Source: Comamonas fluminis
Lineage (GTDB): Bacteria; Pseudomonadota; Gammaproteobacteria; Burkholderiales; Burkholderiaceae_C
NCBI RefSeq assembly: GCF_019186805.1
Contig: NZ_CP066783.1
Coordinates: 1,873,501-1,937,500 of the forward strand
Reading direction: 5' to 3'
DNA length: 64,000 nt
Shown: one piece after another, positions 1-64,000 of the stretch
How the letters are laid out: the number at the start of each line of letters is the position of its first letter
Position numbering within the stretch: the stretch's first letter is position 1
Translations under genes and position numbers: made by a program
Notes under the pieces: model-generated
Told to the model about the DNA's origin: nothing
The model's database searches: none
What the model saw: the letters and a program-made list of their open reading frames with translations, nothing else

Positions 1-744
1 ATCGCCTTGAGCAATGCGCAGGGCCAGGCCTTCTACGACAGCTGTTTTGCCAACGCCGGGGTCGCCCACGCAGATGGGGTTGTTTTTGCGCCTGCGGGCG
101 AGGATGTCCACCATTTGGCGGATTTCGGGGTCTCGGCCAAAGACTGGGTCGATGCCGCCAGCGCGTGCTTTCTCTGTGAAGTTTTCACAAAATCTGCCGA
201 TGGCGCTTGTACTCTGTGCGTTTGCAGCTATGTTTTCAGAAGCGCCCGAATTGCTGGCGTGCTCATGCTCGATGGAGTGGCTGCCCAGTTGATGCAACTG
301 CCCGAGCGCGGCATCGCGGTTGAGTTTGTGGAGGCTGTCCAGATAGCCGTCTGCCGAGGCAAAGAAATGTGCGCGGGCCAGGAAGGCCGCGAATATGGCG
401 CCAGACCGGATCTGGGAGGCTCCGAGGTTTACGGACGAGATCAGCCAGGCGTCCTGCAGCAGTTGCAGCAGTAGCGGGGAGAAGCTGGGGCGTGTGTTGT
501 TGGCGGATTCAAATCTCTCGATGGCGCGGGTGAGCTGGCGCACGAGCGTTGCTGTGTCCAGCTCGTTTTGCCGCAGCAACAGTGGAATATCGCTTTGAAC
601 CGTACCAAGGAGTTTGAGTAGCAGATGCTCAACGGTAATTTCCTGCTGCCCTAGAGAAACACACTGTCCGGCAGCTTGCTCCAGGGCTTGGCGCGTGCAT
701 TCGTTGAGCTTCTGAATCAGGGGTTTGAGTTCTGTAAGCAGCAT
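1..744 (-). CDS. tssH: TssH (ClpV) type VI secretion AAA+ ATPase, N-terminal part
   Basis: This is the N-terminal 248 codons of the ClpV unfoldase, which disassembles the contracted TssB/TssC sheath in the cytoplasm. The start ATG is at 744 on the minus strand ([11 protein letters not shown]...). Residues 1-150 look like the Clp N-terminal repeat domain ([12 protein letters not shown]). A linker leads to the first AAA+ domain, with Walker A GDPGVGKT at about 227-234 followed by [14 protein letters not shown]. The more usual form is GEAGVGKT, so a Glu-Ala is Asp-Pro here. The gene runs off the left edge of the window and starts 17 bases after tssG, at the end of the visible tss operon. The family call is firm; only the C-terminal part is missing. 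Confidence 0.93.
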
Positions 745-761
745 AGGAAGTCCGTGTTTGT

Positions 762-1811
762 TTATTGAGGGGCAGGTGATACGCCAAGTAGCGCGGTATC
801 CAGAGAGAAGCGGGCGGGTGGGCAAGGCTGCTTGGACGAAGGGGCAAGCCAGGTTCCCAGGCCCAGACAGCTCCAGACACCTTGCCCGAGCTGTGTGGTT
901 TGCATCTGCGCCGCTTTGGGGTGAAGCGATACAGTGACGACGAGCGGAGAGTCCAGATAAAGCTGTATCAGCGTGCAAAGGCGCGCGTGTTCTTCCTGAC
1001 CTGGCAGCAGGCTTTCGAAATGGGGTACTTCAAGATCGCGCAGATGAATGTCGAGATGGCTGCTGCGTTCGTGAACCTGTTCGCCAAGTACGCTGTCTTC
1101 ACCCAGAGAGCAGGCCTGCAAGCCCAGTTGGCAGCGCTGATCTGCGGGCATGGTGGAGTGGCTGGGCACACAGGGCCGAATTTGTACCTTGGCTGGTGCC
1201 ATGGCGTCACGGAGCAGGCATTGCAGGCCCAGCGCTGATTTAGGCCGCTGTGCCAGCAAACCTGCGTAGCGCAGCATGTCTGCACGCCGCTGCAAGGAGT
1301 GCTGGCTTTGATGCTGAATCCCTGCAAAAGCATGCAGATACTGCAAAGCTCGCAGGTCTTTTTCTTCGTTGATTCGCAGTTGCAGCCTGGGCTTGTGCCA
1401 AGCTTGATAGAGCAAGGGGTACAGCACCCTGTGCAATAGATCGAGCAGGCCACGGGTGGCGTGGCGGTCTTCGCGGCGCTCTGTAATCAGCTCTTCGGTA
1501 TAGAAGGTGGGTAGTGGTGAGTCCACACCATACAGGCCGCCGAAATTGACGGTGACTTGCACCGCCTGGGGCTGTTCCGTGCTGTCGCCGGACTTGCCGT
1601 TGACTGCAGGTAACCGGACCACGTCGTGAATGTCGGCATCTGGAAATGCCAGCGAAAGCCTGGGGCGAAATTGAATGCCGTGCTCAGAGATACCTCGGGC
1701 ACGCGCATCAAGCTGGAGCAGGCGCGCGGTCTGAAAGAAGCCGAATTGCCGGCCCTCGCGCAGCAACTGCTCAATCAGAGCAACTCTTGAAGACCCAGAC
1801 GGGGGCGCCAT
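762..1811 (-). CDS. tssG: TssG type VI secretion baseplate protein
   Basis: A protein of 349 residues with the TssG (ImpH/VasB) N-terminus: [21 protein letters not shown], then the [12 protein letters not shown] and [19 protein letters not shown] blocks typical of the family. TssG is a subunit of the T6SS baseplate wedge together with TssF, TssE and TssK. The gene overlaps the end of tssF by 37 bases, which suggests translational coupling, and is followed 17 bases later by tssH. Length is normal for the family. Confidence 0.93.
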
Positions 1812-3502
1812 ACAAATTTTTCCTCAGTCAGGCTGTCCTGAATTTCGAGACGTGCATAGGTGTTGATGCTGGCGTAGCCCGCCAGAAAGCGTTCAAGAAT
1901 GCAGCCAAACAGGTAGAGGTCTCCTGGCCCTGCGTAGTGACTGCTATGGCAGACCATTTGTATGCACTGTCCGCGCATCATGTGGCGGCCTACGAGGCGG
2001 CTTTCGCTCTTGACATGGACGCTGGCAATGCCGGCAATGCGCTGTCGGTTCGCTCTTTCATGCTGGCCTTGTTTGGCAGAAAAAACATATAGCGAAAGAA
2101 GGCTGCGCAGGTTCTCTGCAGTCGCCAGCGTCAGCAAATTCATGGCGACATGGGTTAGCAGTTTCCACTGCAATTCATCGTCTGCAGGAATACTTTGAGC
2201 AGGCCGCACTGCACGAATATTCTGGAACTGCAAACGTTCTGGAGATGTGGAAGTGGGGTTTCTGATCTCCCCGTAGCTGAGCTTGTCTGGCAGGTGAGCA
2301 TTGGTGCAGCTCAGATTGATTGAGAGCACCTCATCCTGAAAATCCTGGTCTGCCTGATAGGGGATGGACAGAAAGCTCTCGTACTGATTCCCAACCGTTG
2401 CGGGGCGAATACTGACTTGGTAGGTGCCTGAGCTAGAAGGATTTGCAGCGGTCGGGCTGCGCAGAACGCCAAATGGAAGATAGGGCCTCGGTTGTGCCTT
2501 GCCCTGACAATAGCCATGAACGTTATCAATGGAGTAAATCTGATAATGCTCTGGATTGTTGCCTTCTGGGCGAATACGATATTCAGCTTGGCGGTGATCC
2601 GCATTGGTGGGAATCGCCATATGAGAAAATATATTAACGGCTGGAGCAATATTAAGTAAAAAGCTTTCGTCGTTAATAACGGGCATCCAGTCGGGACGCT
2701 TGTTGAGCAAAAAATTGATCTCTAGTGTAGCCCCAGCCTGTTTATGTATTGTGTGCAAGCCTTTTATTTCGACGAAAAGGAATTTTTCAGGTAAACAGAA
2801 AAACTCCTGTATCAATCCATATCCAGAAAAAGCGTTGCCAGGATAGGGGAGCAAAGGCGAGTCAAACCCGCTGCAATGAATTGCACTTGCGGACAGGGCT
2901 GCAACAGGTCGACCATTGCGGCGGATGGAGATGCCCCGCACCGAGGTGTTCAGCAGCATGAAGAGCTTGGCCGCTTCCGCATAGCTGTTTCCCAGAAAGA
3001 GCCGAAGCGGGCTGCTTTGAAGTTGTGTGTAGTCCACTCCATTGTCTAGGAACTGCAAGGAGATACTTGGAGTGCTGCCAGCTTGCTCAATCAACTCACA
3101 TTGCTGCAGTGTCAGCGGTAGAACCTCAAGTTCCTGAGTGGTTCTGAATCGGCAGACTGTGGCATCGACCGGGATAGATGCGATTTCAGAGAGTGCTTTG
3201 ACCTTGGCTGATTCAGTAAGAGGGGATTTAGGCTGGAACTCAATCAGTGTGCAGGCAGGAACTGGTCTTAGATAATGAGGGCACAGGAGATTGGTCAGCT
3301 CCTGTATGACTTCTGGAAATTCGTCATCCAGCTTTTGTCGAGTACGAGCCGTTAGAAATGCAACACCTTCGAGCAGCCTTTCCACATCAGGGTCAGAGGA
3401 ACTGGTTGCCAACAGCGGAGCAAGCGCAGGATTGGCTTGGGAAAATTCGACTGCCAATGTTCTCAGTTGCGTTAGCTCAGTCTCAAAATACTGCTTGAAC
3501 AT
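1775..3502 (-). CDS. tssF: TssF type VI secretion baseplate protein
   Basis: A 575-residue TssF (ImpG/VasA). The start MFKQYFETELTQLRTLAVEF and the block DPDVERLLEGVAFLTARTRQ are the family signature, with PHYLRPVPACTLIEF further on. TssF forms the baseplate wedge with TssG. An AAAGG ribosome-binding site lies 8 bases upstream of the ATG at 3502. It lies 32 bases after tssE and overlaps tssG at its 3' end. The length agrees with the family (about 580-620). Confidence 0.95.
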   Translation of the reverse strand: MFKQYFETELTQLRTLAVEFSQANPALAPLLATSSSDPDVERLLEGVAFLTARTRQKLDDEFPEVIQELTNLLCPHYLRPVPACTLIEFQPKSPLTESAKVKALSEIASIPVDATVCRFRTTQELEVLPLTLQQCELIEQAGSTPSISLQFLDNGVDYTQLQSSPLRLFLGNSYAEAAKLFMLLNTSVRGISIRRNGRPVAALSASAIHCSGFDSPLLPYPGNAFSGYGLIQEFFCLPEKFLFVEIKGLHTIHKQAGATLEINFLLNKRPDWMPVINDESFLLNIAPAVNIFSHMAIPTNADHRQAEYRIRPEGNNPEHYQIYSIDNVHGYCQGKAQPRPYLPFGVLRSPTAANPSSSGTYQVSIRPATVGNQYESFLSIPYQADQDFQDEVLSINLSCTNAHLPDKLSYGEIRNPTSTSPERLQFQNIRAVRPAQSIPADDELQWKLLTHVAMNLLTLATAENLRSLLSLYVFSAKQGQHERANRQRIAGIASVHVKSESRLVGRHMMRGQCIQMVCHSSHYAGPGDLYLFGCILERFLAGYASINTYARLEIQDSLTEEKFVWRPRLGLQELL

Positions 3503-3534
3503 GGTCTAGGCCTTTGCAGGTTGCTGTTTTATTT

Positions 3535-3957
3535 TTATTGTTGAAGTGAAATTTTTCCAGATGAGCCGACAGTTGTTAAAAGCCTGAATGGAATTTCTTG
3601 CTCATTGATGCAGACCTCGCCCTCTAATGAAAATTTCAAAGACAAAATATCACTTTGTTCTTGAAGTAGACGTACTTTTGGGTTGGATAGCCTCGGTTCA
3701 TAGTTTTGCACCATGCGTGTAATTTCCTCTTCAATATTGGAAATATTTCCACTGCTCAAGCCCCCAATATGATTGGTGAAATCTGGTACGCCAAAATTTG
3801 GGTCAATTGGTGCACTTCCTTGACGAGTGTTTAAAATTAATACAAGATACTTTGATATGGAATTGATGATGTTTTCAGAAATGGAAGATTTCATGAATTT
3901 TTCATCAATTTCATAATTTTTAATTTTTTCAAAAAGTCGGATATTAATTTTTGACAC
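3535..3957 (-). CDS. tssE: TssE, gp25-like type VI secretion baseplate protein
   Basis: Gp25/GPW-family baseplate component. The core NTRQGSAPIDPNFGVPDFTN is the gp25 signature, preceded by RLFEKIK and followed by the conserved region YEPRLSNPKV. I place the start at the GTG at 3957 (VSKINIRLFEKIK, 140 residues), because an ATG upstream at 4026 would run through the hcp-distal hairpin and reach into hcp. There is no strong Shine-Dalgarno sequence in front of the GTG, so the start is uncertain. The gene is clearly more AT-rich than tssF and tssG. Confidence 0.88.
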   Translation of the reverse strand: MSKINIRLFEKIKNYEIDEKFMKSSISENIINSISKYLVLILNTRQGSAPIDPNFGVPDFTNHIGGLSSGNISNIEEEITRMVQNYEPRLSNPKVRLLQEQSDILSLKFSLEGEVCINEQEIPFRLLTTVGSSGKISLQQ

Positions 3958-3972
3958 GATTATTAATAAATG

Positions 3973-3997
3973 AAGGCAGCATTTTTGATGCTGCCTT
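3973..3997 (-). terminator. Hairpin between hcp and tssE
   Basis: A perfect 9-bp stem (AAGGCAGCA / TGCTGCCTT) with a 7-base loop lies in the gap between hcp and tssE. There is only a weak T-rich tail on the transcribed side. It may be a partial terminator or an RNA stabiliser that gives hcp more transcript than the baseplate genes behind it. That role is inference. Confidence 0.55.
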
Positions 3998-4004
3998 GTA
4001 TTTT

Positions 4005-4493
4005 TTAGGATTTTGGAGCAAGCCAAGAGTCTTCTGCTTCAATACCATCTGGATCAAATGTCCAGGTGATTTTTTCGTAGGTGAATGCCATATCTTCCAT
4101 ATGCCCCATTTGCTTGTTTTCAGGGCTCAAGCAGTTTGGCGTCCACGATTTAAGATGCGTGATAATCGCATTCTCAAGCTTGACAGTGTAATATTTCTCT
4201 TCGGTTCCCTTGGGGGAAATACGGTAGTATTCGAGAACAACAGACTTCATCTGCTCACCGGATGTCAAAGCTTGATATAACTTTGGAGAAGACTTATCAA
4301 TCTCCTTGGTAACAATCATGGCATTGTGCACGCGCTTGCCTGTTGGAAGTCCAGTCTGAGGGCTTTTGGGAATTTCAATCAAATGTTCAACGGCTTGAAC
4401 AAGAATTTTCCCATCGTGCCCTTTAACCTTGGTAGAGCCTTCAATTTTTCCTTGGTTTTGACCTTCCAGGGTCAAATAGCATGGCATTGGCAT
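4005..4493 (-). CDS. hcp: Hcp, type VI secretion tube protein
   Basis: A 162-residue Hcp that stacks as hexameric rings to form the inner tube and is itself secreted. MPMPCYLTLEGQNQGKIEGS is the Hcp1-family N-terminus, and the C-terminal KITWTFDPDGIEAEDSWLA is typical. The reading frame is open to 4520, but the ATG at 4493 has a GAAAGGA ribosome-binding site at good spacing and matches the family start. It lies between tssC (with its own motif and hairpin upstream) and tssE. Confidence 0.96.
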   Translation of the reverse strand: MPMPCYLTLEGQNQGKIEGSTKVKGHDGKILVQAVEHLIEIPKSPQTGLPTGKRVHNAMIVTKEIDKSSPKLYQALTSGEQMKSVVLEYYRISPKGTEEKYYTVKLENAIITHLKSWTPNCLSPENKQMGHMEDMAFTYEKITWTFDPDGIEAEDSWLAPKS

Positions 4494-4594
4494 GACATTC
4501 CTTTCGGCTTCAATATTCACAGGAATTTTTGAGCAGGATTGCTCAATCTGGTGAAATTTCCTAAGAGTTTTAAATATACAAGAATGACCTGAAA

Positions 4595-4613
4595 GAAATA
4601 TTTCAAAATCGAG
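4595..4613 (-). promoter_or_regulatory. Motif upstream of hcp, shared with tssB
   Basis: Plus-strand GAAATATTTCAAA followed by TCGAG lies 101 bases before the hcp start. The same block, with a 3-base length difference before TCGAG, lies 85 bases before tssB (6759-6780). The palindrome GAAATATTTC and the flanking CTGA and TCGAG are shared. It could be a regulator site or part of a promoter. No good -10/-35 pair is visible. Confidence 0.5.
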
Positions 4614-4636
4614 GATGGAAATTTTTAATTTCCATC
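4614..4636 (-). terminator. Hairpin after tssC
   Basis: A perfect 9-bp stem (GATGGAAAT / ATTTCCATC) with a 5-base loop lies between tssC and hcp. It directly abuts the shared motif in front of hcp. It may attenuate read-through from tssBC so that hcp is set by its own promoter. There is no clear T-run on the minus strand. Confidence 0.4.
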
Positions 4637-4666
4637 AGGTCATTTTTTAAATATGATATTTTTATC

Positions 4667-6145
4667 TCAAGACTTGTCTAGCTTACCGACCAGTGAAAGT
4701 GTGAAAGATGCGCCCATATATTTGAAATGAGGGCGAACACGCAAATCTACTTTGTACCAGCCTGGCTCACCTTCAACACTTGAAACATCAATTTCTGCTT
4801 GTCGCAGTGGACGACGACTGCGAACACCAGCAGCTGGGTTATCCATGTCTGAAACATACTGACGAATCCAGTTGTTCAGCTCTTTTTCCAGATCGCCGCG
4901 CTCTTTCCATGTTCCAATGTTTTCGCGTTGCAAGACTTTGATGTAATGTGCCATGCGGCTCATGACATACATATAAGGAAGCTGAGTGCTGAGCTTGTAG
5001 TTGAGCTCTGCTTCTTTACCCTCTTTAGTCTGGCCAAAGAATTTTGGTTTTTGTGTGGAGTTTGCAGAAAAGAATGCCGCATTGTCACTGTTTTTGCGCA
5101 TTGTCAGCGCAATAAATCCTTGTTCGGCAAGCTCATACTCTCTGCGTTCTGAAATCAATACCTCGGTTGGGATTTTGTTTTGCAGTTCACCCATGGCTTC
5201 ATAGGTGTAAATAGGCAGGTCGCTGAGTGTTCCGCCTCCTTGAGGACCGATGACATTGGCACACCAGCGGTAGTTCGCAAAGCTGTCCGCAAGGCGGCTT
5301 GCAAATGCAAATGCAGAGTTGCCCCAAAGGAAGTTAGAACTTCCACCCGCAACGGATTCGTTGTAGCTGAATTTTTTACTTGGAGTGCTTTGCTGGCTAT
5401 ATGGGACACGCAGTAAAAAGTGAGGAATGGTGAGTCCGATATAGCGAGAGTCCTCTGTCTCTCGGAAGGAGTTCCATTTTGCGAATTTTGGCCCTTCGAA
5501 AATAGATGAGAGGTCTTTGAGGTTGGGCAGTTGATCTAGGCTGTCAATACCAAAAAATTCGGGGGAGGCCGATGCAATAAAAGGTGCATGACTCATTGCT
5601 GCAACACTGGCAACGTTTTGCAGAAGCTTGATATCCTGAGGGCCTGGGCTGAACTCGTAATTGGCAATGATTGAGCCAAATGGCTGGCCACCGAACTGAC
5701 CATATTCGGCAGTATAGGCTGTCTTGTAAAGTCCAGATTTTGTGATTTCTGGAGAGTCTTCAAAGTCATCAATCAGCTTGCTTTTACTGACGCTCAGCAT
5801 TTGAATTTTGATGTTTTCGCGGAAATCTGTGCGATCAACAAGAAATTTTAAAGAACGCCAAGCTGATTCTAATTTTTGAAAGCTTTCATCGTGCAAAATC
5901 ATGTCAACTTGAGCAGACAATTTCTTGTCAAGTTCGGCAATCATTTCATCGACGGTGGCGGCAGTCACTCGTTCGATGGAACGTTGTGGTTCTACCAGAT
6001 GAGCAATGAAAGACTGAATTCCATGTCTTGTAATTGAATAAGACTCATCGGTAGGTAATACGCGTGCAGCTTCAATAAGCTCGTCAAGCAAAGATGCATT
6101 GGAATTTAAATTCTCAGCATCATTAACGGATTTTGTTTGTGTCAT
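4667..6145 (-). CDS. tssC: TssC, large sheath subunit of the type VI secretion system
   Basis: A 492-residue TssC (VipB/ImpC), which assembles with TssB into the contractile sheath. Family blocks are visible: AWRSLKFLVDRTDFRENIKI, TAEYGQFGGQPFGSIIANYE, SFRETEDSRYIGLTIPHFLLR and the C-terminal MDNPAAGVRSRRPLRQAEID. Length is typical. It starts 30 bases after tssB, so the two are co-transcribed. Confidence 0.97.
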   Translation of the reverse strand: MTQTKSVNDAENLNSNASLLDELIEAARVLPTDESYSITRHGIQSFIAHLVEPQRSIERVTAATVDEMIAELDKKLSAQVDMILHDESFQKLESAWRSLKFLVDRTDFRENIKIQMLSVSKSKLIDDFEDSPEITKSGLYKTAYTAEYGQFGGQPFGSIIANYEFSPGPQDIKLLQNVASVAAMSHAPFIASASPEFFGIDSLDQLPNLKDLSSIFEGPKFAKWNSFRETEDSRYIGLTIPHFLLRVPYSQQSTPSKKFSYNESVAGGSSNFLWGNSAFAFASRLADSFANYRWCANVIGPQGGGTLSDLPIYTYEAMGELQNKIPTEVLISERREYELAEQGFIALTMRKNSDNAAFFSANSTQKPKFFGQTKEGKEAELNYKLSTQLPYMYVMSRMAHYIKVLQRENIGTWKERGDLEKELNNWIRQYVSDMDNPAAGVRSRRPLRQAEIDVSSVEGEPGWYKVDLRVRPHFKYMGASFTLSLVGKLDKS

Positions 6146-6175
6146 GATGATTAAATCGATAATTTATGATCTTGT

Positions 6176-6673
6176 TTAAGCTTGGTCTTTTTTATCAAAT
6201 TCAGCCAATAAGCGTTGACGGACGCCCTCATCGCTGACAATGTCTTGCAGTCGCTTTCTAAAATCAGGTAAATTACCGAGAGGCCCTTTGAGTGCTTTGA
6301 GTGCCTCTCGTAATTCAATCATTTTCTGCAGCTCAGGAACTTGATCTACGATCGAATCTGGGGAAAAGTCATTGATCGAATTAAAAGATATATTTGTTGC
6401 CAGAACTTCCCCAGGCTCAGCATGGTTAGATAGCTTATTGGGAACGCTCAAGTTCAATGAAATTTTTTGTGCTTTTAAAACTTCATTGAAATTATCTTTG
6501 TCGATATTTATGGGCTTCTTGTCTTCAAGAGGCTCATCATCCTCGCGCAAGGTGAAATCACCTAGTACCAGCATTTTGAACGGGAGCTCTACCTCGGCCT
6601 GCGCTTCTCCACCTGCAGGACGGTAGACAATGTTGACTCTCTCTTTTGGTGCGACGGACCCATCGGTTGACAT
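6176..6673 (-). CDS. tssB: TssB, small sheath subunit of the type VI secretion system
   Basis: A 165-residue TssB (VipA/ImpB), partner of TssC in the sheath. VNIVYRPAGG, the block VELPFKMLVLGDFTL and the C-terminal GPLGNLPDFRKRLQDIV are family hallmarks. The frame is open to 6814, but the ATG at 6673 (MSTDGSVAPKERVNI) has an AGGAGA site 8 bases upstream and is the expected start. It is the first gene of the visible tss operon. About 85 bases upstream is the motif shared with hcp. Confidence 0.95.
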   Translation of the reverse strand: MSTDGSVAPKERVNIVYRPAGGEAQAEVELPFKMLVLGDFTLREDDEPLEDKKPINIDKDNFNEVLKAQKISLNLSVPNKLSNHAEPGEVLATNISFNSINDFSPDSIVDQVPELQKMIELREALKALKGPLGNLPDFRKRLQDIVSDEGVRQRLLAEFDKKDQA

Positions 6674-6758
6674 AGTATTTCTCCTAGTAATGCCGCTCGG
6701 GAGACAGACAGCAACCCAGAGCAGAGCTTTGATCATTAGAAGAGATCGGCCGCTGAGA

Positions 6759-6780
6759 AATATTTCAAATTTTTCGAGAG
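6759..6780 (-). promoter_or_regulatory. Motif upstream of tssB, shared with hcp
   Basis: GAAATATTTCAAA then TTT and TCGAG, 85 bases before the tssB start. It is the partner of the motif at 4595-4613. Having the two copies in the same orientation relative to tssB and hcp points to common control of the sheath and tube genes (inference). Confidence 0.5.
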
Positions 6781-6862
6781 GTAGTCCTGAAGTCTTCTTG
6801 AATCTTCGCGTCACTCAACAGAAGAGAATCCTCTCTACCGAGGGGAGTCTGGAACCCGTAAA

Positions 6863-6995
6863 GCGCAAATCGTCGGCTTCCTCAAAGAGGCCGAAGTCTG
6901 CGGCAAAGTCGATGGTGCTTGCTGCAAATATGGCTCAGCGATGCTGCCATGTACGACAAGTAGAAGACTGCGTTACGCAGGGGCGTCTGCACCCC
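6863..6995 (+). pseudogene. Remnant of an IS3-family transposase OrfA
   Basis: Translation from about 6863 reads AQIVGFLKEAEVCGKVDGAC and then CKYG, which matches the N-terminal helix-turn-helix of IS3/IS911-type OrfA proteins (usual form EAQIVGFLKEAEAG...VCRKYGIS). A frame change after KYG is needed to continue with SDAAMYDK, followed by a stop. No inverted repeats or OrfB were seen. It is a decayed insertion sequence between tssB and the island. Confidence 0.6.
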
Positions 6996-7096
6996 AGTTA
7001 GTTCAGATGTGGCAGTCGCAGAAGGAGAGCGCTGCGTTCAGGCGGGTGTATGCCTCGTGCCCTATATCTCGAAGGGTGCTGTCCGGCAAACACTCA

Positions 7097-7200
7097 GGCC
7101 CAGAAAGACTAAAGGACTTAGCCGATTTCTCAGCTAAGTCCTTGAATCATATGGTCGGAGCGGCGGTATTCGAACTCGCTACCCTCTGCTCCCAAAGCAG
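7097..7200 (+). repeat. Left attachment repeat (att) of the island
   Basis: A 104-bp direct repeat of 13951-14054 with 6 mismatches. It contains the 3' half of tRNA-Pro and the terminator behind it (stem 7112-7122 / 7133-7143). Identity ends abruptly at 7200, where the intact copy continues into the 5' half of the tRNA. This is the classic footprint of integration into a tRNA 3' end. Confidence 0.9.
7152..7200 (-). pseudogene. tRNA-Pro 3' fragment
   Basis: This holds the CCA end, acceptor 3' strand, T arm and the anticodon-arm 3' side of tRNA-Pro, and lacks the 5' half. Two G-to-T changes on the plus strand relative to the intact gene at 14006-14082 fall in the T-arm and variable region, consistent with loss of selection. 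Confidence 0.85.
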
Positions 7201-7323
7201 TTATAAATATAAATACGTCGCTATGAAAATTCAGATAATTTATAAAAATCAGTTTAAAAACAACATCTTGTGTTTCCATGTTTGTGCTTGTATGTTCATA
7301 ATCGTCCACGTAGTGCCAAAAAA

Positions 7324-7347
7324 TTGTTTACCCCTTTGTTTACCCCT
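7324..7347 (+). repeat. 24-bp tandem motif, left copy (possible integrase arm site)
   Basis: Two tandem 12-mers TTGTTTACCCCT lie 124 bases inside the left att repeat and just ahead of the integrase start. An identical 24-bp copy in the same orientation is at 13925-13948 beside the right att repeat. Repeated short sites flanking the core are expected for arm-type binding sites of tyrosine integrases, so this is a plausible role by inference. Position suggests it could also regulate int. Confidence 0.65.
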
Positions 7348-7358
7348 CAGGAGAAATG

Positions 7359-8792
7359 ATGACCAGATACCCCAAAGCAGGAGAGGGCCAGCATTGGACG
7401 ACACGAGAGTTGCTAGCTTTGCCAGCCGCATGGAAAGGTGACACTTTGAGTGATGGTGGCGGCCTCTCTGGTGAGGTGCGGGTGAGCATGGACGGAAAAG
7501 TCTCGGTACGCTTCAAGTACGCATATCGTGCGGAGGGCAAGGTTTGTTGGCACCAATGCGGAACTTGGCCGACGATCGCTCTGGCCGAAATTCGTCGCAC
7601 CAGGGATCTTGCTCGCCAACAGGTATCAGAAGGGGTGAATCCGACCGCGGCCAAAGAGTCTGTCAAGCTTGAAAAGCAAAGGTCAATTGCAGCGTCATTG
7701 GCTCAGGCAGAAGCTGAAAAAAGTGAACGCCTCACAGTGGATGATTTGTTCAGTGTTTGGCTAGAGCAGGGCGTCAACCGAGCAGACGGCAACAAAGAGT
7801 TGACGCGCAATTACCTGCAATACATCAAACCGCATCTTGGGCACTTGGAGCTGCGCTGTCTCACGGAAACTCATCTTCGAGTGTTGCTCAAGGCTGTGGT
7901 TACCGACGGTACTGTGCGAAAGGCACAGGTCATGCTTCTTTGTATTAAGCAGGCGTTGAAATGGGGTGAAAAGCGCAAGCCGTGGCGTGCCTTGCTTTTG
8001 GAAGGAAATCCAGCAGATCTTGTCTCGGAAGACAGCATTACTCCTGCAGATCACCAGGATGAACGCAGTCGCATCCTGAGTGATGACGAGATTCGTGAGC
8101 TGAGCCAAATACTCCGTCACTCTACCCAATCATATGAAGACGCAAAGCCGGGAGGAAAGTTGACGCTCCAGCGTCCCGTCAAAAGGGAAACACAGATTGC
8201 TCTATGGATAGCGCTGGGCACAATTTGCCGCATTGGCGAACTATTGATGTCGCGTTGGGAAAACGTCAATCTGGCCAAAGGCACTTGGTTCATTCCTGAA
8301 GAAGATGTGAAGGGCCAAAGAAAGAAGCGGCAATCCCAATTGGTGCAGCTTTCTCCGTTTGTACTGAGGCAATTTCAATTGCTCCGTGAGCGAACGGGTG
8401 ACAGCGAATGGTGCTTTCCAGCAGTAAATACCAAAAATGCGACAAAAAATCGTGGCCATGTTTGCATCAAATCTGTATCCAAGCAGGTTGGCGATCGTCA
8501 AGTCATGTTCATGGACAGGAAGCCATTGAAGGGGCGTTGCCACGACAACACGTTGGTGCTGTCCAAAGGACAAAAAGGAAATTGGACAGTCCATGATTTG
8601 CGTCGCACTGGCGCTACCCTGATGCAGGGCTTGGGCATCAAGCTCGACACTATCGACCGGTGCCAGAACCACGTGCTGGAAGGATCGAAAGTTCGACGCC
8701 ATTACCTCCATCACGAATACTCGGACGAAAAGGCTGAAGCTTGGCTCAAGTTGGGTGAAAAAATTGAGGCCATCTTGGCTGAAGCCAAGTAG
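7359..8792 (+). CDS. int: Tyrosine recombinase, P4-type island integrase
   Basis: A 477-residue site-specific integrase. The N-terminal third is the DUF4102-like arm-binding domain (LSDGGGLSGEVRVS... CGTWPTIALAEIRRTRDLAR). The catalytic domain shows the Arg motif TICRIGELLMSRW, then the H-x-x-R motif VHDLRRTGATLMQGLG, and a Tyr in RRHYLHHEYSDEKAEAW. Two ATGs (7356, 7359) are possible; AGGAG at 7349-7353 favours the second. The gene sits beside the left att repeat and points into the island, the usual layout for tRNA-targeting islands. It looks intact, so the island may still be excisable. Confidence 0.93.
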   Translation: MTRYPKAGEGQHWTTRELLALPAAWKGDTLSDGGGLSGEVRVSMDGKVSVRFKYAYRAEGKVCWHQCGTWPTIALAEIRRTRDLARQQVSEGVNPTAAKESVKLEKQRSIAASLAQAEAEKSERLTVDDLFSVWLEQGVNRADGNKELTRNYLQYIKPHLGHLELRCLTETHLRVLLKAVVTDGTVRKAQVMLLCIKQALKWGEKRKPWRALLLEGNPADLVSEDSITPADHQDERSRILSDDEIRELSQILRHSTQSYEDAKPGGKLTLQRPVKRETQIALWIALGTICRIGELLMSRWENVNLAKGTWFIPEEDVKGQRKKRQSQLVQLSPFVLRQFQLLRERTGDSEWCFPAVNTKNATKNRGHVCIKSVSKQVGDRQVMFMDRKPLKGRCHDNTLVLSKGQKGNWTVHDLRRTGATLMQGLGIKLDTIDRCQNHVLEGSKVRRHYLHHEYSDEKAEAWLKLGEKIEAILAEAK

Positions 8793-9038
8793 CAGGTCAT
8801 CTCGCTTCGTCTTACTTTGTGATTGCGGACGAGGCGGCCTCTAATTGCACAGGAGCTCTTGCTGCTCCAGGTTGGCACTCTTGTCTCGATGAAGTTTTGC
8901 AGCCAATCGGAAGACGATCAGCTGTAGAAGTTCAGACTTGATCTGACAGTGGGCCTTGCCAACAGGTGAGGTTTCCCGTTTTGATAAGGGTACGAATCTT
9001 TATCAATCCGGGCGCAAAGCGCCCAACGGAGAAACCTC

Positions 9039-9166
9039 ATGAACAGTTTCAACCAAACCATCATCCGGCACAAGGTCGGCCTGCTCAATCTGGCCAGTGA
9101 GCTGGGCAACATATCCAAAGCCTGCAAAGTCATGGGCGTCTCCCGTGACACTTTCTATCGCTATCT
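9039..9166 (+). pseudogene. Truncated IS481-type transposase, N-terminus only
   Basis: The reading frame MNSFNQTIIRHKVGLLNLAS continues to KACKVMGVSRDTFYRY, the helix-turn-helix start seen in a group of IS481-related transposases from memory. It is cut after about 43 residues by the IS3-family element. An upstream stretch near 8925-8950 containing CTTGATCTGACAGT may be the terminal repeat of this older element. The rest of the gene is not found beyond the IS3 element, so one side has been deleted. Confidence 0.65.
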
Positions 9167-9183
9167 GAATCGCCCCGGATTCC

Positions 9184-10059
9184 CTAGACACTTTTAAGCC
9201 GTTGGGAATGGCGTTTCTCGAACTCTATCGGAGAAATATCTCCTGCAGTGCCGTGACGCCTTTTTGGGTTGTAGAACATCTCGATGTAGTTGAAGATATC
9301 TGCCCTTGCGTCCTCGCGCGACGTGTAGATCTGGCGACGAATTCGCTCGCGCTTGAGCAACTGGAAGAAGCTCTCGGCCACTGCGTTGTCATGACAGTTA
9401 CCGCGGCGACTCATGCTGGAGACTAGGTTGTGATCTCGTAGGAAGTCCTGCCAGTCATGCCCGGTGAACTGACTTCCCTGATCCGAATGCACCATGACCG
9501 CCTGATCAGGTCGACGACGCCACAGAGCCATCAGTAGTGCATCGAGTACCAAGTCGGTATCGATGCGGCTGCCCATGGACCAGCCCACGACCAGACGGGA
9601 GAACAGATCAACCACCACTGCCAGGTACAGCCATCCCTCGTGAGTGCGGATGTACGTGATGTCGGTCACCCACGATTGATTGGGCTCATCCACAGCGAAG
9701 CGGCGCTGCAGGTGGTTAGGGGCAACTATGGCGGGCTTGCCTCCGCGCATCCCAGGGCGGCGCCGGTATCCCGTTTGCGAACGCAGCCCTTGGAGCTTGA
9801 GCAAACGGGCCACGCGGTGTTTACCGCAGCGCTCTCCCAGATCCCGCATGTCCAGTGTGAGCTTGCGGTAGCCGTACACACCACCACTTTCAAGCCAGGC
9901 TTGTTTGAGCAAACCTTGCAGTCGCAGATCATCCCGAGCCCGTGGGCTGACGGGTTCAGCTTTCCAAGCGTAATACCCGCTGGGATGTACCACCATGACT
10001 TTGCACATGCTACGAATGCTGTATTCGTGCTCATGTTTCTGAATAAATGCGTACTTCAC
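9184..10059 (-). CDS. IS3-family transposase OrfB (DDE catalytic part)
   Basis: A 291-residue OrfB with an rve-type integrase core. The DDE triad appears as D in WVTDITYIRTHEGWLYLAVV, D in VMVHSDQGSQFTG, and E in NCHDNAVAESFFQLLKRE. Upstream is the HTH_21-like part (GVYGYRKLTLDMRDLG). It overlaps orfA by 4 bases and lies in its -1 frame. A slippery run read A6G on the minus strand (10095-10089) within the end of orfA is placed for a programmed -1 frameshift giving the OrfAB fusion. Confidence 0.93.
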   Translation of the reverse strand: MKYAFIQKHEHEYSIRSMCKVMVVHPSGYYAWKAEPVSPRARDDLRLQGLLKQAWLESGGVYGYRKLTLDMRDLGERCGKHRVARLLKLQGLRSQTGYRRRPGMRGGKPAIVAPNHLQRRFAVDEPNQSWVTDITYIRTHEGWLYLAVVVDLFSRLVVGWSMGSRIDTDLVLDALLMALWRRRPDQAVMVHSDQGSQFTGHDWQDFLRDHNLVSSMSRRGNCHDNAVAESFFQLLKRERIRRQIYTSREDARADIFNYIEMFYNPKRRHGTAGDISPIEFEKRHSQRLKSV

Positions 10060-10334
10060 CCGAGCTGCTTGGCAAAGTACGCTGCGGCCTTTTTTAGGAT
10101 GTCACGCTCCTCGGTCACACGCTTGAGCTCGGACTTTAGTCTGCGCAACTCTTCTGTCTGCGTAAGTTGAGCTTGTCGCTCTGCGGGAGGCCCTGAATGC
10201 GTCTTCAGCCACTGATACAGGCTATGTTGACTAACGCCAAGGCGCTGTGACACGTCAGCGACCTTGTGGCCTCGTTGTGTGATCTGCTTGATGGCTTCGA
10301 TCTTGAATTCGTCTGGATATTTAGGCTTACTCAT
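10056..10334 (-). CDS. IS3-family transposase OrfA (helix-turn-helix)
   Basis: A 92-residue OrfA starting MSKPKYPDEFKIEAIKQITQ, with the helix-turn-helix VADVSQRLGVSQHSLYQWLK and a leucine-zipper-like C-terminus (ELRRLKSELKRVTEERDILKKA). It binds the IS ends and fuses to OrfB by frameshifting. The coding is intact. Confidence 0.92.
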   Translation of the reverse strand: MSKPKYPDEFKIEAIKQITQRGHKVADVSQRLGVSQHSLYQWLKTHSGPPAERQAQLTQTEELRRLKSELKRVTEERDILKKAAAYFAKQLG

Positions 10335-10600
10335 GGCACCTCCTATTGGGCCTCGGGATTGAGGCTCAGAAGTGTCTAGAAAACCCGGGGCGATTCATCT
10401 TGCTGGCTTCAGGGAGGCATCGTATGACCAGTATTCAATTTGACTGAGTCACCAAAAGCAGTCGCCGGCTGACTTACCGTTCAGATCGAACGTCTGCTCG
10501 GGGAGTGCATGTCGACCTCACACTTTTGGCTACATGCAGCCATTTGACGTGTATTCGTAAAGTGGTCCTCCCGTAGTTCTACAGCAAGTTCAATCTCACA

Positions 10601-10630
10601 ACAATTCAACATTTATTGTATTATTGATTT
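10601..10630 (+). promoter_or_regulatory. AT-rich promoter/operator of the ars operon
   Basis: An AT-rich stretch (TTCAACATTTATTGTATTATT...) directly abuts the arsR ATG. It resembles the loose AT-rich dyads bound by ArsR/SmtB repressors. TATTAT at 10619-10624 could be a -10 box. No Shine-Dalgarno sequence is seen before arsR, so the message may be leaderless or nearly so. The rest of 10401-10600 holds no gene I can recognise. Confidence 0.4.
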
Positions 10631-10954
10631 ATGCAAGAAACCCAAGTTGTCCGTTCCCTCTCTGCGTTGGCTCATGAAGCACGCCTGCGCGTTTTTCGTG
10701 CATTGGTGGTTGCAGGACCTGAAGGTCTGACACCCAGCGCATTGGCGGAGCAGTTGGGTATTGCCCCCAATGCACTGTCGTTTCACCTAAAGGAACTGTT
10801 TCATGCCGAACTTGTGAGTCAAGAGAGGCAGGGTCGAAATGTGCTTTACCGTGCTGCCTTTCCCGTCATGAATGGTCTGCTTGCATATCTCACCGAGAAC
10901 TGCTGCCAAGGAGCTGCCTGCACTCCAGGCGCCGCGGCTTTGTGCCAGTGCTGA
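10631..10954 (+). CDS. arsR: ArsR-family arsenic-responsive repressor
   Basis: A 107-residue winged helix-turn-helix repressor of the ArsR/SmtB family: LSALAHEARLRVFRALVVAG, then LAEQLGIAPNALSFHLKELF as the recognition helix and QERQGRNVLYRA as the wing. The usual N-terminal CVC metal box of the E. coli type is absent. Instead cysteines cluster at the C-terminus (ENCCQGAAC ... CQC), the probable As(III) site as in other C-terminal-cysteine ArsR proteins. It is the first gene of arsRBCH, 27 bases ahead of arsB, and presumably represses the operon until arsenite binds. Confidence 0.92.
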   Translation: MQETQVVRSLSALAHEARLRVFRALVVAGPEGLTPSALAEQLGIAPNALSFHLKELFHAELVSQERQGRNVLYRAAFPVMNGLLAYLTENCCQGAACTPGAAALCQC

Positions 10955-10981
10955 AGCACTCGTTGCTAGGAACGGTTCACC

Positions 10982-12271
10982 ATGTTGACGGGCATTCTGA
11001 TTTTCATCTTCACATTGACGCTGGTCATCTGGCAACCGCGCGGCCTTGGCATTGGCTGGAGCGCCTCGATTGGAGCCGGTATCGCCCTGCTGCTGGGGGT
11101 CGTGCACTGGGCTGATATTCCGGTGGTCTGGCATATCGTCTGGAATGCCACGGTGACCTTTGTCGCCATCATCATCACCAGCCTTTTGCTGGATGAGGCC
11201 GGTTTTTTCGAGTGGGCCGCTTTGCACTTTGCCCGCTGGGGCGGAGGCAGCGGCGTCAAGCTATTTGCCTTTATCGTGCTATTGGGTGCCGCTGTGTCGG
11301 CCCTGTTTGCCAACGATGGGGCAGCCCTGATTCTTACGCCCATCATGATGGCCATGCTGGTCGCGCTGGGCTTTTCTCCTGCTGCCACGCTGGCGTTTGT
11401 CATGGCTGCCGGGTTCATTGCCGACACTGCAAGCCTGCCGCTGATCGTCTCCAATCTGGTGAACATCGTGTCCGCCGACTTTTTCAAGATCGGCTTCAAC
11501 GACTACGCATCGGTGATGGTGCCGGTCAACATCGCCTCGGTCCTGGCCAGCCTCGGTGTGCTGCTGCTGTTTTTCCGACGCGATATTCCTGCCACCTACC
11601 ACGTGGCCCAACTCAAACAGCCGTCGGCTGCGATCAAAGACCGGGCCACGTTCCGGGCCGGCTGGGTCGTGCTGGTCTTGCTTCTGATTGGCTTTTTTGT
11701 TCTGGAGCCTCTGGGCGTGCCCGTCAGTGCCGTGGCGACCGTGGGTGCCGCGATTTTGCTGGCTGTGGCCGCTCGTGGTCATGTCATCAGCACCAGGAAG
11801 GTGCTCCATGGCGCGCCTTGGCAGATCGTGGTGTTCTCGCTGGGTATGTATCTGGTGGTCTACGGGTTGCGCAACGCGGGCCTCACGGATTACATCGCCT
11901 TGTTGCTGAATCAGTTTGCAGCCGGTGGCGTGTGGACCGCATCGCTGGGCACGGGCGTGTTGTCTGCGGTGCTGTCCTCGATCATGAACAACATGCCTAC
12001 GGTCTTGATCGGGGCCTTGTCCATTGATGCTTCTACAGCCAGCGGTGCTGTCAAGGACGCCATGGTGTACGCCAATGTGATCGGCTGCGATCTGGGCCCC
12101 AAGATCACGCCGATTGGCAGCTTGGCTACCTTGCTGTGGCTGCATGTGCTGGGCAAGAAGGGCACAACGATTGGCTGGGGCTACTACCTCAAGGTCGGCG
12201 CGGTACTGACCCTGCCCGTGCTGCTCATCACCCTTGCCGCCCTGGCCTTGCGGCTCAGCGTGGTGTCTTGA
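10982..12271 (+). CDS. arsB: ArsB arsenite efflux permease
   Basis: A 429-residue inner-membrane protein made of roughly a dozen hydrophobic segments, of the ArsB (not ACR3) type. The conserved [20 protein letters not shown] and the C-terminal [17 protein letters not shown] and [20 protein letters not shown] blocks are ArsB hallmarks. It exports arsenite, driven by the membrane potential. No arsA is present, so it would act alone. It lies between arsR and arsC in one transcription unit. Confidence 0.96.
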
Positions 12272-12296
12272 ATCTTTGCAACGGGAATCTAGCGCT

Positions 12297-12728
12297 ATGA
12301 GCGACATCACGATTTACCACAACCCTGCTTGCGGCACCTCCCGCAATGTCCTGGCCCTGATCCGCAACAGCGGGGAAGAGCCCACGGTCATCGAATATCT
12401 CAAGACGCCACCTGATCGCGCCACGCTGATGGGCCTGATCCAAGCCATGGGCCTACCAGTGCGCGATGTGTTGCGTCAAAAAGGTACGCCCTATGACGAG
12501 CTCGGCTTGGGCGAACCCAAATGGACGGATGAGCAATTGATTGATTTCATGCTCCAACACCCCATCCTGATCAATCGCCCGATAGTGGTCACCCCTCTGG
12601 GAATCCGCTTGTGCCGTCCCTCGGAGGCCGTGCTGGATATCCTGCCGCTGCCTCAACAGGCAGCATTCTCCAAAGAGGATGGGGAAGCCGTCATTGACTC
12701 TAAAGGAAACCGAATTGGCAAGCTCTGA
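12297..12728 (+). CDS. arsC: ArsC arsenate reductase, glutaredoxin-dependent type
   Basis: A 143-residue reductase of the E. coli plasmid ArsC type that converts arsenate to arsenite in the cytoplasm, using glutathione/glutaredoxin. The catalytic cysteine lies in [17 protein letters not shown], with arginines in [18 protein letters not shown]. The true start is the ATG at 12297 ([13 protein letters not shown]); the frame is open further upstream into arsB. It lies 25 bases after arsB. Confidence 0.95.
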
Positions 12729-13431
12729 TCTACCGAACCTCGACGAACAAGTCTTTGAAAAGCCCAGCCTGGAAGGCCTGTTGCCCGCACAGCGTGCGAC
12801 GCACGCGCCGCGCATTCTGCTGCTGTATGGCTCGGTTCGTGACCGCTCCTATAGCCGATTGTTGACCGAAGAAGCTGCACGGCTGCTACGCAAGATGGGG
12901 GTCGAAACCAGGATCTTCGATCCGCATGGCCTGCCGCAGCCCGATGGCGCGCCAGACGATCACCCGAAGGTCAAGGAGCTGCGTGAGTTGGCGGTATGGG
13001 CCGAGGGCATGGTCTGGACGTCTCCTGAGCGTCATGGCGCGATGAGCAGCATCCTCAAAGCGCAGATAGATTGGATTCCGTTGTCCGCTGGTGCCGTGCG
13101 GCCGACACAAGGCAAGACATTGGCGGTGATGCAAGTCTCGGGTGGCTCACAGTCCTTCAACGCGGTCAACCAGATGCGCGTGCTGGGCCGCTGGATGCGT
13201 ATGATCACCATCCCCAATCAGTCGTCTGTAGCTAAGGCGTTCGCGGAGTTTAATGATGCTGGGCGGATGAAGCCATCTTCATATTACGAACGAGTTGTTG
13301 ACGTGATGGAAGAGCTGGTCAAGTTCACGCTGCTGACCAGAGACTGCTCGGACTACCTAGTTGATCGCTACAGCGAGCGCCGTGAAAGCGCAGAAGAACT
13401 GTCCAAGCGGGTCAATCAACGCAGCATATAG
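12715..13431 (+). CDS. arsH: ArsH NADPH-dependent FMN reductase / organoarsenical oxidase
   Basis: A flavodoxin-fold Ars[21 protein letters not shown] is the FMN-binding loop, and [20 protein letters not shown] and [20 protein letters not shown] are typical. ArsH oxidises trivalent methylated arsenicals and reduces quinones or metals. I favour the TTG at 12715 as the start ([11 protein letters not shown]), since AAAGGA lies 7 bases upstream and the family begins with a similar SDLPN. The alternative ATG at 12679 lies 50 bases inside arsC. It is the last gene of the ars operon, with no clear terminator behind it. Confidence 0.93.
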
Positions 13432-13924
13432 GCGATATGGTGAGTAGCTGCCGCATTTTTCGGCGCAAATTCAGTGGTGACGTCTTTGCTTCTTGAAGGG
13501 CCGTAATGGCTCGGCCGCGTCTATTTACAGGCCGCGATAGCGGACTTCTAGAGTCCCTTGGGTTGCACTGATGGTCACTGTCCACGGCTCACCTGAAACC
13601 GGTCGGCGGACCTTTGGTGCTGGGACGAGCGCTATGCGACTGTGGAGCTTCGCGATGCAGTCATGAGCAGCAGTAATCGCTGCAACGCCGACTTGGGATG
13701 TCAGAAGTTGGCTTCAAGCTGGGAGCCACCGGTCGAGTCAGATCAAATGATCGCCTTGCTGACTGACCGCTTGCTGGCAGCGAGCGTAAAAATACCTGTC
13801 GGTCTTGACAGACGGCTCATGCTGGATGACAGTAGTACGCCTTTGCCGCTTACTTGAAAAATCACGACCGCTTCATGCAGATCTTGCAGGGAAGGGCATC
13901 AAAGAGGCTGAGGTAGCCAATTTT
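13432..13924. other. Gene-free stretch at the right end of the island
   Basis: About 490 bases between arsH and the right arm motif. Short open frames exist (for example 13642-13857 on the plus strand), but none has a good ribosome-binding site or a recognisable product. I see no repeat, terminator or RNA here. Confidence 0.5.
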
Positions 13925-13948
13925 TTGTTTACCCCTTTGTTTACCCCT
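13925..13948 (+). repeat. 24-bp tandem motif, right copy (possible integrase arm site)
   Basis: Two tandem TTGTTTACCCCT units, identical to 7324-7347 and in the same orientation, ending 2 bases before the right att repeat begins. With the left copy it brackets the island on its inner sides, as arm-type integrase sites would in attL and attR. Confidence 0.65.
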
Positions 13949-13950
13949 TG

Positions 13951-14054
13951 GGCCCAGAAAGACTAAAGGACTTAGCCCCTTTCGAAGCTAAGTCCTTGAA
14001 TCATATGGTCGGAGCGGCGGGATTCGAACTCGCGACCCTCTGCTCCCAAAGCAG
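13951..14054 (+). repeat. Right attachment repeat (att) of the island
   Basis: A 104-bp direct repeat of 7097-7200 (98 of 104 bases identical). It includes the terminator and the 3' part of the intact tRNA-Pro; outside it, to the right, lies the 5' part of the tRNA. Integration anywhere inside this block would rebuild a working tRNA. Confidence 0.9.
13966..13997 (-). terminator. Terminator of tRNA-Pro
   Basis: A perfect 11-bp stem (AAGGACTTAGC / GCTAAGTCCTT) begins 8 bases beyond the tRNA CCA end on the minus strand and is followed by a short T-containing tail. Its loop differs from that in the left copy while the stem is unchanged, so the stem appears to be under constraint. Confidence 0.75.
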
Positions 14055-14082
14055 ATGCGCTACCAGGCTGCGCTACGCTCCG
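14006..14082 (-). tRNA. tRNA-Pro (anticodon UGG)
   Basis: On the minus strand, 77 bases beginning CGGAGCGTAGCGCAGCCTGG and ending GCTCCGACCA with an encoded CCA. The acceptor stem CGGAGCG / CGCTCCG pairs fully. The anticodon loop TTTGGGA between CTGC(T) and GCAG gives anticodon TGG, proline. The T arm reads GGGTTCGAATCCC-like. It is the integration target of the arsenic island. Confidence 0.95.
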
Positions 14083-14156
14083 TAAGCCTCTATTGTAACG
14101 AGAAAATTGCGCTGTTTTTTAAAGCTGCAGACTATTCTCGAAATAGTGGCAATTTT

Positions 14157-14411
14157 TTAGCGGTTGCCACCTGTCGGTGCCGGGCCGCGGTTGGGCAGGT
14201 GGCGGAAGGTGATACGGCCCTTGGTCAGGTCGTAGGGGGACATTTCCAGCGACACCTTATCGCCCGCGAGAATGCGGATGTGGTGCTTGCGCATCTTGCC
14301 GCCGGTGTAGGCGATCAGTTGGTGACCGTTGTCCAGTGTCACGCGAAAACGCGAGTCAGGCAGGACTTCCGTCACGGAGCCTTGCATTTCAATCAGTTCT
14401 TCCTTGGCCAT
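14157..14411 (-). CDS. infA: Translation initiation factor IF-1
   Basis: An 84-residue S1-fold IF-1, which binds the ribosomal A site during initiation. [20 protein letters not shown], then [20 protein letters not shown] and [20 protein letters not shown], define the family. The C-terminal tail ([13 protein letters not shown]) makes it longer than the 72-residue IF-1 encoded in ribosomal-protein operons. Betaproteobacteria often keep a second infA of this kind, so this is probably that copy. It lies just upstream of the tRNA-Pro gene on the same strand. Confidence 0.95.
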
Positions 14412-14795
14412 GTGTTCAATCTCAATAAAAGGTCAGTTGCGGCGCTTGTTCGTCGGTACCACGTTAAAAGGCCTGAGCATTCCTCAGGCCTTGTCAGCAG
14501 GTGGTATAGCGCTGCGCTGATCGCGCAGACCGAACAAAAGGCCGGTATCCCATCAAGTAATGCTGAGTCAGCACTCAATAAAACCGTGGAATTGTAGCTT
14601 CTTGGCTTTGTCAATGCAGTGCAAAAAGCCTCGATCGTCGCAGCGATGAGACGCTTTGAAAGCGATGCAGGAGCCGCAGCGCAGGACTCTTTTGCATGGT
14701 GGAAATGGCGCAAGCGACTGTGAACCTCTATGAAGTGCTGGCTCTTCGCTAGAATCAGCAACAACTCTCTATAACTTTGATAGCAATAAACAACT
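14412..14795. other. Intergenic region between infA and psd, with a hairpin
   Basis: No gene is seen. A perfect 9-bp stem with 7-base loop (AAGGCCTGA / TCAGGCCTT) lies at 14468-14492, in the infA leader. TAGAAT at 14750-14755 could be the -10 box of psd, but no convincing -35 was found. Confidence 0.4.
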
Positions 14796-15659
14796 GTGTC
14801 TGAACGACTAGCCGTACTTTCCCAATATCTTTTGCCCAAACAGGCGCTGACTGCGCTGATGGGGAAGCTGGCCCAGGCGCAAGCAGGGGGATTGACGACG
14901 GCGGTGATTCGCCGCTTTATCCAGCGTTACAAGGTCAATATGGCAGAGGCTGCACAGCCCGATCCCGCCGCCTATGCCACCTTCAACGCGTTTTTCACGC
15001 GTGCCTTGAAAGAGGGCGTGCGGCCTCTGTCGAAGGCCGACTGGATCTGTCCCGTGGATGGGGCTATCAGCCAGTTTGGCAAGATTGAAGGCCAGCAGAT
15101 TTTTCAGGCCAAGGGGCATGACTACAGCGCCACGGCCCTGGTGGGCGGTGATGCTGCGCTGGCAAAGCAGTTCGAGAATGGCAGCTTTGCCACTATTTAT
15201 CTGAGCCCGCGCGACTATCACCGCATTCACATGCCATGTGCTGGCAAGCTGCGTCGCATGATCTATGTGCCGGGCGATCTGTTCTCGGTCAACCCGGTGA
15301 CGGCCCGTGGCGTGCCTGGCTTGTTTGCGCGCAATGAGCGGGTGGTCTGTGTCTTCGATACCGAGCATGGCCCGATGGTGCTGGTTCTGGTCGGGGCGAC
15401 CATTGTGGGCAGCATGGCGACGGTGTGGCATGGGCTGGTCAATCCGCCGCGCCCCGGGCATATCAAGAGCTGGGACTATGCGGGAGAGCAGGCTATAGAA
15501 CTGGCGCAAGGCGCTGAGATGGGCCGTTTTCAGCTGGGTTCTACCGTTGTGATGCTGTTCCCGCAAAGCGCGGGGCTTGAGTTCAATGCGCAGTGGCAGC
15601 CTGCCATGCCGGTGCAACTGGGGCAGGTGATGGGGCAAGCCCAGCGCCGTCTGGGGTGA
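14796..15659 (+). CDS. psd: Phosphatidylserine decarboxylase proenzyme
   Basis: A 287-residue membrane-associated enzyme that makes phosphatidylethanolamine from phosphatidylserine. It cleaves itself at the LGST motif ([12 protein letters not shown]) to form the pyruvoyl group. The catalytic [14 protein letters not shown] and [20 protein letters not shown] blocks are present. The start is GTG at 14796. A strong terminator follows at 15686. Length fits the proteobacterial type I enzyme. Confidence 0.97.
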
Positions 15660-15685
15660 TCTTTCCCCGCTAATGAATCAATAGC

Positions 15686-15722
15686 AAAAGCCGCTGAGTG
15701 CATAAGCACCAGCGGCTTTTTT
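15686..15722 (+). terminator. Rho-independent terminator after psd
   Basis: Stem AAAAGCCGCTG / CAGCGGCTTTT with an inner GTGC-ATAA-GCAC hairpin, followed by T's. It can also serve the convergent minus-strand gene ending at 15734. Confidence 0.85.
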
Positions 15723-15733
15723 GATGAATTTGC

Positions 15734-15994
15734 TCACAGGAACCAGGTCAGCGGTTCGGGCTTGCGCTCGGTGCTGAACAAGGTGGGTGACAGCTGCAGG
15801 GTATGCGGTTTGACGGGGTCTTCATGACCTTGCAGATAGATCATCAGCTCGCGGCGTCGCAAGATGACGTGGCTGACAACTTCCCTGCGTCCGTTTTGGG
15901 TGACCTCGGTGCCGGGGCGAAACAGCGGCATATGGAACAGGCCACTGCGCGTATTGGGCGGCAATGCCGCGACTTCTGGGGAGGCGAGCTGCAT
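15734..15994 (-). CDS. Small hypothetical protein
   Basis: 86 residues, starting MQLASPEVAALPPNTRSGLF. It has a GGAAAG ribosome-binding site before the ATG at 15994 and ends next to the shared terminator with psd. No signal peptide or membrane segment is visible. The centre is basic (NGRREVVSHVILRRRELMIY). I do not recognise the family; the coding call rests on the start signal and the otherwise empty slot. Confidence 0.55.
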   Translation of the reverse strand: MQLASPEVAALPPNTRSGLFHMPLFRPGTEVTQNGRREVVSHVILRRRELMIYLQGHEDPVKPHTLQLSPTLFSTERKPEPLTWFL

Positions 15995-16094
15995 AGGCTT
16001 TCCGTAGTAGTGGTGACTGCATATCGACAGGCACGCGCAAAACTAAAGCCTTCGCGCAGAAATATTCGCGTTGACCGCAGCAGCTAGGCGCTTT

Positions 16095-18725
16095 TCAGTG
16101 GCTGGCAGACAGCGCCTTGAGTAGCTCTGTCTCGATGCGCAACTGGCTGGGGTTGTCCTGCAGTTCGGCCCCTTCGATCAAAAACGTGTCTTCCACACGC
16201 TCGCCCAGGGTGCTGATCTTGGCCAGATGCACGCTGATATGGTGCTGGGCCAGGATGCGGGCAATGGTGTAGAGCAGGCCGGCGCGGTCTGAGGCCGAGA
16301 TGGACAGCAGCCAGTGCTGGGCTTTTTCATCGGGGCGCAGCAGCACACGCGGCGCAAAAGGAAAACTTTTGACCCGGCGCGAGAGGCGGCGCTGGGAGGG
16401 AGCGGGCAAGGGGCCGCCTTCGGTCAGTGTCAGTGCCAGATCGTTTTCCACCATGTGCATGAGTTCGCGGTATTGCTCTTGCATGGTGGGGGCGACGACC
16501 TGGAAGGTGTCGAGCGCATAGCCGTTGTGGGCGGTGTGCACGCGGGCGTCCAGAATCGAGAAACCGGCACGGTCGAAATAGCCGCAGATGCGGGCAAACA
16601 GATCGGCCTGATCGGGGGCATAGACCAGTACCTGCAGGCCTTCGCCTGCCAGTGAGCGACGGGCACGCACCACGGGCTTGCCTGCGCCCACATGGCGCGA
16701 GATGTGGCGGGTGTGCCAGGCAATGTCGGCAGCCTCATGGCGCATGAAGTAGCTCACATCCAGCGTATCCCACAGCTTTTTGTGCGATTCAAAAGGCTGG
16801 GCTGACAGGGCCAGCTGAATCAGGGCCTCGCGCTTGCGAGCCTCAATTTCGGCGGCGGCATCAGGGGCGCGGCCGCCCAGCACGCGCAGCGTCAGGCGGT
16901 AGGTGTCTTCCAGCAGCTTGCCTTTCCAGGCGCTCCAGACCTTGGGGCTGGTGCCGCGAATATCTGCCACCGTGAGCAGGTAAAGAGCCGTCAGATAGCG
17001 TTCATTGCCCACACGCTGCGCAAAAGCGCGGATCACATCAGGATCAGACAAATCCTGCTTTTGCGCCACCTGGCTCATGGTCAGGTGCTCGCGCACCAGG
17101 AACTCGACCAGATCTGCATCGGCCTTGTCGATCTGGTGGGCACGGCAAAAGCGTTTGACTTCGACTGCGCCAATGATGGAGTGGTCACCCCCGCGGCCTT
17201 TGCCAATATCGTGGAAGAGGGCGGCAAGGTAGAGCAGCCAGGGCTTGTCCCAGCCGCCCGCCAGCTGAGAGCAGAACGGGTATTCATGCGCATGCTCGGC
17301 CATGAAAAAGCGCCGTACATTACGCAGCACCATCAGAATGTGCTGATCGACCGTGTAAACGTGGAACAGGTCATGCTGCATTTGCCCCACGATGCGGCGA
17401 AATGGCCAGAGATAGCGGCCCAGCACCGAGGTCTGGTTCATCAGCCGCATGGCGTGGGTGATGCCGCGTGGCTGCTTGAGAATTTTCAGAAACGTCTCGC
17501 GGTTGACCGGGTCGCGCCGAAAAGCACTGTCCATCAGGTCGCGACTGGCGTAGATGGCACGCAGCGTGCGGGTGGAAAGCCCCGTCAGTCCCTCATGGCG
17601 CTCGTACATGAGGAAGGTTTCCAGAATCGCGTGCGGGTCTTTTTCGTACAGGTCGTCGCTGGCCACCTCAATGGTGCCGGCTTTCTCGAAGAAGCGCTCG
17701 GTCAGCGGAATCAAGGTGTAGGAGCTGGGGTTCAGGCGCTCCTCAATGCTCATGCGCACAATCTGGCAAAGCTGGGTGACGGCCTTGGCTGCCCAGTAAT
17801 AGTGGCGCATCAGCGTTTCGCCCGCACGCATGGCCAGCTTGCGGCCTTCGGGGGTGGTGGAGCGGTAGCCAAATGCCTCGGCCACGGCGGTCTGCAGGTC
17901 AAACACCAGCCGGTCTTCGTGGCGGCCAGCAACGGCATGCAGGCGCGCACGAATCAGGCTTAGCAAGGCTTCGTTGGATTCCAGCTGCTGCTCCTCCAGG
18001 TCCGTGATGAGGCCATTGGCCCGCAGTTCACGCCAGCTGTTGCCAAAGCCTGCTGCCTTTGAAAGCCACAGCATGGTGTGCAGATCACGCAGGCCGCCGG
18101 GGGACTCCTTGCAGTTCGGCTCCAGCGCATAGGGCGTGAAGTCGTACTTTGCGTGGCGCTGGCGCAGCTCCAGCACTTTGCCTTCTACAAATGCCTTGGG
18201 GTCCAACTGGGTGCGAAACTGGGTTTCAAAATCAGCAAACAAGGGCTGGCTGCCTGTAATAAGGCGTGACTCCAGCATGGAGGTCTGAACCGTCAGGTCC
18301 TGCGCGGCTTCCTGCAGGCATTCGGCAATGCTGCGAACGCTGGAGCCAATTTCCAGACCCGCATCCCAGCAGCTGCTGATGAATTGCTCCACGCTGCGGG
18401 CCGTGCTTTCATCGGGTTGCGCACCAGTTTGGGGCAGTAGCACCAGCACATCAATATCGGAATGCGGAAAGAGCTGACCACGCCCGTAGCCCCCCACGGC
18501 CAGCAGGGCGGTGCTTTCAGGCATTTGTGCCCGTTGCCACAGGGTGCGCAGCAGCGAGTCGGCCAGTTCACTGAAGTGGTGCAGCACGCCGCGAATACTG
18601 CGTCTGCCCAGCGCCGGGTTTTTCAACAGCGCGATCTGCTTGCTTTTGGCTTCGCGATAGTCGTCACGCAAGCGGTGCAGAGCTTCGGTATCAATAGCGG
18701 CAGGGGTGGGGGCAGAGGTAGTCAT
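16095..18725 (-). CDS. glnD: Bifunctional uridylyltransferase/uridylyl-removing enzyme GlnD
   Basis: The nitrogen sensor that uridylylates and de-uridylylates PII proteins according to glutamine. Domains in order: nucleotidyltransferase (VGGYGRGQLFPHSDIDVLVL with the catalytic Asp pair), GlnD-specific helical region (CKESPGGLRDLHTMLWL), HD hydrolase domain (ALFHDIGKGRGGDHSIIGA) and two C-terminal ACT domains (LQVLVYAPDQADLFARICGY and WLLSISASDRAGLLYTIARI). I use the ATG at 18725 (MTTSAPTPAAID, 876 residues); a TTG at 18749 is possible. It lies behind map on the same strand, with a terminator between them. Confidence 0.96.
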   Translation of the reverse strand: MTTSAPTPAAIDTEALHRLRDDYREAKSKQIALLKNPALGRRSIRGVLHHFSELADSLLRTLWQRAQMPESTALLAVGGYGRGQLFPHSDIDVLVLLPQTGAQPDESTARSVEQFISSCWDAGLEIGSSVRSIAECLQEAAQDLTVQTSMLESRLITGSQPLFADFETQFRTQLDPKAFVEGKVLELRQRHAKYDFTPYALEPNCKESPGGLRDLHTMLWLSKAAGFGNSWRELRANGLITDLEEQQLESNEALLSLIRARLHAVAGRHEDRLVFDLQTAVAEAFGYRSTTPEGRKLAMRAGETLMRHYYWAAKAVTQLCQIVRMSIEERLNPSSYTLIPLTERFFEKAGTIEVASDDLYEKDPHAILETFLMYERHEGLTGLSTRTLRAIYASRDLMDSAFRRDPVNRETFLKILKQPRGITHAMRLMNQTSVLGRYLWPFRRIVGQMQHDLFHVYTVDQHILMVLRNVRRFFMAEHAHEYPFCSQLAGGWDKPWLLYLAALFHDIGKGRGGDHSIIGAVEVKRFCRAHQIDKADADLVEFLVREHLTMSQVAQKQDLSDPDVIRAFAQRVGNERYLTALYLLTVADIRGTSPKVWSAWKGKLLEDTYRLTLRVLGGRAPDAAAEIEARKREALIQLALSAQPFESHKKLWDTLDVSYFMRHEAADIAWHTRHISRHVGAGKPVVRARRSLAGEGLQVLVYAPDQADLFARICGYFDRAGFSILDARVHTAHNGYALDTFQVVAPTMQEQYRELMHMVENDLALTLTEGGPLPAPSQRRLSRRVKSFPFAPRVLLRPDEKAQHWLLSISASDRAGLLYTIARILAQHHISVHLAKISTLGERVEDTFLIEGAELQDNPSQLRIETELLKALSASH

Positions 18726-18852
18726 GCGCAGCAAGAAGTCGAGGTTCAACAGGGCAAGTGCAGGGCCAGACCTTACCTCAAGCCCATAGGCCGAAGGATT
18801 GTGTTGTCAAAAAAGGTGAGCGTCCCGCGCTTGCTGGATAAGCGCATCAAGC

Positions 18853-18892
18853 AAAAAATATGCCGCATCCGGTGCAAGACCGTTGCGGCATA
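18853..18892 (-). terminator. Rho-independent terminator after map
   Basis: On the minus strand, a 9-bp stem TATGCCGCA / TGCGGCATA followed by TTTTTT (A-run at 18853-18858 on plus). It lies between map and glnD, so glnD probably has its own promoter or depends on read-through. Confidence 0.75.
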
Positions 18893-18916
18893 GGTGGTGA
18901 TGACCTCAGCGGGGTA

Positions 18917-19729
18917 TCAGGTACGAATGGCCTGGATGAAGTCGGGCGGTGTGGGCGAACCTTCAGACCATGTCAGCACGTCATAGCCGGTCTTGGTGAC
19001 GGCCAGCATCAGCTCCCACTGGGCGGTCAGGCTGTGGTCCTTGGTGATGACGGTCCAGCCATCGGGCATGGCCTTGATGTCACGCTTGCCCAGGTTGAGC
19101 ATGGGCTCGATGGTGAAGACCATGCCTTCTTCCAGCACCACGCCTTCGCCGGGTTTGCCATAGTGCAGCACCTGGGGCTCGTCGTGAAACACCTTGCCAA
19201 TGCCGTGACCGCAGTATTCGCGCACCACCGACAGGTTGTGGCTCTCGGCATAGGTCTGGATGGCGTGGCCGATATCGCCCAGCGTAGCGCCGGGCTTGAC
19301 CTGTGCGATGCCCTTCCACATAGCTTCAAAGGTGAGCTTGGACAGGCGCTTGCCCGCCACAGTGCCTTCACCAATGATGAACATGCGGCTGTTGTCGCCA
19401 AACCAGCCGTCTTCAGTGATGACGGTCACGTCCACATTGACGATATCGCCCTTCTTGAGCGGCTTGTCATTGGGAATGCCGTGGCACACCACATGGTTGA
19501 CCGAGGTGCAGACATAGGCCGGGTAGGGCGTCATGCCCGGTGGCTGATAGCCCAGGCAGGCGGTCTTGGTGCCTTGCTCGGCCATGCGCTGGGCGCACAG
19601 ATCGTCGATCTGCTGGGTGGTGATGCCCGGCTTGATATGGGGGGTGATGTAGTCCAGCACATCCGAAGCAAAGCGGCCAGCAATGCGCATGCGCTCAATG
19701 TCTTCGGGGGTCTTCAGTGTGATGCTCAT
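18917..19729 (-). CDS. map: Methionine aminopeptidase, type I
   Basis: A 270-residue enzyme removing the initiator methionine. The metal ligands lie in the usual places: D in NVDVTVITEDGWFGDNSRMF (two Asp), H in REYCGHGIGKVFHDEP, and E in MVFTIEPML. The substrate-pocket stretch VCTSVNHVVCHGIPND is present. Start at ATG 19729 (MSITLKTPEDIERMRIAGR); the frame is open 25 codons further upstream. It is divergent from purL. Confidence 0.97.
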   Translation of the reverse strand: MSITLKTPEDIERMRIAGRFASDVLDYITPHIKPGITTQQIDDLCAQRMAEQGTKTACLGYQPPGMTPYPAYVCTSVNHVVCHGIPNDKPLKKGDIVNVDVTVITEDGWFGDNSRMFIIGEGTVAGKRLSKLTFEAMWKGIAQVKPGATLGDIGHAIQTYAESHNLSVVREYCGHGIGKVFHDEPQVLHYGKPGEGVVLEEGMVFTIEPMLNLGKRDIKAMPDGWTVITKDHSLTAQWELMLAVTKTGYDVLTWSEGSPTPPDFIQAIRT

Positions 19730-19905
19730 GGGCTCAATTATCCCATTGCGGCTTTGAACTTGCAGGGCTTGTGGATGTGAAGTCCAAGCGTTAGCGCTAG
19801 GCACGGTAAAATCCGAGGCTCACCGATTCAGCGCCTTGGCCGGGTTCTTGCAAAAGAGCCGGGCCATGGCGCTTTTCACCAGCCTTCACATAAACAGGCC
19901 GCCTC

Positions 19906-23916
<4,011 letters not shown>

Positions 23917-23950
23917 ATTGGCTGGGTTGATACCTTGCACGCTTGAATAG

Positions 23951-23988
23951 AAAAGCCCCGCAGTGTGAAAGCTGCGGGGCTTTTTTTT
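23951..23988 (+). terminator. Rho-independent terminator after purL
   Basis: GC-rich stem AAAAGCCCCGCAG / CTGCGGGGCTTTT with an 8-base loop and a run of eight T's. Confidence 0.92.
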
Positions 23989-24054
23989 GTGTGCTGCGGA
24001 CTGAGATTTGTTGCTGGTCTGTCTCAGGCCAGTCTCAGGCCTGTATCGGCATTT

Positions 24055-24960
24055 TCAGGCGCTTGTAGCTGCGCTGTCTGTCTGGGCTTGCAGATACTGC
24101 AGCAGACTGTTGTTCAGCGCATTTGCAAAGTCCGGGTTGTTCACGATGCGCACATGAGGAATCCAGTAGCGCAGCGTGGGCAGCAATTGCTCGGCATGGC
24201 TGACCTGGGTGCTAACTTCAAGATAGTTGCTGTGTTCTCTGAGAATGGCTTGCTGAGGCACCTGCTGGCGGCGCTTGAAATACTCCATGGCCAGCCCGGA
24301 AACATGCAGGGTGACGCTGGTTTTCAGGCCGAACCAGATGCCGTCGCTGCTTTCTATCTCCTGCGTGAAGTCATTGCGCGGCTCGAAAAACTCCTCGGTT
24401 TTCAGCACATGGCTGCATTGCGATAGTGCAAAAGCCTTGAGCTTGCCGTTTTCCGCTGCAGCCAGATACCAGATTCCCTGCTGGTTGATGAGCTTGTAAG
24501 GCGCGAGGGTTCTGGCTTTGCTGCGGTGGCGCAAATGGCAGATATGGCGTTTGCGCACCGCCTCTTCCAGTGTGTCGAAGTCCTGGCGGTTGATGCCTTC
24601 CATTTCCGAGAAGGGGCCGCGAAACAGATAGCTTGGTTCGTCGCCCGGTGTTTCGGCCCACTGAGTCAGTCGCCGTAGCGTGTTGCCCGGCAATTGCTCC
24701 TGAATATCCAGCAGTGCCATCACGGCTTCGAGCTGTTTGAGTTGCAGGCGAGGCTGCAGATGCGGTCTGAGCTGATATCGCCCTTCAGGTGTGCTGTGCA
24801 CCCATTCTTCGAGGCGTTCCAGGTCGCGGAAGATGGTCCGTTCGCTGACGTTGAATTCCTGTGCAAGGGTCGCAGCTTGCTGCAACTGTTCGCCTGCATA
24901 AAGGCGGTGAATGAGTTCTGTCAGGCGCCTGGCTAATTTTGTGGTGTTTTCAGATGTCAT
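24055..24960 (-). CDS. WYL-domain transcriptional regulator
   Basis: A 301-residue regulator. An N-terminal DeoR-type winged helix (LAQEFNVSERTIFRDLERLE) is followed by a WYL ligand-binding domain (APYKLINQQGIWYLAAAENG) and a WCX-like C-terminal extension. I use the ATG at 24960 (MTSENTTKLARRL); an ATG at 25029 lacks a ribosome-binding site. WYL proteins often control defence or stress loci in response to a nucleic acid or nucleotide ligand. It is divergent from two small unknown genes and next to the SWIM-MoxR-VWA module, which it might regulate (inference). Confidence 0.88.
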   Translation of the reverse strand: MTSENTTKLARRLTELIHRLYAGEQLQQAATLAQEFNVSERTIFRDLERLEEWVHSTPEGRYQLRPHLQPRLQLKQLEAVMALLDIQEQLPGNTLRRLTQWAETPGDEPSYLFRGPFSEMEGINRQDFDTLEEAVRKRHICHLRHRSKARTLAPYKLINQQGIWYLAAAENGKLKAFALSQCSHVLKTEEFFEPRNDFTQEIESSDGIWFGLKTSVTLHVSGLAMEYFKRRQQVPQQAILREHSNYLEVSTQVSHAEQLLPTLRYWIPHVRIVNNPDFANALNNSLLQYLQAQTDSAATSA

Positions 24961-25132
24961 GCTGCTTAAAAATGATTTCTTTTTGTGAGTATAGAGGGGC
25001 TCTCTGACAGCGGATGTCAGTGGAAGCATTTTTTAAGTATTTTGTGAATTTATTGATTGGATGATTCTTTGCTGACTTCACCTGTCATTCGATATTTCTA
25101 AGCTTCAGGCATATTGATTACAGAGGGTGCGG

Positions 25133-25435
25133 ATGGCAGACATATTTTCTCAATACAGAAATGATGAAGATGCTTATGTGATTTATTCAGAAGTCATTGA
25201 GCTCAAAGGTGTACCAGTGCTTGCGCAGCGGTGGTGCTGCAATGGGGTGCTGGGCGAGAGTCTGGTTCTGAGTGCTTATGCGTTGAAACACTGGTCTCTC
25301 GGCCAGGTGCAGCAGCTTGTTGCCTCTCATGAGCATGTGCGGGACTTGCAGTCGCTGAGTATTTCATTCATGGGCGACTATGTAGTCGTGGACTTCAGTC
25401 AGAAAAACCTGGCACAAAAGCAGCCCTGTCGGTAG
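25133..25435 (+). CDS. Hypothetical protein next to the WYL regulator
   Basis: A protein of 100 residues (MADIFSQYRNDEDAYVIYSE...). GAGGG sits 6 bases before the ATG at 25133; a GTG 6 bases earlier is the alternative. It is mostly acidic-neutral, with a predicted mixed alpha/beta pattern and no signal or membrane segment. Two cysteines lie together in RWCCNGVLGES. I do not recognise a family. It is transcribed divergently from the WYL gene. Confidence 0.6.
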   Translation: MADIFSQYRNDEDAYVIYSEVIELKGVPVLAQRWCCNGVLGESLVLSAYALKHWSLGQVQQLVASHEHVRDLQSLSISFMGDYVVVDFSQKNLAQKQPCR

Positions 25436-25493
25436 CTTCTGTCACGCCCTGTCAGTGACGCTGGCTAAGATAGGGTGTATCAAGGAGGACGTA

Positions 25494-25736
25494 ATGAAAA
25501 TCAAGGAATATTTGAGTTTGTTTGATGGCGGTATTTGTAAAGTCAAGGTGAAATTTAAAAATAATGCAGGCCAGGTTGCTGAAATGGCAATGGCTCCTGA
25601 GGAATTAATCAAAATTGTCAAGCCGAATGGCGAAGGCTTTGAAGATGAAATGAATTTTGATGAATGGAAATTCAAAGTAGAAAAATATGAAATATTTCCG
25701 CGAAAGAATTTATTGATTATTCATGCATATCAATAA
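25494..25736 (+). CDS. Small AT-rich hypothetical protein
   Basis: 80 residues starting MKIKEYLSLFDGGICKVKVK, with a strong AAGGAGGA site before the ATG at 25494. It is lysine- and glutamate-rich, has no cysteine pair beyond one Cys, and no membrane segment. Its base and codon use (many AAA, ATT, GAA) is far more AT-rich than that of its neighbours, which suggests recent acquisition. Family not recognised. Confidence 0.62.
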   Translation: MKIKEYLSLFDGGICKVKVKFKNNAGQVAEMAMAPEELIKIVKPNGEGFEDEMNFDEWKFKVEKYEIFPRKNLLIIHAYQ

Positions 25737-25872
25737 TAAAGATGGTGCAGGCGATTTTTTAATTTTGTTTCATTTGAACCCCGGGCGCAGATGGTAGGCT
25801 GATGCTTGGCAAGGTGCAGATCCTGTACCTGTGCGTGCGCTTAGCAGTTTTGGCTTGAGTCGCTTGATGGAC

Positions 25873-25892
25873 AAGCGCAAGCAGCTATCAAA
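25873..25892 (+). repeat. Copy of a dispersed 20-bp motif (ahead of the SWIM gene)
   Basis: AAGCGCAAGCAGCTATCAAA in the leader of the SWIM-protein gene, 37 bases before its start. It is like the copies inside purL, the DUF5682 gene and the carboxyltransferase gene. Confidence 0.4.
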
Positions 25893-25928
25893 TTAAAAGC
25901 AGCAACTTGACCGAAGAGGGGAGCATCG

Positions 25929-27341
25929 GTGTCGCGTGTACTAGCTACAGAAGCAGAGGTGTTGGCGCTATCGCCCGACGCGGCTTCGTCCAAAGCCGCC
26001 AAAGGGCTGCAATCCATCAGCAAGTGGCCGACCACGGGGGGTAACGATGCGGCGGTCTGGGGCGAATGCCAGGGCAGCGGCTCCAAGCCCTACCAAACGC
26101 AGGTCGATCTCAGTGGACCCGCCTTCAAATGCTCCTGCCCCAGCCGCAAATTCCCCTGCAAGCACGGCCTGGCGCTGATGCTGCTGCGCGCAGCGGGCCA
26201 GGTGGCAGATGGCGGTGAGCAGCCCGAATGGGTCAACGCCTGGCTGGGTGGCCGCGCAGAGAAGGCCGAGAAAAAAGAGGCCAAGGCAGCAGCCATAGCT
26301 GCGGCCCCCCCACCAGACCCTGAAGTGCTGGCCAAGCAGCAAGCCAAGCGCGACGACAAGCGCTGGGATAAGGTGGCTGCGGGCATGCAAGAGCTGTCGC
26401 TGTGGATGCAGGACATGGTGCGCACGGGCCTGGCCAACCAGTCTGGCGACGCCAAGGCGCGCCAGCACTGGCACACCATGGCCGCACGTATGGTGGACGC
26501 GCAGGCCACAGGCATGGCCGCCCGCATCAAGGAAGCCTGGGAGCTGGTGGACAGCCACCCGCAGTGGGCGCGTGATTTGCTGGTGCAGCTGGGCCACTGG
26601 CAGCTGCTGGTGGATGCGGTAGAGCGCCGCGAATCTTTGCCCGTCGATGTCAAAGCCGATGTGATGGCAGCGCTGGGCTGGCCGCTGGATAAGGCAGAAG
26701 TGCAAGCGCAGGGCGAGGCTCTGAGCGACCAATGGCGCGTGGCCGGCATACGCTTGATAGAGCGCGAAGGCCGCTTGCTGGAGCGCCATGTCTGGCTGCA
26801 AGGCCTGCAAAGTGGGCGCATGGCGCTGTTGCTGGACTACGCCCAGGGCGGGCGCGGTTTTGAATCGGCTTGGGTGCAAGGCGCCAGCTACAGTGGCCGC
26901 CTGCATTTCTACCCCGGCCGCGCCGCATCGCGTGCGCTGGCCGGTGGCGATATGCAATTGCTAGATAGCGATGCAGTGCTGAACACCGATGTGCTGGGCG
27001 ATGTCCTGCAACAACTGAGCCAGCGCATTGCCGCCAACCCGCTGCAGCCCACGCAGCCGCTGTGGTGTGCCAATGCAGGGCTGAATTTTGTCGATGGACA
27101 GTGGTATGCCGCATGGCCGAAAACCGCCGATATGGTCACCAACATGGCGCCAGTGCCTGTGGTGATTCAAGACGCCGAAGCGTGGCGCCTGCTGGCGCTG
27201 ACGGGCGGCGCACCCGTGGCCTTGTTTGGCGAATGGGAGGCTGGCCCGCAGATTGGCCGCTGGCGCTTGCTGAGCGCCTGGCAAGCCACAGAGCAGGGCG
27301 GTGCCTTGTCCTGCATCTGGCAAAACCGGGGAGAGGTGTGA
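25929..27341 (+). CDS. SWIM zinc finger protein, first gene of a MoxR-VWA module
   Basis: A 470-residue protein starting at GTG 25929, with AGGGGAG upstream. The N-terminal SWIM finger CxCx6CxH is exact: C68, C70, C77 and H79 in FKCSCPSRKFPCKHGLALML. SWIM fingers bind nucleic acid or protein. An Ala/Lys-rich linker (AEKKEAKAAAIAAAPPPDPE) joins it to a long helical C-terminal region without a motif I know. Its stop overlaps the start of the next gene (TGATG). In many bacteria proteins of this kind sit beside DUF5691, MoxR, DUF5682 and VWA genes, as they do here. Biochemical role unknown. Confidence 0.88.
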   Translation: MSRVLATEAEVLALSPDAASSKAAKGLQSISKWPTTGGNDAAVWGECQGSGSKPYQTQVDLSGPAFKCSCPSRKFPCKHGLALMLLRAAGQVADGGEQPEWVNAWLGGRAEKAEKKEAKAAAIAAAPPPDPEVLAKQQAKRDDKRWDKVAAGMQELSLWMQDMVRTGLANQSGDAKARQHWHTMAARMVDAQATGMAARIKEAWELVDSHPQWARDLLVQLGHWQLLVDAVERRESLPVDVKADVMAALGWPLDKAEVQAQGEALSDQWRVAGIRLIEREGRLLERHVWLQGLQSGRMALLLDYAQGGRGFESAWVQGASYSGRLHFYPGRAASRALAGGDMQLLDSDAVLNTDVLGDVLQQLSQRIAANPLQPTQPLWCANAGLNFVDGQWYAAWPKTADMVTNMAPVPVVIQDAEAWRLLALTGGAPVALFGEWEAGPQIGRWRLLSAWQATEQGGALSCIWQNRGEV

Positions 27342-29059
27342 TGAGCCAAGCCAATTTATGGACTGCGCTGCAGCAGTCAGCCTTGGTGGGGGCAGAGCGA
27401 CTGGCCGTGCCTGTTATTTTGACTACGCCCGATGTGAGCACGCCCGCCAGCGTGCAGGCCGTGCAAATGGCGCTGCAGCAGCCTGCGGCATCCATCGCCG
27501 CGCAAGTTCTGCGGGCCAGTGCGGCGGCTGCGGTGTTAGAGCGCACAGGCTGGGTGCCGGGCAGCCAGATTCAGCTGAGCGCGCCGCTGACGGTGCCTGT
27601 CATTCCGGCGCCCGAATCACGCAGCGCGCCAGACGATGCGCAGTTGGAAAGCCTGGTTGAAGCCATCATCACCGAAGGCCCGCAAGACCAGCTGGCGCCT
27701 ACCTTTGCAGAGCTGAACAACGCTGGCCTGCGCCTGCCGCACGGCCTGCTGGTCAGTGCGCTCAACCAGGGCCGCCAATCGACGGAGCTGCGCGAATGGC
27801 TGCTGCCCGTGCTGGGCGAGCGCGGCCGCTGGCTGGCCACGCAAAACCCGCAGTGGGCTTATGCCGCAGGCGTGCAAGAGACGGCCAATGCCGAGCAAAT
27901 CTGGCAAGAAGGCTCTGTTGCCCAGCGCGTGAGCCTGCTGGAGGCAGAGCGCGAAACCGACCCCGCCACGGCCCGTGCGCGGCTGGAAGCCAGCCTGAAA
28001 GAATTGAACGCCAAAGAGCGTGCACCCATGGTGGCGGCGCTGCACGCGGGCCTGAGCATGGACGACGAGCCGCTGCTGGAGAAACTGCTGGCCGACCGCA
28101 GCAAGGAAGTGCGCGAAAACGCCGCCCAGCTGCTGACCCGCTTGCCCGCCAGCGCGCACAGCCTGCGCATTACGGCCTGGCTGCAAACCATGCTGAGCCG
28201 CGATGACAAGGGCGAATGGCAAATCGAGCCGCCCACCGAGGGCAACAAAGACTGGGAGCGCGATGGCATTGCGCTGCAACTGCCTGCCTATGTAAAGGGC
28301 GAGCGTGCCTGGTGGCTGCAGCAGCTGGTGGCGCTGGCGCCCATTGATTTCTGGCGCCAGGCGCTGGACAAAAGCCCCGAGCAATTGTGGGATTGGAGCC
28401 GCCGCAGCGACTGGAAATCTGCGCTGCGCCAGGGCTGGCTGAAGGCGCTGGATACCCAGCACGACCTGCGCTGGCTGCCGCTGCTGCAAAGCATGGAAAG
28501 CGATTCGCGTGCGCAGGCTCTGCTGCCGCCGCTGCTCGACCAACTGACGACGGAGCAGCGCGAAGCAATGTGGCTGGAGCGCCTGCAGCGCAAGCAGGGC
28601 CAGAGCGCACTGATCGATTCCGTCAACAGCATGGATGACAGCATGGGTGCGGTCGATGTGCTCTCGCCCGCCATCTCGCAGTGGATTGTGGATGCGCTCT
28701 ACACCGCCACACGCGGCAAACAGGCACAGGGTAATTGGCACAGCTGGCAGGCCGACCAGGCCGTGCTGGCCTGCGCCAAACGCCTGCATGCCAGCCTGCT
28801 GCCGCGCTTTGCCGACCTGTGGCGCACGCCTGTGCCTGGGAGCGATTTGCCAGCCGCTAGTGAAGAACCCAAAGAAGCTGTGCAAGGCCCGAACGCCGAG
28901 GCCAACGCCGAAGTCATTGCCAAGCTCAAAGCCGAGCAGGAAGCCCGCCGCGCGCGCGCCCGCTTGCGGCCCTGGGATGACGAGCGCGTGCTGCAGCAAC
29001 TCAACCGTATTGTCGATTTGCGCATGGCCCTCGCCGCCGTCGCATCCCCCTCCATCTAA
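27341..29059 (+). CDS. DUF5691-like protein of the MoxR-VWA module
   Basis: A protein of 572 residues starting at ATG 27341, overlapping the SWIM gene stop by one base. The block LREWLLPVLGERGRWLATQN followed by PQWAYA is the feature I associate with DUF5691. The remainder reads as a chain of short amphipathic helices, HEAT-like in pattern (EKLLADRSKEVRENAAQLLT), so it is probably an alpha-solenoid scaffold. No catalytic motif is seen. It lies 27 bases before the MoxR gene. The domain name is from memory; a profile search would settle it. Confidence 0.8.
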   Translation: MSQANLWTALQQSALVGAERLAVPVILTTPDVSTPASVQAVQMALQQPAASIAAQVLRASAAAAVLERTGWVPGSQIQLSAPLTVPVIPAPESRSAPDDAQLESLVEAIITEGPQDQLAPTFAELNNAGLRLPHGLLVSALNQGRQSTELREWLLPVLGERGRWLATQNPQWAYAAGVQETANAEQIWQEGSVAQRVSLLEAERETDPATARARLEASLKELNAKERAPMVAALHAGLSMDDEPLLEKLLADRSKEVRENAAQLLTRLPASAHSLRITAWLQTMLSRDDKGEWQIEPPTEGNKDWERDGIALQLPAYVKGERAWWLQQLVALAPIDFWRQALDKSPEQLWDWSRRSDWKSALRQGWLKALDTQHDLRWLPLLQSMESDSRAQALLPPLLDQLTTEQREAMWLERLQRKQGQSALIDSVNSMDDSMGAVDVLSPAISQWIVDALYTATRGKQAQGNWHSWQADQAVLACAKRLHASLLPRFADLWRTPVPGSDLPAASEEPKEAVQGPNAEANAEVIAKLKAEQEARRARARLRPWDDERVLQQLNRIVDLRMALAAVASPSI

Positions 29060-29086
29060 CGCCCATTTTTTACCGGAAGCCACACC

Positions 29087-30169
29087 ATGAGCCAAGTCCT
29101 GCGACAGCACGCCGAACAGCAATTTGCCGAAGAACTCGATGCCCTGCAAAAGGTGGATGACCGTCCACGTCCGCCGAACTGGAAGCTCTCGCCCTGGGCC
29201 GTGCTGCAGTATTTGATGGGTGGCACCTTGAGCAATGGTTTTGAAGTCAGCGCCAAGTACATCGGCAATCCGCGCCTGATGGAGATTGCGGTTTCCACCC
29301 TGGCCACCGACCGCGCACTGCTGCTGTACGGCGTGCCCGGCACGGCCAAGTCCTGGGTGTCGGAGCATTTGTCGGCTGCGGTCAGCGGTGACTCGACCAT
29401 GCTGATCCAGGGCACCGCAGGCACCAGCGAAGAGCAACTGCGCTATGGCTGGAACTACGCCCAGCTATTGGCCCACGGCCCGTCCGAGAAAGCGCTGATC
29501 CCCAGCCCGCTGGTCAACGCCATGAAGCTGGGCAAGATCGCCCGCATCGAAGAGCTGACCCGCATCCCCGCCGATGTGCAGGACACCTTGATCACCGTGC
29601 TGTCTGAAAAGACCTTGCCCGTGCCTGAGCTGGGTATGGAATTCCAGGCTGTGCCGGGCTTCTCCGTTATCGCCACGGCCAACAACCGCGACAAGGGCGT
29701 GAACGAACTCTCCAGCGCCTTGAAGCGCCGCTTTAACACCGTGGTGCTGCCCGTGCCAGCCTCGCAAGACGAAGAAGTGCAGATCGTCACCAAGCGTGTG
29801 GGCGAGCAAAGTCGCGCCCTGCAACTGCCTGCCGAAGCGCCTGCGCTGCAGGAAGTGCGCCGCGTGGTGCAAATCTTCCGCGAACTGCGCAACGGCCAGA
29901 CCGAAGACGGCAAGACCGTGCGCGTGAAGTCGCCCAGCTCCACCTTGTCCACAGCAGAGGCCATCTCGGTCATCAACAGCGGCATGGCGCTGGCGGGCCA
30001 CTTTGGCGATGGCGTGCTGAGCGCGAACGATGTGGCGTCTGGCCTGCTGGGCGCGGTCATCAAGGACCCGGTTCAGGATACGGTGGTGTGGAAGGAATAT
30101 CTGGAGACGGTCGTCAAGGAGCGTGCCGACTGGAAAGATCTATACCGCGCCTGCCGAGAGCAATTGTGA
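29087..30169 (+). CDS. MoxR-type AAA+ ATPase
   Basis: A 360-residue AAA+ ATPase of the MoxR group. Walker A is GVPGTAKS (82-89). The Walker B position reads KIARIEELTRIP (Glu155-Glu156), so the usual Asp of the DE pair is Glu. Sensor 1 is VIATANNRDKG and an arginine-finger region ALKRRFNTVVLP follows. MoxR proteins work with VWA-domain partners as chaperone-like machines to insert cofactors or remodel targets. The VWA partner is two genes downstream. A 185-base gap to the next gene may hold a second promoter. Confidence 0.93.
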   Translation: MSQVLRQHAEQQFAEELDALQKVDDRPRPPNWKLSPWAVLQYLMGGTLSNGFEVSAKYIGNPRLMEIAVSTLATDRALLLYGVPGTAKSWVSEHLSAAVSGDSTMLIQGTAGTSEEQLRYGWNYAQLLAHGPSEKALIPSPLVNAMKLGKIARIEELTRIPADVQDTLITVLSEKTLPVPELGMEFQAVPGFSVIATANNRDKGVNELSSALKRRFNTVVLPVPASQDEEVQIVTKRVGEQSRALQLPAEAPALQEVRRVVQIFRELRNGQTEDGKTVRVKSPSSTLSTAEAISVINSGMALAGHFGDGVLSANDVASGLLGAVIKDPVQDTVVWKEYLETVVKERADWKDLYRACREQL

Positions 30170-30354
30170 GTTGTGCGGCAGTGAATACAGCTCTTGATAC
30201 TTCGTTGCCACGCAGGCCGCGCGCAAGCTCGCCGTAGCGCTGCTACTGTCTTCGCTTGCGACGCCTCGTCTCAACCGCCCATCTGCGATGGGCTGAGCTG
30301 TCTTCACTGCTGAAATTCCGTTGATTCACGCACATCGCAGCTTTCAAGAAATCT

Positions 30355-32970
30355 ATGGCCACTTCCGCTGATTCCGTTCACTTCTTTGGCATACGCCACC
30401 ACGGCCCCGGCTGTGCGCGCAGCCTGCTGCAGGCGCTTGAAGCTTTGCAGCCCGACTGCCTGTTGGTTGAAGGCCCGCCCGAGGGCGAGGCGCTGCTGCC
30501 CATGCTGCAAAGCGCCGAGCTGCGCCCGCCCGTGGCCATGCTGGTCTATATGCAAGACGCGCCCAGCCAGGCCGCGTTTTATCCGTTTGCCGAGTTTTCG
30601 CCCGAGTGGCAAGCCCTGCAATGGGCCAGCCGCCAGGGCGTTGCCACGCGCTTTATCGATCTGCCGCAAACCCATGCCATGGCGATTGAGTTTGCGCGGC
30701 GAGAGGCTTTGAAGAAGGCGATGGAAGAGGGCGGCGGCGCGACTGATGAAGTTGAAGACGCCGCTGAAGGCGATGAATCTGAGGCAGAAGCCGCAGAGCC
30801 TGCAGCGCAAGAAGCGGAAGGCGATGCACCAGACGCTGAGCAGATCGCCGCAGATGAAGCTGTAGAAGAGCCACAGACAGCGGCGCAAGAGCACCATAAC
30901 CACCGTGATCCGCTGGACTGGCTGGCCCACGCGGCAGGCTTTGAAGACGGCGAGAGTTGGTGGAACCGCTTGGTCGAGGAGCGCGGCGATAGTGAGGCGC
31001 TGTTTGAATCCATCAACGAAGCCATGACCGCTGTGCGCAGTGAGTTGGCCAAAGACGGCGAACATTGGCGCGGCGAAGCCTATGTGCAGCGCGAAGCCAT
31101 GCGTGAGGCCCATATGCGCCAGTGCATACGCGAGGCGACCAAGGCAGGCTACCAGCGCATTGCCGTGGTGTGCGGCGCATGGCATGTGCCCGCGCTGCAG
31201 CAAAGCGTGACGGCCAAGGCCGATAGTGCCTTGCTCAAAGGCCTGCCCAAGGCCAAGGTGATGGCCACCTGGGCGCCGTGGACCTATCGCAATCTGGCCA
31301 GCAGCAGCGGCTATGGTGCGGGTGTCACATCGCCGGGCTGGTATGAGCATCTGTGGCGCTGCTACCAGGCAGATATGGAATCAAACAGGCCGCTAGCGCA
31401 GGATGAAAGCGCGCCAGAAGCTATTAAAAATATAGTAAACCCTGCGGTCAAGCCAGCCGTTTTGCGCACCGCAGGCTGGCTCACCCGCGTGGCCCATCTG
31501 CTGCGCGATAAAGATCTGGACTGCTCCAGTGCACACATCATTGAAGCCACGCGCCTGGCCGCCAGCTTGGCTGCGCTGCGTGGCCAGCCCACGCCGGGGC
31601 TGCAAGAGATTAACGAGGCCATCGTCACGGTGGTTTGCATGGGTGAGACTGCGCCGCTCAAGCTGATTGACGACGCACTCACCGTGGGCCATGTGCTGGG
31701 CAGCGTGCCCGCCGATGTGCCCCAGGTGCCGCTGCAGCGCGATATAGAGCAGCAGCAAAAATCGCTGCGCATGAAGCCCGAGGCGGCAGCCAAGCTGCTG
31801 GCGCTGGATTTGCGCAAAGAAAATGATTTGGCACGCAGCCACTTTCTGCACCGCCTGCGTCTGCTAGGCATTGGCTGGGGCACACCCGCGCAAGATGCGC
31901 AGCGCAACCGCGGCACCTTCCGCGAAAGCTGGCAGATGCAGTGGGAGCCCGAGCTGGCCGTGCGCGTCATCGAAGCCAGCGTGCATGGCGCCACCGTGGC
32001 ACAAGCCGCCACGGCCAAGCTACGCGCCAGCCTGACGCCCGAGACCGCACTGCCCGAGATTGCCCATGCCATTGACGACGCACTGCTGGCCAACTTGCCG
32101 CAGTTGGTTGAGGCCTTGATTGAAACTTTGGCCGAGCGCGCAGCCACCACGGGTGATGTGGCCCAGTTGCTGCAAGCCTTGCCGCCGCTGGCCAATGTGT
32201 ACCGCTACGGCAGCGTGCGCCAGACGGATACGGTGCTGCTGGCCACGGTGATTGATTCGCTGGTGCTGCGTGCCGCCATCGGCCTGCCCGTGGCTTGCAT
32301 GGCCATGGACGAAGACGCGGCGGGCGCGATGAAGATCAAGGTGCTGGCCGCCCACGATGCATTGCGCTTGCGCGGCATGGATGGCCAGGCCCAGGAAGCC
32401 GTGGACGCCTGGCGCGCCGCACTGCGTAGTCTGGCCATGGGCGATGCGGCCGCGGCCTTGCTGCGCGGCATGGCCTGCCGTTTGCTGCTGGATGAGCATC
32501 TGCTGGAAAGCGCCGAAGTGGTGCGCCAGTTCAACCGCAACCTCTCGCTGGGCGCCGCGCCCATGGATGTGGCGGCCTGGCTGGATGGCTTTTTGAACCA
32601 GCAAGCCTTGGTGCTGCTGCACGATGAATCCATCTGGGGCGCGATCGATGCGTGGTTGACGAGCTTGGGCGAGCTACAGTTTGCGCAAATCCTGCCGCTG
32701 GTGCGCCGCAGCTTTGCCAACTTCAGCAAGCACGAGCGACAAAGCCTGGGCGAGAAAGCCAAGCGTGCACCGGTCGCTGGTGCGGTGCAGACCGGCTCAG
32801 TGCAAGTCGCCCCAGTCGCAAGCGGCGAGGAAGCCGGACCATGGGACGAGCAGCGTGCAGCACTGGCACTGCCGGTGTTGAGCGCACTATTAGGGCTGAA
32901 TCTGCCTGAAGTCCAGGCAGTAAAGTCGCCTGTAGCTCCTGATTTTGAAGCATCTACAGATAAGGTGTGA
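30355..32970 (+). CDS. DUF5682-like protein with TraB/ChaN-type motifs
   Basis: An 871-residue protein. The N-terminus shows GIRHHGPG (12-19) and LLVEGPPEGE with Glu39, and further on VVCGAWHVPAL with His277. These resemble the paired G-x-x-H and E motifs of the TraB/TIKI/ChaN/EreA fold, which include metal-dependent hydrolases; that relationship is my inference. Between them, residues about 124-185 are a very acidic, low-complexity insert rich in Glu and Ala ending in HHNHRD. The long C-terminal half is helical and resembles an adaptor. It overlaps the VWA gene start. Activity unknown. Confidence 0.82.
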   Translation: MATSADSVHFFGIRHHGPGCARSLLQALEALQPDCLLVEGPPEGEALLPMLQSAELRPPVAMLVYMQDAPSQAAFYPFAEFSPEWQALQWASRQGVATRFIDLPQTHAMAIEFARREALKKAMEEGGGATDEVEDAAEGDESEAEAAEPAAQEAEGDAPDAEQIAADEAVEEPQTAAQEHHNHRDPLDWLAHAAGFEDGESWWNRLVEERGDSEALFESINEAMTAVRSELAKDGEHWRGEAYVQREAMREAHMRQCIREATKAGYQRIAVVCGAWHVPALQQSVTAKADSALLKGLPKAKVMATWAPWTYRNLASSSGYGAGVTSPGWYEHLWRCYQADMESNRPLAQDESAPEAIKNIVNPAVKPAVLRTAGWLTRVAHLLRDKDLDCSSAHIIEATRLAASLAALRGQPTPGLQEINEAIVTVVCMGETAPLKLIDDALTVGHVLGSVPADVPQVPLQRDIEQQQKSLRMKPEAAAKLLALDLRKENDLARSHFLHRLRLLGIGWGTPAQDAQRNRGTFRESWQMQWEPELAVRVIEASVHGATVAQAATAKLRASLTPETALPEIAHAIDDALLANLPQLVEALIETLAERAATTGDVAQLLQALPPLANVYRYGSVRQTDTVLLATVIDSLVLRAAIGLPVACMAMDEDAAGAMKIKVLAAHDALRLRGMDGQAQEAVDAWRAALRSLAMGDAAAALLRGMACRLLLDEHLLESAEVVRQFNRNLSLGAAPMDVAAWLDGFLNQQALVLLHDESIWGAIDAWLTSLGELQFAQILPLVRRSFANFSKHERQSLGEKAKRAPVAGAVQTGSVQVAPVASGEEAGPWDEQRAALALPVLSALLGLNLPEVQAVKSPVAPDFEASTDKV
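31407..31428 (+). repeat. Copy of a dispersed motif (inside the DUF5682 gene)
   Basis: AAGCGCGCCAGAAGCTATTAAA, followed by an AT-rich run, encodes a loop that interrupts an otherwise GC-rich gene (SAPEAIKNIVNPAVKP). It resembles the 20-bp motifs at 20778, 25873 and 50851. Confidence 0.35.
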
Positions 32971-34181
32971 TGATGAATGCCAACGTGAACACACCTAGCA
33001 CCGATCCCGAACTGAACGAGCAGGAGCTGCAACCCACCTCACGCCTGCAGCGCTGGCGCATGGTGCTGGGCAGCCCGGCGGACGCCAGCTGCGGCGGTGT
33101 CTCTGGCCGTTTGCAAGAGATGGATCAGGCGCTTGCATCGCTGTATGAGCAAGACACCAAGCTGGGCTCGCGCAAGGGCGGGCGCGGCGATTCTTCGCCA
33201 TCCGTCTCGCGCTGGCTGGGCGATATCCGCAAATACTTCCCCAGCCAGGTGGTGCAGGTGATGCAGCGCGACGCGATGGAGCGCCTGCAACTGCGCGAAA
33301 TGCTGCTGCAGCCCGAGATGCTGGAGAACGTGCAGCCCGATGTGCATCTGGTGGCCGACCTGATCTCGCTGGGCTCGGTCATTCCGCAAAACACCAAGGC
33401 CACAGCGCGGCTGGTGGTGCGCAAGGTGGTCGATGAGCTGATGAAAAAGCTGGAAGAACCCATGCGCAGCGCAGTCAGTGGCGCGCTGGACCGCAGCCAG
33501 CGCAACCGCCGCCCGCGCCATGCAGAGATCGACTGGAACCGCACCATCCGCGCCAACCTGCGCCACTGGCAGCCCGAGTACAAAACCATCGTCCCCGAGA
33601 CCTTGATTGGCTATGGCCGCAAGGTGCGTCGCCCGCAGCGCGAGGTGATTTTGTGCATTGACCAGAGCGGCTCGATGGCCAACTCGGTCGTGTACTCCAG
33701 CATCTTTGGTGCGGTGATGGCCAGCCTGCCTGCCGTGGCCACCAAGCTGGTGGTGTTTGACACGGCGGTGGTGGACTTGACCGACAAACTGGACGACCCA
33801 GTGGACGTGCTGTTTGGCGTGCAACTGGGTGGGGGCACTGATATCAACGGCGCGGTGGGCTACTGCCAGAGCATCATCAGCGAGCCGCGCAACACGATTT
33901 TGGTACTGATCTCTGACCTGTATGAAGGCGGCGTTGAATCGGGCCTGCTGCGCCGTGCCAACGAGCTGGTCGAATCCGGTGTGCAGTTTGTCACGCTGCT
34001 GGCGCTGAGCGACGAGGGCGCTCCGTCATACGACGCCGACCTGGCCGCCAAGCTGGCCGCCTTGGGCGTGCCATCGTTTGCCTGCACGCCAGACGCCTTC
34101 CCGCAGCTAATGGCCGCTGCCATCCGCCGCGACGATGTGAGCGCCTGGGCGGCGACGCAGGGTTTCAAGACCAGCAAATAA
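32970..34181 (+). CDS. VWA-domain protein (MIDAS), last gene of the MoxR module
   Basis: A 403-residue protein with a C-terminal von Willebrand A domain. The metal-ion-dependent adhesion site is complete: D231-x-S233-x-S235 in CIDQSGSM, Thr290 in LGGGTDINGAV, and Asp316 in ISDLYEGG. The N-terminal half contains RWLGDIRKYFPSQVVQVMQR and a helical region that VWA partners of MoxR proteins often carry. It starts at ATG 32970 overlapping the stop of the previous gene (GTG at 32967 and ATG at 32973 are alternatives). No signal peptide, so it is cytoplasmic. Confidence 0.92.
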   Translation: MMNANVNTPSTDPELNEQELQPTSRLQRWRMVLGSPADASCGGVSGRLQEMDQALASLYEQDTKLGSRKGGRGDSSPSVSRWLGDIRKYFPSQVVQVMQRDAMERLQLREMLLQPEMLENVQPDVHLVADLISLGSVIPQNTKATARLVVRKVVDELMKKLEEPMRSAVSGALDRSQRNRRPRHAEIDWNRTIRANLRHWQPEYKTIVPETLIGYGRKVRRPQREVILCIDQSGSMANSVVYSSIFGAVMASLPAVATKLVVFDTAVVDLTDKLDDPVDVLFGVQLGGGTDINGAVGYCQSIISEPRNTILVLISDLYEGGVESGLLRRANELVESGVQFVTLLALSDEGAPSYDADLAAKLAALGVPSFACTPDAFPQLMAAAIRRDDVSAWAATQGFKTSK

Positions 34182-34185
34182 CAAA

Positions 34186-34212
34186 GCTGGCTCGGCTGGC
34201 TCGGCTGGCTCA
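34186..34212 (+). repeat. Short tandem repeat (3 x 9 bp)
   Basis: Three units of GCTGGCTCG (the last ending in A) between the VWA gene and the convergent small gene. The third unit covers the stop codon of the minus-strand gene. Likely slippage-prone. Confidence 0.7.
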
Positions 34213-34431
34213 GTCTGGCAGGGCCACGCCCAGCTTGGCCAGCTTTGCCGCCGCCACATCACGGCGGCGTGCGGCTTTTGCCGCTGTTTCACTCACGGTG
34301 GCAATGGTCTTGGGGCCTTTGCCTGCAGCGGCCTTGACCAGGTCTGCCTTCTTGCTGGCTTCGGCGGCCAGCTTGCGGTAGCTGGCGATCAGTTCGGCAA
34401 TCAGTTCGGCATGGGCTGCGGCTTGGTTCAC
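34210..34431 (-). CDS. Small Ala/Lys-rich hypothetical protein
   Basis: 73 residues (MNQAAAHAELIAELIASYRK...), starting at GTG 34431 with AGGAAA upstream. It is basic and helical, Ala- and Lys-rich (KAAAGKGPKTIATVSETAAK), with no membrane segment. It could be a nucleoid or coiled-coil protein; the family is not recognised. It is convergent with the VWA gene. Confidence 0.55.
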   Translation of the reverse strand: MNQAAAHAELIAELIASYRKLAAEASKKADLVKAAAGKGPKTIATVSETAAKAARRRDVAAAKLAKLGVALPD

Positions 34432-34575
34432 GGGGTTTCCTGTTCGTTGAGGGCCGCATTGTCACGGCAAAAGCGGGAGCGCTTTGAATGCCATTACAGA
34501 TTGGCGAATTACTGGCACGGAGGGCGCTGGGTTTGAAGGCATGATGGCGGTCGTTCAAACCAATGAGGAAATGCG

Positions 34576-35589
34576 ATGGCAGGTGCAGGCCTATTGATGC
34601 TGCTCGACGACATCACAGCGCTGCTGGACGATGTTGCCTTGATGACCAAAACAGCCGCCAGCAAAAGCACGGCGATTCTGGATGATGTGGCCACTCAGAC
34701 CAAAGTGGCGGTGCAGAAAACGGCCGGTGTGCTGGGCGATGATCTGGCGCTGAATGCGGAGCAGGTGACTGGCGTCAAGGCCAACCGAGAGTTGCCAGTG
34801 GTCTGGGCAGTGGCCAAGGGCTCGCTGATGAACAAGGCGATCCTGGTTCCAGCGGCGCTGTTGATCAGCGCGTTTGCGCCCTGGCTGATTACGCCGCTGC
34901 TGATGGTGGGCGGCGCTTTTCTGTGCTTTGAAGGAGTGGAAAAAATCCTGGAGCTTTTTCACAAAAAGAAGGCACACGATGTGCATGAAGCCGAGGTCGA
35001 TGCAGACGAGGCCGTGCACAAGGGCGTAGCGCCTTCGTCGGTCAGAGCAGCGCGCGAAAAGCACATGGACCCGATGGAGTACGAGAAGCAAAAGGTCAAG
35101 GGCGCTGTGCGCACGGACTTTATTCTTTCTGCAGAAATCATGGCCATTGCGCTGGGTACGGTCTCGACCAAGCCCATCTGGGAGCAGGGCGCAGTGCTGA
35201 TCGCAGTGGCGCTGGCCATCACGGTGTTTGTCTATGGTCTGGTGGCTGGGATTGTGCGTATGGATGACGTGGGCAACTGGCTGATGGCCAAGTCCAGCAG
35301 CGCCGCCCAAGCCTTTGGTCGCGGCCTGATTGCGTTCACGCCCTGGTTGATGCGTGGCCTGTCCATCGTGGGGACAGCTGCAATGTTCATGGTGGGCGGC
35401 AGCCTGCTGGTGCATGGCATTGGCCCGATTGAGCATTGGGTTCAGACCGCAGTGGTGCCTATGGGCGGTATTGCCGCTGCGCTGGGGCCAGTGCTGGTGC
35501 ATGTGGTGGTGGGCGCCATCATTGGTGGCGTTGTGGTGCTGTGCGTGGAGTTGTGGCACAAGCTCAGGCCCGCCAAGGCTGCTCATTAA
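34576..35589 (+). CDS. DUF808 family inner membrane protein (YedI-like)
   Basis: 337 residues. The N-terminus MAGAGLLMLLDDITALLDDV and VKANRELPVVWAVAKGSLMN are the DUF808 signature. Several hydrophobic segments follow (AILVPAALLISAFAPWLITP, VLIAVALAITVFVYGLVAGI, the Gly-rich C-terminal pair). It is an integral inner-membrane protein of unknown function. Followed by a terminator at 35652. Confidence 0.92.
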   Translation: MAGAGLLMLLDDITALLDDVALMTKTAASKSTAILDDVATQTKVAVQKTAGVLGDDLALNAEQVTGVKANRELPVVWAVAKGSLMNKAILVPAALLISAFAPWLITPLLMVGGAFLCFEGVEKILELFHKKKAHDVHEAEVDADEAVHKGVAPSSVRAAREKHMDPMEYEKQKVKGAVRTDFILSAEIMAIALGTVSTKPIWEQGAVLIAVALAITVFVYGLVAGIVRMDDVGNWLMAKSSSAAQAFGRGLIAFTPWLMRGLSIVGTAAMFMVGGSLLVHGIGPIEHWVQTAVVPMGGIAAALGPVLVHVVVGAIIGGVVVLCVELWHKLRPAKAAH

Positions 35590-35651
35590 AAGCATAGCTA
35601 GCACCCTATGAGTGGTGCTGGCTTGAGATGAATCAGAAGCTAGCTAGATGC

Positions 35652-35688
35652 AAAGCGGCCGTGGCCCATGGGCAACGGCCGCTTTTTT
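35652..35688 (+). terminator. Rho-independent terminator after the DUF808 gene
   Basis: Stem AAGCGGCCGT / ACGGCCGCTT followed by six T's. Confidence 0.85.
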
Positions 35689-35805
35689 CTTTGGGTTCAT
35701 GGTTGGCAGATTGATATGGGACAAACCCGAGCAGGGTTGGCTTTGTTTCAATCAATGCCAAGGGAAGTGCAAAGCGCTCCCACTGATTACCTCAAGGAAA
35801 AGCCC

Positions 35806-36411
35806 ATGAAAAAGACTCTGATCGCGATTGCCGCTGCTGCCAGCGCCCTGACTGCTGGTACTGCTTTTGCCCAATCCTTTGATGGCTCCAGCCCCTGGCA
35901 AGTGCGTGTGCGCGCCGTGCATCTGAACAGCGACAACGGCGGCGCTGCTGGCGATGCGGGTGTGAGCATCAACAACAAGTGGATTCCTGAAGTGGACGTG
36001 TCCTACTTCTTCACGCCCAATATCGCTGCCGAGCTGATCCTGACCTACCCGCAAAAGCATGACGTGCGTCTGGCTGGCGACAAGATTGGTTCGCTCAAGC
36101 ATCTGCCCCCCACATTGCTGGCGCAGTACCACTTCACCAACTTCGGTGCCTTCAAGCCCTATGTGGGCGCTGGCGTGAACTACACCAATTTTTCGAGTGT
36201 GAATCTGCCTGAAGGCGTGAGCATCAAGAAAAACAGCTTTGGCGGTGCGCTGCAGCTGGGGTTTGACTATGCGCTGGACAAGAACTGGTCGCTGAACTTC
36301 GACGTCAAGAAGGTCTATCTGGGCACCAAGGTGACTGGTGCAGGTCTGGATAACGCCAAGTTGAAGGTTGATCCATGGCTGGTTGGCGTGGGTGTGGGCT
36401 ATCGTTTCTGA
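35806..36411 (+). CDS. ompW: OmpW family outer membrane protein
   Basis: A 201-residue outer-membrane beta-barrel. The signal peptide MKKTLIAIAAAASALTAGTA is cleaved near AFA-QS. Then WQVRVRAVHLNSDN, a FFTPNIAAELILTYP strand, LAQYHFTNFGAFKPYVGAGV, and a terminal aromatic residue in VGVGYRF, as expected for barrel insertion. The family forms a small barrel with a hydrophobic channel, linked to uptake of hydrophobic compounds; a role for the catabolic cluster is possible but not shown. The ATG at 35806 has AAGGA upstream. Confidence 0.94.
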   Translation: MKKTLIAIAAAASALTAGTAFAQSFDGSSPWQVRVRAVHLNSDNGGAAGDAGVSINNKWIPEVDVSYFFTPNIAAELILTYPQKHDVRLAGDKIGSLKHLPPTLLAQYHFTNFGAFKPYVGAGVNYTNFSSVNLPEGVSIKKNSFGGALQLGFDYALDKNWSLNFDVKKVYLGTKVTGAGLDNAKLKVDPWLVGVGVGYRF

Positions 36412-36433
36412 TAGCTGCACCGCAAAGAGTGTT

Positions 36434-36487
36434 CTTGCCTGCGGCCTTCTTCCGCAGGCAAGTCACGCACCACAGTCATTGTGGTGC
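36434..36487 (+). terminator. Double hairpin after ompW
   Basis: Two stems follow ompW: an 11-bp stem (CTTGCCTGCGG / CCGCAGGCAAG, 36434-36462) and an 8-bp stem (GCACCACA / TGTGGTGC, 36467-36487). Neither has a T-run, so it may be a stability element or a Rho-independent-like terminator for either strand. Confidence 0.4.
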
Positions 36488-36578
36488 ACTGGAATAAGCG
36501 GGTCGGCATGGTCTGCTTATTTCGTGGCTAGGGTGTATGTTTGTATCGGTATTTCGCTTGCGCGGAGTACCGATTTTT

Positions 36579-37199
36579 TTATTCCTGAAGCTTGTAGCGA
36601 AATGCCTGAATCAGGCAGGCGGCGACGGGTTTTCCTTGCCAGGTGGGAGGCGAGAACTTCCACTGGCGCAGAGCCTGAATGGATGCCTTGACCAGCGCCG
36701 GATGGGCGCCGGGCCGCACCGCATAGTTCCCGAGTTGTCCCGTCTCTGAAATCTGGAAGATGATCACGACAGGCCCCTCAGTATTGCTGTCGATCAGAAC
36801 TTTTGGGTAGTCAGGCAGGGCGGTGCGCTGGATCTGGGGCGGCTGATCGAGTTGTATGGATGACAGGCAGTCTCTGAGCCATGCCGGGCGCTCTGAGGCT
36901 GAAATCCACGGGGCTTGCTGGCTGCCCTGTGGCACCAATGATGGCGTGGTGCGCGGCCCCGCAGTGGGCGGTACCGCATAGATGGGTGCGGGGGCATCTT
37001 GGGGCTGCACAGGTTGCGGCTGCACAGGTTGCTGCACCTGGCTGCGGTCAATGACCGTGCGCTGCGCCGACTCTTCAATCGGCGGCTCTGGCTTCAGGGG
37101 CACTTGCCTGCAGCCCCCCAGCCAGAGCATGCCCAGCAGCAGGGCCAGCGCAGGACGATGTGGAAGGCAGCGATAGCCAGAGCGAAGTGCTGAAATCAT
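36579..37199 (-). CDS. Lipoprotein with TonB C-terminal-like domain
   Basis: 206 residues. A signal sequence ends at the lipobox LWLGGC. A Pro/Gln-rich linker (QQPVQPQPVQPQDAPAPI) resembles the periplasm-spanning part of TonB, and the C-terminal domain (EGPVVIIFQISETGQLGNYA ... LRQWKFSPPTWQGKPVAACL) is the TonB_C fold. A lipid anchor replaces the usual transmembrane helix. ATG 37199 has AGGAGA upstream. It may link cell-envelope energy or stiffness; no ExbBD partner is here. Confidence 0.82.
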   Translation of the reverse strand: MISALRSGYRCLPHRPALALLLGMLWLGGCRQVPLKPEPPIEESAQRTVIDRSQVQQPVQPQPVQPQDAPAPIYAVPPTAGPRTTPSLVPQGSQQAPWISASERPAWLRDCLSSIQLDQPPQIQRTALPDYPKVLIDSNTEGPVVIIFQISETGQLGNYAVRPGAHPALVKASIQALRQWKFSPPTWQGKPVAACLIQAFRYKLQE

Positions 37200-37259
37200 G
37201 CGGAAGTCTCCTGGGTGCAGCCCGCAGCATTGCAGGTGCGGGCTGTTGCATGGAGACTT

Positions 37260-38537
37260 TTATACTTGGGCCAGTGCCTGCTCCAGGTCGGCCAGCAGGT
37301 CGTCAATATGCTCAATGCCTACCGACAGGCGCACCATGCCTTCGGTCACGCCCGCCTTGGCCAGCTCTTTTTCATCCAGCTGGCGGTGTGTGGTCGAGGC
37401 AGGGTGCGTGGCCAGTGATTTGGCATCGCCAATATTGACCAGACGTGTGAACAGCTGCAGCGCATCCAAAAAGCGCGCTCCAGCCTCGCGCCCCTGTGCC
37501 CCCTTCAAGCTGAACGACAAAATGCCCGATGCACGGCCGCCCGACTGCTTTTGCACGATGGCGTGGTCGGGGTGGTCTTTCAGGCCCGCATAGCGCACCC
37601 ATTCCACCTTGGGGTGGTTTTGCAGGGTTTCGGCAATCTTTTGCGTGTTCTCGCAGATGCGGTCCATGCGCAGCGCCAGGGTTTCAATGCCTTGCAGGAT
37701 CTGGAAGGCGTTTTGCGGCGAGATGGCAGCGCCCATATTGCGCAGCGGCACCACGCGGGCGCGGCCGATAAAGGCGGCTGGGCCCAGCGCTTCGGTATAG
37801 ACCACGCCGTGGTAGCTGACGTCGGGCTCGTTCAGGCGCTTGAAGCGGGCTTTGTGCTCCGCCCAGGGGAACTTGCCGCTGTCCACAATCGCGCCGCCCA
37901 CGCTGGTGCCGTGGCCGCCCAGGTATTTGGTCAGCGAATGCACCACGATGTCTGCGCCAAACTCGATGGGGCGCAGCAGGTAGGGCGAAGGCACGGTGTT
38001 GTCCACGATCAGCGGCACGCCGTGCGCATGGGCCACATCGGCCAGGGCCTTGATGTCGGTCACATTGCCCAGAGGGTTGCCGATGGATTCGATGAACACG
38101 GCCTTGGTTTTGGCGTCGATCAGCTTGCCAAAGCTGGCCGGGTCGCGCGGGTCGGCAAAGCGCACCTCAATGCCTTGCTGGGGGAAGGTGTGGGCAAACA
38201 GGTTGTAGGTGCCGCCATACAACGTGCTGGCCGACACGATGTTGTCACCGGCTTCAGCCAATGTCTGGATGGCCGCAGTGATGGCGGCCATGCCCGAAGC
38301 CACGGCCAGCGCGGCAATGCCGCCTTCCAGTGCGGCCACGCGCTTTTCCAGCACATCGGTGGTGGGGTTCATGATGCGGGTGTAGATATTGCCCGGCACC
38401 TTCAAATCAAACAGATCGGCGCCATGCTGGGCGCTGTCGAACGCATAGGCCACCGTCTGGTAGATGGGCACGGCGCAGGCCTTGGTCGTGGGGTCGGGGG
38501 AATAGCCGGCGTGTACGGCAAGGGTTTCGATGCGCAT
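37260..38537 (-). CDS. metY: O-acetylhomoserine sulfhydrylase
   Basis: A 425-residue PLP enzyme of the Cys/Met metabolism family that makes homocysteine from O-acetylhomoserine and sulfide. The start MRIETLAVHAGYSPDPTTKA, the block ALEGGIAALAVASGMAAITA and the PLP lysine in HSLTKYLGGHGTSVGG identify the MetY branch. RASGILSFSLKG and the C-terminal SVGIEHIDDLLADLEQAL are standard. AGAGAG precedes the ATG. I see no riboswitch in the 200 bases upstream. Confidence 0.96.
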   Translation of the reverse strand: MRIETLAVHAGYSPDPTTKACAVPIYQTVAYAFDSAQHGADLFDLKVPGNIYTRIMNPTTDVLEKRVAALEGGIAALAVASGMAAITAAIQTLAEAGDNIVSASTLYGGTYNLFAHTFPQQGIEVRFADPRDPASFGKLIDAKTKAVFIESIGNPLGNVTDIKALADVAHAHGVPLIVDNTVPSPYLLRPIEFGADIVVHSLTKYLGGHGTSVGGAIVDSGKFPWAEHKARFKRLNEPDVSYHGVVYTEALGPAAFIGRARVVPLRNMGAAISPQNAFQILQGIETLALRMDRICENTQKIAETLQNHPKVEWVRYAGLKDHPDHAIVQKQSGGRASGILSFSLKGAQGREAGARFLDALQLFTRLVNIGDAKSLATHPASTTHRQLDEKELAKAGVTEGMVRLSVGIEHIDDLLADLEQALAQV

Positions 38538-38746
38538 GGTGCTGTCTCTCTTTAGGGTTGAAGAATGCTTTTCGAGGAACCTGATCGTTTCATTATGCGT
38601 AGCTGTGAACGACGCATGAACGACACAGTAGCTATGTGCTTATGCGACTTCTGAAAAGACGATGATCGAAATCGTCAGGGTGTGGATACACTTTGCAGGA
38701 AAATTGACTACATAATTTTTAACATTCTCCTACAGGAGTCATTTCG

Positions 38747-39979
38747 GTGAACGAGCCCGCAGACCTGTACTTTGCGCTGATAGCACCGGCTTGCGTCGTG
38801 CTGTTCGGCGTGGTGCTGGTGCTTTGCTGGTGGGCTCAGCGGCATCGGGCGCAGTCAAAGTACCTGCTTTGGCTGGCCGCCGGGTATGTGCTTCCGGCTG
38901 CCGCCTTGGCCGCTCAAAGTCTGATGAGCAACGCGCAGCTGGGCAAAACGGCGCTGCTGACGGGCGTGCTCTATCTGTCGGGGGCCTGGTGCCTGGCTCA
39001 GGGAATGTCGCTGCGATTTGCCGGGCGCCGGGCCAGTGTGCTGGCGGGCCTGCTCATCGGGGGCTTTGCACTGTCCGGAGTCTTTTATTTTTCAGAGCTC
39101 AGCGACCGGTTGTGGATTCGTGTGCTATTTCTCAATCTCGGGGTGGGCTTGCTGCAGTTACTGGCCGTTTTGCCACCGCATCGCTTGTCGGCCGGTGCAG
39201 ACAAGCTGGAAAAGACGGTGCGCTGGACTTATGGCCTGTTTGCCATTTACTCATTGCTGCGCGCGGTGGCAATCTGGCTTTTGCCTGTGCAGGAGAATGC
39301 AGAGCTCACACGTTCTGGCTATTGGCTGCTGACCCTGGCGGGCACCACCTTGTTCAGCCTGTGGTTTGCGCTGGTGCTGCTGGCATGTTCAGTGCGAGAT
39401 GTTTTCATGACGCTGCGCGATGAGCGCAACCGCGATCAGCTCACTCGACTGCTCAATCGCCGGGCTTTTATGGAAGCTGCAGAGCCTTTGCTGCAGGACA
39501 GGCGCCTGACATCCTGGGCAGTGGTGGCCGTTGATATCGACCATTTCAAACAGATCAATGACAACTGGGGGCATGGCGCTGGTGACCATGTGCTGCAGCA
39601 GTTCGGGCTGCTGCTGCCCCAGCAGGTCAGAGACCGCGATCTGGTGGCGCGCTTTGGTGGCGAGGAGTTCATGCTGCTGCTGTCAGACGTGCAATTGTTC
39701 GAGGCGCATGCCATCGTGGAGCGCATCCGGGCAAGCCTGCAAAGCCATGTGTTTGAGCAACTGCCCTCGAATGCTCGCGTGACCGCCAGCTTTGGTGTTG
39801 CACCGCTCACATCGCTGCAGGGACTGGATGCCGCCCTGCGGCAGGCCGATGAGCTGCTCTATCAGGCCAAAAAAGCGGGGCGCAATTGTGTGCAGATGCC
39901 CGGCATGCCCGAGTTTGCGCATACCCAGCCCATGCCTGTGCTGGGTGCTTCTGAATCAATAGCATTAAGCGCTGGATAG
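38747..39979 (+). CDS. Membrane diguanylate cyclase (GGDEF)
   Basis: A protein of 410 residues starting at GTG 38747, with AGGAG 8 bases upstream. The N-terminal ~220 residues hold about six or seven hydrophobic segments (FALIAPACVVLFGVVLVLCW first), an unclassified membrane sensor. The C-terminal GGDEF domain has RDQLTRLLNRRAFMEAA, AVDIDHFKQINDNWGHGAGD and the active-site GGEEF in ARFGGEEFMLLL. It should make cyclic di-GMP. No RxxD inhibitory site is evident just upstream of GGEEF. Confidence 0.93.
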   Translation: MNEPADLYFALIAPACVVLFGVVLVLCWWAQRHRAQSKYLLWLAAGYVLPAAALAAQSLMSNAQLGKTALLTGVLYLSGAWCLAQGMSLRFAGRRASVLAGLLIGGFALSGVFYFSELSDRLWIRVLFLNLGVGLLQLLAVLPPHRLSAGADKLEKTVRWTYGLFAIYSLLRAVAIWLLPVQENAELTRSGYWLLTLAGTTLFSLWFALVLLACSVRDVFMTLRDERNRDQLTRLLNRRAFMEAAEPLLQDRRLTSWAVVAVDIDHFKQINDNWGHGAGDHVLQQFGLLLPQQVRDRDLVARFGGEEFMLLLSDVQLFEAHAIVERIRASLQSHVFEQLPSNARVTASFGVAPLTSLQGLDAALRQADELLYQAKKAGRNCVQMPGMPEFAHTQPMPVLGASESIALSAG

Positions 39980-40005
39980 CAGGGCGCTGGGGGCCTTTCT
40001 GCCAT

Positions 40006-40650
40006 TCAGCGCGGGTGTGTGCTGCGCCTGCCGCCAGGAGCTGGAGCGGCTGGCGGCTGCCATGAGTCCAGTGCCGCGTGAATCACGGCTGGGGCATGGG
40101 CGTCATTGGCGGCATAGCGCACCTGGGTCGGGCTGAGCTGCTGCGCGGCCCAGTTGGATGTGGTGGTGCGTTTGGATTTGTGAAAGCTGCGCTGCAAAAC
40201 CAGTGCAGCCGCAGCGCGCACACCGACGGATGCGCCGTAGCCGTGCTGCTTGAAGCGCTTATCAAGATCCTGAATGTTGACGAGATCGGCAGCCAGCTTT
40301 TGCGGCAGGCTGTGGCGGTCGTTGTCCAGCCCGAACCCTACTTTGCAGATATGGGCTGCGGCCATCAGCTCGCGCGTAATTTCCAGCGCCATGGGGTGGT
40401 GCAGTTGCAGCAGCCAGGCCTCAGAGGTGGTGGCCAGTTGCACCAGATGCGGTCCGGTATCGCGCTGGCCCACATTGAAGAGGGGCTTGCTTTCGGTGTC
40501 GAAGCCCAGCACTGGCTCTGCGATCAGCGCGCGGTAGCTGGTTTCAAATTCGGCCGGTGTCTGAGGCAGGTGGATGGCGCTGGCAGGCAGTTCTGCGAAC
40601 GCAGGAAGCAGGGCGCTTTCCTCTTTGCTGGGGGCAATCAATCGGGGCAT
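40006..40650 (-). CDS. 3'-5' exonuclease of the RNase D / DEDDy family
   Basis: 214 residues from ATG 40650 (MPRLIAPSKEESAL). DEDDy motifs: ExoI D-x-E in VLGFDTESKP, ExoII in KVGFGLDNDRHSL, and ExoIII with YxxxD in VRYAANDAHAPAVIHA. It is a single catalytic domain without the HRDC domains of full-length RNase D (about 370 residues), so it is better called an RNase D-like exonuclease. Confidence 0.88.
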   Translation of the reverse strand: MPRLIAPSKEESALLPAFAELPASAIHLPQTPAEFETSYRALIAEPVLGFDTESKPLFNVGQRDTGPHLVQLATTSEAWLLQLHHPMALEITRELMAAAHICKVGFGLDNDRHSLPQKLAADLVNIQDLDKRFKQHGYGASVGVRAAAALVLQRSFHKSKRTTTSNWAAQQLSPTQVRYAANDAHAPAVIHAALDSWQPPAAPAPGGRRSTHPR

Positions 40651-40722
40651 TGCCAGATTACACAACAGCTTTTATTGTCCCCAGATGATGTGGGCCGGTC
40701 TGTGGGTAATTCTGCGCAAAAG

Positions 40723-40755
40723 CCCTGAAAGCCATGCCTGCCAAGGCTTTCAGGG
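40723..40755 (-). terminator. Terminator at the end of the leftward catabolic operon
   Basis: An 11-bp perfect stem (CCCTGAAAGCC / GGCTTTCAGGG) 29 bases after the stop of the enoyl-CoA hydratase gene, followed on the minus strand by CTTTTG. Confidence 0.7.
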
Positions 40756-40784
40756 TGGTGCCTAAAAAACAGGCTGCTCAGGTA

Positions 40785-41567
40785 TCAGCGCCTGGTAAAG
40801 GCTGCTTGACGCTTTTCCAGAAATGCATTGACACCCTCACGGCTGTTGGCGTGTCTTGAGCAGTCGGCGATGGCCAGCTTCTCTTCCTGCAGGTGCTGCG
40901 CCAGATCATGCCCGTGGGCGTTGTCGCACAGCTTTTTGATGTGAGCCAGAGCGTTGGTGGCCCCGGCTGCCAGTTCTTCGGCCAGTTTGATGGCTTCTGG
41001 CATTAGCTGGTCTGGCTCATGCAGCTCATCAAAAATGCCCATGCGCAAAGCATCTTGCGCGGAGACGGGGCGGTTGCTCATCAACAGGTATTTGGCGCGT
41101 GCTGCCCCGGCTCTGCGGCTCAGGTAATAGGACGAGCCAAGATCCGGACTGAGGCCAATGGCCGAGTAGCCGCCACGCAAAAACACCTTGCTGGAGGCCA
41201 GAACCAGGTCGGCACACAGGCCCAGGCCCAGACCGCCACCACCAATATTGCCCTGAATGGCGCTGATGACGGGCACTGGAAGGGTCACCAGCGTCTGCAT
41301 CACGGGGTTGAGTGCGCTCAGCAGTTCTTCAATCAGTGCAGGCAGTTGCTCGCGGTTCTGCACAAACTCTCGGATATCGCCACCCACACAGAACTGTTTG
41401 CCGCTGGCAGAGATCAGTACGGCCCCAATTTCGGCACGGCTGGCCTGCTGCACCACGGCGGTTAGTGCATGGGCCATGGGTGTGCTGATGACATTGCCCT
41501 GATCGGGCTGGTTGAGAATGATGTGGCCAACGCCGTTGCGCACTTCCCAGAGAACAAGGTCTGACAT
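40785..41567 (-). CDS. Enoyl-CoA hydratase/isomerase family protein
   Basis: A 260-residue crotonase-fold protein from ATG 41567 (MSDLVLWEVRNGVGHIILNQ). The oxyanion-hole blocks are GKQFCVGGDIREF and GNIGGGGLGLGLCADLVLAS. The position of the usual catalytic Glu is occupied by the GLSPDLGSSYYL block, as in PaaG-like isomerases that use Asp. It may thus move a double bond rather than hydrate it (inference). The start overlaps the stop of the acyl-CoA synthetase gene (TGATG). Last gene of the operon 47239-40785. Confidence 0.88.
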   Translation of the reverse strand: MSDLVLWEVRNGVGHIILNQPDQGNVISTPMAHALTAVVQQASRAEIGAVLISASGKQFCVGGDIREFVQNREQLPALIEELLSALNPVMQTLVTLPVPVISAIQGNIGGGGLGLGLCADLVLASSKVFLRGGYSAIGLSPDLGSSYYLSRRAGAARAKYLLMSNRPVSAQDALRMGIFDELHEPDQLMPEAIKLAEELAAGATNALAHIKKLCDNAHGHDLAQHLQEEKLAIADCSRHANSREGVNAFLEKRQAAFTRR

Positions 41568-43123
41568 CAGGCTACCTTTCTTTGATGGTTTTCCCAGAAT
41601 GGCGCGCGCAGCACCGTCTTGAGAATCTTGCCAGCGCCCGATAGCGGCATGGCATCGATAAACGAGACCCCTCGCGGACATTTGTAGCTGCCAATGCGCT
41701 CCTTGCAGAAGGCAATCAGCTCCTCGGCTTCAAGCGCAGCGCCGGGCTTGCGCACGATAAAGGTGTGAACCAGCTCGCCCCATTGTTCGCTGGGTATGCC
41801 AATGACAGCGCACGAGGCCACAGCCGGGTGGGTGGTGATCACGCTTTCGACTTCAACGCTGTAAACGTTCTCGCCGCCGGTGACGATCATGTCCTTGAGC
41901 CGGTCCACGATGAAGACATAGCCGTCCTCATCCATGCGGCCACCGTCACCGGTGTGCATCCAGCCGTCGCGGATGGCGGCCGCAGTTTCCGAGGGCTTGT
42001 TCCAGTAGCCCAGCATGACACCCGGCCCGCGCACGACGACTTCACCCACTTCGCCGCGTGGCAGCTCATTGCCTTCAGGGTCAACAATGCGCACTTCGGT
42101 GCAGACCGTAGCGCGGCCTGCGCTGCGGTGCCAGCCTTTGGCGCGGCCTTTCTCGCGGTGCATTTCGGGCTTGAGGATGGTGGCGACGGGGGAAAGCTCT
42201 GTCATGCCGTAGGCCTGAATAAAGCCTGCGTGAGGGATGGCCTTCATGGCGCGGTCCAGCAGCCCTTCCGAGATGGGCGAGGCGCCGTACAGCATCTGCT
42301 GCAGTGAGCTCAGATCGTATTGATGGATATCGGGGTGATCCACCAGCATCTGGATCATGGTGGGAACCAGCAGCATGTCTGTAATGCCGTGGGCGGCGAT
42401 GGCCTGCAATACACCAACCGGATCAAAGCGCGGCAGCATGACGTGGCAGCAGCCTGCGGCAAACAGGGCATTCATGAAGGCACCGTCAGCCAGGTGGAAC
42501 ATGGGGGCAGCATGCAGGCCAATGCTGCCGCGCCGCACGGTTCCTTCGGCTACACCCAGAATCGAGTTGGTGTAGAGGTTGCCGTGACTGAGCATCACGC
42601 CTTTGGGCGAGCCGGTGGTGCCGCCGGTGTAGAACACCCCGGCCAGATCATTGCCGCTGCGCATGGCATCTTCGACGGGGGCTGCCTCGGCCACCAGAGC
42701 CTCGTAAGACAGCATGTCTTGCGGTGCTGCACCGTCACCTAGATGAATCAGTGTCTTTAAAGCGCTGGAGAGTTTTTTGATCTCCGGGATAAGTGGCAAA
42801 AACGTATCGTCCACCAGCAAAACATGGGTCTGGCAATCGTCCAGAGAGTAGGCGATCTCGGTTGCGCTCCAGCGGATGTTGATGGGGTTGACCGCTGCGC
42901 CCGCCCAGTAGCAGGCCATGTAGTACTCCAGATACCAGTCCGAGTTCAGGCTCAGGATGCCAACCCGGTCACCGGCCTGCACACCCAGTGCATGCAGCGC
43001 CCCGGCGAAGCGGGATACGCGCTCACTCAGTTGCGCAAAGCTGCGTTTGCGTTCCCTGTAGATGCTGGCGGTGGCATGAGGACTTTGCTGTGTGGCGCGT
43101 CGCAGGCTTTGCGTGAGGTACAT
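41567..43123 (-). CDS. Acyl-CoA synthetase (AMP-forming)
   Basis: A 518-residue ANL-superfamily ligase. The ATP-binding loop VFYTGGTTGSPKGVMLSHGN is present, as are YGMTELSPVAT and the core motif GWMHTGDGGRMDEDGYVFIV with DRLKDMIVTGGENVYSVEVE. The true start is the ATG at 43123 (MYLTQSLRRATQQS). It should activate a carboxylic acid of the pathway to its CoA thioester; the substrate cannot be told. Coupled to the downstream hydratase gene. Confidence 0.93.
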   Translation of the reverse strand: MYLTQSLRRATQQSPHATASIYRERKRSFAQLSERVSRFAGALHALGVQAGDRVGILSLNSDWYLEYYMACYWAGAAVNPINIRWSATEIAYSLDDCQTHVLLVDDTFLPLIPEIKKLSSALKTLIHLGDGAAPQDMLSYEALVAEAAPVEDAMRSGNDLAGVFYTGGTTGSPKGVMLSHGNLYTNSILGVAEGTVRRGSIGLHAAPMFHLADGAFMNALFAAGCCHVMLPRFDPVGVLQAIAAHGITDMLLVPTMIQMLVDHPDIHQYDLSSLQQMLYGASPISEGLLDRAMKAIPHAGFIQAYGMTELSPVATILKPEMHREKGRAKGWHRSAGRATVCTEVRIVDPEGNELPRGEVGEVVVRGPGVMLGYWNKPSETAAAIRDGWMHTGDGGRMDEDGYVFIVDRLKDMIVTGGENVYSVEVESVITTHPAVASCAVIGIPSEQWGELVHTFIVRKPGAALEAEELIAFCKERIGSYKCPRGVSFIDAMPLSGAGKILKTVLRAPFWENHQRKVA

Positions 43124-43167
43124 GGAAGAGGCCTTTCTGGTGGAGCGGAAAAAGCAGCCGCAGGGAT

Positions 43168-44325
43168 TTACTGAGAGAACAGTTTTCTGGCGATCAGATC
43201 CTTCATGATTTCGTTGGCACCTCCGTAGATTTTCTGGATGCGTGCATCGGTGTACATGCGGGCAATGGGGTATTCCTCCATATAGCCGTAGCCACCAAAC
43301 AGCTGCAGGCATTCATCCATGACCTTGCATTGCTGCTCGCTGCACCACCACTTGGCCATATATGCAGCCTCGTTGTCCAGCGTGCCATCCAGCAGCCGCT
43401 GTATGCAGTCATTGACGAAGCTGCGCACCACATGGGCAGTGGTCGCACATTCGGCCAGCTTGAAGCGGGTGTTCTGAAAATCGGCAATCGTCTGGCCAAA
43501 CGCCTTGCGCTGCTGGGTGTAGTCCACCGTCAGGGCCATGGCCATTTCAATAGCGGTCGCAGCGCTGACGCCCAGCAGCATGCGCTCATAGGGCAGTTGG
43601 CTCATCAGCTGTTTGAAACCCTGGCCTTCTTTGCCGCCCAGCAAGTGGCTGGCAGGAATGCGCAAGTCTTCAAAGAACAGTTCGGCCGTGTCAGAGATAT
43701 GCTGGCCAATCTTGCTCAGCCTGCGGCCCACGCGAAAGCCGGGCAGGTTCTCGGTCTCCAGCACCACCAGAGAAACGCCGCCACTGCCCGCATCACCTGT
43801 GCGCACGGCCACCACCAGCAAGTTGGCGCAGTAGCCGTTGGTGATGAAGGTCTTGGAGCCATTGATGACGTAGTGCTCCCCCTCCAGCTTGGCGCTGGTG
43901 CGCATCGCTTTTAGGTCAGATCCCACACTGGGCTCGGTCATGGCAATGCCAGCCAGCAGTTCACCACTGCACAGCCCGGGCAGCCAGCGCTGCTTTTGCG
44001 CTTCGGTGCCGTAGGCCAGCAGGTAGTGCGATGCAATGGTGTGCACGCTGGTGATGGCATGAACTTCAGCCTTGGTCAGTTCTTCCTGCACTACCAGTTG
44101 ATAAGCCAGATTGCCGCCCCCGCCGCCCCATTGCTCGTCCATTTCGGGCAGCAGAAAGCCGTGCTCGCCAAATCCCTTCCAGGTCTCGCGCGGCACATAG
44201 CCCTGGGCGCGCCATGCAGGCACATGGGGTGTCAATTCACGCTCTATGTAGCGGCGTACCTGTTCCCGGAAGGCTTCGATGTCGGTGTCCATCCAGGCAT
44301 GTTGAAAAGGTTTGGGTAGCTGCAT
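43168..44325 (-). CDS. Acyl-CoA dehydrogenase
   Basis: A 385-residue FAD enzyme (MQLPKPFQHAWMDTDIEAFR). Seen: IAMTEPSVGSDLKAMRTSAK (FAD loop), VINGSKTFITNGYCANLLVV, and the C-terminal LFGGYGYMEEYPIARMYTDA followed by GGANEIMKDLIARKL. It introduces the alpha,beta double bond. ATG 44325 with CAGGAG 8 bases upstream; 2 bases separate it from the preceding SDR gene. Confidence 0.94.
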   Translation of the reverse strand: MQLPKPFQHAWMDTDIEAFREQVRRYIERELTPHVPAWRAQGYVPRETWKGFGEHGFLLPEMDEQWGGGGGNLAYQLVVQEELTKAEVHAITSVHTIASHYLLAYGTEAQKQRWLPGLCSGELLAGIAMTEPSVGSDLKAMRTSAKLEGEHYVINGSKTFITNGYCANLLVVAVRTGDAGSGGVSLVVLETENLPGFRVGRRLSKIGQHISDTAELFFEDLRIPASHLLGGKEGQGFKQLMSQLPYERMLLGVSAATAIEMAMALTVDYTQQRKAFGQTIADFQNTRFKLAECATTAHVVRSFVNDCIQRLLDGTLDNEAAYMAKWWCSEQQCKVMDECLQLFGGYGYMEEYPIARMYTDARIQKIYGGANEIMKDLIARKLFSQ

Positions 44326-44327
44326 GC

Positions 44328-45158
44328 TCAGACTCCTGTCAGTCCGCCGGTGCACATCAGGGTCTGGCCACTGATGTAGTCCGACTCGGGTTGGCAGAAC
44401 AGGTAAACAGAGCCTGCTGCCTCATCGGGCGTACCCGCCCTGCCCAGGGGAATCATCTGCTCCATGGCAGCCATCAGGCCGGGGTTCACCCCCACCTTGA
44501 TGTCGCGGCCCTCGATGCGCGCAGTCTCGCCATCTGCGGTGGAGTAGGTCAGCCGCGTCTTTATCAGTCCGAAGGCCACGCAGTTCACATTGACGTTAAG
44601 GCGCCCCCACTCTTTGGCCAGAGTCATGGTCAGGCCTGTGATGCCCGCTTTTGCGGTGGAGTAGTTCGTCTGCCCCGCATTGCCAAACAGCCCCGCTACC
44701 GACGAGATGTTCACCACCTTGCGCATGATGCGCTGACCGGCTTCCAGCTCTGCCTTGGACAAGGCCTTGATGACGGGCTGAGCCGCACGCAGTATGCGAA
44801 ATGGCGCCGTGAGATGGCAGTCGAGAATGGCGTACCACTGCTCATCCGTCATTTTCTGGATGACGTTGTCCCAGGTGTAGCCCGCGTTGTTGATGATGAT
44901 GTCCAGCCCCTTGAACTCCTGGACTGCAGTGCCCACAAAGCGTTCGGCAAAATCGGTGTGGGTGACATTGCCCACGCAGGCAACGGCCTGGCCACCCATT
45001 TCGCGAATCAGTGCAATGGTTTCATCGGCGGGCTCCTGGTCCAGATCGTTGATGACCAGCCGCGCCCCTTCGCTGGCCAGTTTCAGCGCAATGCTGCGAC
45101 CGATTCCCCGGCCGGAGCCCGATACCAGAGCCACTTTGCCGTCGAGTTTTCCTGTCAT
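44328..45158 (-). CDS. SDR-family 3-hydroxyacyl-CoA dehydrogenase-like protein
   Basis: A 276-residue short-chain dehydrogenase with VALVSGSGRGIGRSIALKLA (cofactor loop), DIIINNAGYTWDNVI, and the catalytic YSTAK in GQTNYSTAKAGITGLTMTLA. It is FabG-like and, in this operon of beta-oxidation genes, probably oxidises a 3-hydroxyacyl-CoA. NDLDQEPADE after the Rossmann strand (Asp) points to NAD rather than NADP. Confidence 0.9.
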   Translation of the reverse strand: MTGKLDGKVALVSGSGRGIGRSIALKLASEGARLVINDLDQEPADETIALIREMGGQAVACVGNVTHTDFAERFVGTAVQEFKGLDIIINNAGYTWDNVIQKMTDEQWYAILDCHLTAPFRILRAAQPVIKALSKAELEAGQRIMRKVVNISSVAGLFGNAGQTNYSTAKAGITGLTMTLAKEWGRLNVNVNCVAFGLIKTRLTYSTADGETARIEGRDIKVGVNPGLMAAMEQMIPLGRAGTPDEAAGSVYLFCQPESDYISGQTLMCTGGLTGV

Positions 45159-45177
45159 CGTGTCTTCCTTTCAAGGT

Positions 45178-45591
45178 TCAGGGCAGAGTGATCCAGGCAT
45201 CGCCTGCGATCTTGATCTGGCCGTGCTGATTGGTGGTTTGCACCTCGATGCGCACGCTGCGGTCAGCGTCGCGTTTTTCGGCAATGTGGCCTGTGCAGCT
45301 CATGGCATTGGCCAGATGGCTGATACCCAGAAAGCGCACGTCAAAGCGGTTCAGCCGGGACTGCGGCGCCCAGTTAGTCAGCAGTCGCCCCAGCCAGGCC
45401 ATGCCCAGCATGCCCTGTGCAAAGACATCTGGCATGCCTGCCTTGCGGGCGAAGTCGGTGTCGATATGGATGGGGTTGTGATCGCCAGATGCACCGGCAA
45501 ACAGCGCCAGAGTGGTGCGGTTGATGGGGGGCAGGGCCAGTGGCGGCAGCGCATCGCCAACCTGAACGCTTTCATAGCGAGGGGTGTCCAT
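45178..45591 (-). CDS. MaoC-like dehydratase, C-terminal type
   Basis: 137 residues of hot-dog fold. The R-hydratase motif appears as FAGASGDHNPIHIDTDFARK (catalytic Asp and His). It pairs with the next MaoC-type gene 12 bases upstream; such pairs form heteromeric enoyl-CoA hydratases for bulky substrates such as steroid or terpenoid side chains. The complex is inferred from the gene order. Confidence 0.87.
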   Translation of the reverse strand: MDTPRYESVQVGDALPPLALPPINRTTLALFAGASGDHNPIHIDTDFARKAGMPDVFAQGMLGMAWLGRLLTNWAPQSRLNRFDVRFLGISHLANAMSCTGHIAEKRDADRSVRIEVQTTNQHGQIKIAGDAWITLP

Positions 45592-45603
45592 CTGTGGCCT
45601 TTC

Positions 45604-46044
45604 CTAGTTGCGAACCACGATGACCGTGCGCATTTCGGCGACCAGTTCGTTGTTCTGGTTGACGGCGCGGGACGACTTCACAACGAACTCCAGCGCGCCG
45701 TTCTTTTTGTCATAGATATCGTCCACCTTGGAGCGCACGGTAACGACATCACCCGCGCAGGCACTGCGGTGGTAGCAAAAGCTTTGTTCGCCATGCAGTA
45801 TCTTGGCGATGGGGATTTCCAGCGTCTGCAGCAGCAGGTCTGATGCACCGCTGTCCAGCTCTGCCGCAAACAGAAAGGTTGGCGGGGCAGGCAGATCGGC
45901 ATAACTTGCTTGGCGTGCTGCATCCACATCGGTATAGATGTCGCGGGTCTCGCCAATCGCCTTGGCGAAAAATCTCAAGCGGCTGCGATCCAGGCTCAGC
46001 GTTGACGCTGGAAGCTCGTGCCCAATCCATTTCTTGTCAATCAT
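45604..46044 (-). CDS. MaoC-like N-terminal dehydratase subunit
   Basis: 146 residues (MIDKKWIGHELPASTLSLDR). The hot-dog-fold FAS1_DH_N/MaoC-N region includes FAKAIGETRDIYTDVDAARQ and LPAPPTFLFAAEL. It lacks the D-x-x-x-x-H pair of the partner, as expected for a structural half. 10 bases separate it from the thiolase gene. Confidence 0.86.
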   Translation of the reverse strand: MIDKKWIGHELPASTLSLDRSRLRFFAKAIGETRDIYTDVDAARQASYADLPAPPTFLFAAELDSGASDLLLQTLEIPIAKILHGEQSFCYHRSACAGDVVTVRSKVDDIYDKKNGALEFVVKSSRAVNQNNELVAEMRTVIVVRN

Positions 46045-46054
46045 GGATGGCCTT

Positions 46055-47239
46055 TCAGACGCGTTCGTACAGCGTGACTACGCAGGCGCCGCCCAGCCCC
46101 AGGTTGTGCTGCAGGGCCAGGCGGGCGTTCTGCACCTGGCGCTGGTCTGCTCGGCCACGCAACTGCTGTACCAGCTCTGTGCACTGCGCAAGGCCCGTAG
46201 CGCCAAGGGGGTGGCCTTTGGATAGCAGGCCGCCCGATGGGTTGGTGACGAACTTGCCGCCATAGGTGTTGTCGCCGTCGCAGACAAATTTTTCGGCACC
46301 ACCAACAGGGCACAGGCCCAGCGCCTCATAAGTCAGCAACTCGTTGTGGGCGAAACAGTCGTGCAGTTCAACCACGTTGACATCCTGAGGGCTGATGCCT
46401 GCCTGCTCATAAACCTGGCGCGCAGCTTCCTGCGCCATGCTGAAACCCACAACCTCACGCATATCGTGCGTCTCAAAGGTTTTGGGGCTGTCTGTGGTCA
46501 TGGACTGAGCGCGGATACGGACGCTGTGGTCCAGCCCGTGCTTGCGCGCATAGGCTTCAGACACCAGCAGGGCAGCTGCCGCGCCGCAGGTGGGTGGGCA
46601 GGCCATGAGCCGGGTCATCACGCCGGGCCACATCACGGGGGATGCCATGACCTCCTCTGCGGTCACTTCGGTGCGAAACAGCGCCAGAGGGTTGCGCGCC
46701 GCATGGCGGCTGGCCTTGGCACGAATCTTGGCAAAGGTCGAGAGCTGCGTGCCGTACTGATCCATGTGCGCCTTGCCCGCGCCGCCAAAGTAGCGCAGGG
46801 CCAGTGGTACGCCGTTGTCTCCGACCAGGGCATCGGTCTCTTCTTCAAATCGGTCAAAGGGGCTGGGACGATCGTTGAAGACCGAGCCCAGCGCGCCGGG
46901 AGTCATTTGCTCGAAGCCAAGCGCAAGCACACAATCTGCAGCGCCGCTGGCGACGGCCTGACGCGCCAGAAACAGCGCGGTTGACCCCGTGGAGCAGTTG
47001 TTGTTGACATTGACGATGGGAATGCCTGACATGCCTACTTCGTACAGTGCGCGCTGGCCTGCGGTGGAGTCAGCATAAACATAGCCCACGTAGGCTTGCT
47101 GCACTGCGTCATAGCTCACGCCCGCATCTGCCAGAGCCAGCCCCGTTGCGGTGGATCCCATCTGGAAGTAGGGATCGCTCTTGCCGGGTTTGGCAAACGG
47201 AATCATGCCTACACCGGCGACAAATACATCACGACTCAT
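46055..47239 (-). CDS. Thiolase family / SCP-x-like lipid-transfer thiolase
   Basis: A 394-residue thiolase from ATG 47239 (MSRDVFVAGVGMIPFAKPGK). The nucleophile Cys lies in VNVNNNCSTGSTALFLARQA, with HDCFAHNEL and the His motif GHPLGATGLAQC. The C-terminus HNLGLGGACVVTLYERV matches SCP-x thiolases rather than the CxGG type. This subfamily acts on 2-methyl-branched or steroid-type 3-ketoacyl-CoAs. No DUF35 partner is adjacent. First gene of the leftward operon. Confidence 0.92.
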   Translation of the reverse strand: MSRDVFVAGVGMIPFAKPGKSDPYFQMGSTATGLALADAGVSYDAVQQAYVGYVYADSTAGQRALYEVGMSGIPIVNVNNNCSTGSTALFLARQAVASGAADCVLALGFEQMTPGALGSVFNDRPSPFDRFEEETDALVGDNGVPLALRYFGGAGKAHMDQYGTQLSTFAKIRAKASRHAARNPLALFRTEVTAEEVMASPVMWPGVMTRLMACPPTCGAAAALLVSEAYARKHGLDHSVRIRAQSMTTDSPKTFETHDMREVVGFSMAQEAARQVYEQAGISPQDVNVVELHDCFAHNELLTYEALGLCPVGGAEKFVCDGDNTYGGKFVTNPSGGLLSKGHPLGATGLAQCTELVQQLRGRADQRQVQNARLALQHNLGLGGACVVTLYERV

Positions 47240-47362
47240 GGAAGACTCCTTGAAACAGATGGCAAATACGGAACGGTCATTGGCATCGTAGAAATTACCG
47301 ATGCGTAAACCCATTGCGGAGCGCATCTTTCATATGTCAAAAGACCTCAAAGTGATTGCGCG
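47240..47362. promoter_or_regulatory. Divergent promoter region, thiolase operon / araC-type gene
   Basis: A 123-base spacer between two divergently transcribed genes. It should hold both promoters and the AraC-type operator. I could not pick a confident -10/-35 pair or direct repeat by eye. Confidence 0.5.
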
Positions 47363-48382
47363 ATGGCTGTTGCTTCTCCGGTTCCGTTCACGATCTCCAT
47401 GGCCCTGGTAAGGGGCATTGCCGCAGGCGTGCGCCGCCGTGGTCATGACTGCGAAGCGCTTTTGCAGCGGGCCGGGATTGCGCCGGAACTGCTGGCGCAG
47501 CAAGGGGCACGGGTTACCACGGATCAATATGTCGCTCTGATGTGGCGCGTGCTGGAAACGCTGGGTGATGAGGCCATGTGCCAGTTCTCGCGCCCGCTCA
47601 AGCGCGGCAGTCTGGAGCTCATTGCACGACAGTCGCTGACCGGGCACAGCATGGAGCTGGCGCTGCAGCGCATGTGTGAGGTGCATGCGCTGCTGCAGGA
47701 TGAGGTGGATGTGCTGCTGGTGCGCGACGGTGCGCTGGCAGGCATTGTGCTGCGGGCAGTGGGTAGCGAGCCGCTGCCGAATTTTCTTTATGAGTTTTCA
47801 CTGCGCGTGCTGTGGCGACTCACCGCATGGCTGATGGGCGGCACGCTCAAGGTGCAGCATTTCGACTTTGCCTTTGAGCGGCCTGACTATGCCAACGACT
47901 ATGGCGAAACCTTTCCCGCGCCTCTGCATTTTGGCAAGCCCTGCTCAGCCTTCTGGTTTGACGCACGCAAGCTCTCGCGTGTGTGCAGCCGTGATGAGCA
48001 GGCGCTGCAGACCTTTGTTGCCAGCTGGCCAGCCGCAGCCATCATGCCCCCGCGCACGGGCGAAGGCATAGATGCGCGGGTGCACGCCCATCTGCTGCAG
48101 TCGCGTCCGCAATGGGCGGGGCTGGAATCCACCGCTGCCGATCTGCATATGTCCGCGCCTACGCTGCAGCGCAAGCTGGCTGCGGCGGGAACATCATTTC
48201 AGGCCATCAAGGACGAGCTGCGCCGCGATATCGCTGTCTCGCGGCTGGGGACCAGCCGGGTCAGCTTTGCCGAGCTGGCTGCAGATCTGGGCTTTGCAGA
48301 TGCCGCCGCTTTTCAGCGTGCTTTCAAAGGGTGGACCGGCAGCTCGCCAGGCCTGTATCGCGCACGTCCTGGAATTGACTGA
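47363..48382 (+). CDS. AraC-family transcriptional regulator
   Basis: 339 residues. The N-terminal region (RGHDCEALLQRAGIAPELLA ... LTGHSMELALQRMCEVHALL) is the Arabinose_bd-like domain found in OruR/ArgR-type AraC regulators. The C-terminal double helix-turn-helix includes DLHMSAPTLQRKLAAAGTSF and LAADLGFADAAAFQRAFKGW. It is divergent from the thiolase operon and likely its activator, with an intermediate of the pathway as ligand (inference). Confidence 0.92.
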   Translation: MAVASPVPFTISMALVRGIAAGVRRRGHDCEALLQRAGIAPELLAQQGARVTTDQYVALMWRVLETLGDEAMCQFSRPLKRGSLELIARQSLTGHSMELALQRMCEVHALLQDEVDVLLVRDGALAGIVLRAVGSEPLPNFLYEFSLRVLWRLTAWLMGGTLKVQHFDFAFERPDYANDYGETFPAPLHFGKPCSAFWFDARKLSRVCSRDEQALQTFVASWPAAAIMPPRTGEGIDARVHAHLLQSRPQWAGLESTAADLHMSAPTLQRKLAAAGTSFQAIKDELRRDIAVSRLGTSRVSFAELAADLGFADAAAFQRAFKGWTGSSPGLYRARPGID

Positions 48383-48430
48383 CGACGGTTTAAGTTGTTG
48401 AAAACCCTTGCGTACAAGCCCTAGATATTT

Positions 48431-48453
48431 TTACCAAACAAGTGATTGGTGAA
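48431..48453. promoter_or_regulatory. Candidate TetR operator
   Basis: Imperfect palindrome TTACCAA - 8 bases - TTGGTGAA just upstream of the likely TetR start. Position and symmetry suit autoregulation by the TetR protein. Nothing else recognisable in 48383-48469. Confidence 0.4.
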
Positions 48454-48469
48454 AATAAAAAAGGCCGAT

Positions 48470-49129
48470 ATGCTGGCCCTCATGCAAGCAGGCACAGAAG
48501 TCGAAATCGAGAAAAAACGCGGACGCGGCAGGCCCCCAAAGTCTGCTGATGAACGCAATGAAAGTGCGCGCCGTGGAGAGCTGGTCTGCGTGGCAGCGAA
48601 GCAGTTCCGGCTGCGTGGGTTTCATGGCACCAGCACCCGCGATATTGCAGCGGCGGCTGGCATGCAACCGGGTTCCTTGTTCTATTTCTTTGAGAGCAAG
48701 GAAGCCATGCTGCATGCGGTCATGCGCGATGGAATGGCGCAGGCCGCTGCCAGCCAGAGTGCGGCTCTTGCCGCGCTCAGCCAACGCGCCAGTGGTGTGC
48801 AGCGGCTGCGCGCGCTGGTGCGCAATCATCTCCAGATCATGGTGGGGCCGGATAGCGACTTTATTCCGGTAATGCTTTATGAATGGCGCTTGCTCAGCGA
48901 AGCCCAGCGACTGGATGTGAGTGCGCAAAAAGATGAGTACGAAGCGCAATGGATGCCTGCGCTTGAGGCCTTGCATCACACCGGAAAACTCAAGGCCAGA
49001 CCTGAAATTGCGCGGTTGCTGATTTTTGGCGCCCTGAACTGGACGGCGCAGTGGTTCTCGGACAGCGGCTCTCTGACGCTGGATGAGCTGTGCGATCAAT
49101 CTCTGGCTTTATTCATTGGGGAGCGTTGA
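48470..49129 (+). CDS. TetR-family transcriptional regulator
   Basis: 219 residues from ATG 48470 (AAGG 5 bases upstream; TTG 48446 and GTG 48449 are alternatives). After a basic start (EKKRGRGRPPKSADERNESA), the TetR helix-turn-helix reads FHGTSTRDIAAAAGMQPGSL followed by FYFFESKEAMLHAV. The C-terminal ligand domain is not assignable. Its stop overlaps the SDR start (TGATG), so it leads the rightward operon, as AtuR-type regulators lead or neighbour terpene clusters. Confidence 0.9.
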   Translation: MLALMQAGTEVEIEKKRGRGRPPKSADERNESARRGELVCVAAKQFRLRGFHGTSTRDIAAAAGMQPGSLFYFFESKEAMLHAVMRDGMAQAAASQSAALAALSQRASGVQRLRALVRNHLQIMVGPDSDFIPVMLYEWRLLSEAQRLDVSAQKDEYEAQWMPALEALHHTGKLKARPEIARLLIFGALNWTAQWFSDSGSLTLDELCDQSLALFIGER

Positions 49130-50019
49130 TGTACCAATCCGTTTTCCGGCCTGCGCTGTTTGATGGGCAGGTTGTAGTGGTGACTGGTGGTGGCTCAGGA
49201 ATAGGGCGCTGCGTAGTGCATGAACTGGCCTTTCTGGGGGCAACGGTGGCACTGGTCGGGCGCAACCTGGACAAGCTGGGCGCGGTGCAAAGCGAGTTGC
49301 TGCAGGCGGGTGTGCCAGCAGCACGTATCAGCACCCATGGCGCCGATATTCGTGACGAGGCGTCAGTCAAGGCGCTGGTGACCGAGGTGCTGAGTCAGCA
49401 TGGGCGTATCGATGCATTGGTCAACAACGCGGGCGGGCAGTACATTGCGCCGCTGGCTAGCATTGGTGCCAAGGGCTGGCAGGCGGTGCTGGATACCAAT
49501 CTCACGGGCGGCTTTCTGATGGCGCGTGAATGCTTTGTGCAGCACATGGCTGCGCACGGCGGCTCCATCGTCAACATGGTGGCGGATATGTGGGGATCCA
49601 TGCCGGGCATGGGCCACAGCGGCGCAGCACGGGCGGGCATGGTCAGCTTTACCGAGACAGCGGCGGTGGAGTGGGCGCCGCATGGCGTGCGCGTCAATGC
49701 CATTGCCCCCGGTTATATCGCATCCAGTGGCATGGATCACTACCCGCCCGAGGCTGCAGCCATGCTGCGCGAGATGCCTGCAACCGTTCCGGCAGGGCGC
49801 TTTGGCAACGAGGCCGAAGTGTCTGCATCCATTGTGTTTTTGCTCAGCCCTGCAGCCAGCTTTATCAGCGGCACCGTGCTGCGCGTGGATGGGGCGCGAC
49901 CACAGGTGCGCCTGGGCATGGGGCCGGTGGGCGCCAGTGCGGATGTGCAGCAGCGCGCAGCCGTGCGCGCCTTCGACGGCTTTCCGCTTTATCAGAGCCC
50001 CAAGGTGTTCCAGCCATGA
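49129..50019 (+). CDS. AtuB/PECR-like short-chain dehydrogenase
   Basis: A 296-residue SDR with VVVTGGGSGIGRCVVHELAF and ALVNNAGGQYIAPLASIG. In place of YxxxK the active-site segment reads GHSGAARAGMVSF (Ser164 and Arg168). This HSGAARAG form is what I recall from peroxisomal trans-2-enoyl-CoA reductase (PECR) and AtuB-like proteins, so it is probably an enoyl-CoA reductase-type or related SDR and not a classic dehydrogenase. Overlaps its neighbours by ATGA-type junctions; RBS GGGGAG. Confidence 0.85.
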   Translation: MYQSVFRPALFDGQVVVVTGGGSGIGRCVVHELAFLGATVALVGRNLDKLGAVQSELLQAGVPAARISTHGADIRDEASVKALVTEVLSQHGRIDALVNNAGGQYIAPLASIGAKGWQAVLDTNLTGGFLMARECFVQHMAAHGGSIVNMVADMWGSMPGMGHSGAARAGMVSFTETAAVEWAPHGVRVNAIAPGYIASSGMDHYPPEAAAMLREMPATVPAGRFGNEAEVSASIVFLLSPAASFISGTVLRVDGARPQVRLGMGPVGASADVQQRAAVRAFDGFPLYQSPKVFQP

Positions 50020-51659
50020 AAGCTTTTGCATCGCAATGGAACGCTGGCGGCGAACAGGCGCAGCAGCGCACCGCCGCAACGCTGCAGCGTATTGCCGCAC
50101 TGCGTGAGCTGGAGCAACGCGCCGCCGATGCGTCGCAGCGCTCCAAGCCGCAGTTTGAAAAGCGCGGCCAGTTGTTGCCGCGTGAGCGTGTAGCGCTGTT
50201 GCTGGATGCGGGGGCACCGTGGCTGCCGCTGTGTTCGCTGGCGGGATATTTGCAGGACAGGCCCGATGCGAACAAGTCCGTGCCGGGCGGCGGCATGCTG
50301 GCGGGCATTGGTTTTGTCAGCGGTGTGCGCTGCATGGTGGTGGCCAGCGATTCCGGTATTGAAGCCGGCGCGATTCAGGAAAAAGGCCTGGACAAGATGC
50401 TGCGCGTGCAGGAGATTGCGCTGCAGAACAAGCTGCCCTTTATTCACCTGGTGGAGAGTGCAGGCGCCAATCTCATGCGCTATCGCGTTGAGGGCTTTGT
50501 GATGGGCGGCGCGCTGTTTCGCAATTTGGCGCGCCTGTCTGCGGCAGGCATTCCGGTGATTACGGTGCAGCATGGTTCGGGCACTGCTGGTGGGGCTTAC
50601 ATGCCAGGCTTGTCGGATGTGGTCATCATGGTGCGGGGGCGGTCACGTGCATTTCTGGCGGGACCGCCATTGCTCAAAGCGGCCACGGGCGAGATTGCGA
50701 CGGAAGAAGAGCTGGGCGGGGCCGAGATGCACACCGGTGTCTCGGGTCTTGGGGAATATCTGGCAGAGGATGACCGCCATGCGCTGGGCATGGCGCGTGA
50801 TGTGGTGGCGCAGCTATCTCAATGGAAAGTGCCTCAGGTCCAATTCAATAAAGCGCTAGCAGCTATGAATTCAGGAGTCGCGGCGCCACGTTTCAATGCA
50901 GAGGAACTTCTGGGCCTGATGCCTGCGCATCACCGCGAACCTGTGGACATGCACGAGGTCATGGCGCGGCTGGTGGATGGCTCGCAGCTTTTGCCCTTCA
51001 AGTCCAGCTACGGTGCCGCAACGCTGTGTGCGCAGGCGCATATCGGTGGTCATGCGGTGGGCTTGATCTCAAATAACGGCCCCATTGATGTCGCCGGTGC
51101 CAACAAGGCCACGCACTTTATTCAGTGGATGTGCCAGCTCGGTTACCCCATCATCTATCTGCAGAACACCACGGGCTATATGGTGGGCAAGGACAGCGAG
51201 CAGGCCGGCATGATCAAGCATGGCAGCAAGATGATTCAGGCGGTCACCAATGCCACCGTGCCGCAGATCACGATTCAGTGCGGTGCCAGCTTTGGCGCTG
51301 GCAATTACGGCATGTGCGGGCGTGGTTATGCGCCGCGCTTTCTGTTCAGCTGGCCCGGCGCCAAGACGGCGGTGATGGGCGGCGAACAAGCTGCCCGCAC
51401 CATGCAGCAGGTAACCGAGGCCGCCATGGCACGCAAAGGCCTGCCTGTGGATGCCGAGCAGATGCAAAAGCAGTACGACCAGATCGTGACCATGTTTGAG
51501 GCGCAGGCCGATGCCTTTGCCACAAGCGGCCTGCTTCTGGACGATGGCGTTATCGACCCGCGAGACACCCGCGATGTGCTGAGCTTTTGCCTGGACACGC
51601 TGGCCGAAGCCGATTCTCGTGCCCTGCGCCCCATGCAGTTCGGGGTGGCGCGCATGTAG
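50016..51659 (+). CDS. Acyl-CoA carboxylase carboxyltransferase (beta) subunit, geranyl-CoA type
   Basis: 547 residues. Carboxyltransferase of the methylcrotonyl/geranyl-CoA carboxylase group, with VPGGGMLAGIGFVSGVRCMV, HGSGTAGGAYMPGLSDVVIM, AGPPLLKAATGEIATEEELG and CGASFGAGNYGMCGRGYAPR. The residue that is Phe in MCC (FGRIF) aligns with a Gly here (MGGALF, Gly164), the change reported to open the pocket for geranyl-CoA. This, with the gene order, favours a GCC-like (AtuC) substrate over methylcrotonyl-CoA. The alignment is by eye. Partner is the biotin subunit at 53764. Confidence 0.88.
   Translation: MKAFASQWNAGGEQAQQRTAATLQRIAALRELEQRAADASQRSKPQFEKRGQLLPRERVALLLDAGAPWLPLCSLAGYLQDRPDANKSVPGGGMLAGIGFVSGVRCMVVASDSGIEAGAIQEKGLDKMLRVQEIALQNKLPFIHLVESAGANLMRYRVEGFVMGGALFRNLARLSAAGIPVITVQHGSGTAGGAYMPGLSDVVIMVRGRSRAFLAGPPLLKAATGEIATEEELGGAEMHTGVSGLGEYLAEDDRHALGMARDVVAQLSQWKVPQVQFNKALAAMNSGVAAPRFNAEELLGLMPAHHREPVDMHEVMARLVDGSQLLPFKSSYGAATLCAQAHIGGHAVGLISNNGPIDVAGANKATHFIQWMCQLGYPIIYLQNTTGYMVGKDSEQAGMIKHGSKMIQAVTNATVPQITIQCGASFGAGNYGMCGRGYAPRFLFSWPGAKTAVMGGEQAARTMQQVTEAAMARKGLPVDAEQMQKQYDQIVTMFEAQADAFATSGLLLDDGVIDPRDTRDVLSFCLDTLAEADSRALRPMQFGVARM
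50851..50870 (+). repeat. Copy of a dispersed 20-bp motif (inside the carboxyltransferase gene)
   Basis: AAGCGCTAGCAGCTATGAAT codes for part of a variable loop (QFNKALAAMNSGVAAPRFN). It resembles 20778-20797 and 25873-25892. Confidence 0.4.
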
Positions 51660-51735
51660 CTTCATACCAGGCAGGGTGCCCCATCTCGCAACCTGCTGCT
51701 TATCTTCCCCATCAGAACGTCAATGGAGACTAGCC

Positions 51736-52914
51736 ATGCAATGGACCCACGAGCATCTGGAAGTGCGCAAGACCTTGAAGCGCTATATCGACGAGCAGAT
51801 CAATCCGCATGTCGATGAATGGGAAGAGGCGGAGATATTTCCGGCCCACAAGGTGTTCAAAGGGCTGGGCAATCTGGGGCTGCTGGGGCTGACCAAGCCT
51901 GAAGCCTATGGCGGCGCAGGGTTGGACTATTCGTACAGCCTGATGATGGCCGAGACCCTGGGCCATATCCGCTGTGGCGGTGTGCCCATGGCCATTGGCG
52001 TGCAGACAGATATGTGCACCCCGGCACTGGCGCGCTTTGGCAGCGATGCGCTGCGTGAGCAGTTTCTGGCCCCAGCCATTGCGGGCGATATGGTGGGCTG
52101 CATCGGCGTGAGCGAGCCGGGGGCGGGCAGCGATGTCTCGGGTGTCAAAAGCCATGCGCGCAAGGATGGCGATGACTACATCATCAGCGGCCAGAAGATG
52201 TGGATCACCAACAGCATTCAGGCCGACTGGATGTGCATGCTGGTCAACACCAGCGATGGCCCGGTGCACAAGAACAAGAGTCTCATCATGGTGCCGCTGC
52301 GTGACGGGCCCAATGGCAAGCTGACCAAAGGTGTGGAGGTGGCGAAGAAGCTGCGCAAGATTGGCATGAATTCCTCTGATACGGGCTTGCTGTTCTTTGA
52401 TGAGGTGCGCGTGCCGCAGCGCTATCTGGTGGGGCAGGAGGGGCAGGGCTTTATCTACCAGATGCAGCAGTTTCAGGAAGAGCGCCTCTGGGCATCGGCC
52501 AGCGGCCTGGTGGCCATGGATGAATGCATTCAGGAAACGATTGAATGGGCGCAGCAGCGGCGCATGTTCGGCAGCAGCCTGATCGGTCAGCAGTGGGTGC
52601 AGTTCAAGCTGGCAGAGCTGCAGACCGAAGTCGAAGCACTGCGGGCGCTAACTTATCGTGCGGCCGATGTTTATATGAGCGGGCAGGATGCGCTGCAACT
52701 GGCCAGCATGGCCAAACTCAAGACTGGGCGGCTGACGCGCGAAGTTGCCGACACCTGCCTGCAGTTCTGGGGCGGCATGGGCTTTACCTGGGACAACCGC
52801 ATCTCGCGTCTGTACCGCGACGGGCGGCTGGCCTCCATCGGCGGCGGTGCTGATGAGGTGATGCTGGGCATCATCGGCAAGACCATGGGGCTGATCAAAC
52901 GCCCTTCGCATTGA
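51736..52914 (+). CDS. Acyl-CoA dehydrogenase, AtuD-like
   Basis: 392 residues (MQWTHEHLEVRKTLKRYIDE). FAD-binding blocks IGVSEPGAGSDVSGVKSHAR and YIISGQKMWITNSIQADWMC are present, and the C-terminus reads FWGGMGFTWDNRISRLYRDG with IGGGADEVMLGIIGK. The GGGADEV form is shared with AtuD-type citronellyl-CoA dehydrogenases (memory). It likely oxidises the branched acyl-CoA ahead of carboxylation. Start ATG 51736. Confidence 0.9.
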   Translation: MQWTHEHLEVRKTLKRYIDEQINPHVDEWEEAEIFPAHKVFKGLGNLGLLGLTKPEAYGGAGLDYSYSLMMAETLGHIRCGGVPMAIGVQTDMCTPALARFGSDALREQFLAPAIAGDMVGCIGVSEPGAGSDVSGVKSHARKDGDDYIISGQKMWITNSIQADWMCMLVNTSDGPVHKNKSLIMVPLRDGPNGKLTKGVEVAKKLRKIGMNSSDTGLLFFDEVRVPQRYLVGQEGQGFIYQMQQFQEERLWASASGLVAMDECIQETIEWAQQRRMFGSSLIGQQWVQFKLAELQTEVEALRALTYRAADVYMSGQDALQLASMAKLKTGRLTREVADTCLQFWGGMGFTWDNRISRLYRDGRLASIGGGADEVMLGIIGKTMGLIKRPSH

Positions 52915-52936
52915 ACGCAAGGCCAGGGGAATCAGC

Positions 52937-53767
52937 ATGGCTCAAGTGCTTGAAATCGAACGCCAGCCAATGGGTAGCGGTGCGATGGAATGGTGGCGAC
53001 TGAATTCGCCACAAACACGCAATGCGTTGACGGATGAACTGGTGCTGGCATTGAGTGAACAATGCGCCAGAGCTACTTCAGACGGGCAATTGCGCCTGAT
53101 TGTGCTGACCGGCAATGGCGGCAATTTCTGCGCCGGAGGCAGCCTGGGCAGCTTTGCCAGCAGCATTGGCCGGCCTTTGCAAAACGGCCAGGCCGATCCG
53201 CTGGTTCAGTTCAACAGGGATTTTGGCCGCTTGCTGCAGCAACTGGCCGCTTTGCCGCAGCTGTTGGTGGCGGCTGTGCAAGGTGCCGTCATGGGCGGCG
53301 GTGTGGGCCTGGTCTGCGTGGCTGATCTGGTGCTGGCAGATTCTGCAGCGGTGTTTGCCACGCCCGAAGTCACACTGGGCATTGTGCCTGCGCAGATTGC
53401 CCCCTTTGTGCAGCGCAGGCTGGGGGATGCGCGAGCGCGGCAATGGTTGCTGTGCGGTCAGCGCTGGTCGGCCAGGCAGGCTTTTGAGGCGGGGCTGGTG
53501 CAGCGGGTTGTCGATGCTCCGGATGCCGCCAGCTGGCAAGCGCAGCTGCAGCAACAGATTGGGCAATATGCGCTGGCCGCACCGCAGGCGGTGGCTGCCA
53601 GCAAAAAGTTGATGGCGGGTGATGCAGGCCAGAGTCTGGATGCCGTGCTCGATCAGGCGGCCATCGCCTTTGCGCAGGCACTGCGCGGGCCGGAAGCGAG
53701 TGCGGGGCTCAAAGCCTTTGCCAGCAAGCAGGCTGCGCCCTGGGTCACTGCAGGAGGTGAACGATGA
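52937..53767 (+). CDS. Enoyl-CoA hydratase, AtuE/LiuC-like
   Basis: 276 residues of crotonase fold. Oxyanion blocks are NGGNFCAGGSLGSFASS and GAVMGGGVGLVCVADLVLAD. The stretch FATPEVTLGIVPAQIAPFVQ has the catalytic Glu and the PAQIAPFV element common in isohexenylglutaconyl-CoA hydratases and methylglutaconyl-CoA hydratases. It sits between the carboxylase subunits, as atuE does between atuC/D and atuF. It would hydrate the carboxylation product. Confidence 0.9.
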   Translation: MAQVLEIERQPMGSGAMEWWRLNSPQTRNALTDELVLALSEQCARATSDGQLRLIVLTGNGGNFCAGGSLGSFASSIGRPLQNGQADPLVQFNRDFGRLLQQLAALPQLLVAAVQGAVMGGGVGLVCVADLVLADSAAVFATPEVTLGIVPAQIAPFVQRRLGDARARQWLLCGQRWSARQAFEAGLVQRVVDAPDAASWQAQLQQQIGQYALAAPQAVAASKKLMAGDAGQSLDAVLDQAAIAFAQALRGPEASAGLKAFASKQAAPWVTAGGER

Positions 53768-55740
53768 AGCGCATTCTGATTGCCAATCGCGGCGAGATTG
53801 CGCTGCGCATCATGGCCACGGCCCATCGCATGGGAATTGAAACCGTGGCCGTGTATTCCGATGCGGATGCCCATAGTCTGCATGTGCAGCAGGCCACGCA
53901 GGCTTACGCACTGGGGGGGCTGACGTCGGCGCAAAGCTATCTGAATGTGAGCAAGCTGCTGGCTGCAGCAAAGGCTTGCGCGGCGGATGCAGTGCACCCA
54001 GGTTATGGCTTTTTGAGTGAGGATGCAGGCTTTGCGCAGGCGGTGCAGGATGCAGGGCTGATCTGGATAGGCCCGCCGCCAGCCGCCATCCGTCAGCTGG
54101 GCAGCAAGGCGGCGGCTAAGCAACTGGCCAAGGCCCATGGCGTGCCATGCTTGCCGGGCTATGAGGGAGCAGATCAGTCAGAGGCGCGTTTTGAGTCTGA
54201 GGCCGCAGCCATAGGCTATCCCGTCATGGTCAAGGCTGTGGCTGGCGGTGGCGGGCGTGGTATGCGGCTGGTGCCGGGTGCGGAGCAACTGGCTGCGGCG
54301 CTGGCTGGTGCCAGGTCGGAAGCGCTGGCGGGCTTTGGTAACGGTGATTTGCTGGTTGAGCGCGCCATCATGCACCCGCGCCATGTAGAGCTGCAGATTT
54401 TTGCCGATGCACACGGCCATGTGATTCATCTGGGCGAGCGTGATTGCTCCGTGCAGCGCCGCCATCAGAAAATCATCGAGGAAGCACCTAGCCCAGCGGT
54501 GAATGCAGAGCTGCGTGAACGCATGGGGCAGTGCGCGGTGGCACTGGCCAAAGCGGCAGGCTATGTGGGCGCGGGCACGGTGGAGTTTTTGCTGGAAGGC
54601 CAGCAGTTCTATCTGATGGAGATGAACACGCGGCTGCAGGTAGAGCACCCGGTGACCGAAGCGTTGACGGGGCTGGATCTGGTGGAGTGGCAGATTCGCG
54701 TGGCCAGAGGCGAGGCGCTGCCGCTGACTCAGGCCCAAGTTCAGCTCCATGGTCACGCCATTGAGGTGCGCCTGTGCGCTGAAGATGAGAATTTTCAGCC
54801 CCATACCGGTGTGGTGAAGTATTTTGAAGCCCTGGATGCGGCCGCTTTTCAGCCTGCGTCGCTGCGCTTCGATCATGGTCTGGCCTGCGGCAGCGAGGTC
54901 ACTCCCTATTACGACGCCATGCTGGGCAAGCTGATTGTTCATGCGCCCACGCGGCAGCAGGCAATTGACCAGCTTATCCACGCGTTAGGGCAGCTGAAGC
55001 TGCTGGGCATTCCTACGAACCGTGCTTTTCTAATGGAGTGTCTGGGCGATGCGGTGTTTCGCCAGGGAAAGGCGCTGATCTCCTATCTGGCGGGGGATGC
55101 TGCTCGGCTGCAGCAGCAGTTGCGCGAAAAAGAATCTCAGTCACACAGACTGTGGGGTGTGCTTGCTGCCGTGGGGAAGATGCCCGGCAGCATGGCCTGC
55201 AGCTATACCCAGCTGCGCAAGCTGCGCCATCGTGGGCAGAGTCAGGAGCTTGCGCTGCAGCCCATCAGCCGTAATAGCTGGTCTTGCCGTGCGGATGACG
55301 GGGAAGCTGTGGTGCTTCAAATTAATGAGCTGTATTCGCATGGCTGGAGAGCGCTGCAGGCCGGTTTAATGCAAAGCATCAGCGCAGTTCAAGTGGCTTC
55401 GGAAGAAGGATTGGCCCGCTGGCATCTGCAGGCTGGCGCGGTGGACTGGTGGGTGGATGATGTCAGCTATCAGCCGCCGCAGAGTGCAGTGGGGGCGGCA
55501 CAAGCCAGCGAACTGCGTGCACCGTTTAACGGCAAGGTCGTGCAGATCACGGTGAGCCAGGGCCAGACCCTCAAGCCCGGTGAGGTGGCCCTGGTCATCG
55601 AATCCATGAAACTGGAGCACAGCCTGAGCGTGCGGGCTGACTGCGTGGTTGAGACCGTGCTGGTCAACGCTGGCCAGCAGGTCGCGCCGGGCCAGGTTTT
55701 GCTGAAACTGGCACCGCTGGAGGGCACGGGCCATGCATGA
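53764..55740 (+). CDS. Acyl-CoA carboxylase biotin-carrying alpha subunit
   Basis: 658 residues holding biotin carboxylase and biotin carrier domains (AtuF/LiuD type). BC: ILIANRGEIALRIMATAHRM, AVAGGGGRGMRLVPGAEQL (ATP-grasp loop) and MEMNTRLQVEHPVTEALTGL. The C-terminal biotinyl domain has the acceptor Lys in VIESMKLEHSLSVRAD (ESMK rather than EAMK). Starts overlapping the hydratase stop (ATGA) and ends overlapping the next dehydrogenase start. With 50016-51659 it forms an alpha6-beta6 type enzyme (inferred). Confidence 0.95.
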   Translation: MKRILIANRGEIALRIMATAHRMGIETVAVYSDADAHSLHVQQATQAYALGGLTSAQSYLNVSKLLAAAKACAADAVHPGYGFLSEDAGFAQAVQDAGLIWIGPPPAAIRQLGSKAAAKQLAKAHGVPCLPGYEGADQSEARFESEAAAIGYPVMVKAVAGGGGRGMRLVPGAEQLAAALAGARSEALAGFGNGDLLVERAIMHPRHVELQIFADAHGHVIHLGERDCSVQRRHQKIIEEAPSPAVNAELRERMGQCAVALAKAAGYVGAGTVEFLLEGQQFYLMEMNTRLQVEHPVTEALTGLDLVEWQIRVARGEALPLTQAQVQLHGHAIEVRLCAEDENFQPHTGVVKYFEALDAAAFQPASLRFDHGLACGSEVTPYYDAMLGKLIVHAPTRQQAIDQLIHALGQLKLLGIPTNRAFLMECLGDAVFRQGKALISYLAGDAARLQQQLREKESQSHRLWGVLAAVGKMPGSMACSYTQLRKLRHRGQSQELALQPISRNSWSCRADDGEAVVLQINELYSHGWRALQAGLMQSISAVQVASEEGLARWHLQAGAVDWWVDDVSYQPPQSAVGAAQASELRAPFNGKVVQITVSQGQTLKPGEVALVIESMKLEHSLSVRADCVVETVLVNAGQQVAPGQVLLKLAPLEGTGHA

Positions 55741-56875
55741 ACCGACCGAGCGTGAGATGCTTTATGACATGGTGCGTCGCTTTGCCAGCGAGCAGATTGC
55801 GCCCCATGTGACGGACTGGGATGAGGCGGGAGAGTTTCCGCGCCAGCTCTATCTGCAGGCAGCAGAGCTGGGCCTGCTGGGTATTGGTTACCCCGAGGAA
55901 TGGGGCGGCACGCCCGCATCGCACAGCTTGCGTTCAGCGCTATGGATTGCGCTGTGCCGCCATGGTGCCAGTGGTGGCGTGCTGGCCAGCTTGCTGTCGC
56001 ACAACATCGGCCTGCCGCCAGTGGTGGCGCTGGGTAGTGAGACCCTGTGCAAGCAGGTTGTGCCCGATGTGCTGGCGGGGCGCAAGATTGCGGCGCTGGC
56101 CATTACCGAGCCCGGTGGCGGATCGGATGTGGCGGCGGTGCGCACCCGTGCCCGCCGTGATGGGGATCACTATGTCATTGATGGTGAAAAAACCTTTATC
56201 ACCTCGGGCATGCGTGCAGACTGGATCACGGTGGCGGTGCGCACGGGCGAGGAAAAAGGCGCATCAGGCCTGTCGCTGATTCTGGTTCCTGGCGACAGCG
56301 CTGGTTTGCGACGCAGCCGCCTGCACAAAATGGGCTGGCAATGTTCCGATACTGCGCAGCTGTTCTTTGACGGCGTGCGTGTGCCAGCAAGCCATCTTCT
56401 GGGGGCGGAGGGCGAGGGCTTTCGCGCCATCATGCACAACTTCAATGGCGAGAGGCTGGGCATTGCCTGCGGCGCGCTGGGTTTTGCGCAAGCCTGCTAC
56501 GACGAGGCGCAGGCCTGGGCGCAGCAGCGCAAGACCTTTGGCGTGACCATCAATCAGCATCAGGTCATACGCCACAAACTGGTGGACATGCAACAGCGCA
56601 TACGCAGCACCGAAGCCTGGCTGGACGCCGTGGCCGCACGCGCAGATGGCGGCGATACCGGCGCGGATTGGGTGGGCGAAGTCTGCGTGCTCAAAAACCA
56701 GGCCACACAAACCATGCAGTTTTGCGCCGATACGGCGGTGCAGATTCTGGGCGGTATGGGATTCATGCGTGGCACCGTGAGTGAGCGCATTTACCGCGAG
56801 GTCAAGGTGCTGACGATTGGTGGCGGCACCGAAGAAATCATGAAAGAGCTGGCAGCGCGCCAGTGGCGAATTTAA
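55733..56875 (+). CDS. Second acyl-CoA dehydrogenase of the operon
   Basis: 380 residues. LAITEPGGGSDVAAVRTRAR and YVIDGEKTFITSGMRADWIT are the flavin-domain blocks; the C-terminus has ILGGMGFMRGTVSERIYREV and GGGTEEIMKELAARQW. Begins 8 bases inside the biotin subunit gene, so expression is coupled. Likely acts on a later beta-oxidation intermediate. Confidence 0.9.
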   Translation: MHEPTEREMLYDMVRRFASEQIAPHVTDWDEAGEFPRQLYLQAAELGLLGIGYPEEWGGTPASHSLRSALWIALCRHGASGGVLASLLSHNIGLPPVVALGSETLCKQVVPDVLAGRKIAALAITEPGGGSDVAAVRTRARRDGDHYVIDGEKTFITSGMRADWITVAVRTGEEKGASGLSLILVPGDSAGLRRSRLHKMGWQCSDTAQLFFDGVRVPASHLLGAEGEGFRAIMHNFNGERLGIACGALGFAQACYDEAQAWAQQRKTFGVTINQHQVIRHKLVDMQQRIRSTEAWLDAVAARADGGDTGADWVGEVCVLKNQATQTMQFCADTAVQILGGMGFMRGTVSERIYREVKVLTIGGGTEEIMKELAARQWRI

Positions 56876-56937
56876 AGCGAAATTGGCCTGAAGCGCTTGT
56901 CCATCAAGTGCTATCAGCTTCTATTTGAGGAGCAAGC

Positions 56938-57804
56938 ATGTCTGATATAGCCATCATCACCTGTTCGATTACGGGTGTTCTGACGGACCCGGCGCAGCAC
57001 CATGTGCCCGTTACGCCAGAGCAGCTGGCGCAGGAAGCGCGCCGAGCCTATGACGCAGGGGCATCTGTCGTGCATGTGCATTTCCGCAAGCAGGAAGAGG
57101 GCAAAGGCCATCTGCCCAGCTGGGAGCCCGCTGTTGCCAAAGCCTGCGTGGACGCCATGCGTGCAGCCTGCCCGGACATCATCATCAACCAGACGACGGG
57201 CGTGGTTGGCCCCAGCTATCAGGGGCCGCTGGACTGTCTGCGTGCCACGCGGCCCGAGATGGCCGCCTGCAATGCCGGGTCGCTCAATTACCTGAAGGTG
57301 CGCAGCAACGGGCAGTGGGCCTGGCCTCCCATGTTGTTCGACAACCAGCCCGCCAAGGTGCAGGACTTTCTGGACGTGATGGCAGAGACAAACACGCTAC
57401 CCGAGTTCGAGTGCTTTGATGTGGGCATCGTGCGCTGCGTGGGCATGTATGTGGAAACCGGCATGTACAAGGGCTTGCCGGAATACAACTTTGTGATGGG
57501 CGTGGAGTCCGGCATGCCCGCTGACCCTGATCTGCTGCCCATCTTGCTCAAGCTCAAGATCAAGGATGCGCCCTGGCAGACCACGCTGATCGGGCGCAGC
57601 GAGATCTGGCCCACGCATCTGCGCACGGCAGAGCTGGGCGGCCATCTGCGCAGTGGTCTGGAAGACACGTTCTATCTGCCAGATGGCAGCAAGGTCACGT
57701 CGAATGCGCCGCTGATAGAGCAACTGGCCCGCTACGCCTGCGATGTGGGGCGTGAGGTGGCAACGCCACAGGAAGCGCGGCAGTTGCTGCATCTGGCGGC
57801 TTGA
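56938..57804 (+). CDS. Beta-keto acid cleavage enzyme (BKACE, DUF849)
   Basis: 288 residues. The family hallmark is the metal site around AGASVVHVHFRKQEEGKGHL with the HxH pair, and TCSITGVLTDPAQ at the start. BKACE enzymes react a free beta-keto acid with acetyl-CoA to give acetoacetate and a shorter acyl-CoA. In a carboxylase/hydratase pathway, an HMG-CoA-lyase type step would release just such a free beta-keto acid, so the gene fits (inference). No lyase is in this window. GAGGAG upstream. Confidence 0.9.
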   Translation: MSDIAIITCSITGVLTDPAQHHVPVTPEQLAQEARRAYDAGASVVHVHFRKQEEGKGHLPSWEPAVAKACVDAMRAACPDIIINQTTGVVGPSYQGPLDCLRATRPEMAACNAGSLNYLKVRSNGQWAWPPMLFDNQPAKVQDFLDVMAETNTLPEFECFDVGIVRCVGMYVETGMYKGLPEYNFVMGVESGMPADPDLLPILLKLKIKDAPWQTTLIGRSEIWPTHLRTAELGGHLRSGLEDTFYLPDGSKVTSNAPLIEQLARYACDVGREVATPQEARQLLHLAA

Positions 57805-57818
57805 GCGAGGAGCAGTTC

Positions 57819-58637
57819 ATGAACGTGCAATTTGACTTCACAGGCCGCCATGTGATGGTGTTTGGCGGCACCACGGGTATCAATCTGGGCATTGCGCAGA
57901 GCTATGACAAAGCCGGTGCCAGGGTTTCGGTGGCCAGCCGCAAGCAGGCCAATGTGGATGCGGCACTGGAAAGCCTCGGGCCCGGTGCGATGGGCGTGGT
58001 GGCGGATGTGCGTGATGAGCAGGCCGTGGCTGCGGCGCTGGCGCAGGCAGTGCAGCGGCATGGGCCGATTGATGTGCTGGTCTCGGGCGCTGCGGGCAAT
58101 TTTCTGGCGCCCGCCGATCAGATGTCTTTCAACGCGTTCAAGGTGGTGGTGGATATTGATTTGCTGGGCAGTTTTCATGTGGCAAGACAAGGTTTGCCGC
58201 ATTTGCGCGAGGGAAATTCCAGCCTGATTTTCATTACAGCCCCGCAATCCACCGTCCCCATGACCTACCAGGCCCATGTGTGTGCGGCCAAGGCGGGTGT
58301 CGATCATCTGGCGCGGGTGCTGGCGCTGGAGTGGGGAAGCCGTGGTGTGCGGGTGAATGCTATATCGCCCGGCCCGATTGCGGGGACGGAGGGCATGCGG
58401 CGTCTGGCACCTCAGGGGGAGGAAGGTGATGCACTGGTGCGCAAGATGGTGCCCCTGGGGCGTATGGGCAGCACGGACGATATTGCGCAGCTGGCGCTGT
58501 TTTTAGGTAGCGATGCGGCCAGCTATATCTCTGGCACGGTCATCGCCTGTGATGGTGGTGCTCAGGGGCAGCTATCGCCCATGATTACTGCCGCAGCAGC
58601 CTCGGCAGCGGCTGGTATGGCGGAAAAAAGGGCGTAG
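57819..58637 (+). CDS. 2,4-dienoyl-CoA reductase-like SDR
   Basis: 272 residues from ATG 57819 (GAGGAG upstream). VMVFGGTTGINLGIAQSYDK and VLVSGAAGNFLAPADQMSF mark the DECR branch of the SDRs. The active-site stretch is QAHVCAAKAGVDHLARVLAL, which keeps Lys but not the Tyr of YxxxK, as in DECR. It would remove a 4-double bond in an unsaturated acyl-CoA, as needed for unsaturated terpenoid chains. Confidence 0.86.
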   Translation: MNVQFDFTGRHVMVFGGTTGINLGIAQSYDKAGARVSVASRKQANVDAALESLGPGAMGVVADVRDEQAVAAALAQAVQRHGPIDVLVSGAAGNFLAPADQMSFNAFKVVVDIDLLGSFHVARQGLPHLREGNSSLIFITAPQSTVPMTYQAHVCAAKAGVDHLARVLALEWGSRGVRVNAISPGPIAGTEGMRRLAPQGEEGDALVRKMVPLGRMGSTDDIAQLALFLGSDAASYISGTVIACDGGAQGQLSPMITAAAASAAAGMAEKRA

Positions 58638-58701
58638 AGATAACAGCAAAAAATCAAAAAAGCGAGATGGGTTGCGAATCACACTATCAAGGAGACACAC
58701 C

Positions 58702-60279
58702 ATGATTGAGATGAATCTGTCGAGGCAGGCGCGGCGCATCCGGCGCATTGCGCTGGGCGATTTTCTGTACCGCAGTGCGCGCAAATTTGGAGAACGCACG
58801 GCGCTGGTGGATGGCGATCAGCGCATCAGCTATGCCGATCTGGATGCACGAAGCTCGCGTTTTGCGCACTATCTGCTGTCAATGCTGGGTACGGGCAAGC
58901 AGGTGGGCATGCTGTGTGCCAACTCCATCGATATGGTGGTGGCGTGCAACGGCATTCATAAGGCGGGGCAGGTGTGGGTGCCTGTCAATATCAAGCAGGA
59001 TGCGACTGCGATTGGCTACATCCTGCAGCATGCAGAGGTTTCGGCAGTCGTGGTGGACCATGAAATGCTTGGTCTGCCGGGGCTGCCAGAGCTGCTGCAG
59101 AAACTGCAGCTGCCGCTGATCATGACGAGGGCGCAGGCGCCGGTTGCTTCGGCTGTTTCACTGGCCGATGCGGAGCAGGGCCAGCCAGACTCTTTGCCGG
59201 ATGTGGACATTGATGACAATCAGGCCGCTTTGCTGATGTACACCAGCGGCACCACGGGCAACCCCAAGGGTGTGGTGCATTCCCATCTCTCGGTCTATAC
59301 CGCTGTCAAAGGCAATATTGACGAGATGCACTATTGCGAGACGGATGTGCTCAGTGGCTGGTTGCCGCTGTTTCACTGCGCCCAGCATTCCCTGACCCAG
59401 ACTGCACTGGCAACCGGGGCCTGCACAGTGCTGACGCGAGCCTTTGTGCCTGCGGAAGTCGCTGCGCTGGTGCTGCGGGAAGGGGTGACGATTTTTGTGG
59501 GCCTGCCCTTGATGTACGCAGCGGTGCTGGCCGATCCGGGCTTTGCGCCGACGACAGTGCGCCAGTGCATTTATGCGATGGCGCCCATTCCCAAGCCATT
59601 GATTGCGCAGATTGCCCAGCGCATGTCACGCAACCTTTCACTGGCCACGGGGCAGACGGAAATTTACCCGGCCACCATGACGTTCTATCCGCTGCTGCAT
59701 CCTGAGTGTGACGCGAATTTCTGGGGCCGTTCGCTGACCACCTGCGAGACAGCCGTGATGGACGATGAAGGCAATCTTTTGGGCCCAGGTCAGCTCGGTG
59801 AAATCGTGCATCGCGGCCCGAATGCGATGCTGGGATATTTCAAGGACCCCAAAGCGACCGAGGAAGCCCAGAAATATGGCTGGCACCATACCGGCGACCT
59901 GGGCATGTGGGATGCGCAGTGGCGCATGGAATTCATCGACCGCAAGAAGGACATGATCAAGACCGGCGGCGAGAACGTGGCCAGCGTCAAGGTGGAGGCG
60001 GTGGTGTTGGCCCATCCCGAGGTGGCGGCTGCGGCTGTATTTGGTTTGCCCCATCCGCACTGGAGCGAGGCCGTGTGTGCCTTTGTGGTGCGCAAGCCGG
60101 GTGCAGCGGTGGATGCCGAGTCGGTGCTGGCCCATTGCCGCCAGCATCTGGGGGGCTTTGAAGTGCCCAAACTTGTGCATTTTGTGGATGCGTTTCCGGC
60201 AACGGCTACCGGCAAGGTTCAGAAAAACGTGATGCGCCGCCAGTTCGAGCAGATTGCCAAAGAGCTTTGGGGCGGCTAA
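58702..60279 (+). CDS. Acyl-CoA synthetase (AMP-forming), AtuH-like position
   Basis: 525 residues from ATG 58702 (CAAGGAGA upstream). Adenylate-forming enzyme with MYTSGTTGNPKGVVHSHLSV, YAMAPIPKPLIAQIAQR, YGWHHTGDLGMWDAQWRMEF and DRKKDMIKTGGENVASVKVE. It activates a free acid to its CoA ester. Last gene of the rightward operon; terminator follows. In atu clusters an acyl-CoA synthetase gene also closes the set. Confidence 0.93.
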   Translation: MIEMNLSRQARRIRRIALGDFLYRSARKFGERTALVDGDQRISYADLDARSSRFAHYLLSMLGTGKQVGMLCANSIDMVVACNGIHKAGQVWVPVNIKQDATAIGYILQHAEVSAVVVDHEMLGLPGLPELLQKLQLPLIMTRAQAPVASAVSLADAEQGQPDSLPDVDIDDNQAALLMYTSGTTGNPKGVVHSHLSVYTAVKGNIDEMHYCETDVLSGWLPLFHCAQHSLTQTALATGACTVLTRAFVPAEVAALVLREGVTIFVGLPLMYAAVLADPGFAPTTVRQCIYAMAPIPKPLIAQIAQRMSRNLSLATGQTEIYPATMTFYPLLHPECDANFWGRSLTTCETAVMDDEGNLLGPGQLGEIVHRGPNAMLGYFKDPKATEEAQKYGWHHTGDLGMWDAQWRMEFIDRKKDMIKTGGENVASVKVEAVVLAHPEVAAAAVFGLPHPHWSEAVCAFVVRKPGAAVDAESVLAHCRQHLGGFEVPKLVHFVDAFPATATGKVQKNVMRRQFEQIAKELWGG

Positions 60280-60303
60280 AGTAGTAATAGCTCTCTCTCA
60301 TGA

Positions 60304-60340
60304 AAAACGGGTCGGCTGCAGATGCAGAGCGGCCCGTTTC
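60304..60340 (+). terminator. Terminator between convergent operons
   Basis: Stem AAACGGGTCG / CGGCCCGTTT with one mismatch and T-rich sides, between the acyl-CoA synthetase and the convergent SDR gene. It could work in both directions. Confidence 0.7.
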
Positions 60341-60357
60341 TTTGCCTTGGGAATAGG

Positions 60358-61158
60358 TCAATTCACAGTTTCAGGGGCCCAGACAAAGATGGGGTTGCCC
60401 TTTTCGGCAATGATCTTGTTGCGTGCTTCAAGCAGCGGATAAAGCGTTTCAGGCTGGGGCACGATCCAGTAGTCACCACGGTCAATCGCTGCAAAAACCA
60501 GGCCCGCAAATTGATCGCTGCTCAGGCCGTTTTCATCAAGCATATGGGTCATCAAGCCATGAAACTGGGCAGATGCTTCGGATGGCGCTTCTCTGAAGAT
60601 AGCAGTCTTGACGGGGCCGGGGGCCAGCAAGGAAACCTGAATCAGCGGGTTCAGCGTTGCCAGTTCATTGGCCAGGCTTTCAGTCAGCGCAACGACGGCG
60701 AACTTGGTGGCAGAGTAGGGAGCCATCAAGGGACTGGGCAGGAAGCCACCCACGGAGGCCGTGTTGATGATGCGGGCCGGGCGATCGGCTTTGAGCAGGC
60801 GCGGCACAAAGGCGCGCAGGCCGTTGACGATGCCGTTCACATTGACCTGCCAGGCTTGTTGCCATTTGGCGTCGCTGATCTCCCAGCTATTGCCGGTGGT
60901 CAGAACCCCTGCGTTGTTGAACAGCAGATCAACCTGACCAAAGGCGGCGTAGGCCTTGTCAGCCAGCGCATCGAGTGACGCCTGGCTGGTGACATCGGTC
61001 ACGACGGCCAGGGCCTGCTCGCCCAGCTCGGCTGCGACTTTTTCCAACCCAGCTTGATCGCGGTCAGCCAGCACGACTTTCATTCCCCGGGCAACCGCCT
61101 GTTTGGCCAGACCCGCGCCAATACCGCTTGCAGCCCCAGTGATGACAGCAACTTTCAT
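60358..61158 (-). CDS. Short-chain dehydrogenase/reductase
   Basis: 266 residues of classical SDR: VAVITGAASGIGAGLAKQAV, LLFNNAGVLTTGNSWEI and the catalytic YSATK in MAPYSATKFAVVALTESLA. Asp (LADRDQAG) after the second strand suggests NAD. It is divergent from the SDR at 61460. Substrate unknown; an alcohol/ketone pair serving the BVMO is plausible. Confidence 0.88.
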   Translation of the reverse strand: MKVAVITGAASGIGAGLAKQAVARGMKVVLADRDQAGLEKVAAELGEQALAVVTDVTSQASLDALADKAYAAFGQVDLLFNNAGVLTTGNSWEISDAKWQQAWQVNVNGIVNGLRAFVPRLLKADRPARIINTASVGGFLPSPLMAPYSATKFAVVALTESLANELATLNPLIQVSLLAPGPVKTAIFREAPSEASAQFHGLMTHMLDENGLSSDQFAGLVFAAIDRGDYWIVPQPETLYPLLEARNKIIAEKGNPIFVWAPETVN

Positions 61159-61459
61159 GATTTCCTCATTGCGTTAAATACCGTTTTATTAAAGCATTGA
61201 TTCGATATTTGATATTTTCATGAATTCCCGCTTGACAGAATATTGATGCATTCGCAGTGCTGGATAAATCATTAAATACAAACCCTTGTTGACATAAAAA
61301 TTCAAGGGGCACAGTGTGTTCAAATCAATTAATGGTTTTCCCCAGAGCCTGCGAGTGCAAGTCGATTTTGTAAAGAGGAAAATTCACAGTGATTTGTGCC
61401 CAGTAAAGTCGAAGAATACAAACCTCTCTTAATCGTTGATTGCATATTTCGAGGTTTGA
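61159..61459. promoter_or_regulatory. AT-rich divergent promoter region between two SDR genes
   Basis: 301 bases without a gene, clearly AT-rich. TTGACA at 61289-61294 is a perfect -35, but the sequence 17 bases on (CAGTGT) is a poor -10. The stretch CAAACCCTTG at 61280-61289 recalls AAACCCTTG ahead of the TetR gene (about 48404-48412). No gene is seen. Confidence 0.4.
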
Positions 61460-62212
61460 ATGAATCAAATAATGAGCGGCTTGCAGGGCAAAGTGATTTT
61501 GATTACGGGCGGTGCTTCGGGAATTGGCCTGGCCAGTGCCACGGTTGCGGCGGCCAGCGGCGCCAGGGTGATCTGTGCAGACCTGTCGCAGACCCATGAT
61601 CTGCCTGCAGGCTGCGAATTTCGCAAGCTGGATGTGAGCGACTGGGAGATGACGCAGGCGCTGGTTGAAGATGTGATTTCGCGCCATGGGCAGATTGATG
61701 GGCTGGTAACTTCTGCCGGTATCTCGCGTGTCGGCGATCTGCAGACAATGACATTGCAGGAGTGGGATCAGGTGCTGCAGATCAACCTGACAGGCACCAT
61801 GCTCAGTGCCCGCGCCGTGGCTGCACACCTGAAAGAGCGCAAGCAGGGCTCCATCGTGGCCGTTGCCAGCATCAATGGCATGCTGGGCAACCCCAGCAAT
61901 CTGGCATATTGCACGTCCAAAGGCGGGGTTCTGCAGATGGTGCGCAGCCTGGCCGCTGACTTTGGTCTGCATGGGGTGCGTGTGAACTCCATCAGCCCCG
62001 GGCTGATTCATACCCCGATGACAGCAGGGCTGGATCAAAGCCCCGCCTATGCAGGCTTTGTCAAACAGCATTTGCTGCGCCGTGCTGGTGAAGCCCATGA
62101 AGTGGGTAATACCGTGGCTTTCCTTCTGTCTGATATGGCGTCTTTCGTGACGGGCGTCAATATTCCGGTCGATGGCGGATTTTCTGCGGCCAAAGTTATT
62201 GAAATGTATTGA
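61460..62212 (+). CDS. Short-chain dehydrogenase/reductase
   Basis: 250 residues (MNQIMSGLQGKVILITGGAS). TGGASGIGLASATVA, NAG-equivalent GLVTSAGISRVGDL, and catalytic YCTSK in AYCTSKGGVLQMVRSLAADF. The first half-residues after the Asp (CADLSQTHDL) point to NAD. It lies 11 bases before the BVMO gene, so it may oxidise the alcohol to the ketone used by the BVMO. Confidence 0.9.
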   Translation: MNQIMSGLQGKVILITGGASGIGLASATVAAASGARVICADLSQTHDLPAGCEFRKLDVSDWEMTQALVEDVISRHGQIDGLVTSAGISRVGDLQTMTLQEWDQVLQINLTGTMLSARAVAAHLKERKQGSIVAVASINGMLGNPSNLAYCTSKGGVLQMVRSLAADFGLHGVRVNSISPGLIHTPMTAGLDQSPAYAGFVKQHLLRRAGEAHEVGNTVAFLLSDMASFVTGVNIPVDGGFSAAKVIEMY

Positions 62213-62223
62213 GGTAAATAATC

Positions 62224-63687
62224 ATGAAATATGATGTGATTGTCATTGGCTGCGGTATGTCCGGTATTCTGGCTGGTATTCATCTGAAAAATAGCGGCAA
62301 GAAATTCATTATTCTGGAGAAGGCCAAAACGCTGGGTGGAACCTGGCGAGATAATACCTACCCCGGTTTGACTTGCGATGTGCCTTCGCACGCCTATACC
62401 TATTCCTTTGAGCCTAACCCTGAGTGGTCGCGTGTGTTGCCGCCGGGTGCAGAGATTCAGCAGTACTTCCAGATGGTCTATGACAAATATGGCATTGCTG
62501 AATACGCGCAGTTCAATACCGAAATTACGAATGCGCAGTGGGAAGGCGATGCCTGGACGCTGCAGGACCAGCATGGCAAGCGCTATGAAGGACGCGTGGT
62601 AGTGGCCGCGACCGGTGTGCTGCATCACCCCAACTATCCGCAGATTCAGGGGCTGGAAGATTTTGAAGGTGATGTGATTCACAGCGCCCGCTGGGATCAC
62701 TCCGTGCCGCTGGAGGGCAAAAAGATTGCGGTGATTGGCACGGGCTCTACGGGCGTGCAGATTGTTTCCGCCCTGGCGGAGCGCAGCAAGGTCAGGCATT
62801 TCCAGCGCACTGCGCAGTGGATTTTCCCGGTCGAGAATCCTGCATTCAGCGAAGAGCAGCGCGCTGAGTTTCGCAGCAACCGGGATTTGCTCGTATATCT
62901 GCAGCGTGAGCCCACGTATCTGGCCAATGTGGAGCGATTCACCCAGGGCGTGCTGGACCCGGATTCCGAGCAGATTCAGGAAATTCAAAAGCTGTGCCAG
63001 GAAAATCTGGATAACAGCGTTGCCGATCCGGCGCTGCGCAAGAAACTGCAGCCCAATTACCGTGCGGGCTGCAAGCGCCTGATTTACTCGCCCGACTACT
63101 ACAAGGCGATTCAGCAGCCGCATTCCGAGCTGGTGACCGAGGGTATCGAAAAGCTTGAAAAAACGGGCATTCGCACCAGCGATGGCGTGCTGCATGAAGT
63201 GGACATCGTGGTGCTGGCCACGGGCTTCAAGGCCGACCGCTATGTGCGCCCCATGAATGTGACGGGGCTTCAGGGGCAAACACTGGAGCAGGCCTGGAGT
63301 AATGTGCCCACCGCCTATAAGTCCATCTCGGTGCCGGACTTCCCGAACTTCTATTTCATGAACGGCCCCACATCGCCGGTGGGCAACTTCTCGCTGATCG
63401 ATACATCCGAGATGCAGTGGGGCTATATCTGGCAACTGATAGAGCGGGTCAGCGATGGCAGCATTGCTGGGCTGTCTGCAAAGTCCGAAGCACTGGCGAA
63501 CTACGATCAGGAGCGCCTGCAGGCGGCCAAGGGCTCGGTCTTTGGCTCGGGTTGCAATAGCTGGTATCTGGACAAGAACGGCGTGCCCAATACCTGGCCG
63601 TGGTCACAGTCGCGTTTCCGTGAAGAGATGTCCCAGCCCGTCTGGCAGGACTACACCCATCATCAGACAGAAGTCGTCGCTGCCTGA
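62224..63687 (+). CDS. Flavin-containing Baeyer-Villiger monooxygenase
   Basis: A 487-residue class B flavoprotein. Two Rossmann motifs are visible: VIVIGCGMSGILAGIHLK for FAD and VIGTGSTGVQIVSALAE for NADPH. The BVMO fingerprint FxGxxxHxxxW is present as FEGDVIHSARWD (147-158). GGTWRDNTYPGLTCDVPSHA is the usual FAD-side block. It inserts oxygen next to a ketone to give an ester or lactone. The next gene is a hydrolase, the expected partner. The ketone is unknown. Confidence 0.93.
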   Translation: MKYDVIVIGCGMSGILAGIHLKNSGKKFIILEKAKTLGGTWRDNTYPGLTCDVPSHAYTYSFEPNPEWSRVLPPGAEIQQYFQMVYDKYGIAEYAQFNTEITNAQWEGDAWTLQDQHGKRYEGRVVVAATGVLHHPNYPQIQGLEDFEGDVIHSARWDHSVPLEGKKIAVIGTGSTGVQIVSALAERSKVRHFQRTAQWIFPVENPAFSEEQRAEFRSNRDLLVYLQREPTYLANVERFTQGVLDPDSEQIQEIQKLCQENLDNSVADPALRKKLQPNYRAGCKRLIYSPDYYKAIQQPHSELVTEGIEKLEKTGIRTSDGVLHEVDIVVLATGFKADRYVRPMNVTGLQGQTLEQAWSNVPTAYKSISVPDFPNFYFMNGPTSPVGNFSLIDTSEMQWGYIWQLIERVSDGSIAGLSAKSEALANYDQERLQAAKGSVFGSGCNSWYLDKNGVPNTWPWSQSRFREEMSQPVWQDYTHHQTEVVAA

Positions 63688-63762
63688 GGGCGCCCATCGC
63701 TTTCAAGTTCCATGCCCATGGCGCAAGTCTTGGGCAATGTCTATCTCTCTTAAGGAATGAAG

Positions 63763-64000
63763 ATGCAGATTCACCCCGAACTCGCCGCCATGCTGGAAGC
63801 GTTCAAGGACGCTCCCCCCATGGACTTTGTCAACATGCCTGTGCCCGAGATTCGCGAACTCATGGCGCAGATGCCGTTTCCGCCAGCAGACTTGCCCATG
63901 CATGAGGTGCGAGAGCTCAGCATGACGGGCGGCGCAGGCCAGCCCATGAAGGCCAGGCTCTATCGCCCGGATGATGTGCCTGTGGCTCCGGTGATGGTGT
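63763..64000 (+). CDS. Alpha/beta hydrolase (esterase), N-terminal part
   Basis: The first 79 codons of a protein beginning MQIHPELAAMLEAFKDAPPM; the frame stays open to the right edge. AAGG 7 bases before the ATG at 63763 supports this start over the ATG at 63757. The later stretch AGQPMKARLYRPDDVPVAPV followed by MV has the form seen ahead of the first strand in hormone-sensitive-lipase-type esterases, where HGGG follows. It would hydrolyse the ester made by the BVMO. The catalytic residues lie outside the window. Confidence 0.75.
   Translation, partial: MQIHPELAAMLEAFKDAPPMDFVNMPVPEIRELMAQMPFPPADLPMHEVRELSMTGGAGQPMKARLYRPDDVPVAPVMV

Follow-up and report, generated by a model that had tools for sequence, protein, structure and literature searches.

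A five-gene MoxR-VWA module in Comamonas, related to E. coli yehL-yehM-yehP-yehQ, that may work a putative hydrolase

Introduction

What could hold together, in one row of genes, a zinc-finger protein, a helical solenoid, a ring ATPase, a large protein with a possible active site and a VWA protein? The question is raised by five ORFs of a Comamonas genome, all on the + strand between positions 25929 and 34181 of the window (the whole stretch of 64,000 nucleotides that was analysed). A first-pass annotation made from the DNA alone had described five genes running in one direction, with an overlap within the first pair and within the last pair. It had read them as a module that might form a triggered effector complex, noting that related MoxR-VWA ternary systems have been proposed to act in conflict or regulated responses. 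Here we ask whether the five genes belong together, what kind of machine they could encode and how the conflict reading fares.

Results and Discussion

Five adjacent genes for a probably cytosolic set of proteins

The first gene (25929..27341, +) encodes a SWIM zinc-finger protein of 470 aa (Pfam SWIM, 1.6e-05) and is followed by a gene for a DUF5691 alpha-solenoid, HEAT-like protein of 573 aa (27338..29059, +; PF18944, E 1.8e-107), whose start we placed within a longer listed ORF at 27062-29059. Then come a MoxR AAA+ ATPase of the YehL type of 360 aa (29087..30169, +; AAA_5, 3.7e-36), the large DUF5682 protein of 871 aa (30355..32970, +; PF18934, 1.2e-256) and a VWA_CoxE protein of 404 aa with a complete MIDAS (32967..34181, +; PF05762, 3.4e-52). 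The stop of the SWIM gene overlaps the DUF5691 start by 4 bases, as does the DUF5682 stop with the VWA start, in agreement with the layout first described, and the profile search of the five proteins bore out the gene identities given there. The nearest named locus is that of C. testosteroni NFYY023, at 95% over a three-protein alignment. A membrane segment is unlikely in all five proteins, the top 19-residue hydropathy being 1.91 in the VWA protein, and since a membrane-like stretch is absent from every one of them the set is probably cytosolic.

The five genes are kept as a unit

An alignment of DUF5682, run against 84,980 genomes with each species represented once, gave at least 584 confirmed relatives, of which the best 80 were kept, so that this set is biased to close kin of the window. 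Among these best 80 of at least 584 relatives all five genes are present in 65, and the window's gene order and strand are kept in 60. In 5 of these, two module genes are separated by a gap of over 500 bases. The SWIM-DUF5691 block is inverted in 4 complete loci from Streptomyces and kin, and 1 further complete locus is rearranged. In 8 of the 15 incomplete loci a contig end lies near the missing gene, and in the other 7 (L054, L058, L070, L086, L101, L105, L114) a gene is absent despite sequence at hand. Such conservation of order and strand is far beyond chance.

Even genome draws from three phyla (299 Pseudomonadota, 198 Bacteroidota and 198 Actinomycetota, 695 in all) placed DUF5691 over its cut-off in 28 genomes and DUF5682 in 36. 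All 28 genomes with DUF5691 also carry DUF5682 (6/299 Pseudomonadota, 6/198 Bacteroidota and 16/198 Actinomycetota), for a Fisher value of 4e-43 that ignores kinship and includes three centre genomes within the 28. These counts leave out seven genomes with DUF5691 under the cut-off (G049, G245, G353, G501, G585, G689, G723), among which DUF5682 is present in G501 only. The two proteins co-occur in the Bacteroidota genomes G517 and G376 though encoded on separate contigs. Pairwise distances of the five proteins are also correlated, with r of 0.73-0.91 over 66 complete sets including the window's. It is thus well supported that the five genes are inherited and kept together as a fixed unit, and the co-occurrence survey that the first-pass annotation had suggested upholds its idea of one functional module whose genes are not scattered singly. 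A WYL regulator was considered as a further member and rejected, as a relative was found in only 1/86 loci (L042), although the flanking sequence was short in many of the 86.

A relative of the module in E. coli

E. coli K-12 carries a similar row of genes, yehL (MoxR), yehM, yehP (VWA) and yehQ (SWIM). YehM is a DUF5682 protein (331 bits). The window's MoxR aligns with YehL at 229 bits against 22.7 bits for RavA, the only two MoxR proteins compared, and its VWA protein aligns with YehP at 253 bits against 24.6 bits for ViaA. In both genomes the genes for DUF5682 (YehM) and VWA (YehP) lie directly 3' of the MoxR gene. The Pfam SWIM finger is found in the window's SWIM protein and in YehQ, with no significant alignment between the two (probability 0.4%). 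The E. coli row thus resembles the window in its homologous MoxR, DUF5682 and VWA genes in the same order and in its SWIM gene, but it differs in having DUF4132 genes upstream, no DUF5691 gene that we could find and the SWIM gene last. Judged by these alignments, the window operon and the distant E. coli row yehL-yehM-yehP-yehQ are forms of a single system. These relatives, the link to DUF4132 and the gene fusions described below had not been noticed at first reading.

We refer to the window's form, with DUF5691, as type A and to the E. coli-like form, with DUF4132 in its place, as type B; DUF4132 beside MoxR as the mark of type B is our own observation and stands outside any published definition. 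An HMM search placed DUF4132 next to MoxR-DUF5682-VWA in 12 of the 13 type-B loci (L002, L119, L136-L144, L153 and L158), the exception being L143, which ends soon after yehM and shows no DUF4132 in 6.5 kb upstream. Seven type-A loci of Bacteroidota carry DUF4132, directly after the VWA gene or, in the one case of L097, between DUF5682 and VWA; these seven loci are a bridge between the two types. In the window, the two nearest genes on each flank of the module gave no Pfam match to DUF4132. As candidate relationships, DUF5691 was compared by hhalign with DUF4132 (probability 2.1%) and with YehQ (0.1%) and both were rejected. YehL is listed as a named MoxR subfamily in a section of PMC3893208. 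Among the open-licence papers listed by the searches there was no functional study of this subfamily and no paper on DUF5682 or DUF5691; what is new here is the variant with DUF5691, of a kind already known through E. coli yehLMPQ whose function is without study in the literature searched.

The presence of DUF4132 in the type-B and bridging loci could suggest a response to nucleic-acid stress or DNA damage, in which SWIM and DUF4132/WGR would recognise DNA or RNA, with the motor there to clear or repair protein-nucleic acid blocks. A Deinococcus operon with DUF4132 rises upon DdrO depletion according to part of PMC8533742, but in that part the Deinococcus genes have no demonstrated link to the MoxR-DUF5682-VWA system and the window's own type A does without DUF4132, so we hold this explanation to be improbable.

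A MoxR motor with a VWA partner

The usual form of Walker B is Asp-Glu; in nine aligned MoxR proteins of this family it is Glu-Glu. By our own sequence patterns Walker B is present in 74/74 MoxR sequences, Walker A in 64/74 and sensor 1 in 70/74. The window's VWA protein has a full MIDAS, as first described, and across the window and 74 loci DxSxS is found in 75/75 sequences, the GGGT motif in 73/75 and the later Asp motif in 74/75. Solved relatives detected by sequence were midasin and Lon for MoxR, and none for VWA (E up to 0.01) or DUF5682 (E up to 1). An adjacent pair of MoxR ATPase and VWA/MIDAS protein is what the module shares with NorQ-NorD, CoxD-CoxE and RavA-ViaA, although it has no significant sequence match to RavA/ViaA and is likened to NorQD and CoxDE by description alone. 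The earlier idea of a MoxR-VWA motor is supported by these features. For NorQD, portions of PMC13036017 and PMC9976466 describe a VWA domain whose finger is inserted through the ring of MoxR, with ATP turnover twisting the partner. The module departs from all three known pairs in coupling what is, from its residues, a probable hydrolase to the VWA protein.

Natural fusions point to two physical pairs

SWIM and DUF5691 are fused into one protein in L048, L071 and L116, from one betaproteobacterium and two Planctomycetota, the L048 fusion being confirmed by Pfam. A second kind of fusion came from Actinomycetota, where we found 9 extra DUF5682 copies beside the main ones, 6 of them fused to VWA. 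These six (L146, L147, L154-L157; 671-718 bits, two confirmed by Pfam) read as DUF5682 then VWA in a single frame next to a MoxR gene; the unfused extra copies are L158 (genome G664) and L148 (G559), and a third copy in G697 stood outside the comparison. With L120, a Streptomyces atratus plasmid record whose Pfam-confirmed DUF5682-VWA fusion likewise adjoins MoxR and which has a DUF4132 gene upstream, the fusion is present in 7 actinobacterial loci. By pattern match only, the frame after the fusion carries a finger-like CxC...CxH motif, C[GST]CLLAP.C[LV]H, in 7/7 of these loci; the L120 protein with this motif gave no Pfam SWIM match.

These natural fusions speak for two physical pairs, one of SWIM and DUF5691 and the other of DUF5682 and VWA. 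Comparison of the loci shows a core made of the MoxR ring ATPase and the DUF5682-VWA pair, with SWIM and DUF5691 as the second pair.

DUF5682 keeps a hydrolase-type signature

In the TIKI/TraB/Ere signature GxxH...E...GxxH, two catalytic His and a Glu are set in the GxxH form. The AlphaFold2 model of DUF5682 (pLDDT 85.6, pTM 0.81) shows an N-terminal alpha/beta domain (residues ~1-320) and a C-terminal helical solenoid (~457-808), and within the N-terminal domain there is a TIKI/TraB-like signature made of G12-x-x-H15-H16, E39 and G274-x-x-H277. R14, E39, D102, E208, R250, E251, G274 and H277 were found in 52/52 DUF5682 rows, H15 and H16 in 51/52 rows each, with H15 substituted in L100 and H16 in L063. 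E. coli YehM and the VWA-fused form share the conserved residue set, and the His/Glu signature of hydrolase type is kept by all forms of DUF5682 that we examined. This supports the earlier suggestion of a possible hydrolase.

The suggestion that this hydrolase would be TraB/ChaN-like stood in part: the conserved residues agree with it and the fold search supports it weakly. Foldseek gave no match at 0.001, and HopBA1 was among the VIA matches listed; other ChaN, Ere or TIKI chains were absent among those matches, which excludes nothing. Like the TIKI, TraB, ChaN and erythromycin-esterase hydrolases DUF5682 has GxxH, Glu and GxxH in an N-terminal alpha/beta domain, and unlike them it has a long C-terminal solenoid and an unclear first Glu. 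Neither H15 nor H16 is preceded by a Glu at a distance of two residues; D102, E208 and E251 are invariant in sequence. The TIKI/TraB/Ere-type set is given as 2His/2Glu in part of PMC6254334.

One could also imagine that DUF5682 is a catalytically dead scaffold in which the conserved residues stabilise the fold or serve to bind a ligand, the module then being a pure chaperone. The fact that no activity is known, the weak fold match and the single substitutions at H15 and H16 would fit such a role, but across forms that are ~25% identical no correctly framed row departs from E39, D102, E208, R250, E251 or H277, and we regard a dead scaffold as highly improbable.

SWIM and DUF5691 as a candidate receptor

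The SWIM finger reads C68-x-C-P-S-R-K-F-P-C77-K-H79 and is followed by a helical middle and a beta-rich C-terminal part; the CxCPSRxxPCKH motif is found in 67/68 SWIM sequences. Secondary structure of both SWIM and DUF5691 was taken from an AlphaFold2 model of the fused relative L048 (pLDDT 78.6, pTM 0.53, 25 rows), which runs from finger to helices and a beta-rich part and then to an all-helical half that is DUF5691. At this pTM we place no trust in how the two halves sit relative to each other. VIA matches of this model were mostly HEAT/ARM solenoids at background Z, and the HEAT match of DUF5691 is under its Pfam cut-off. The earlier guess of an alpha-solenoid for DUF5691 fits the all-helical half and these structural matches.

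A proposed mechanism and its alternative

Taken together, these observations lead us to propose, at a little short of an even chance, that the module is one cytosolic ATP-driven MoxR-VWA machine working a tethered putative DUF5682 hydrolase, with the SWIM-solenoid pair as its receptor. By analogy with NorD in NorQ the VWA domain would dock into the MoxR hexamer, and ATP turnover could then move the tethered DUF5682 domain so as to open or feed its active site. The SWIM-DUF5691 pair would be the receptor that brings the substrate, which might be a protein, a peptide or a nucleoprotein, and DUF5682 would hydrolyse this substrate, a peptide or ester bond being the likeliest point of attack, as in enzymes of the TIKI/Ere type; substrate delivery and hydrolysis are the steps that we infer. 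In E. coli, yehLMPQ together with DUF4132 would form a sister machine whose receptor is a different solenoid. A bolder proposal, which we consider rather unlikely, is that these proteins represent an unrecognised family of AAA+ proteases or deconjugases in which the MoxR ring is the motor for a VWA protein carrying a TIKI-type hydrolase, fed by a SWIM-finger receptor. Relatives of the module are spread over at least 11 phyla. The near-core E. coli genes yehL, yehM, yehP and yehQ gain a testable model, that of a motor-coupled hydrolase, for which the fusions indicate which contacts to seek and the conserved positions which mutants. If this model is right, it would add an enzymatic working part to MoxR-VWA machines, otherwise known mainly as remodellers or metal-insertion chaperones.

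The main alternative to weigh against such a machine is one of maturation, in which MoxR-VWA would remodel a client metalloenzyme, perhaps DUF5682 itself, and insert metal or cofactor in the style of NorQD, CoxDE or Mg-chelatase; DUF5682 would then be a client or metal handler and not a working hydrolase. The VWA protein is of the CoxE type and the conserved His, Glu and Asp of DUF5682 could bind a metal. In 4 loci (L053, L076, L079, L092) the module is preceded, on its own strand, by a class-V aminotransferase gene, accompanied in 3 of them by a SufE-like gene (Pfam was run on L092 and L053). We take the aminotransferase to be of the cysteine-desulfurase kind; this adjacency may reflect shared ancestry because 3 of the 4 loci are from Chitinophaga. 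It is the best hint in favour of a metal or Fe-S role and raised our estimate for that role slightly. MoxR-VWA pairs are known for metal or cofactor insertion, as described in parts of PMC9976466, PMC13036017 and PMC7159879. Against maturation, we saw no metalloenzyme family recur widely among the neighbours, whose biggest clusters are ABC-ATPase-like (10 loci) and DUF4132 (7), the smaller ones being partly identified, and the 7 loci with DUF5682 fused to VWA are easier to understand if DUF5682 is a working component than if it is a transient client. We therefore judge maturation to be unlikely.

Distribution and inheritance

Several features of its distribution would be expected if the module were instead a MoxR-vWA ternary system for conflict or defence against phage, a possibility raised in the first-pass annotation. 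Its presence is patchy (12/299 Pseudomonadota), the majority of Comamonas have it, though not all, and two relatives show an empty purL-DUF808 site, a type-B copy adjoins a restriction-like set on an Iodobacter plasmid and some PADLOC families occur among the neighbours. The ternary conflict systems (VMAP, iSTAND, beta-propeller) also combine MoxR and vWA with a third protein. However, no VMAP or iSTAND Pfam domain was found in the five proteins, and bpMoxR reached 23.2 bits with a cut-off of 27. Genuine conflict systems show swapped effectors, as reported in part of PMC7159879. In 74 loci of this module the VWA C-terminus lies 166-184 residues past the MIDAS motif, which leaves the VWA protein without swapped C-terminal effectors and thus without effector variety. 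In addition, yehM is near-core in E. coli, with 5284/5426 genomes (5166 at >=80% cover). A concatenated tree clusters by phylum, with 13 changes of phylum label where the minimum is 10 and the shuffled mean 39, and inheritance is therefore mostly vertical with few transfers. No PADLOC family matched four of the five proteins and MoxR gave only a weak IetA match. MoxR also matches the MadB ATPase model of MADS defence at 50 bits, with a cut-off of 475, but the other four proteins match no MADS model.

As for a defence island, 123 flanking ORFs (36 loci) were matched to 38 PADLOC families at 1e-10, and the commonest family had 3 members among the 25 listed; these 123 were sampled from 296 filtered ORFs (57 loci) out of 773 flanking ORFs, with 18 near-duplicate or hard-to-read loci left out. 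The count is without a control set, so a rate of defence association is not claimed, and the idea of a defence island comes out weakened. Some of the matched neighbours are generic enzymes and one set is AbiE-like. A mobile element was likewise considered, and none of 36 pattern matches in viral contigs was confirmed; one unannotated 14 kb phage-labelled faeces record gave a match at 31%. The conflict reading is weakened by these data, the module's profile not being that of a defence cassette, and we now find it quite improbable.

The patchy presence in Comamonas and the empty purL sites indicate that gain and loss do happen. DUF5682 was found in 18/41 genomes (window's included), all in the window's genus, G009 having the type-B kind only. 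Among five purL regions of genus relatives without type A, the DUF808-OmpW-metZ neighbourhood was seen in G004 and G008 only, OmpW alone was seen in G009, and purL alone in G010 and G012. In G004 and G008, which lack the module, purL and the DUF808-OmpW-metZ neighbourhood are kept with other genes between them, and this cargo consists of ordinary metabolic and signalling genes. In the search for mobile elements there were also 36 plasmid records, and among the 20 listed all but one are >180 kb.

Upstream of the module in the window lies a divergently oriented gene for an HTH-WYL regulator (24055-25029, minus strand). A relative of this regulator was present in just one of the 86 loci searched, many of which have short flanks, namely that of C. 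testosteroni (L042), and the regulator is therefore probably a local gene. The space between it and the module holds an AT-rich ORF of 80 residues (25494-25736, plus strand) with an AAGGAGG-like site immediately 5' of it.

Extra genes were also seen within or beside related loci. Between the MoxR and DUF5682 genes, an unnamed protein of 784 aa is encoded in Variovorax (L046, 7593-9944) and one of 241 aa in a Verrucomicrobiaceae locus (L051, 4079-4801), both showing a weak TPR match at most. A cysteine-desulfurase-like gene stands 5' of the module in four loci (L092, at 3796-5485, L076, L079 and L053) and is accompanied by a SufE-like gene in three of them.

The Fusobacterium record NZ_CP084075.1 (L121) encodes SWIM, MoxR, DUF5682 and VWA proteins, and the DUF5691 profile had no match in the 1.9 kb separating SWIM from MoxR. 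This record is labelled a plasmid but its size of 2.1 Mb indicates that it is probably a chromosome. The genome G559 carries highly divergent MoxR, VWA and DUF5682-like genes in an altered order (L148, 1478-9018), the DUF5682-like ORF giving no Pfam detection at 0.001; this set is perhaps a fourth form of the system.

A 14 kb faecal record labelled bacteriophage, MT835988.1, encodes a DUF5682 relative (31%) and may be bacterial DNA. An Iodobacter plasmid (L119, 351-17755) bears a type-B module, the E. coli-like form with DUF4132, in a neighbourhood that also contains a type I restriction-like set and insertion sequences. The DUF5682 gene of a Comamonas relative (G003; L145, 7039-9598) lies in two pieces, through a frameshift or an assembly error. 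In one E. coli genome (NZ_CP137737.1) the yehM gene is interrupted by an IS5 transposase.
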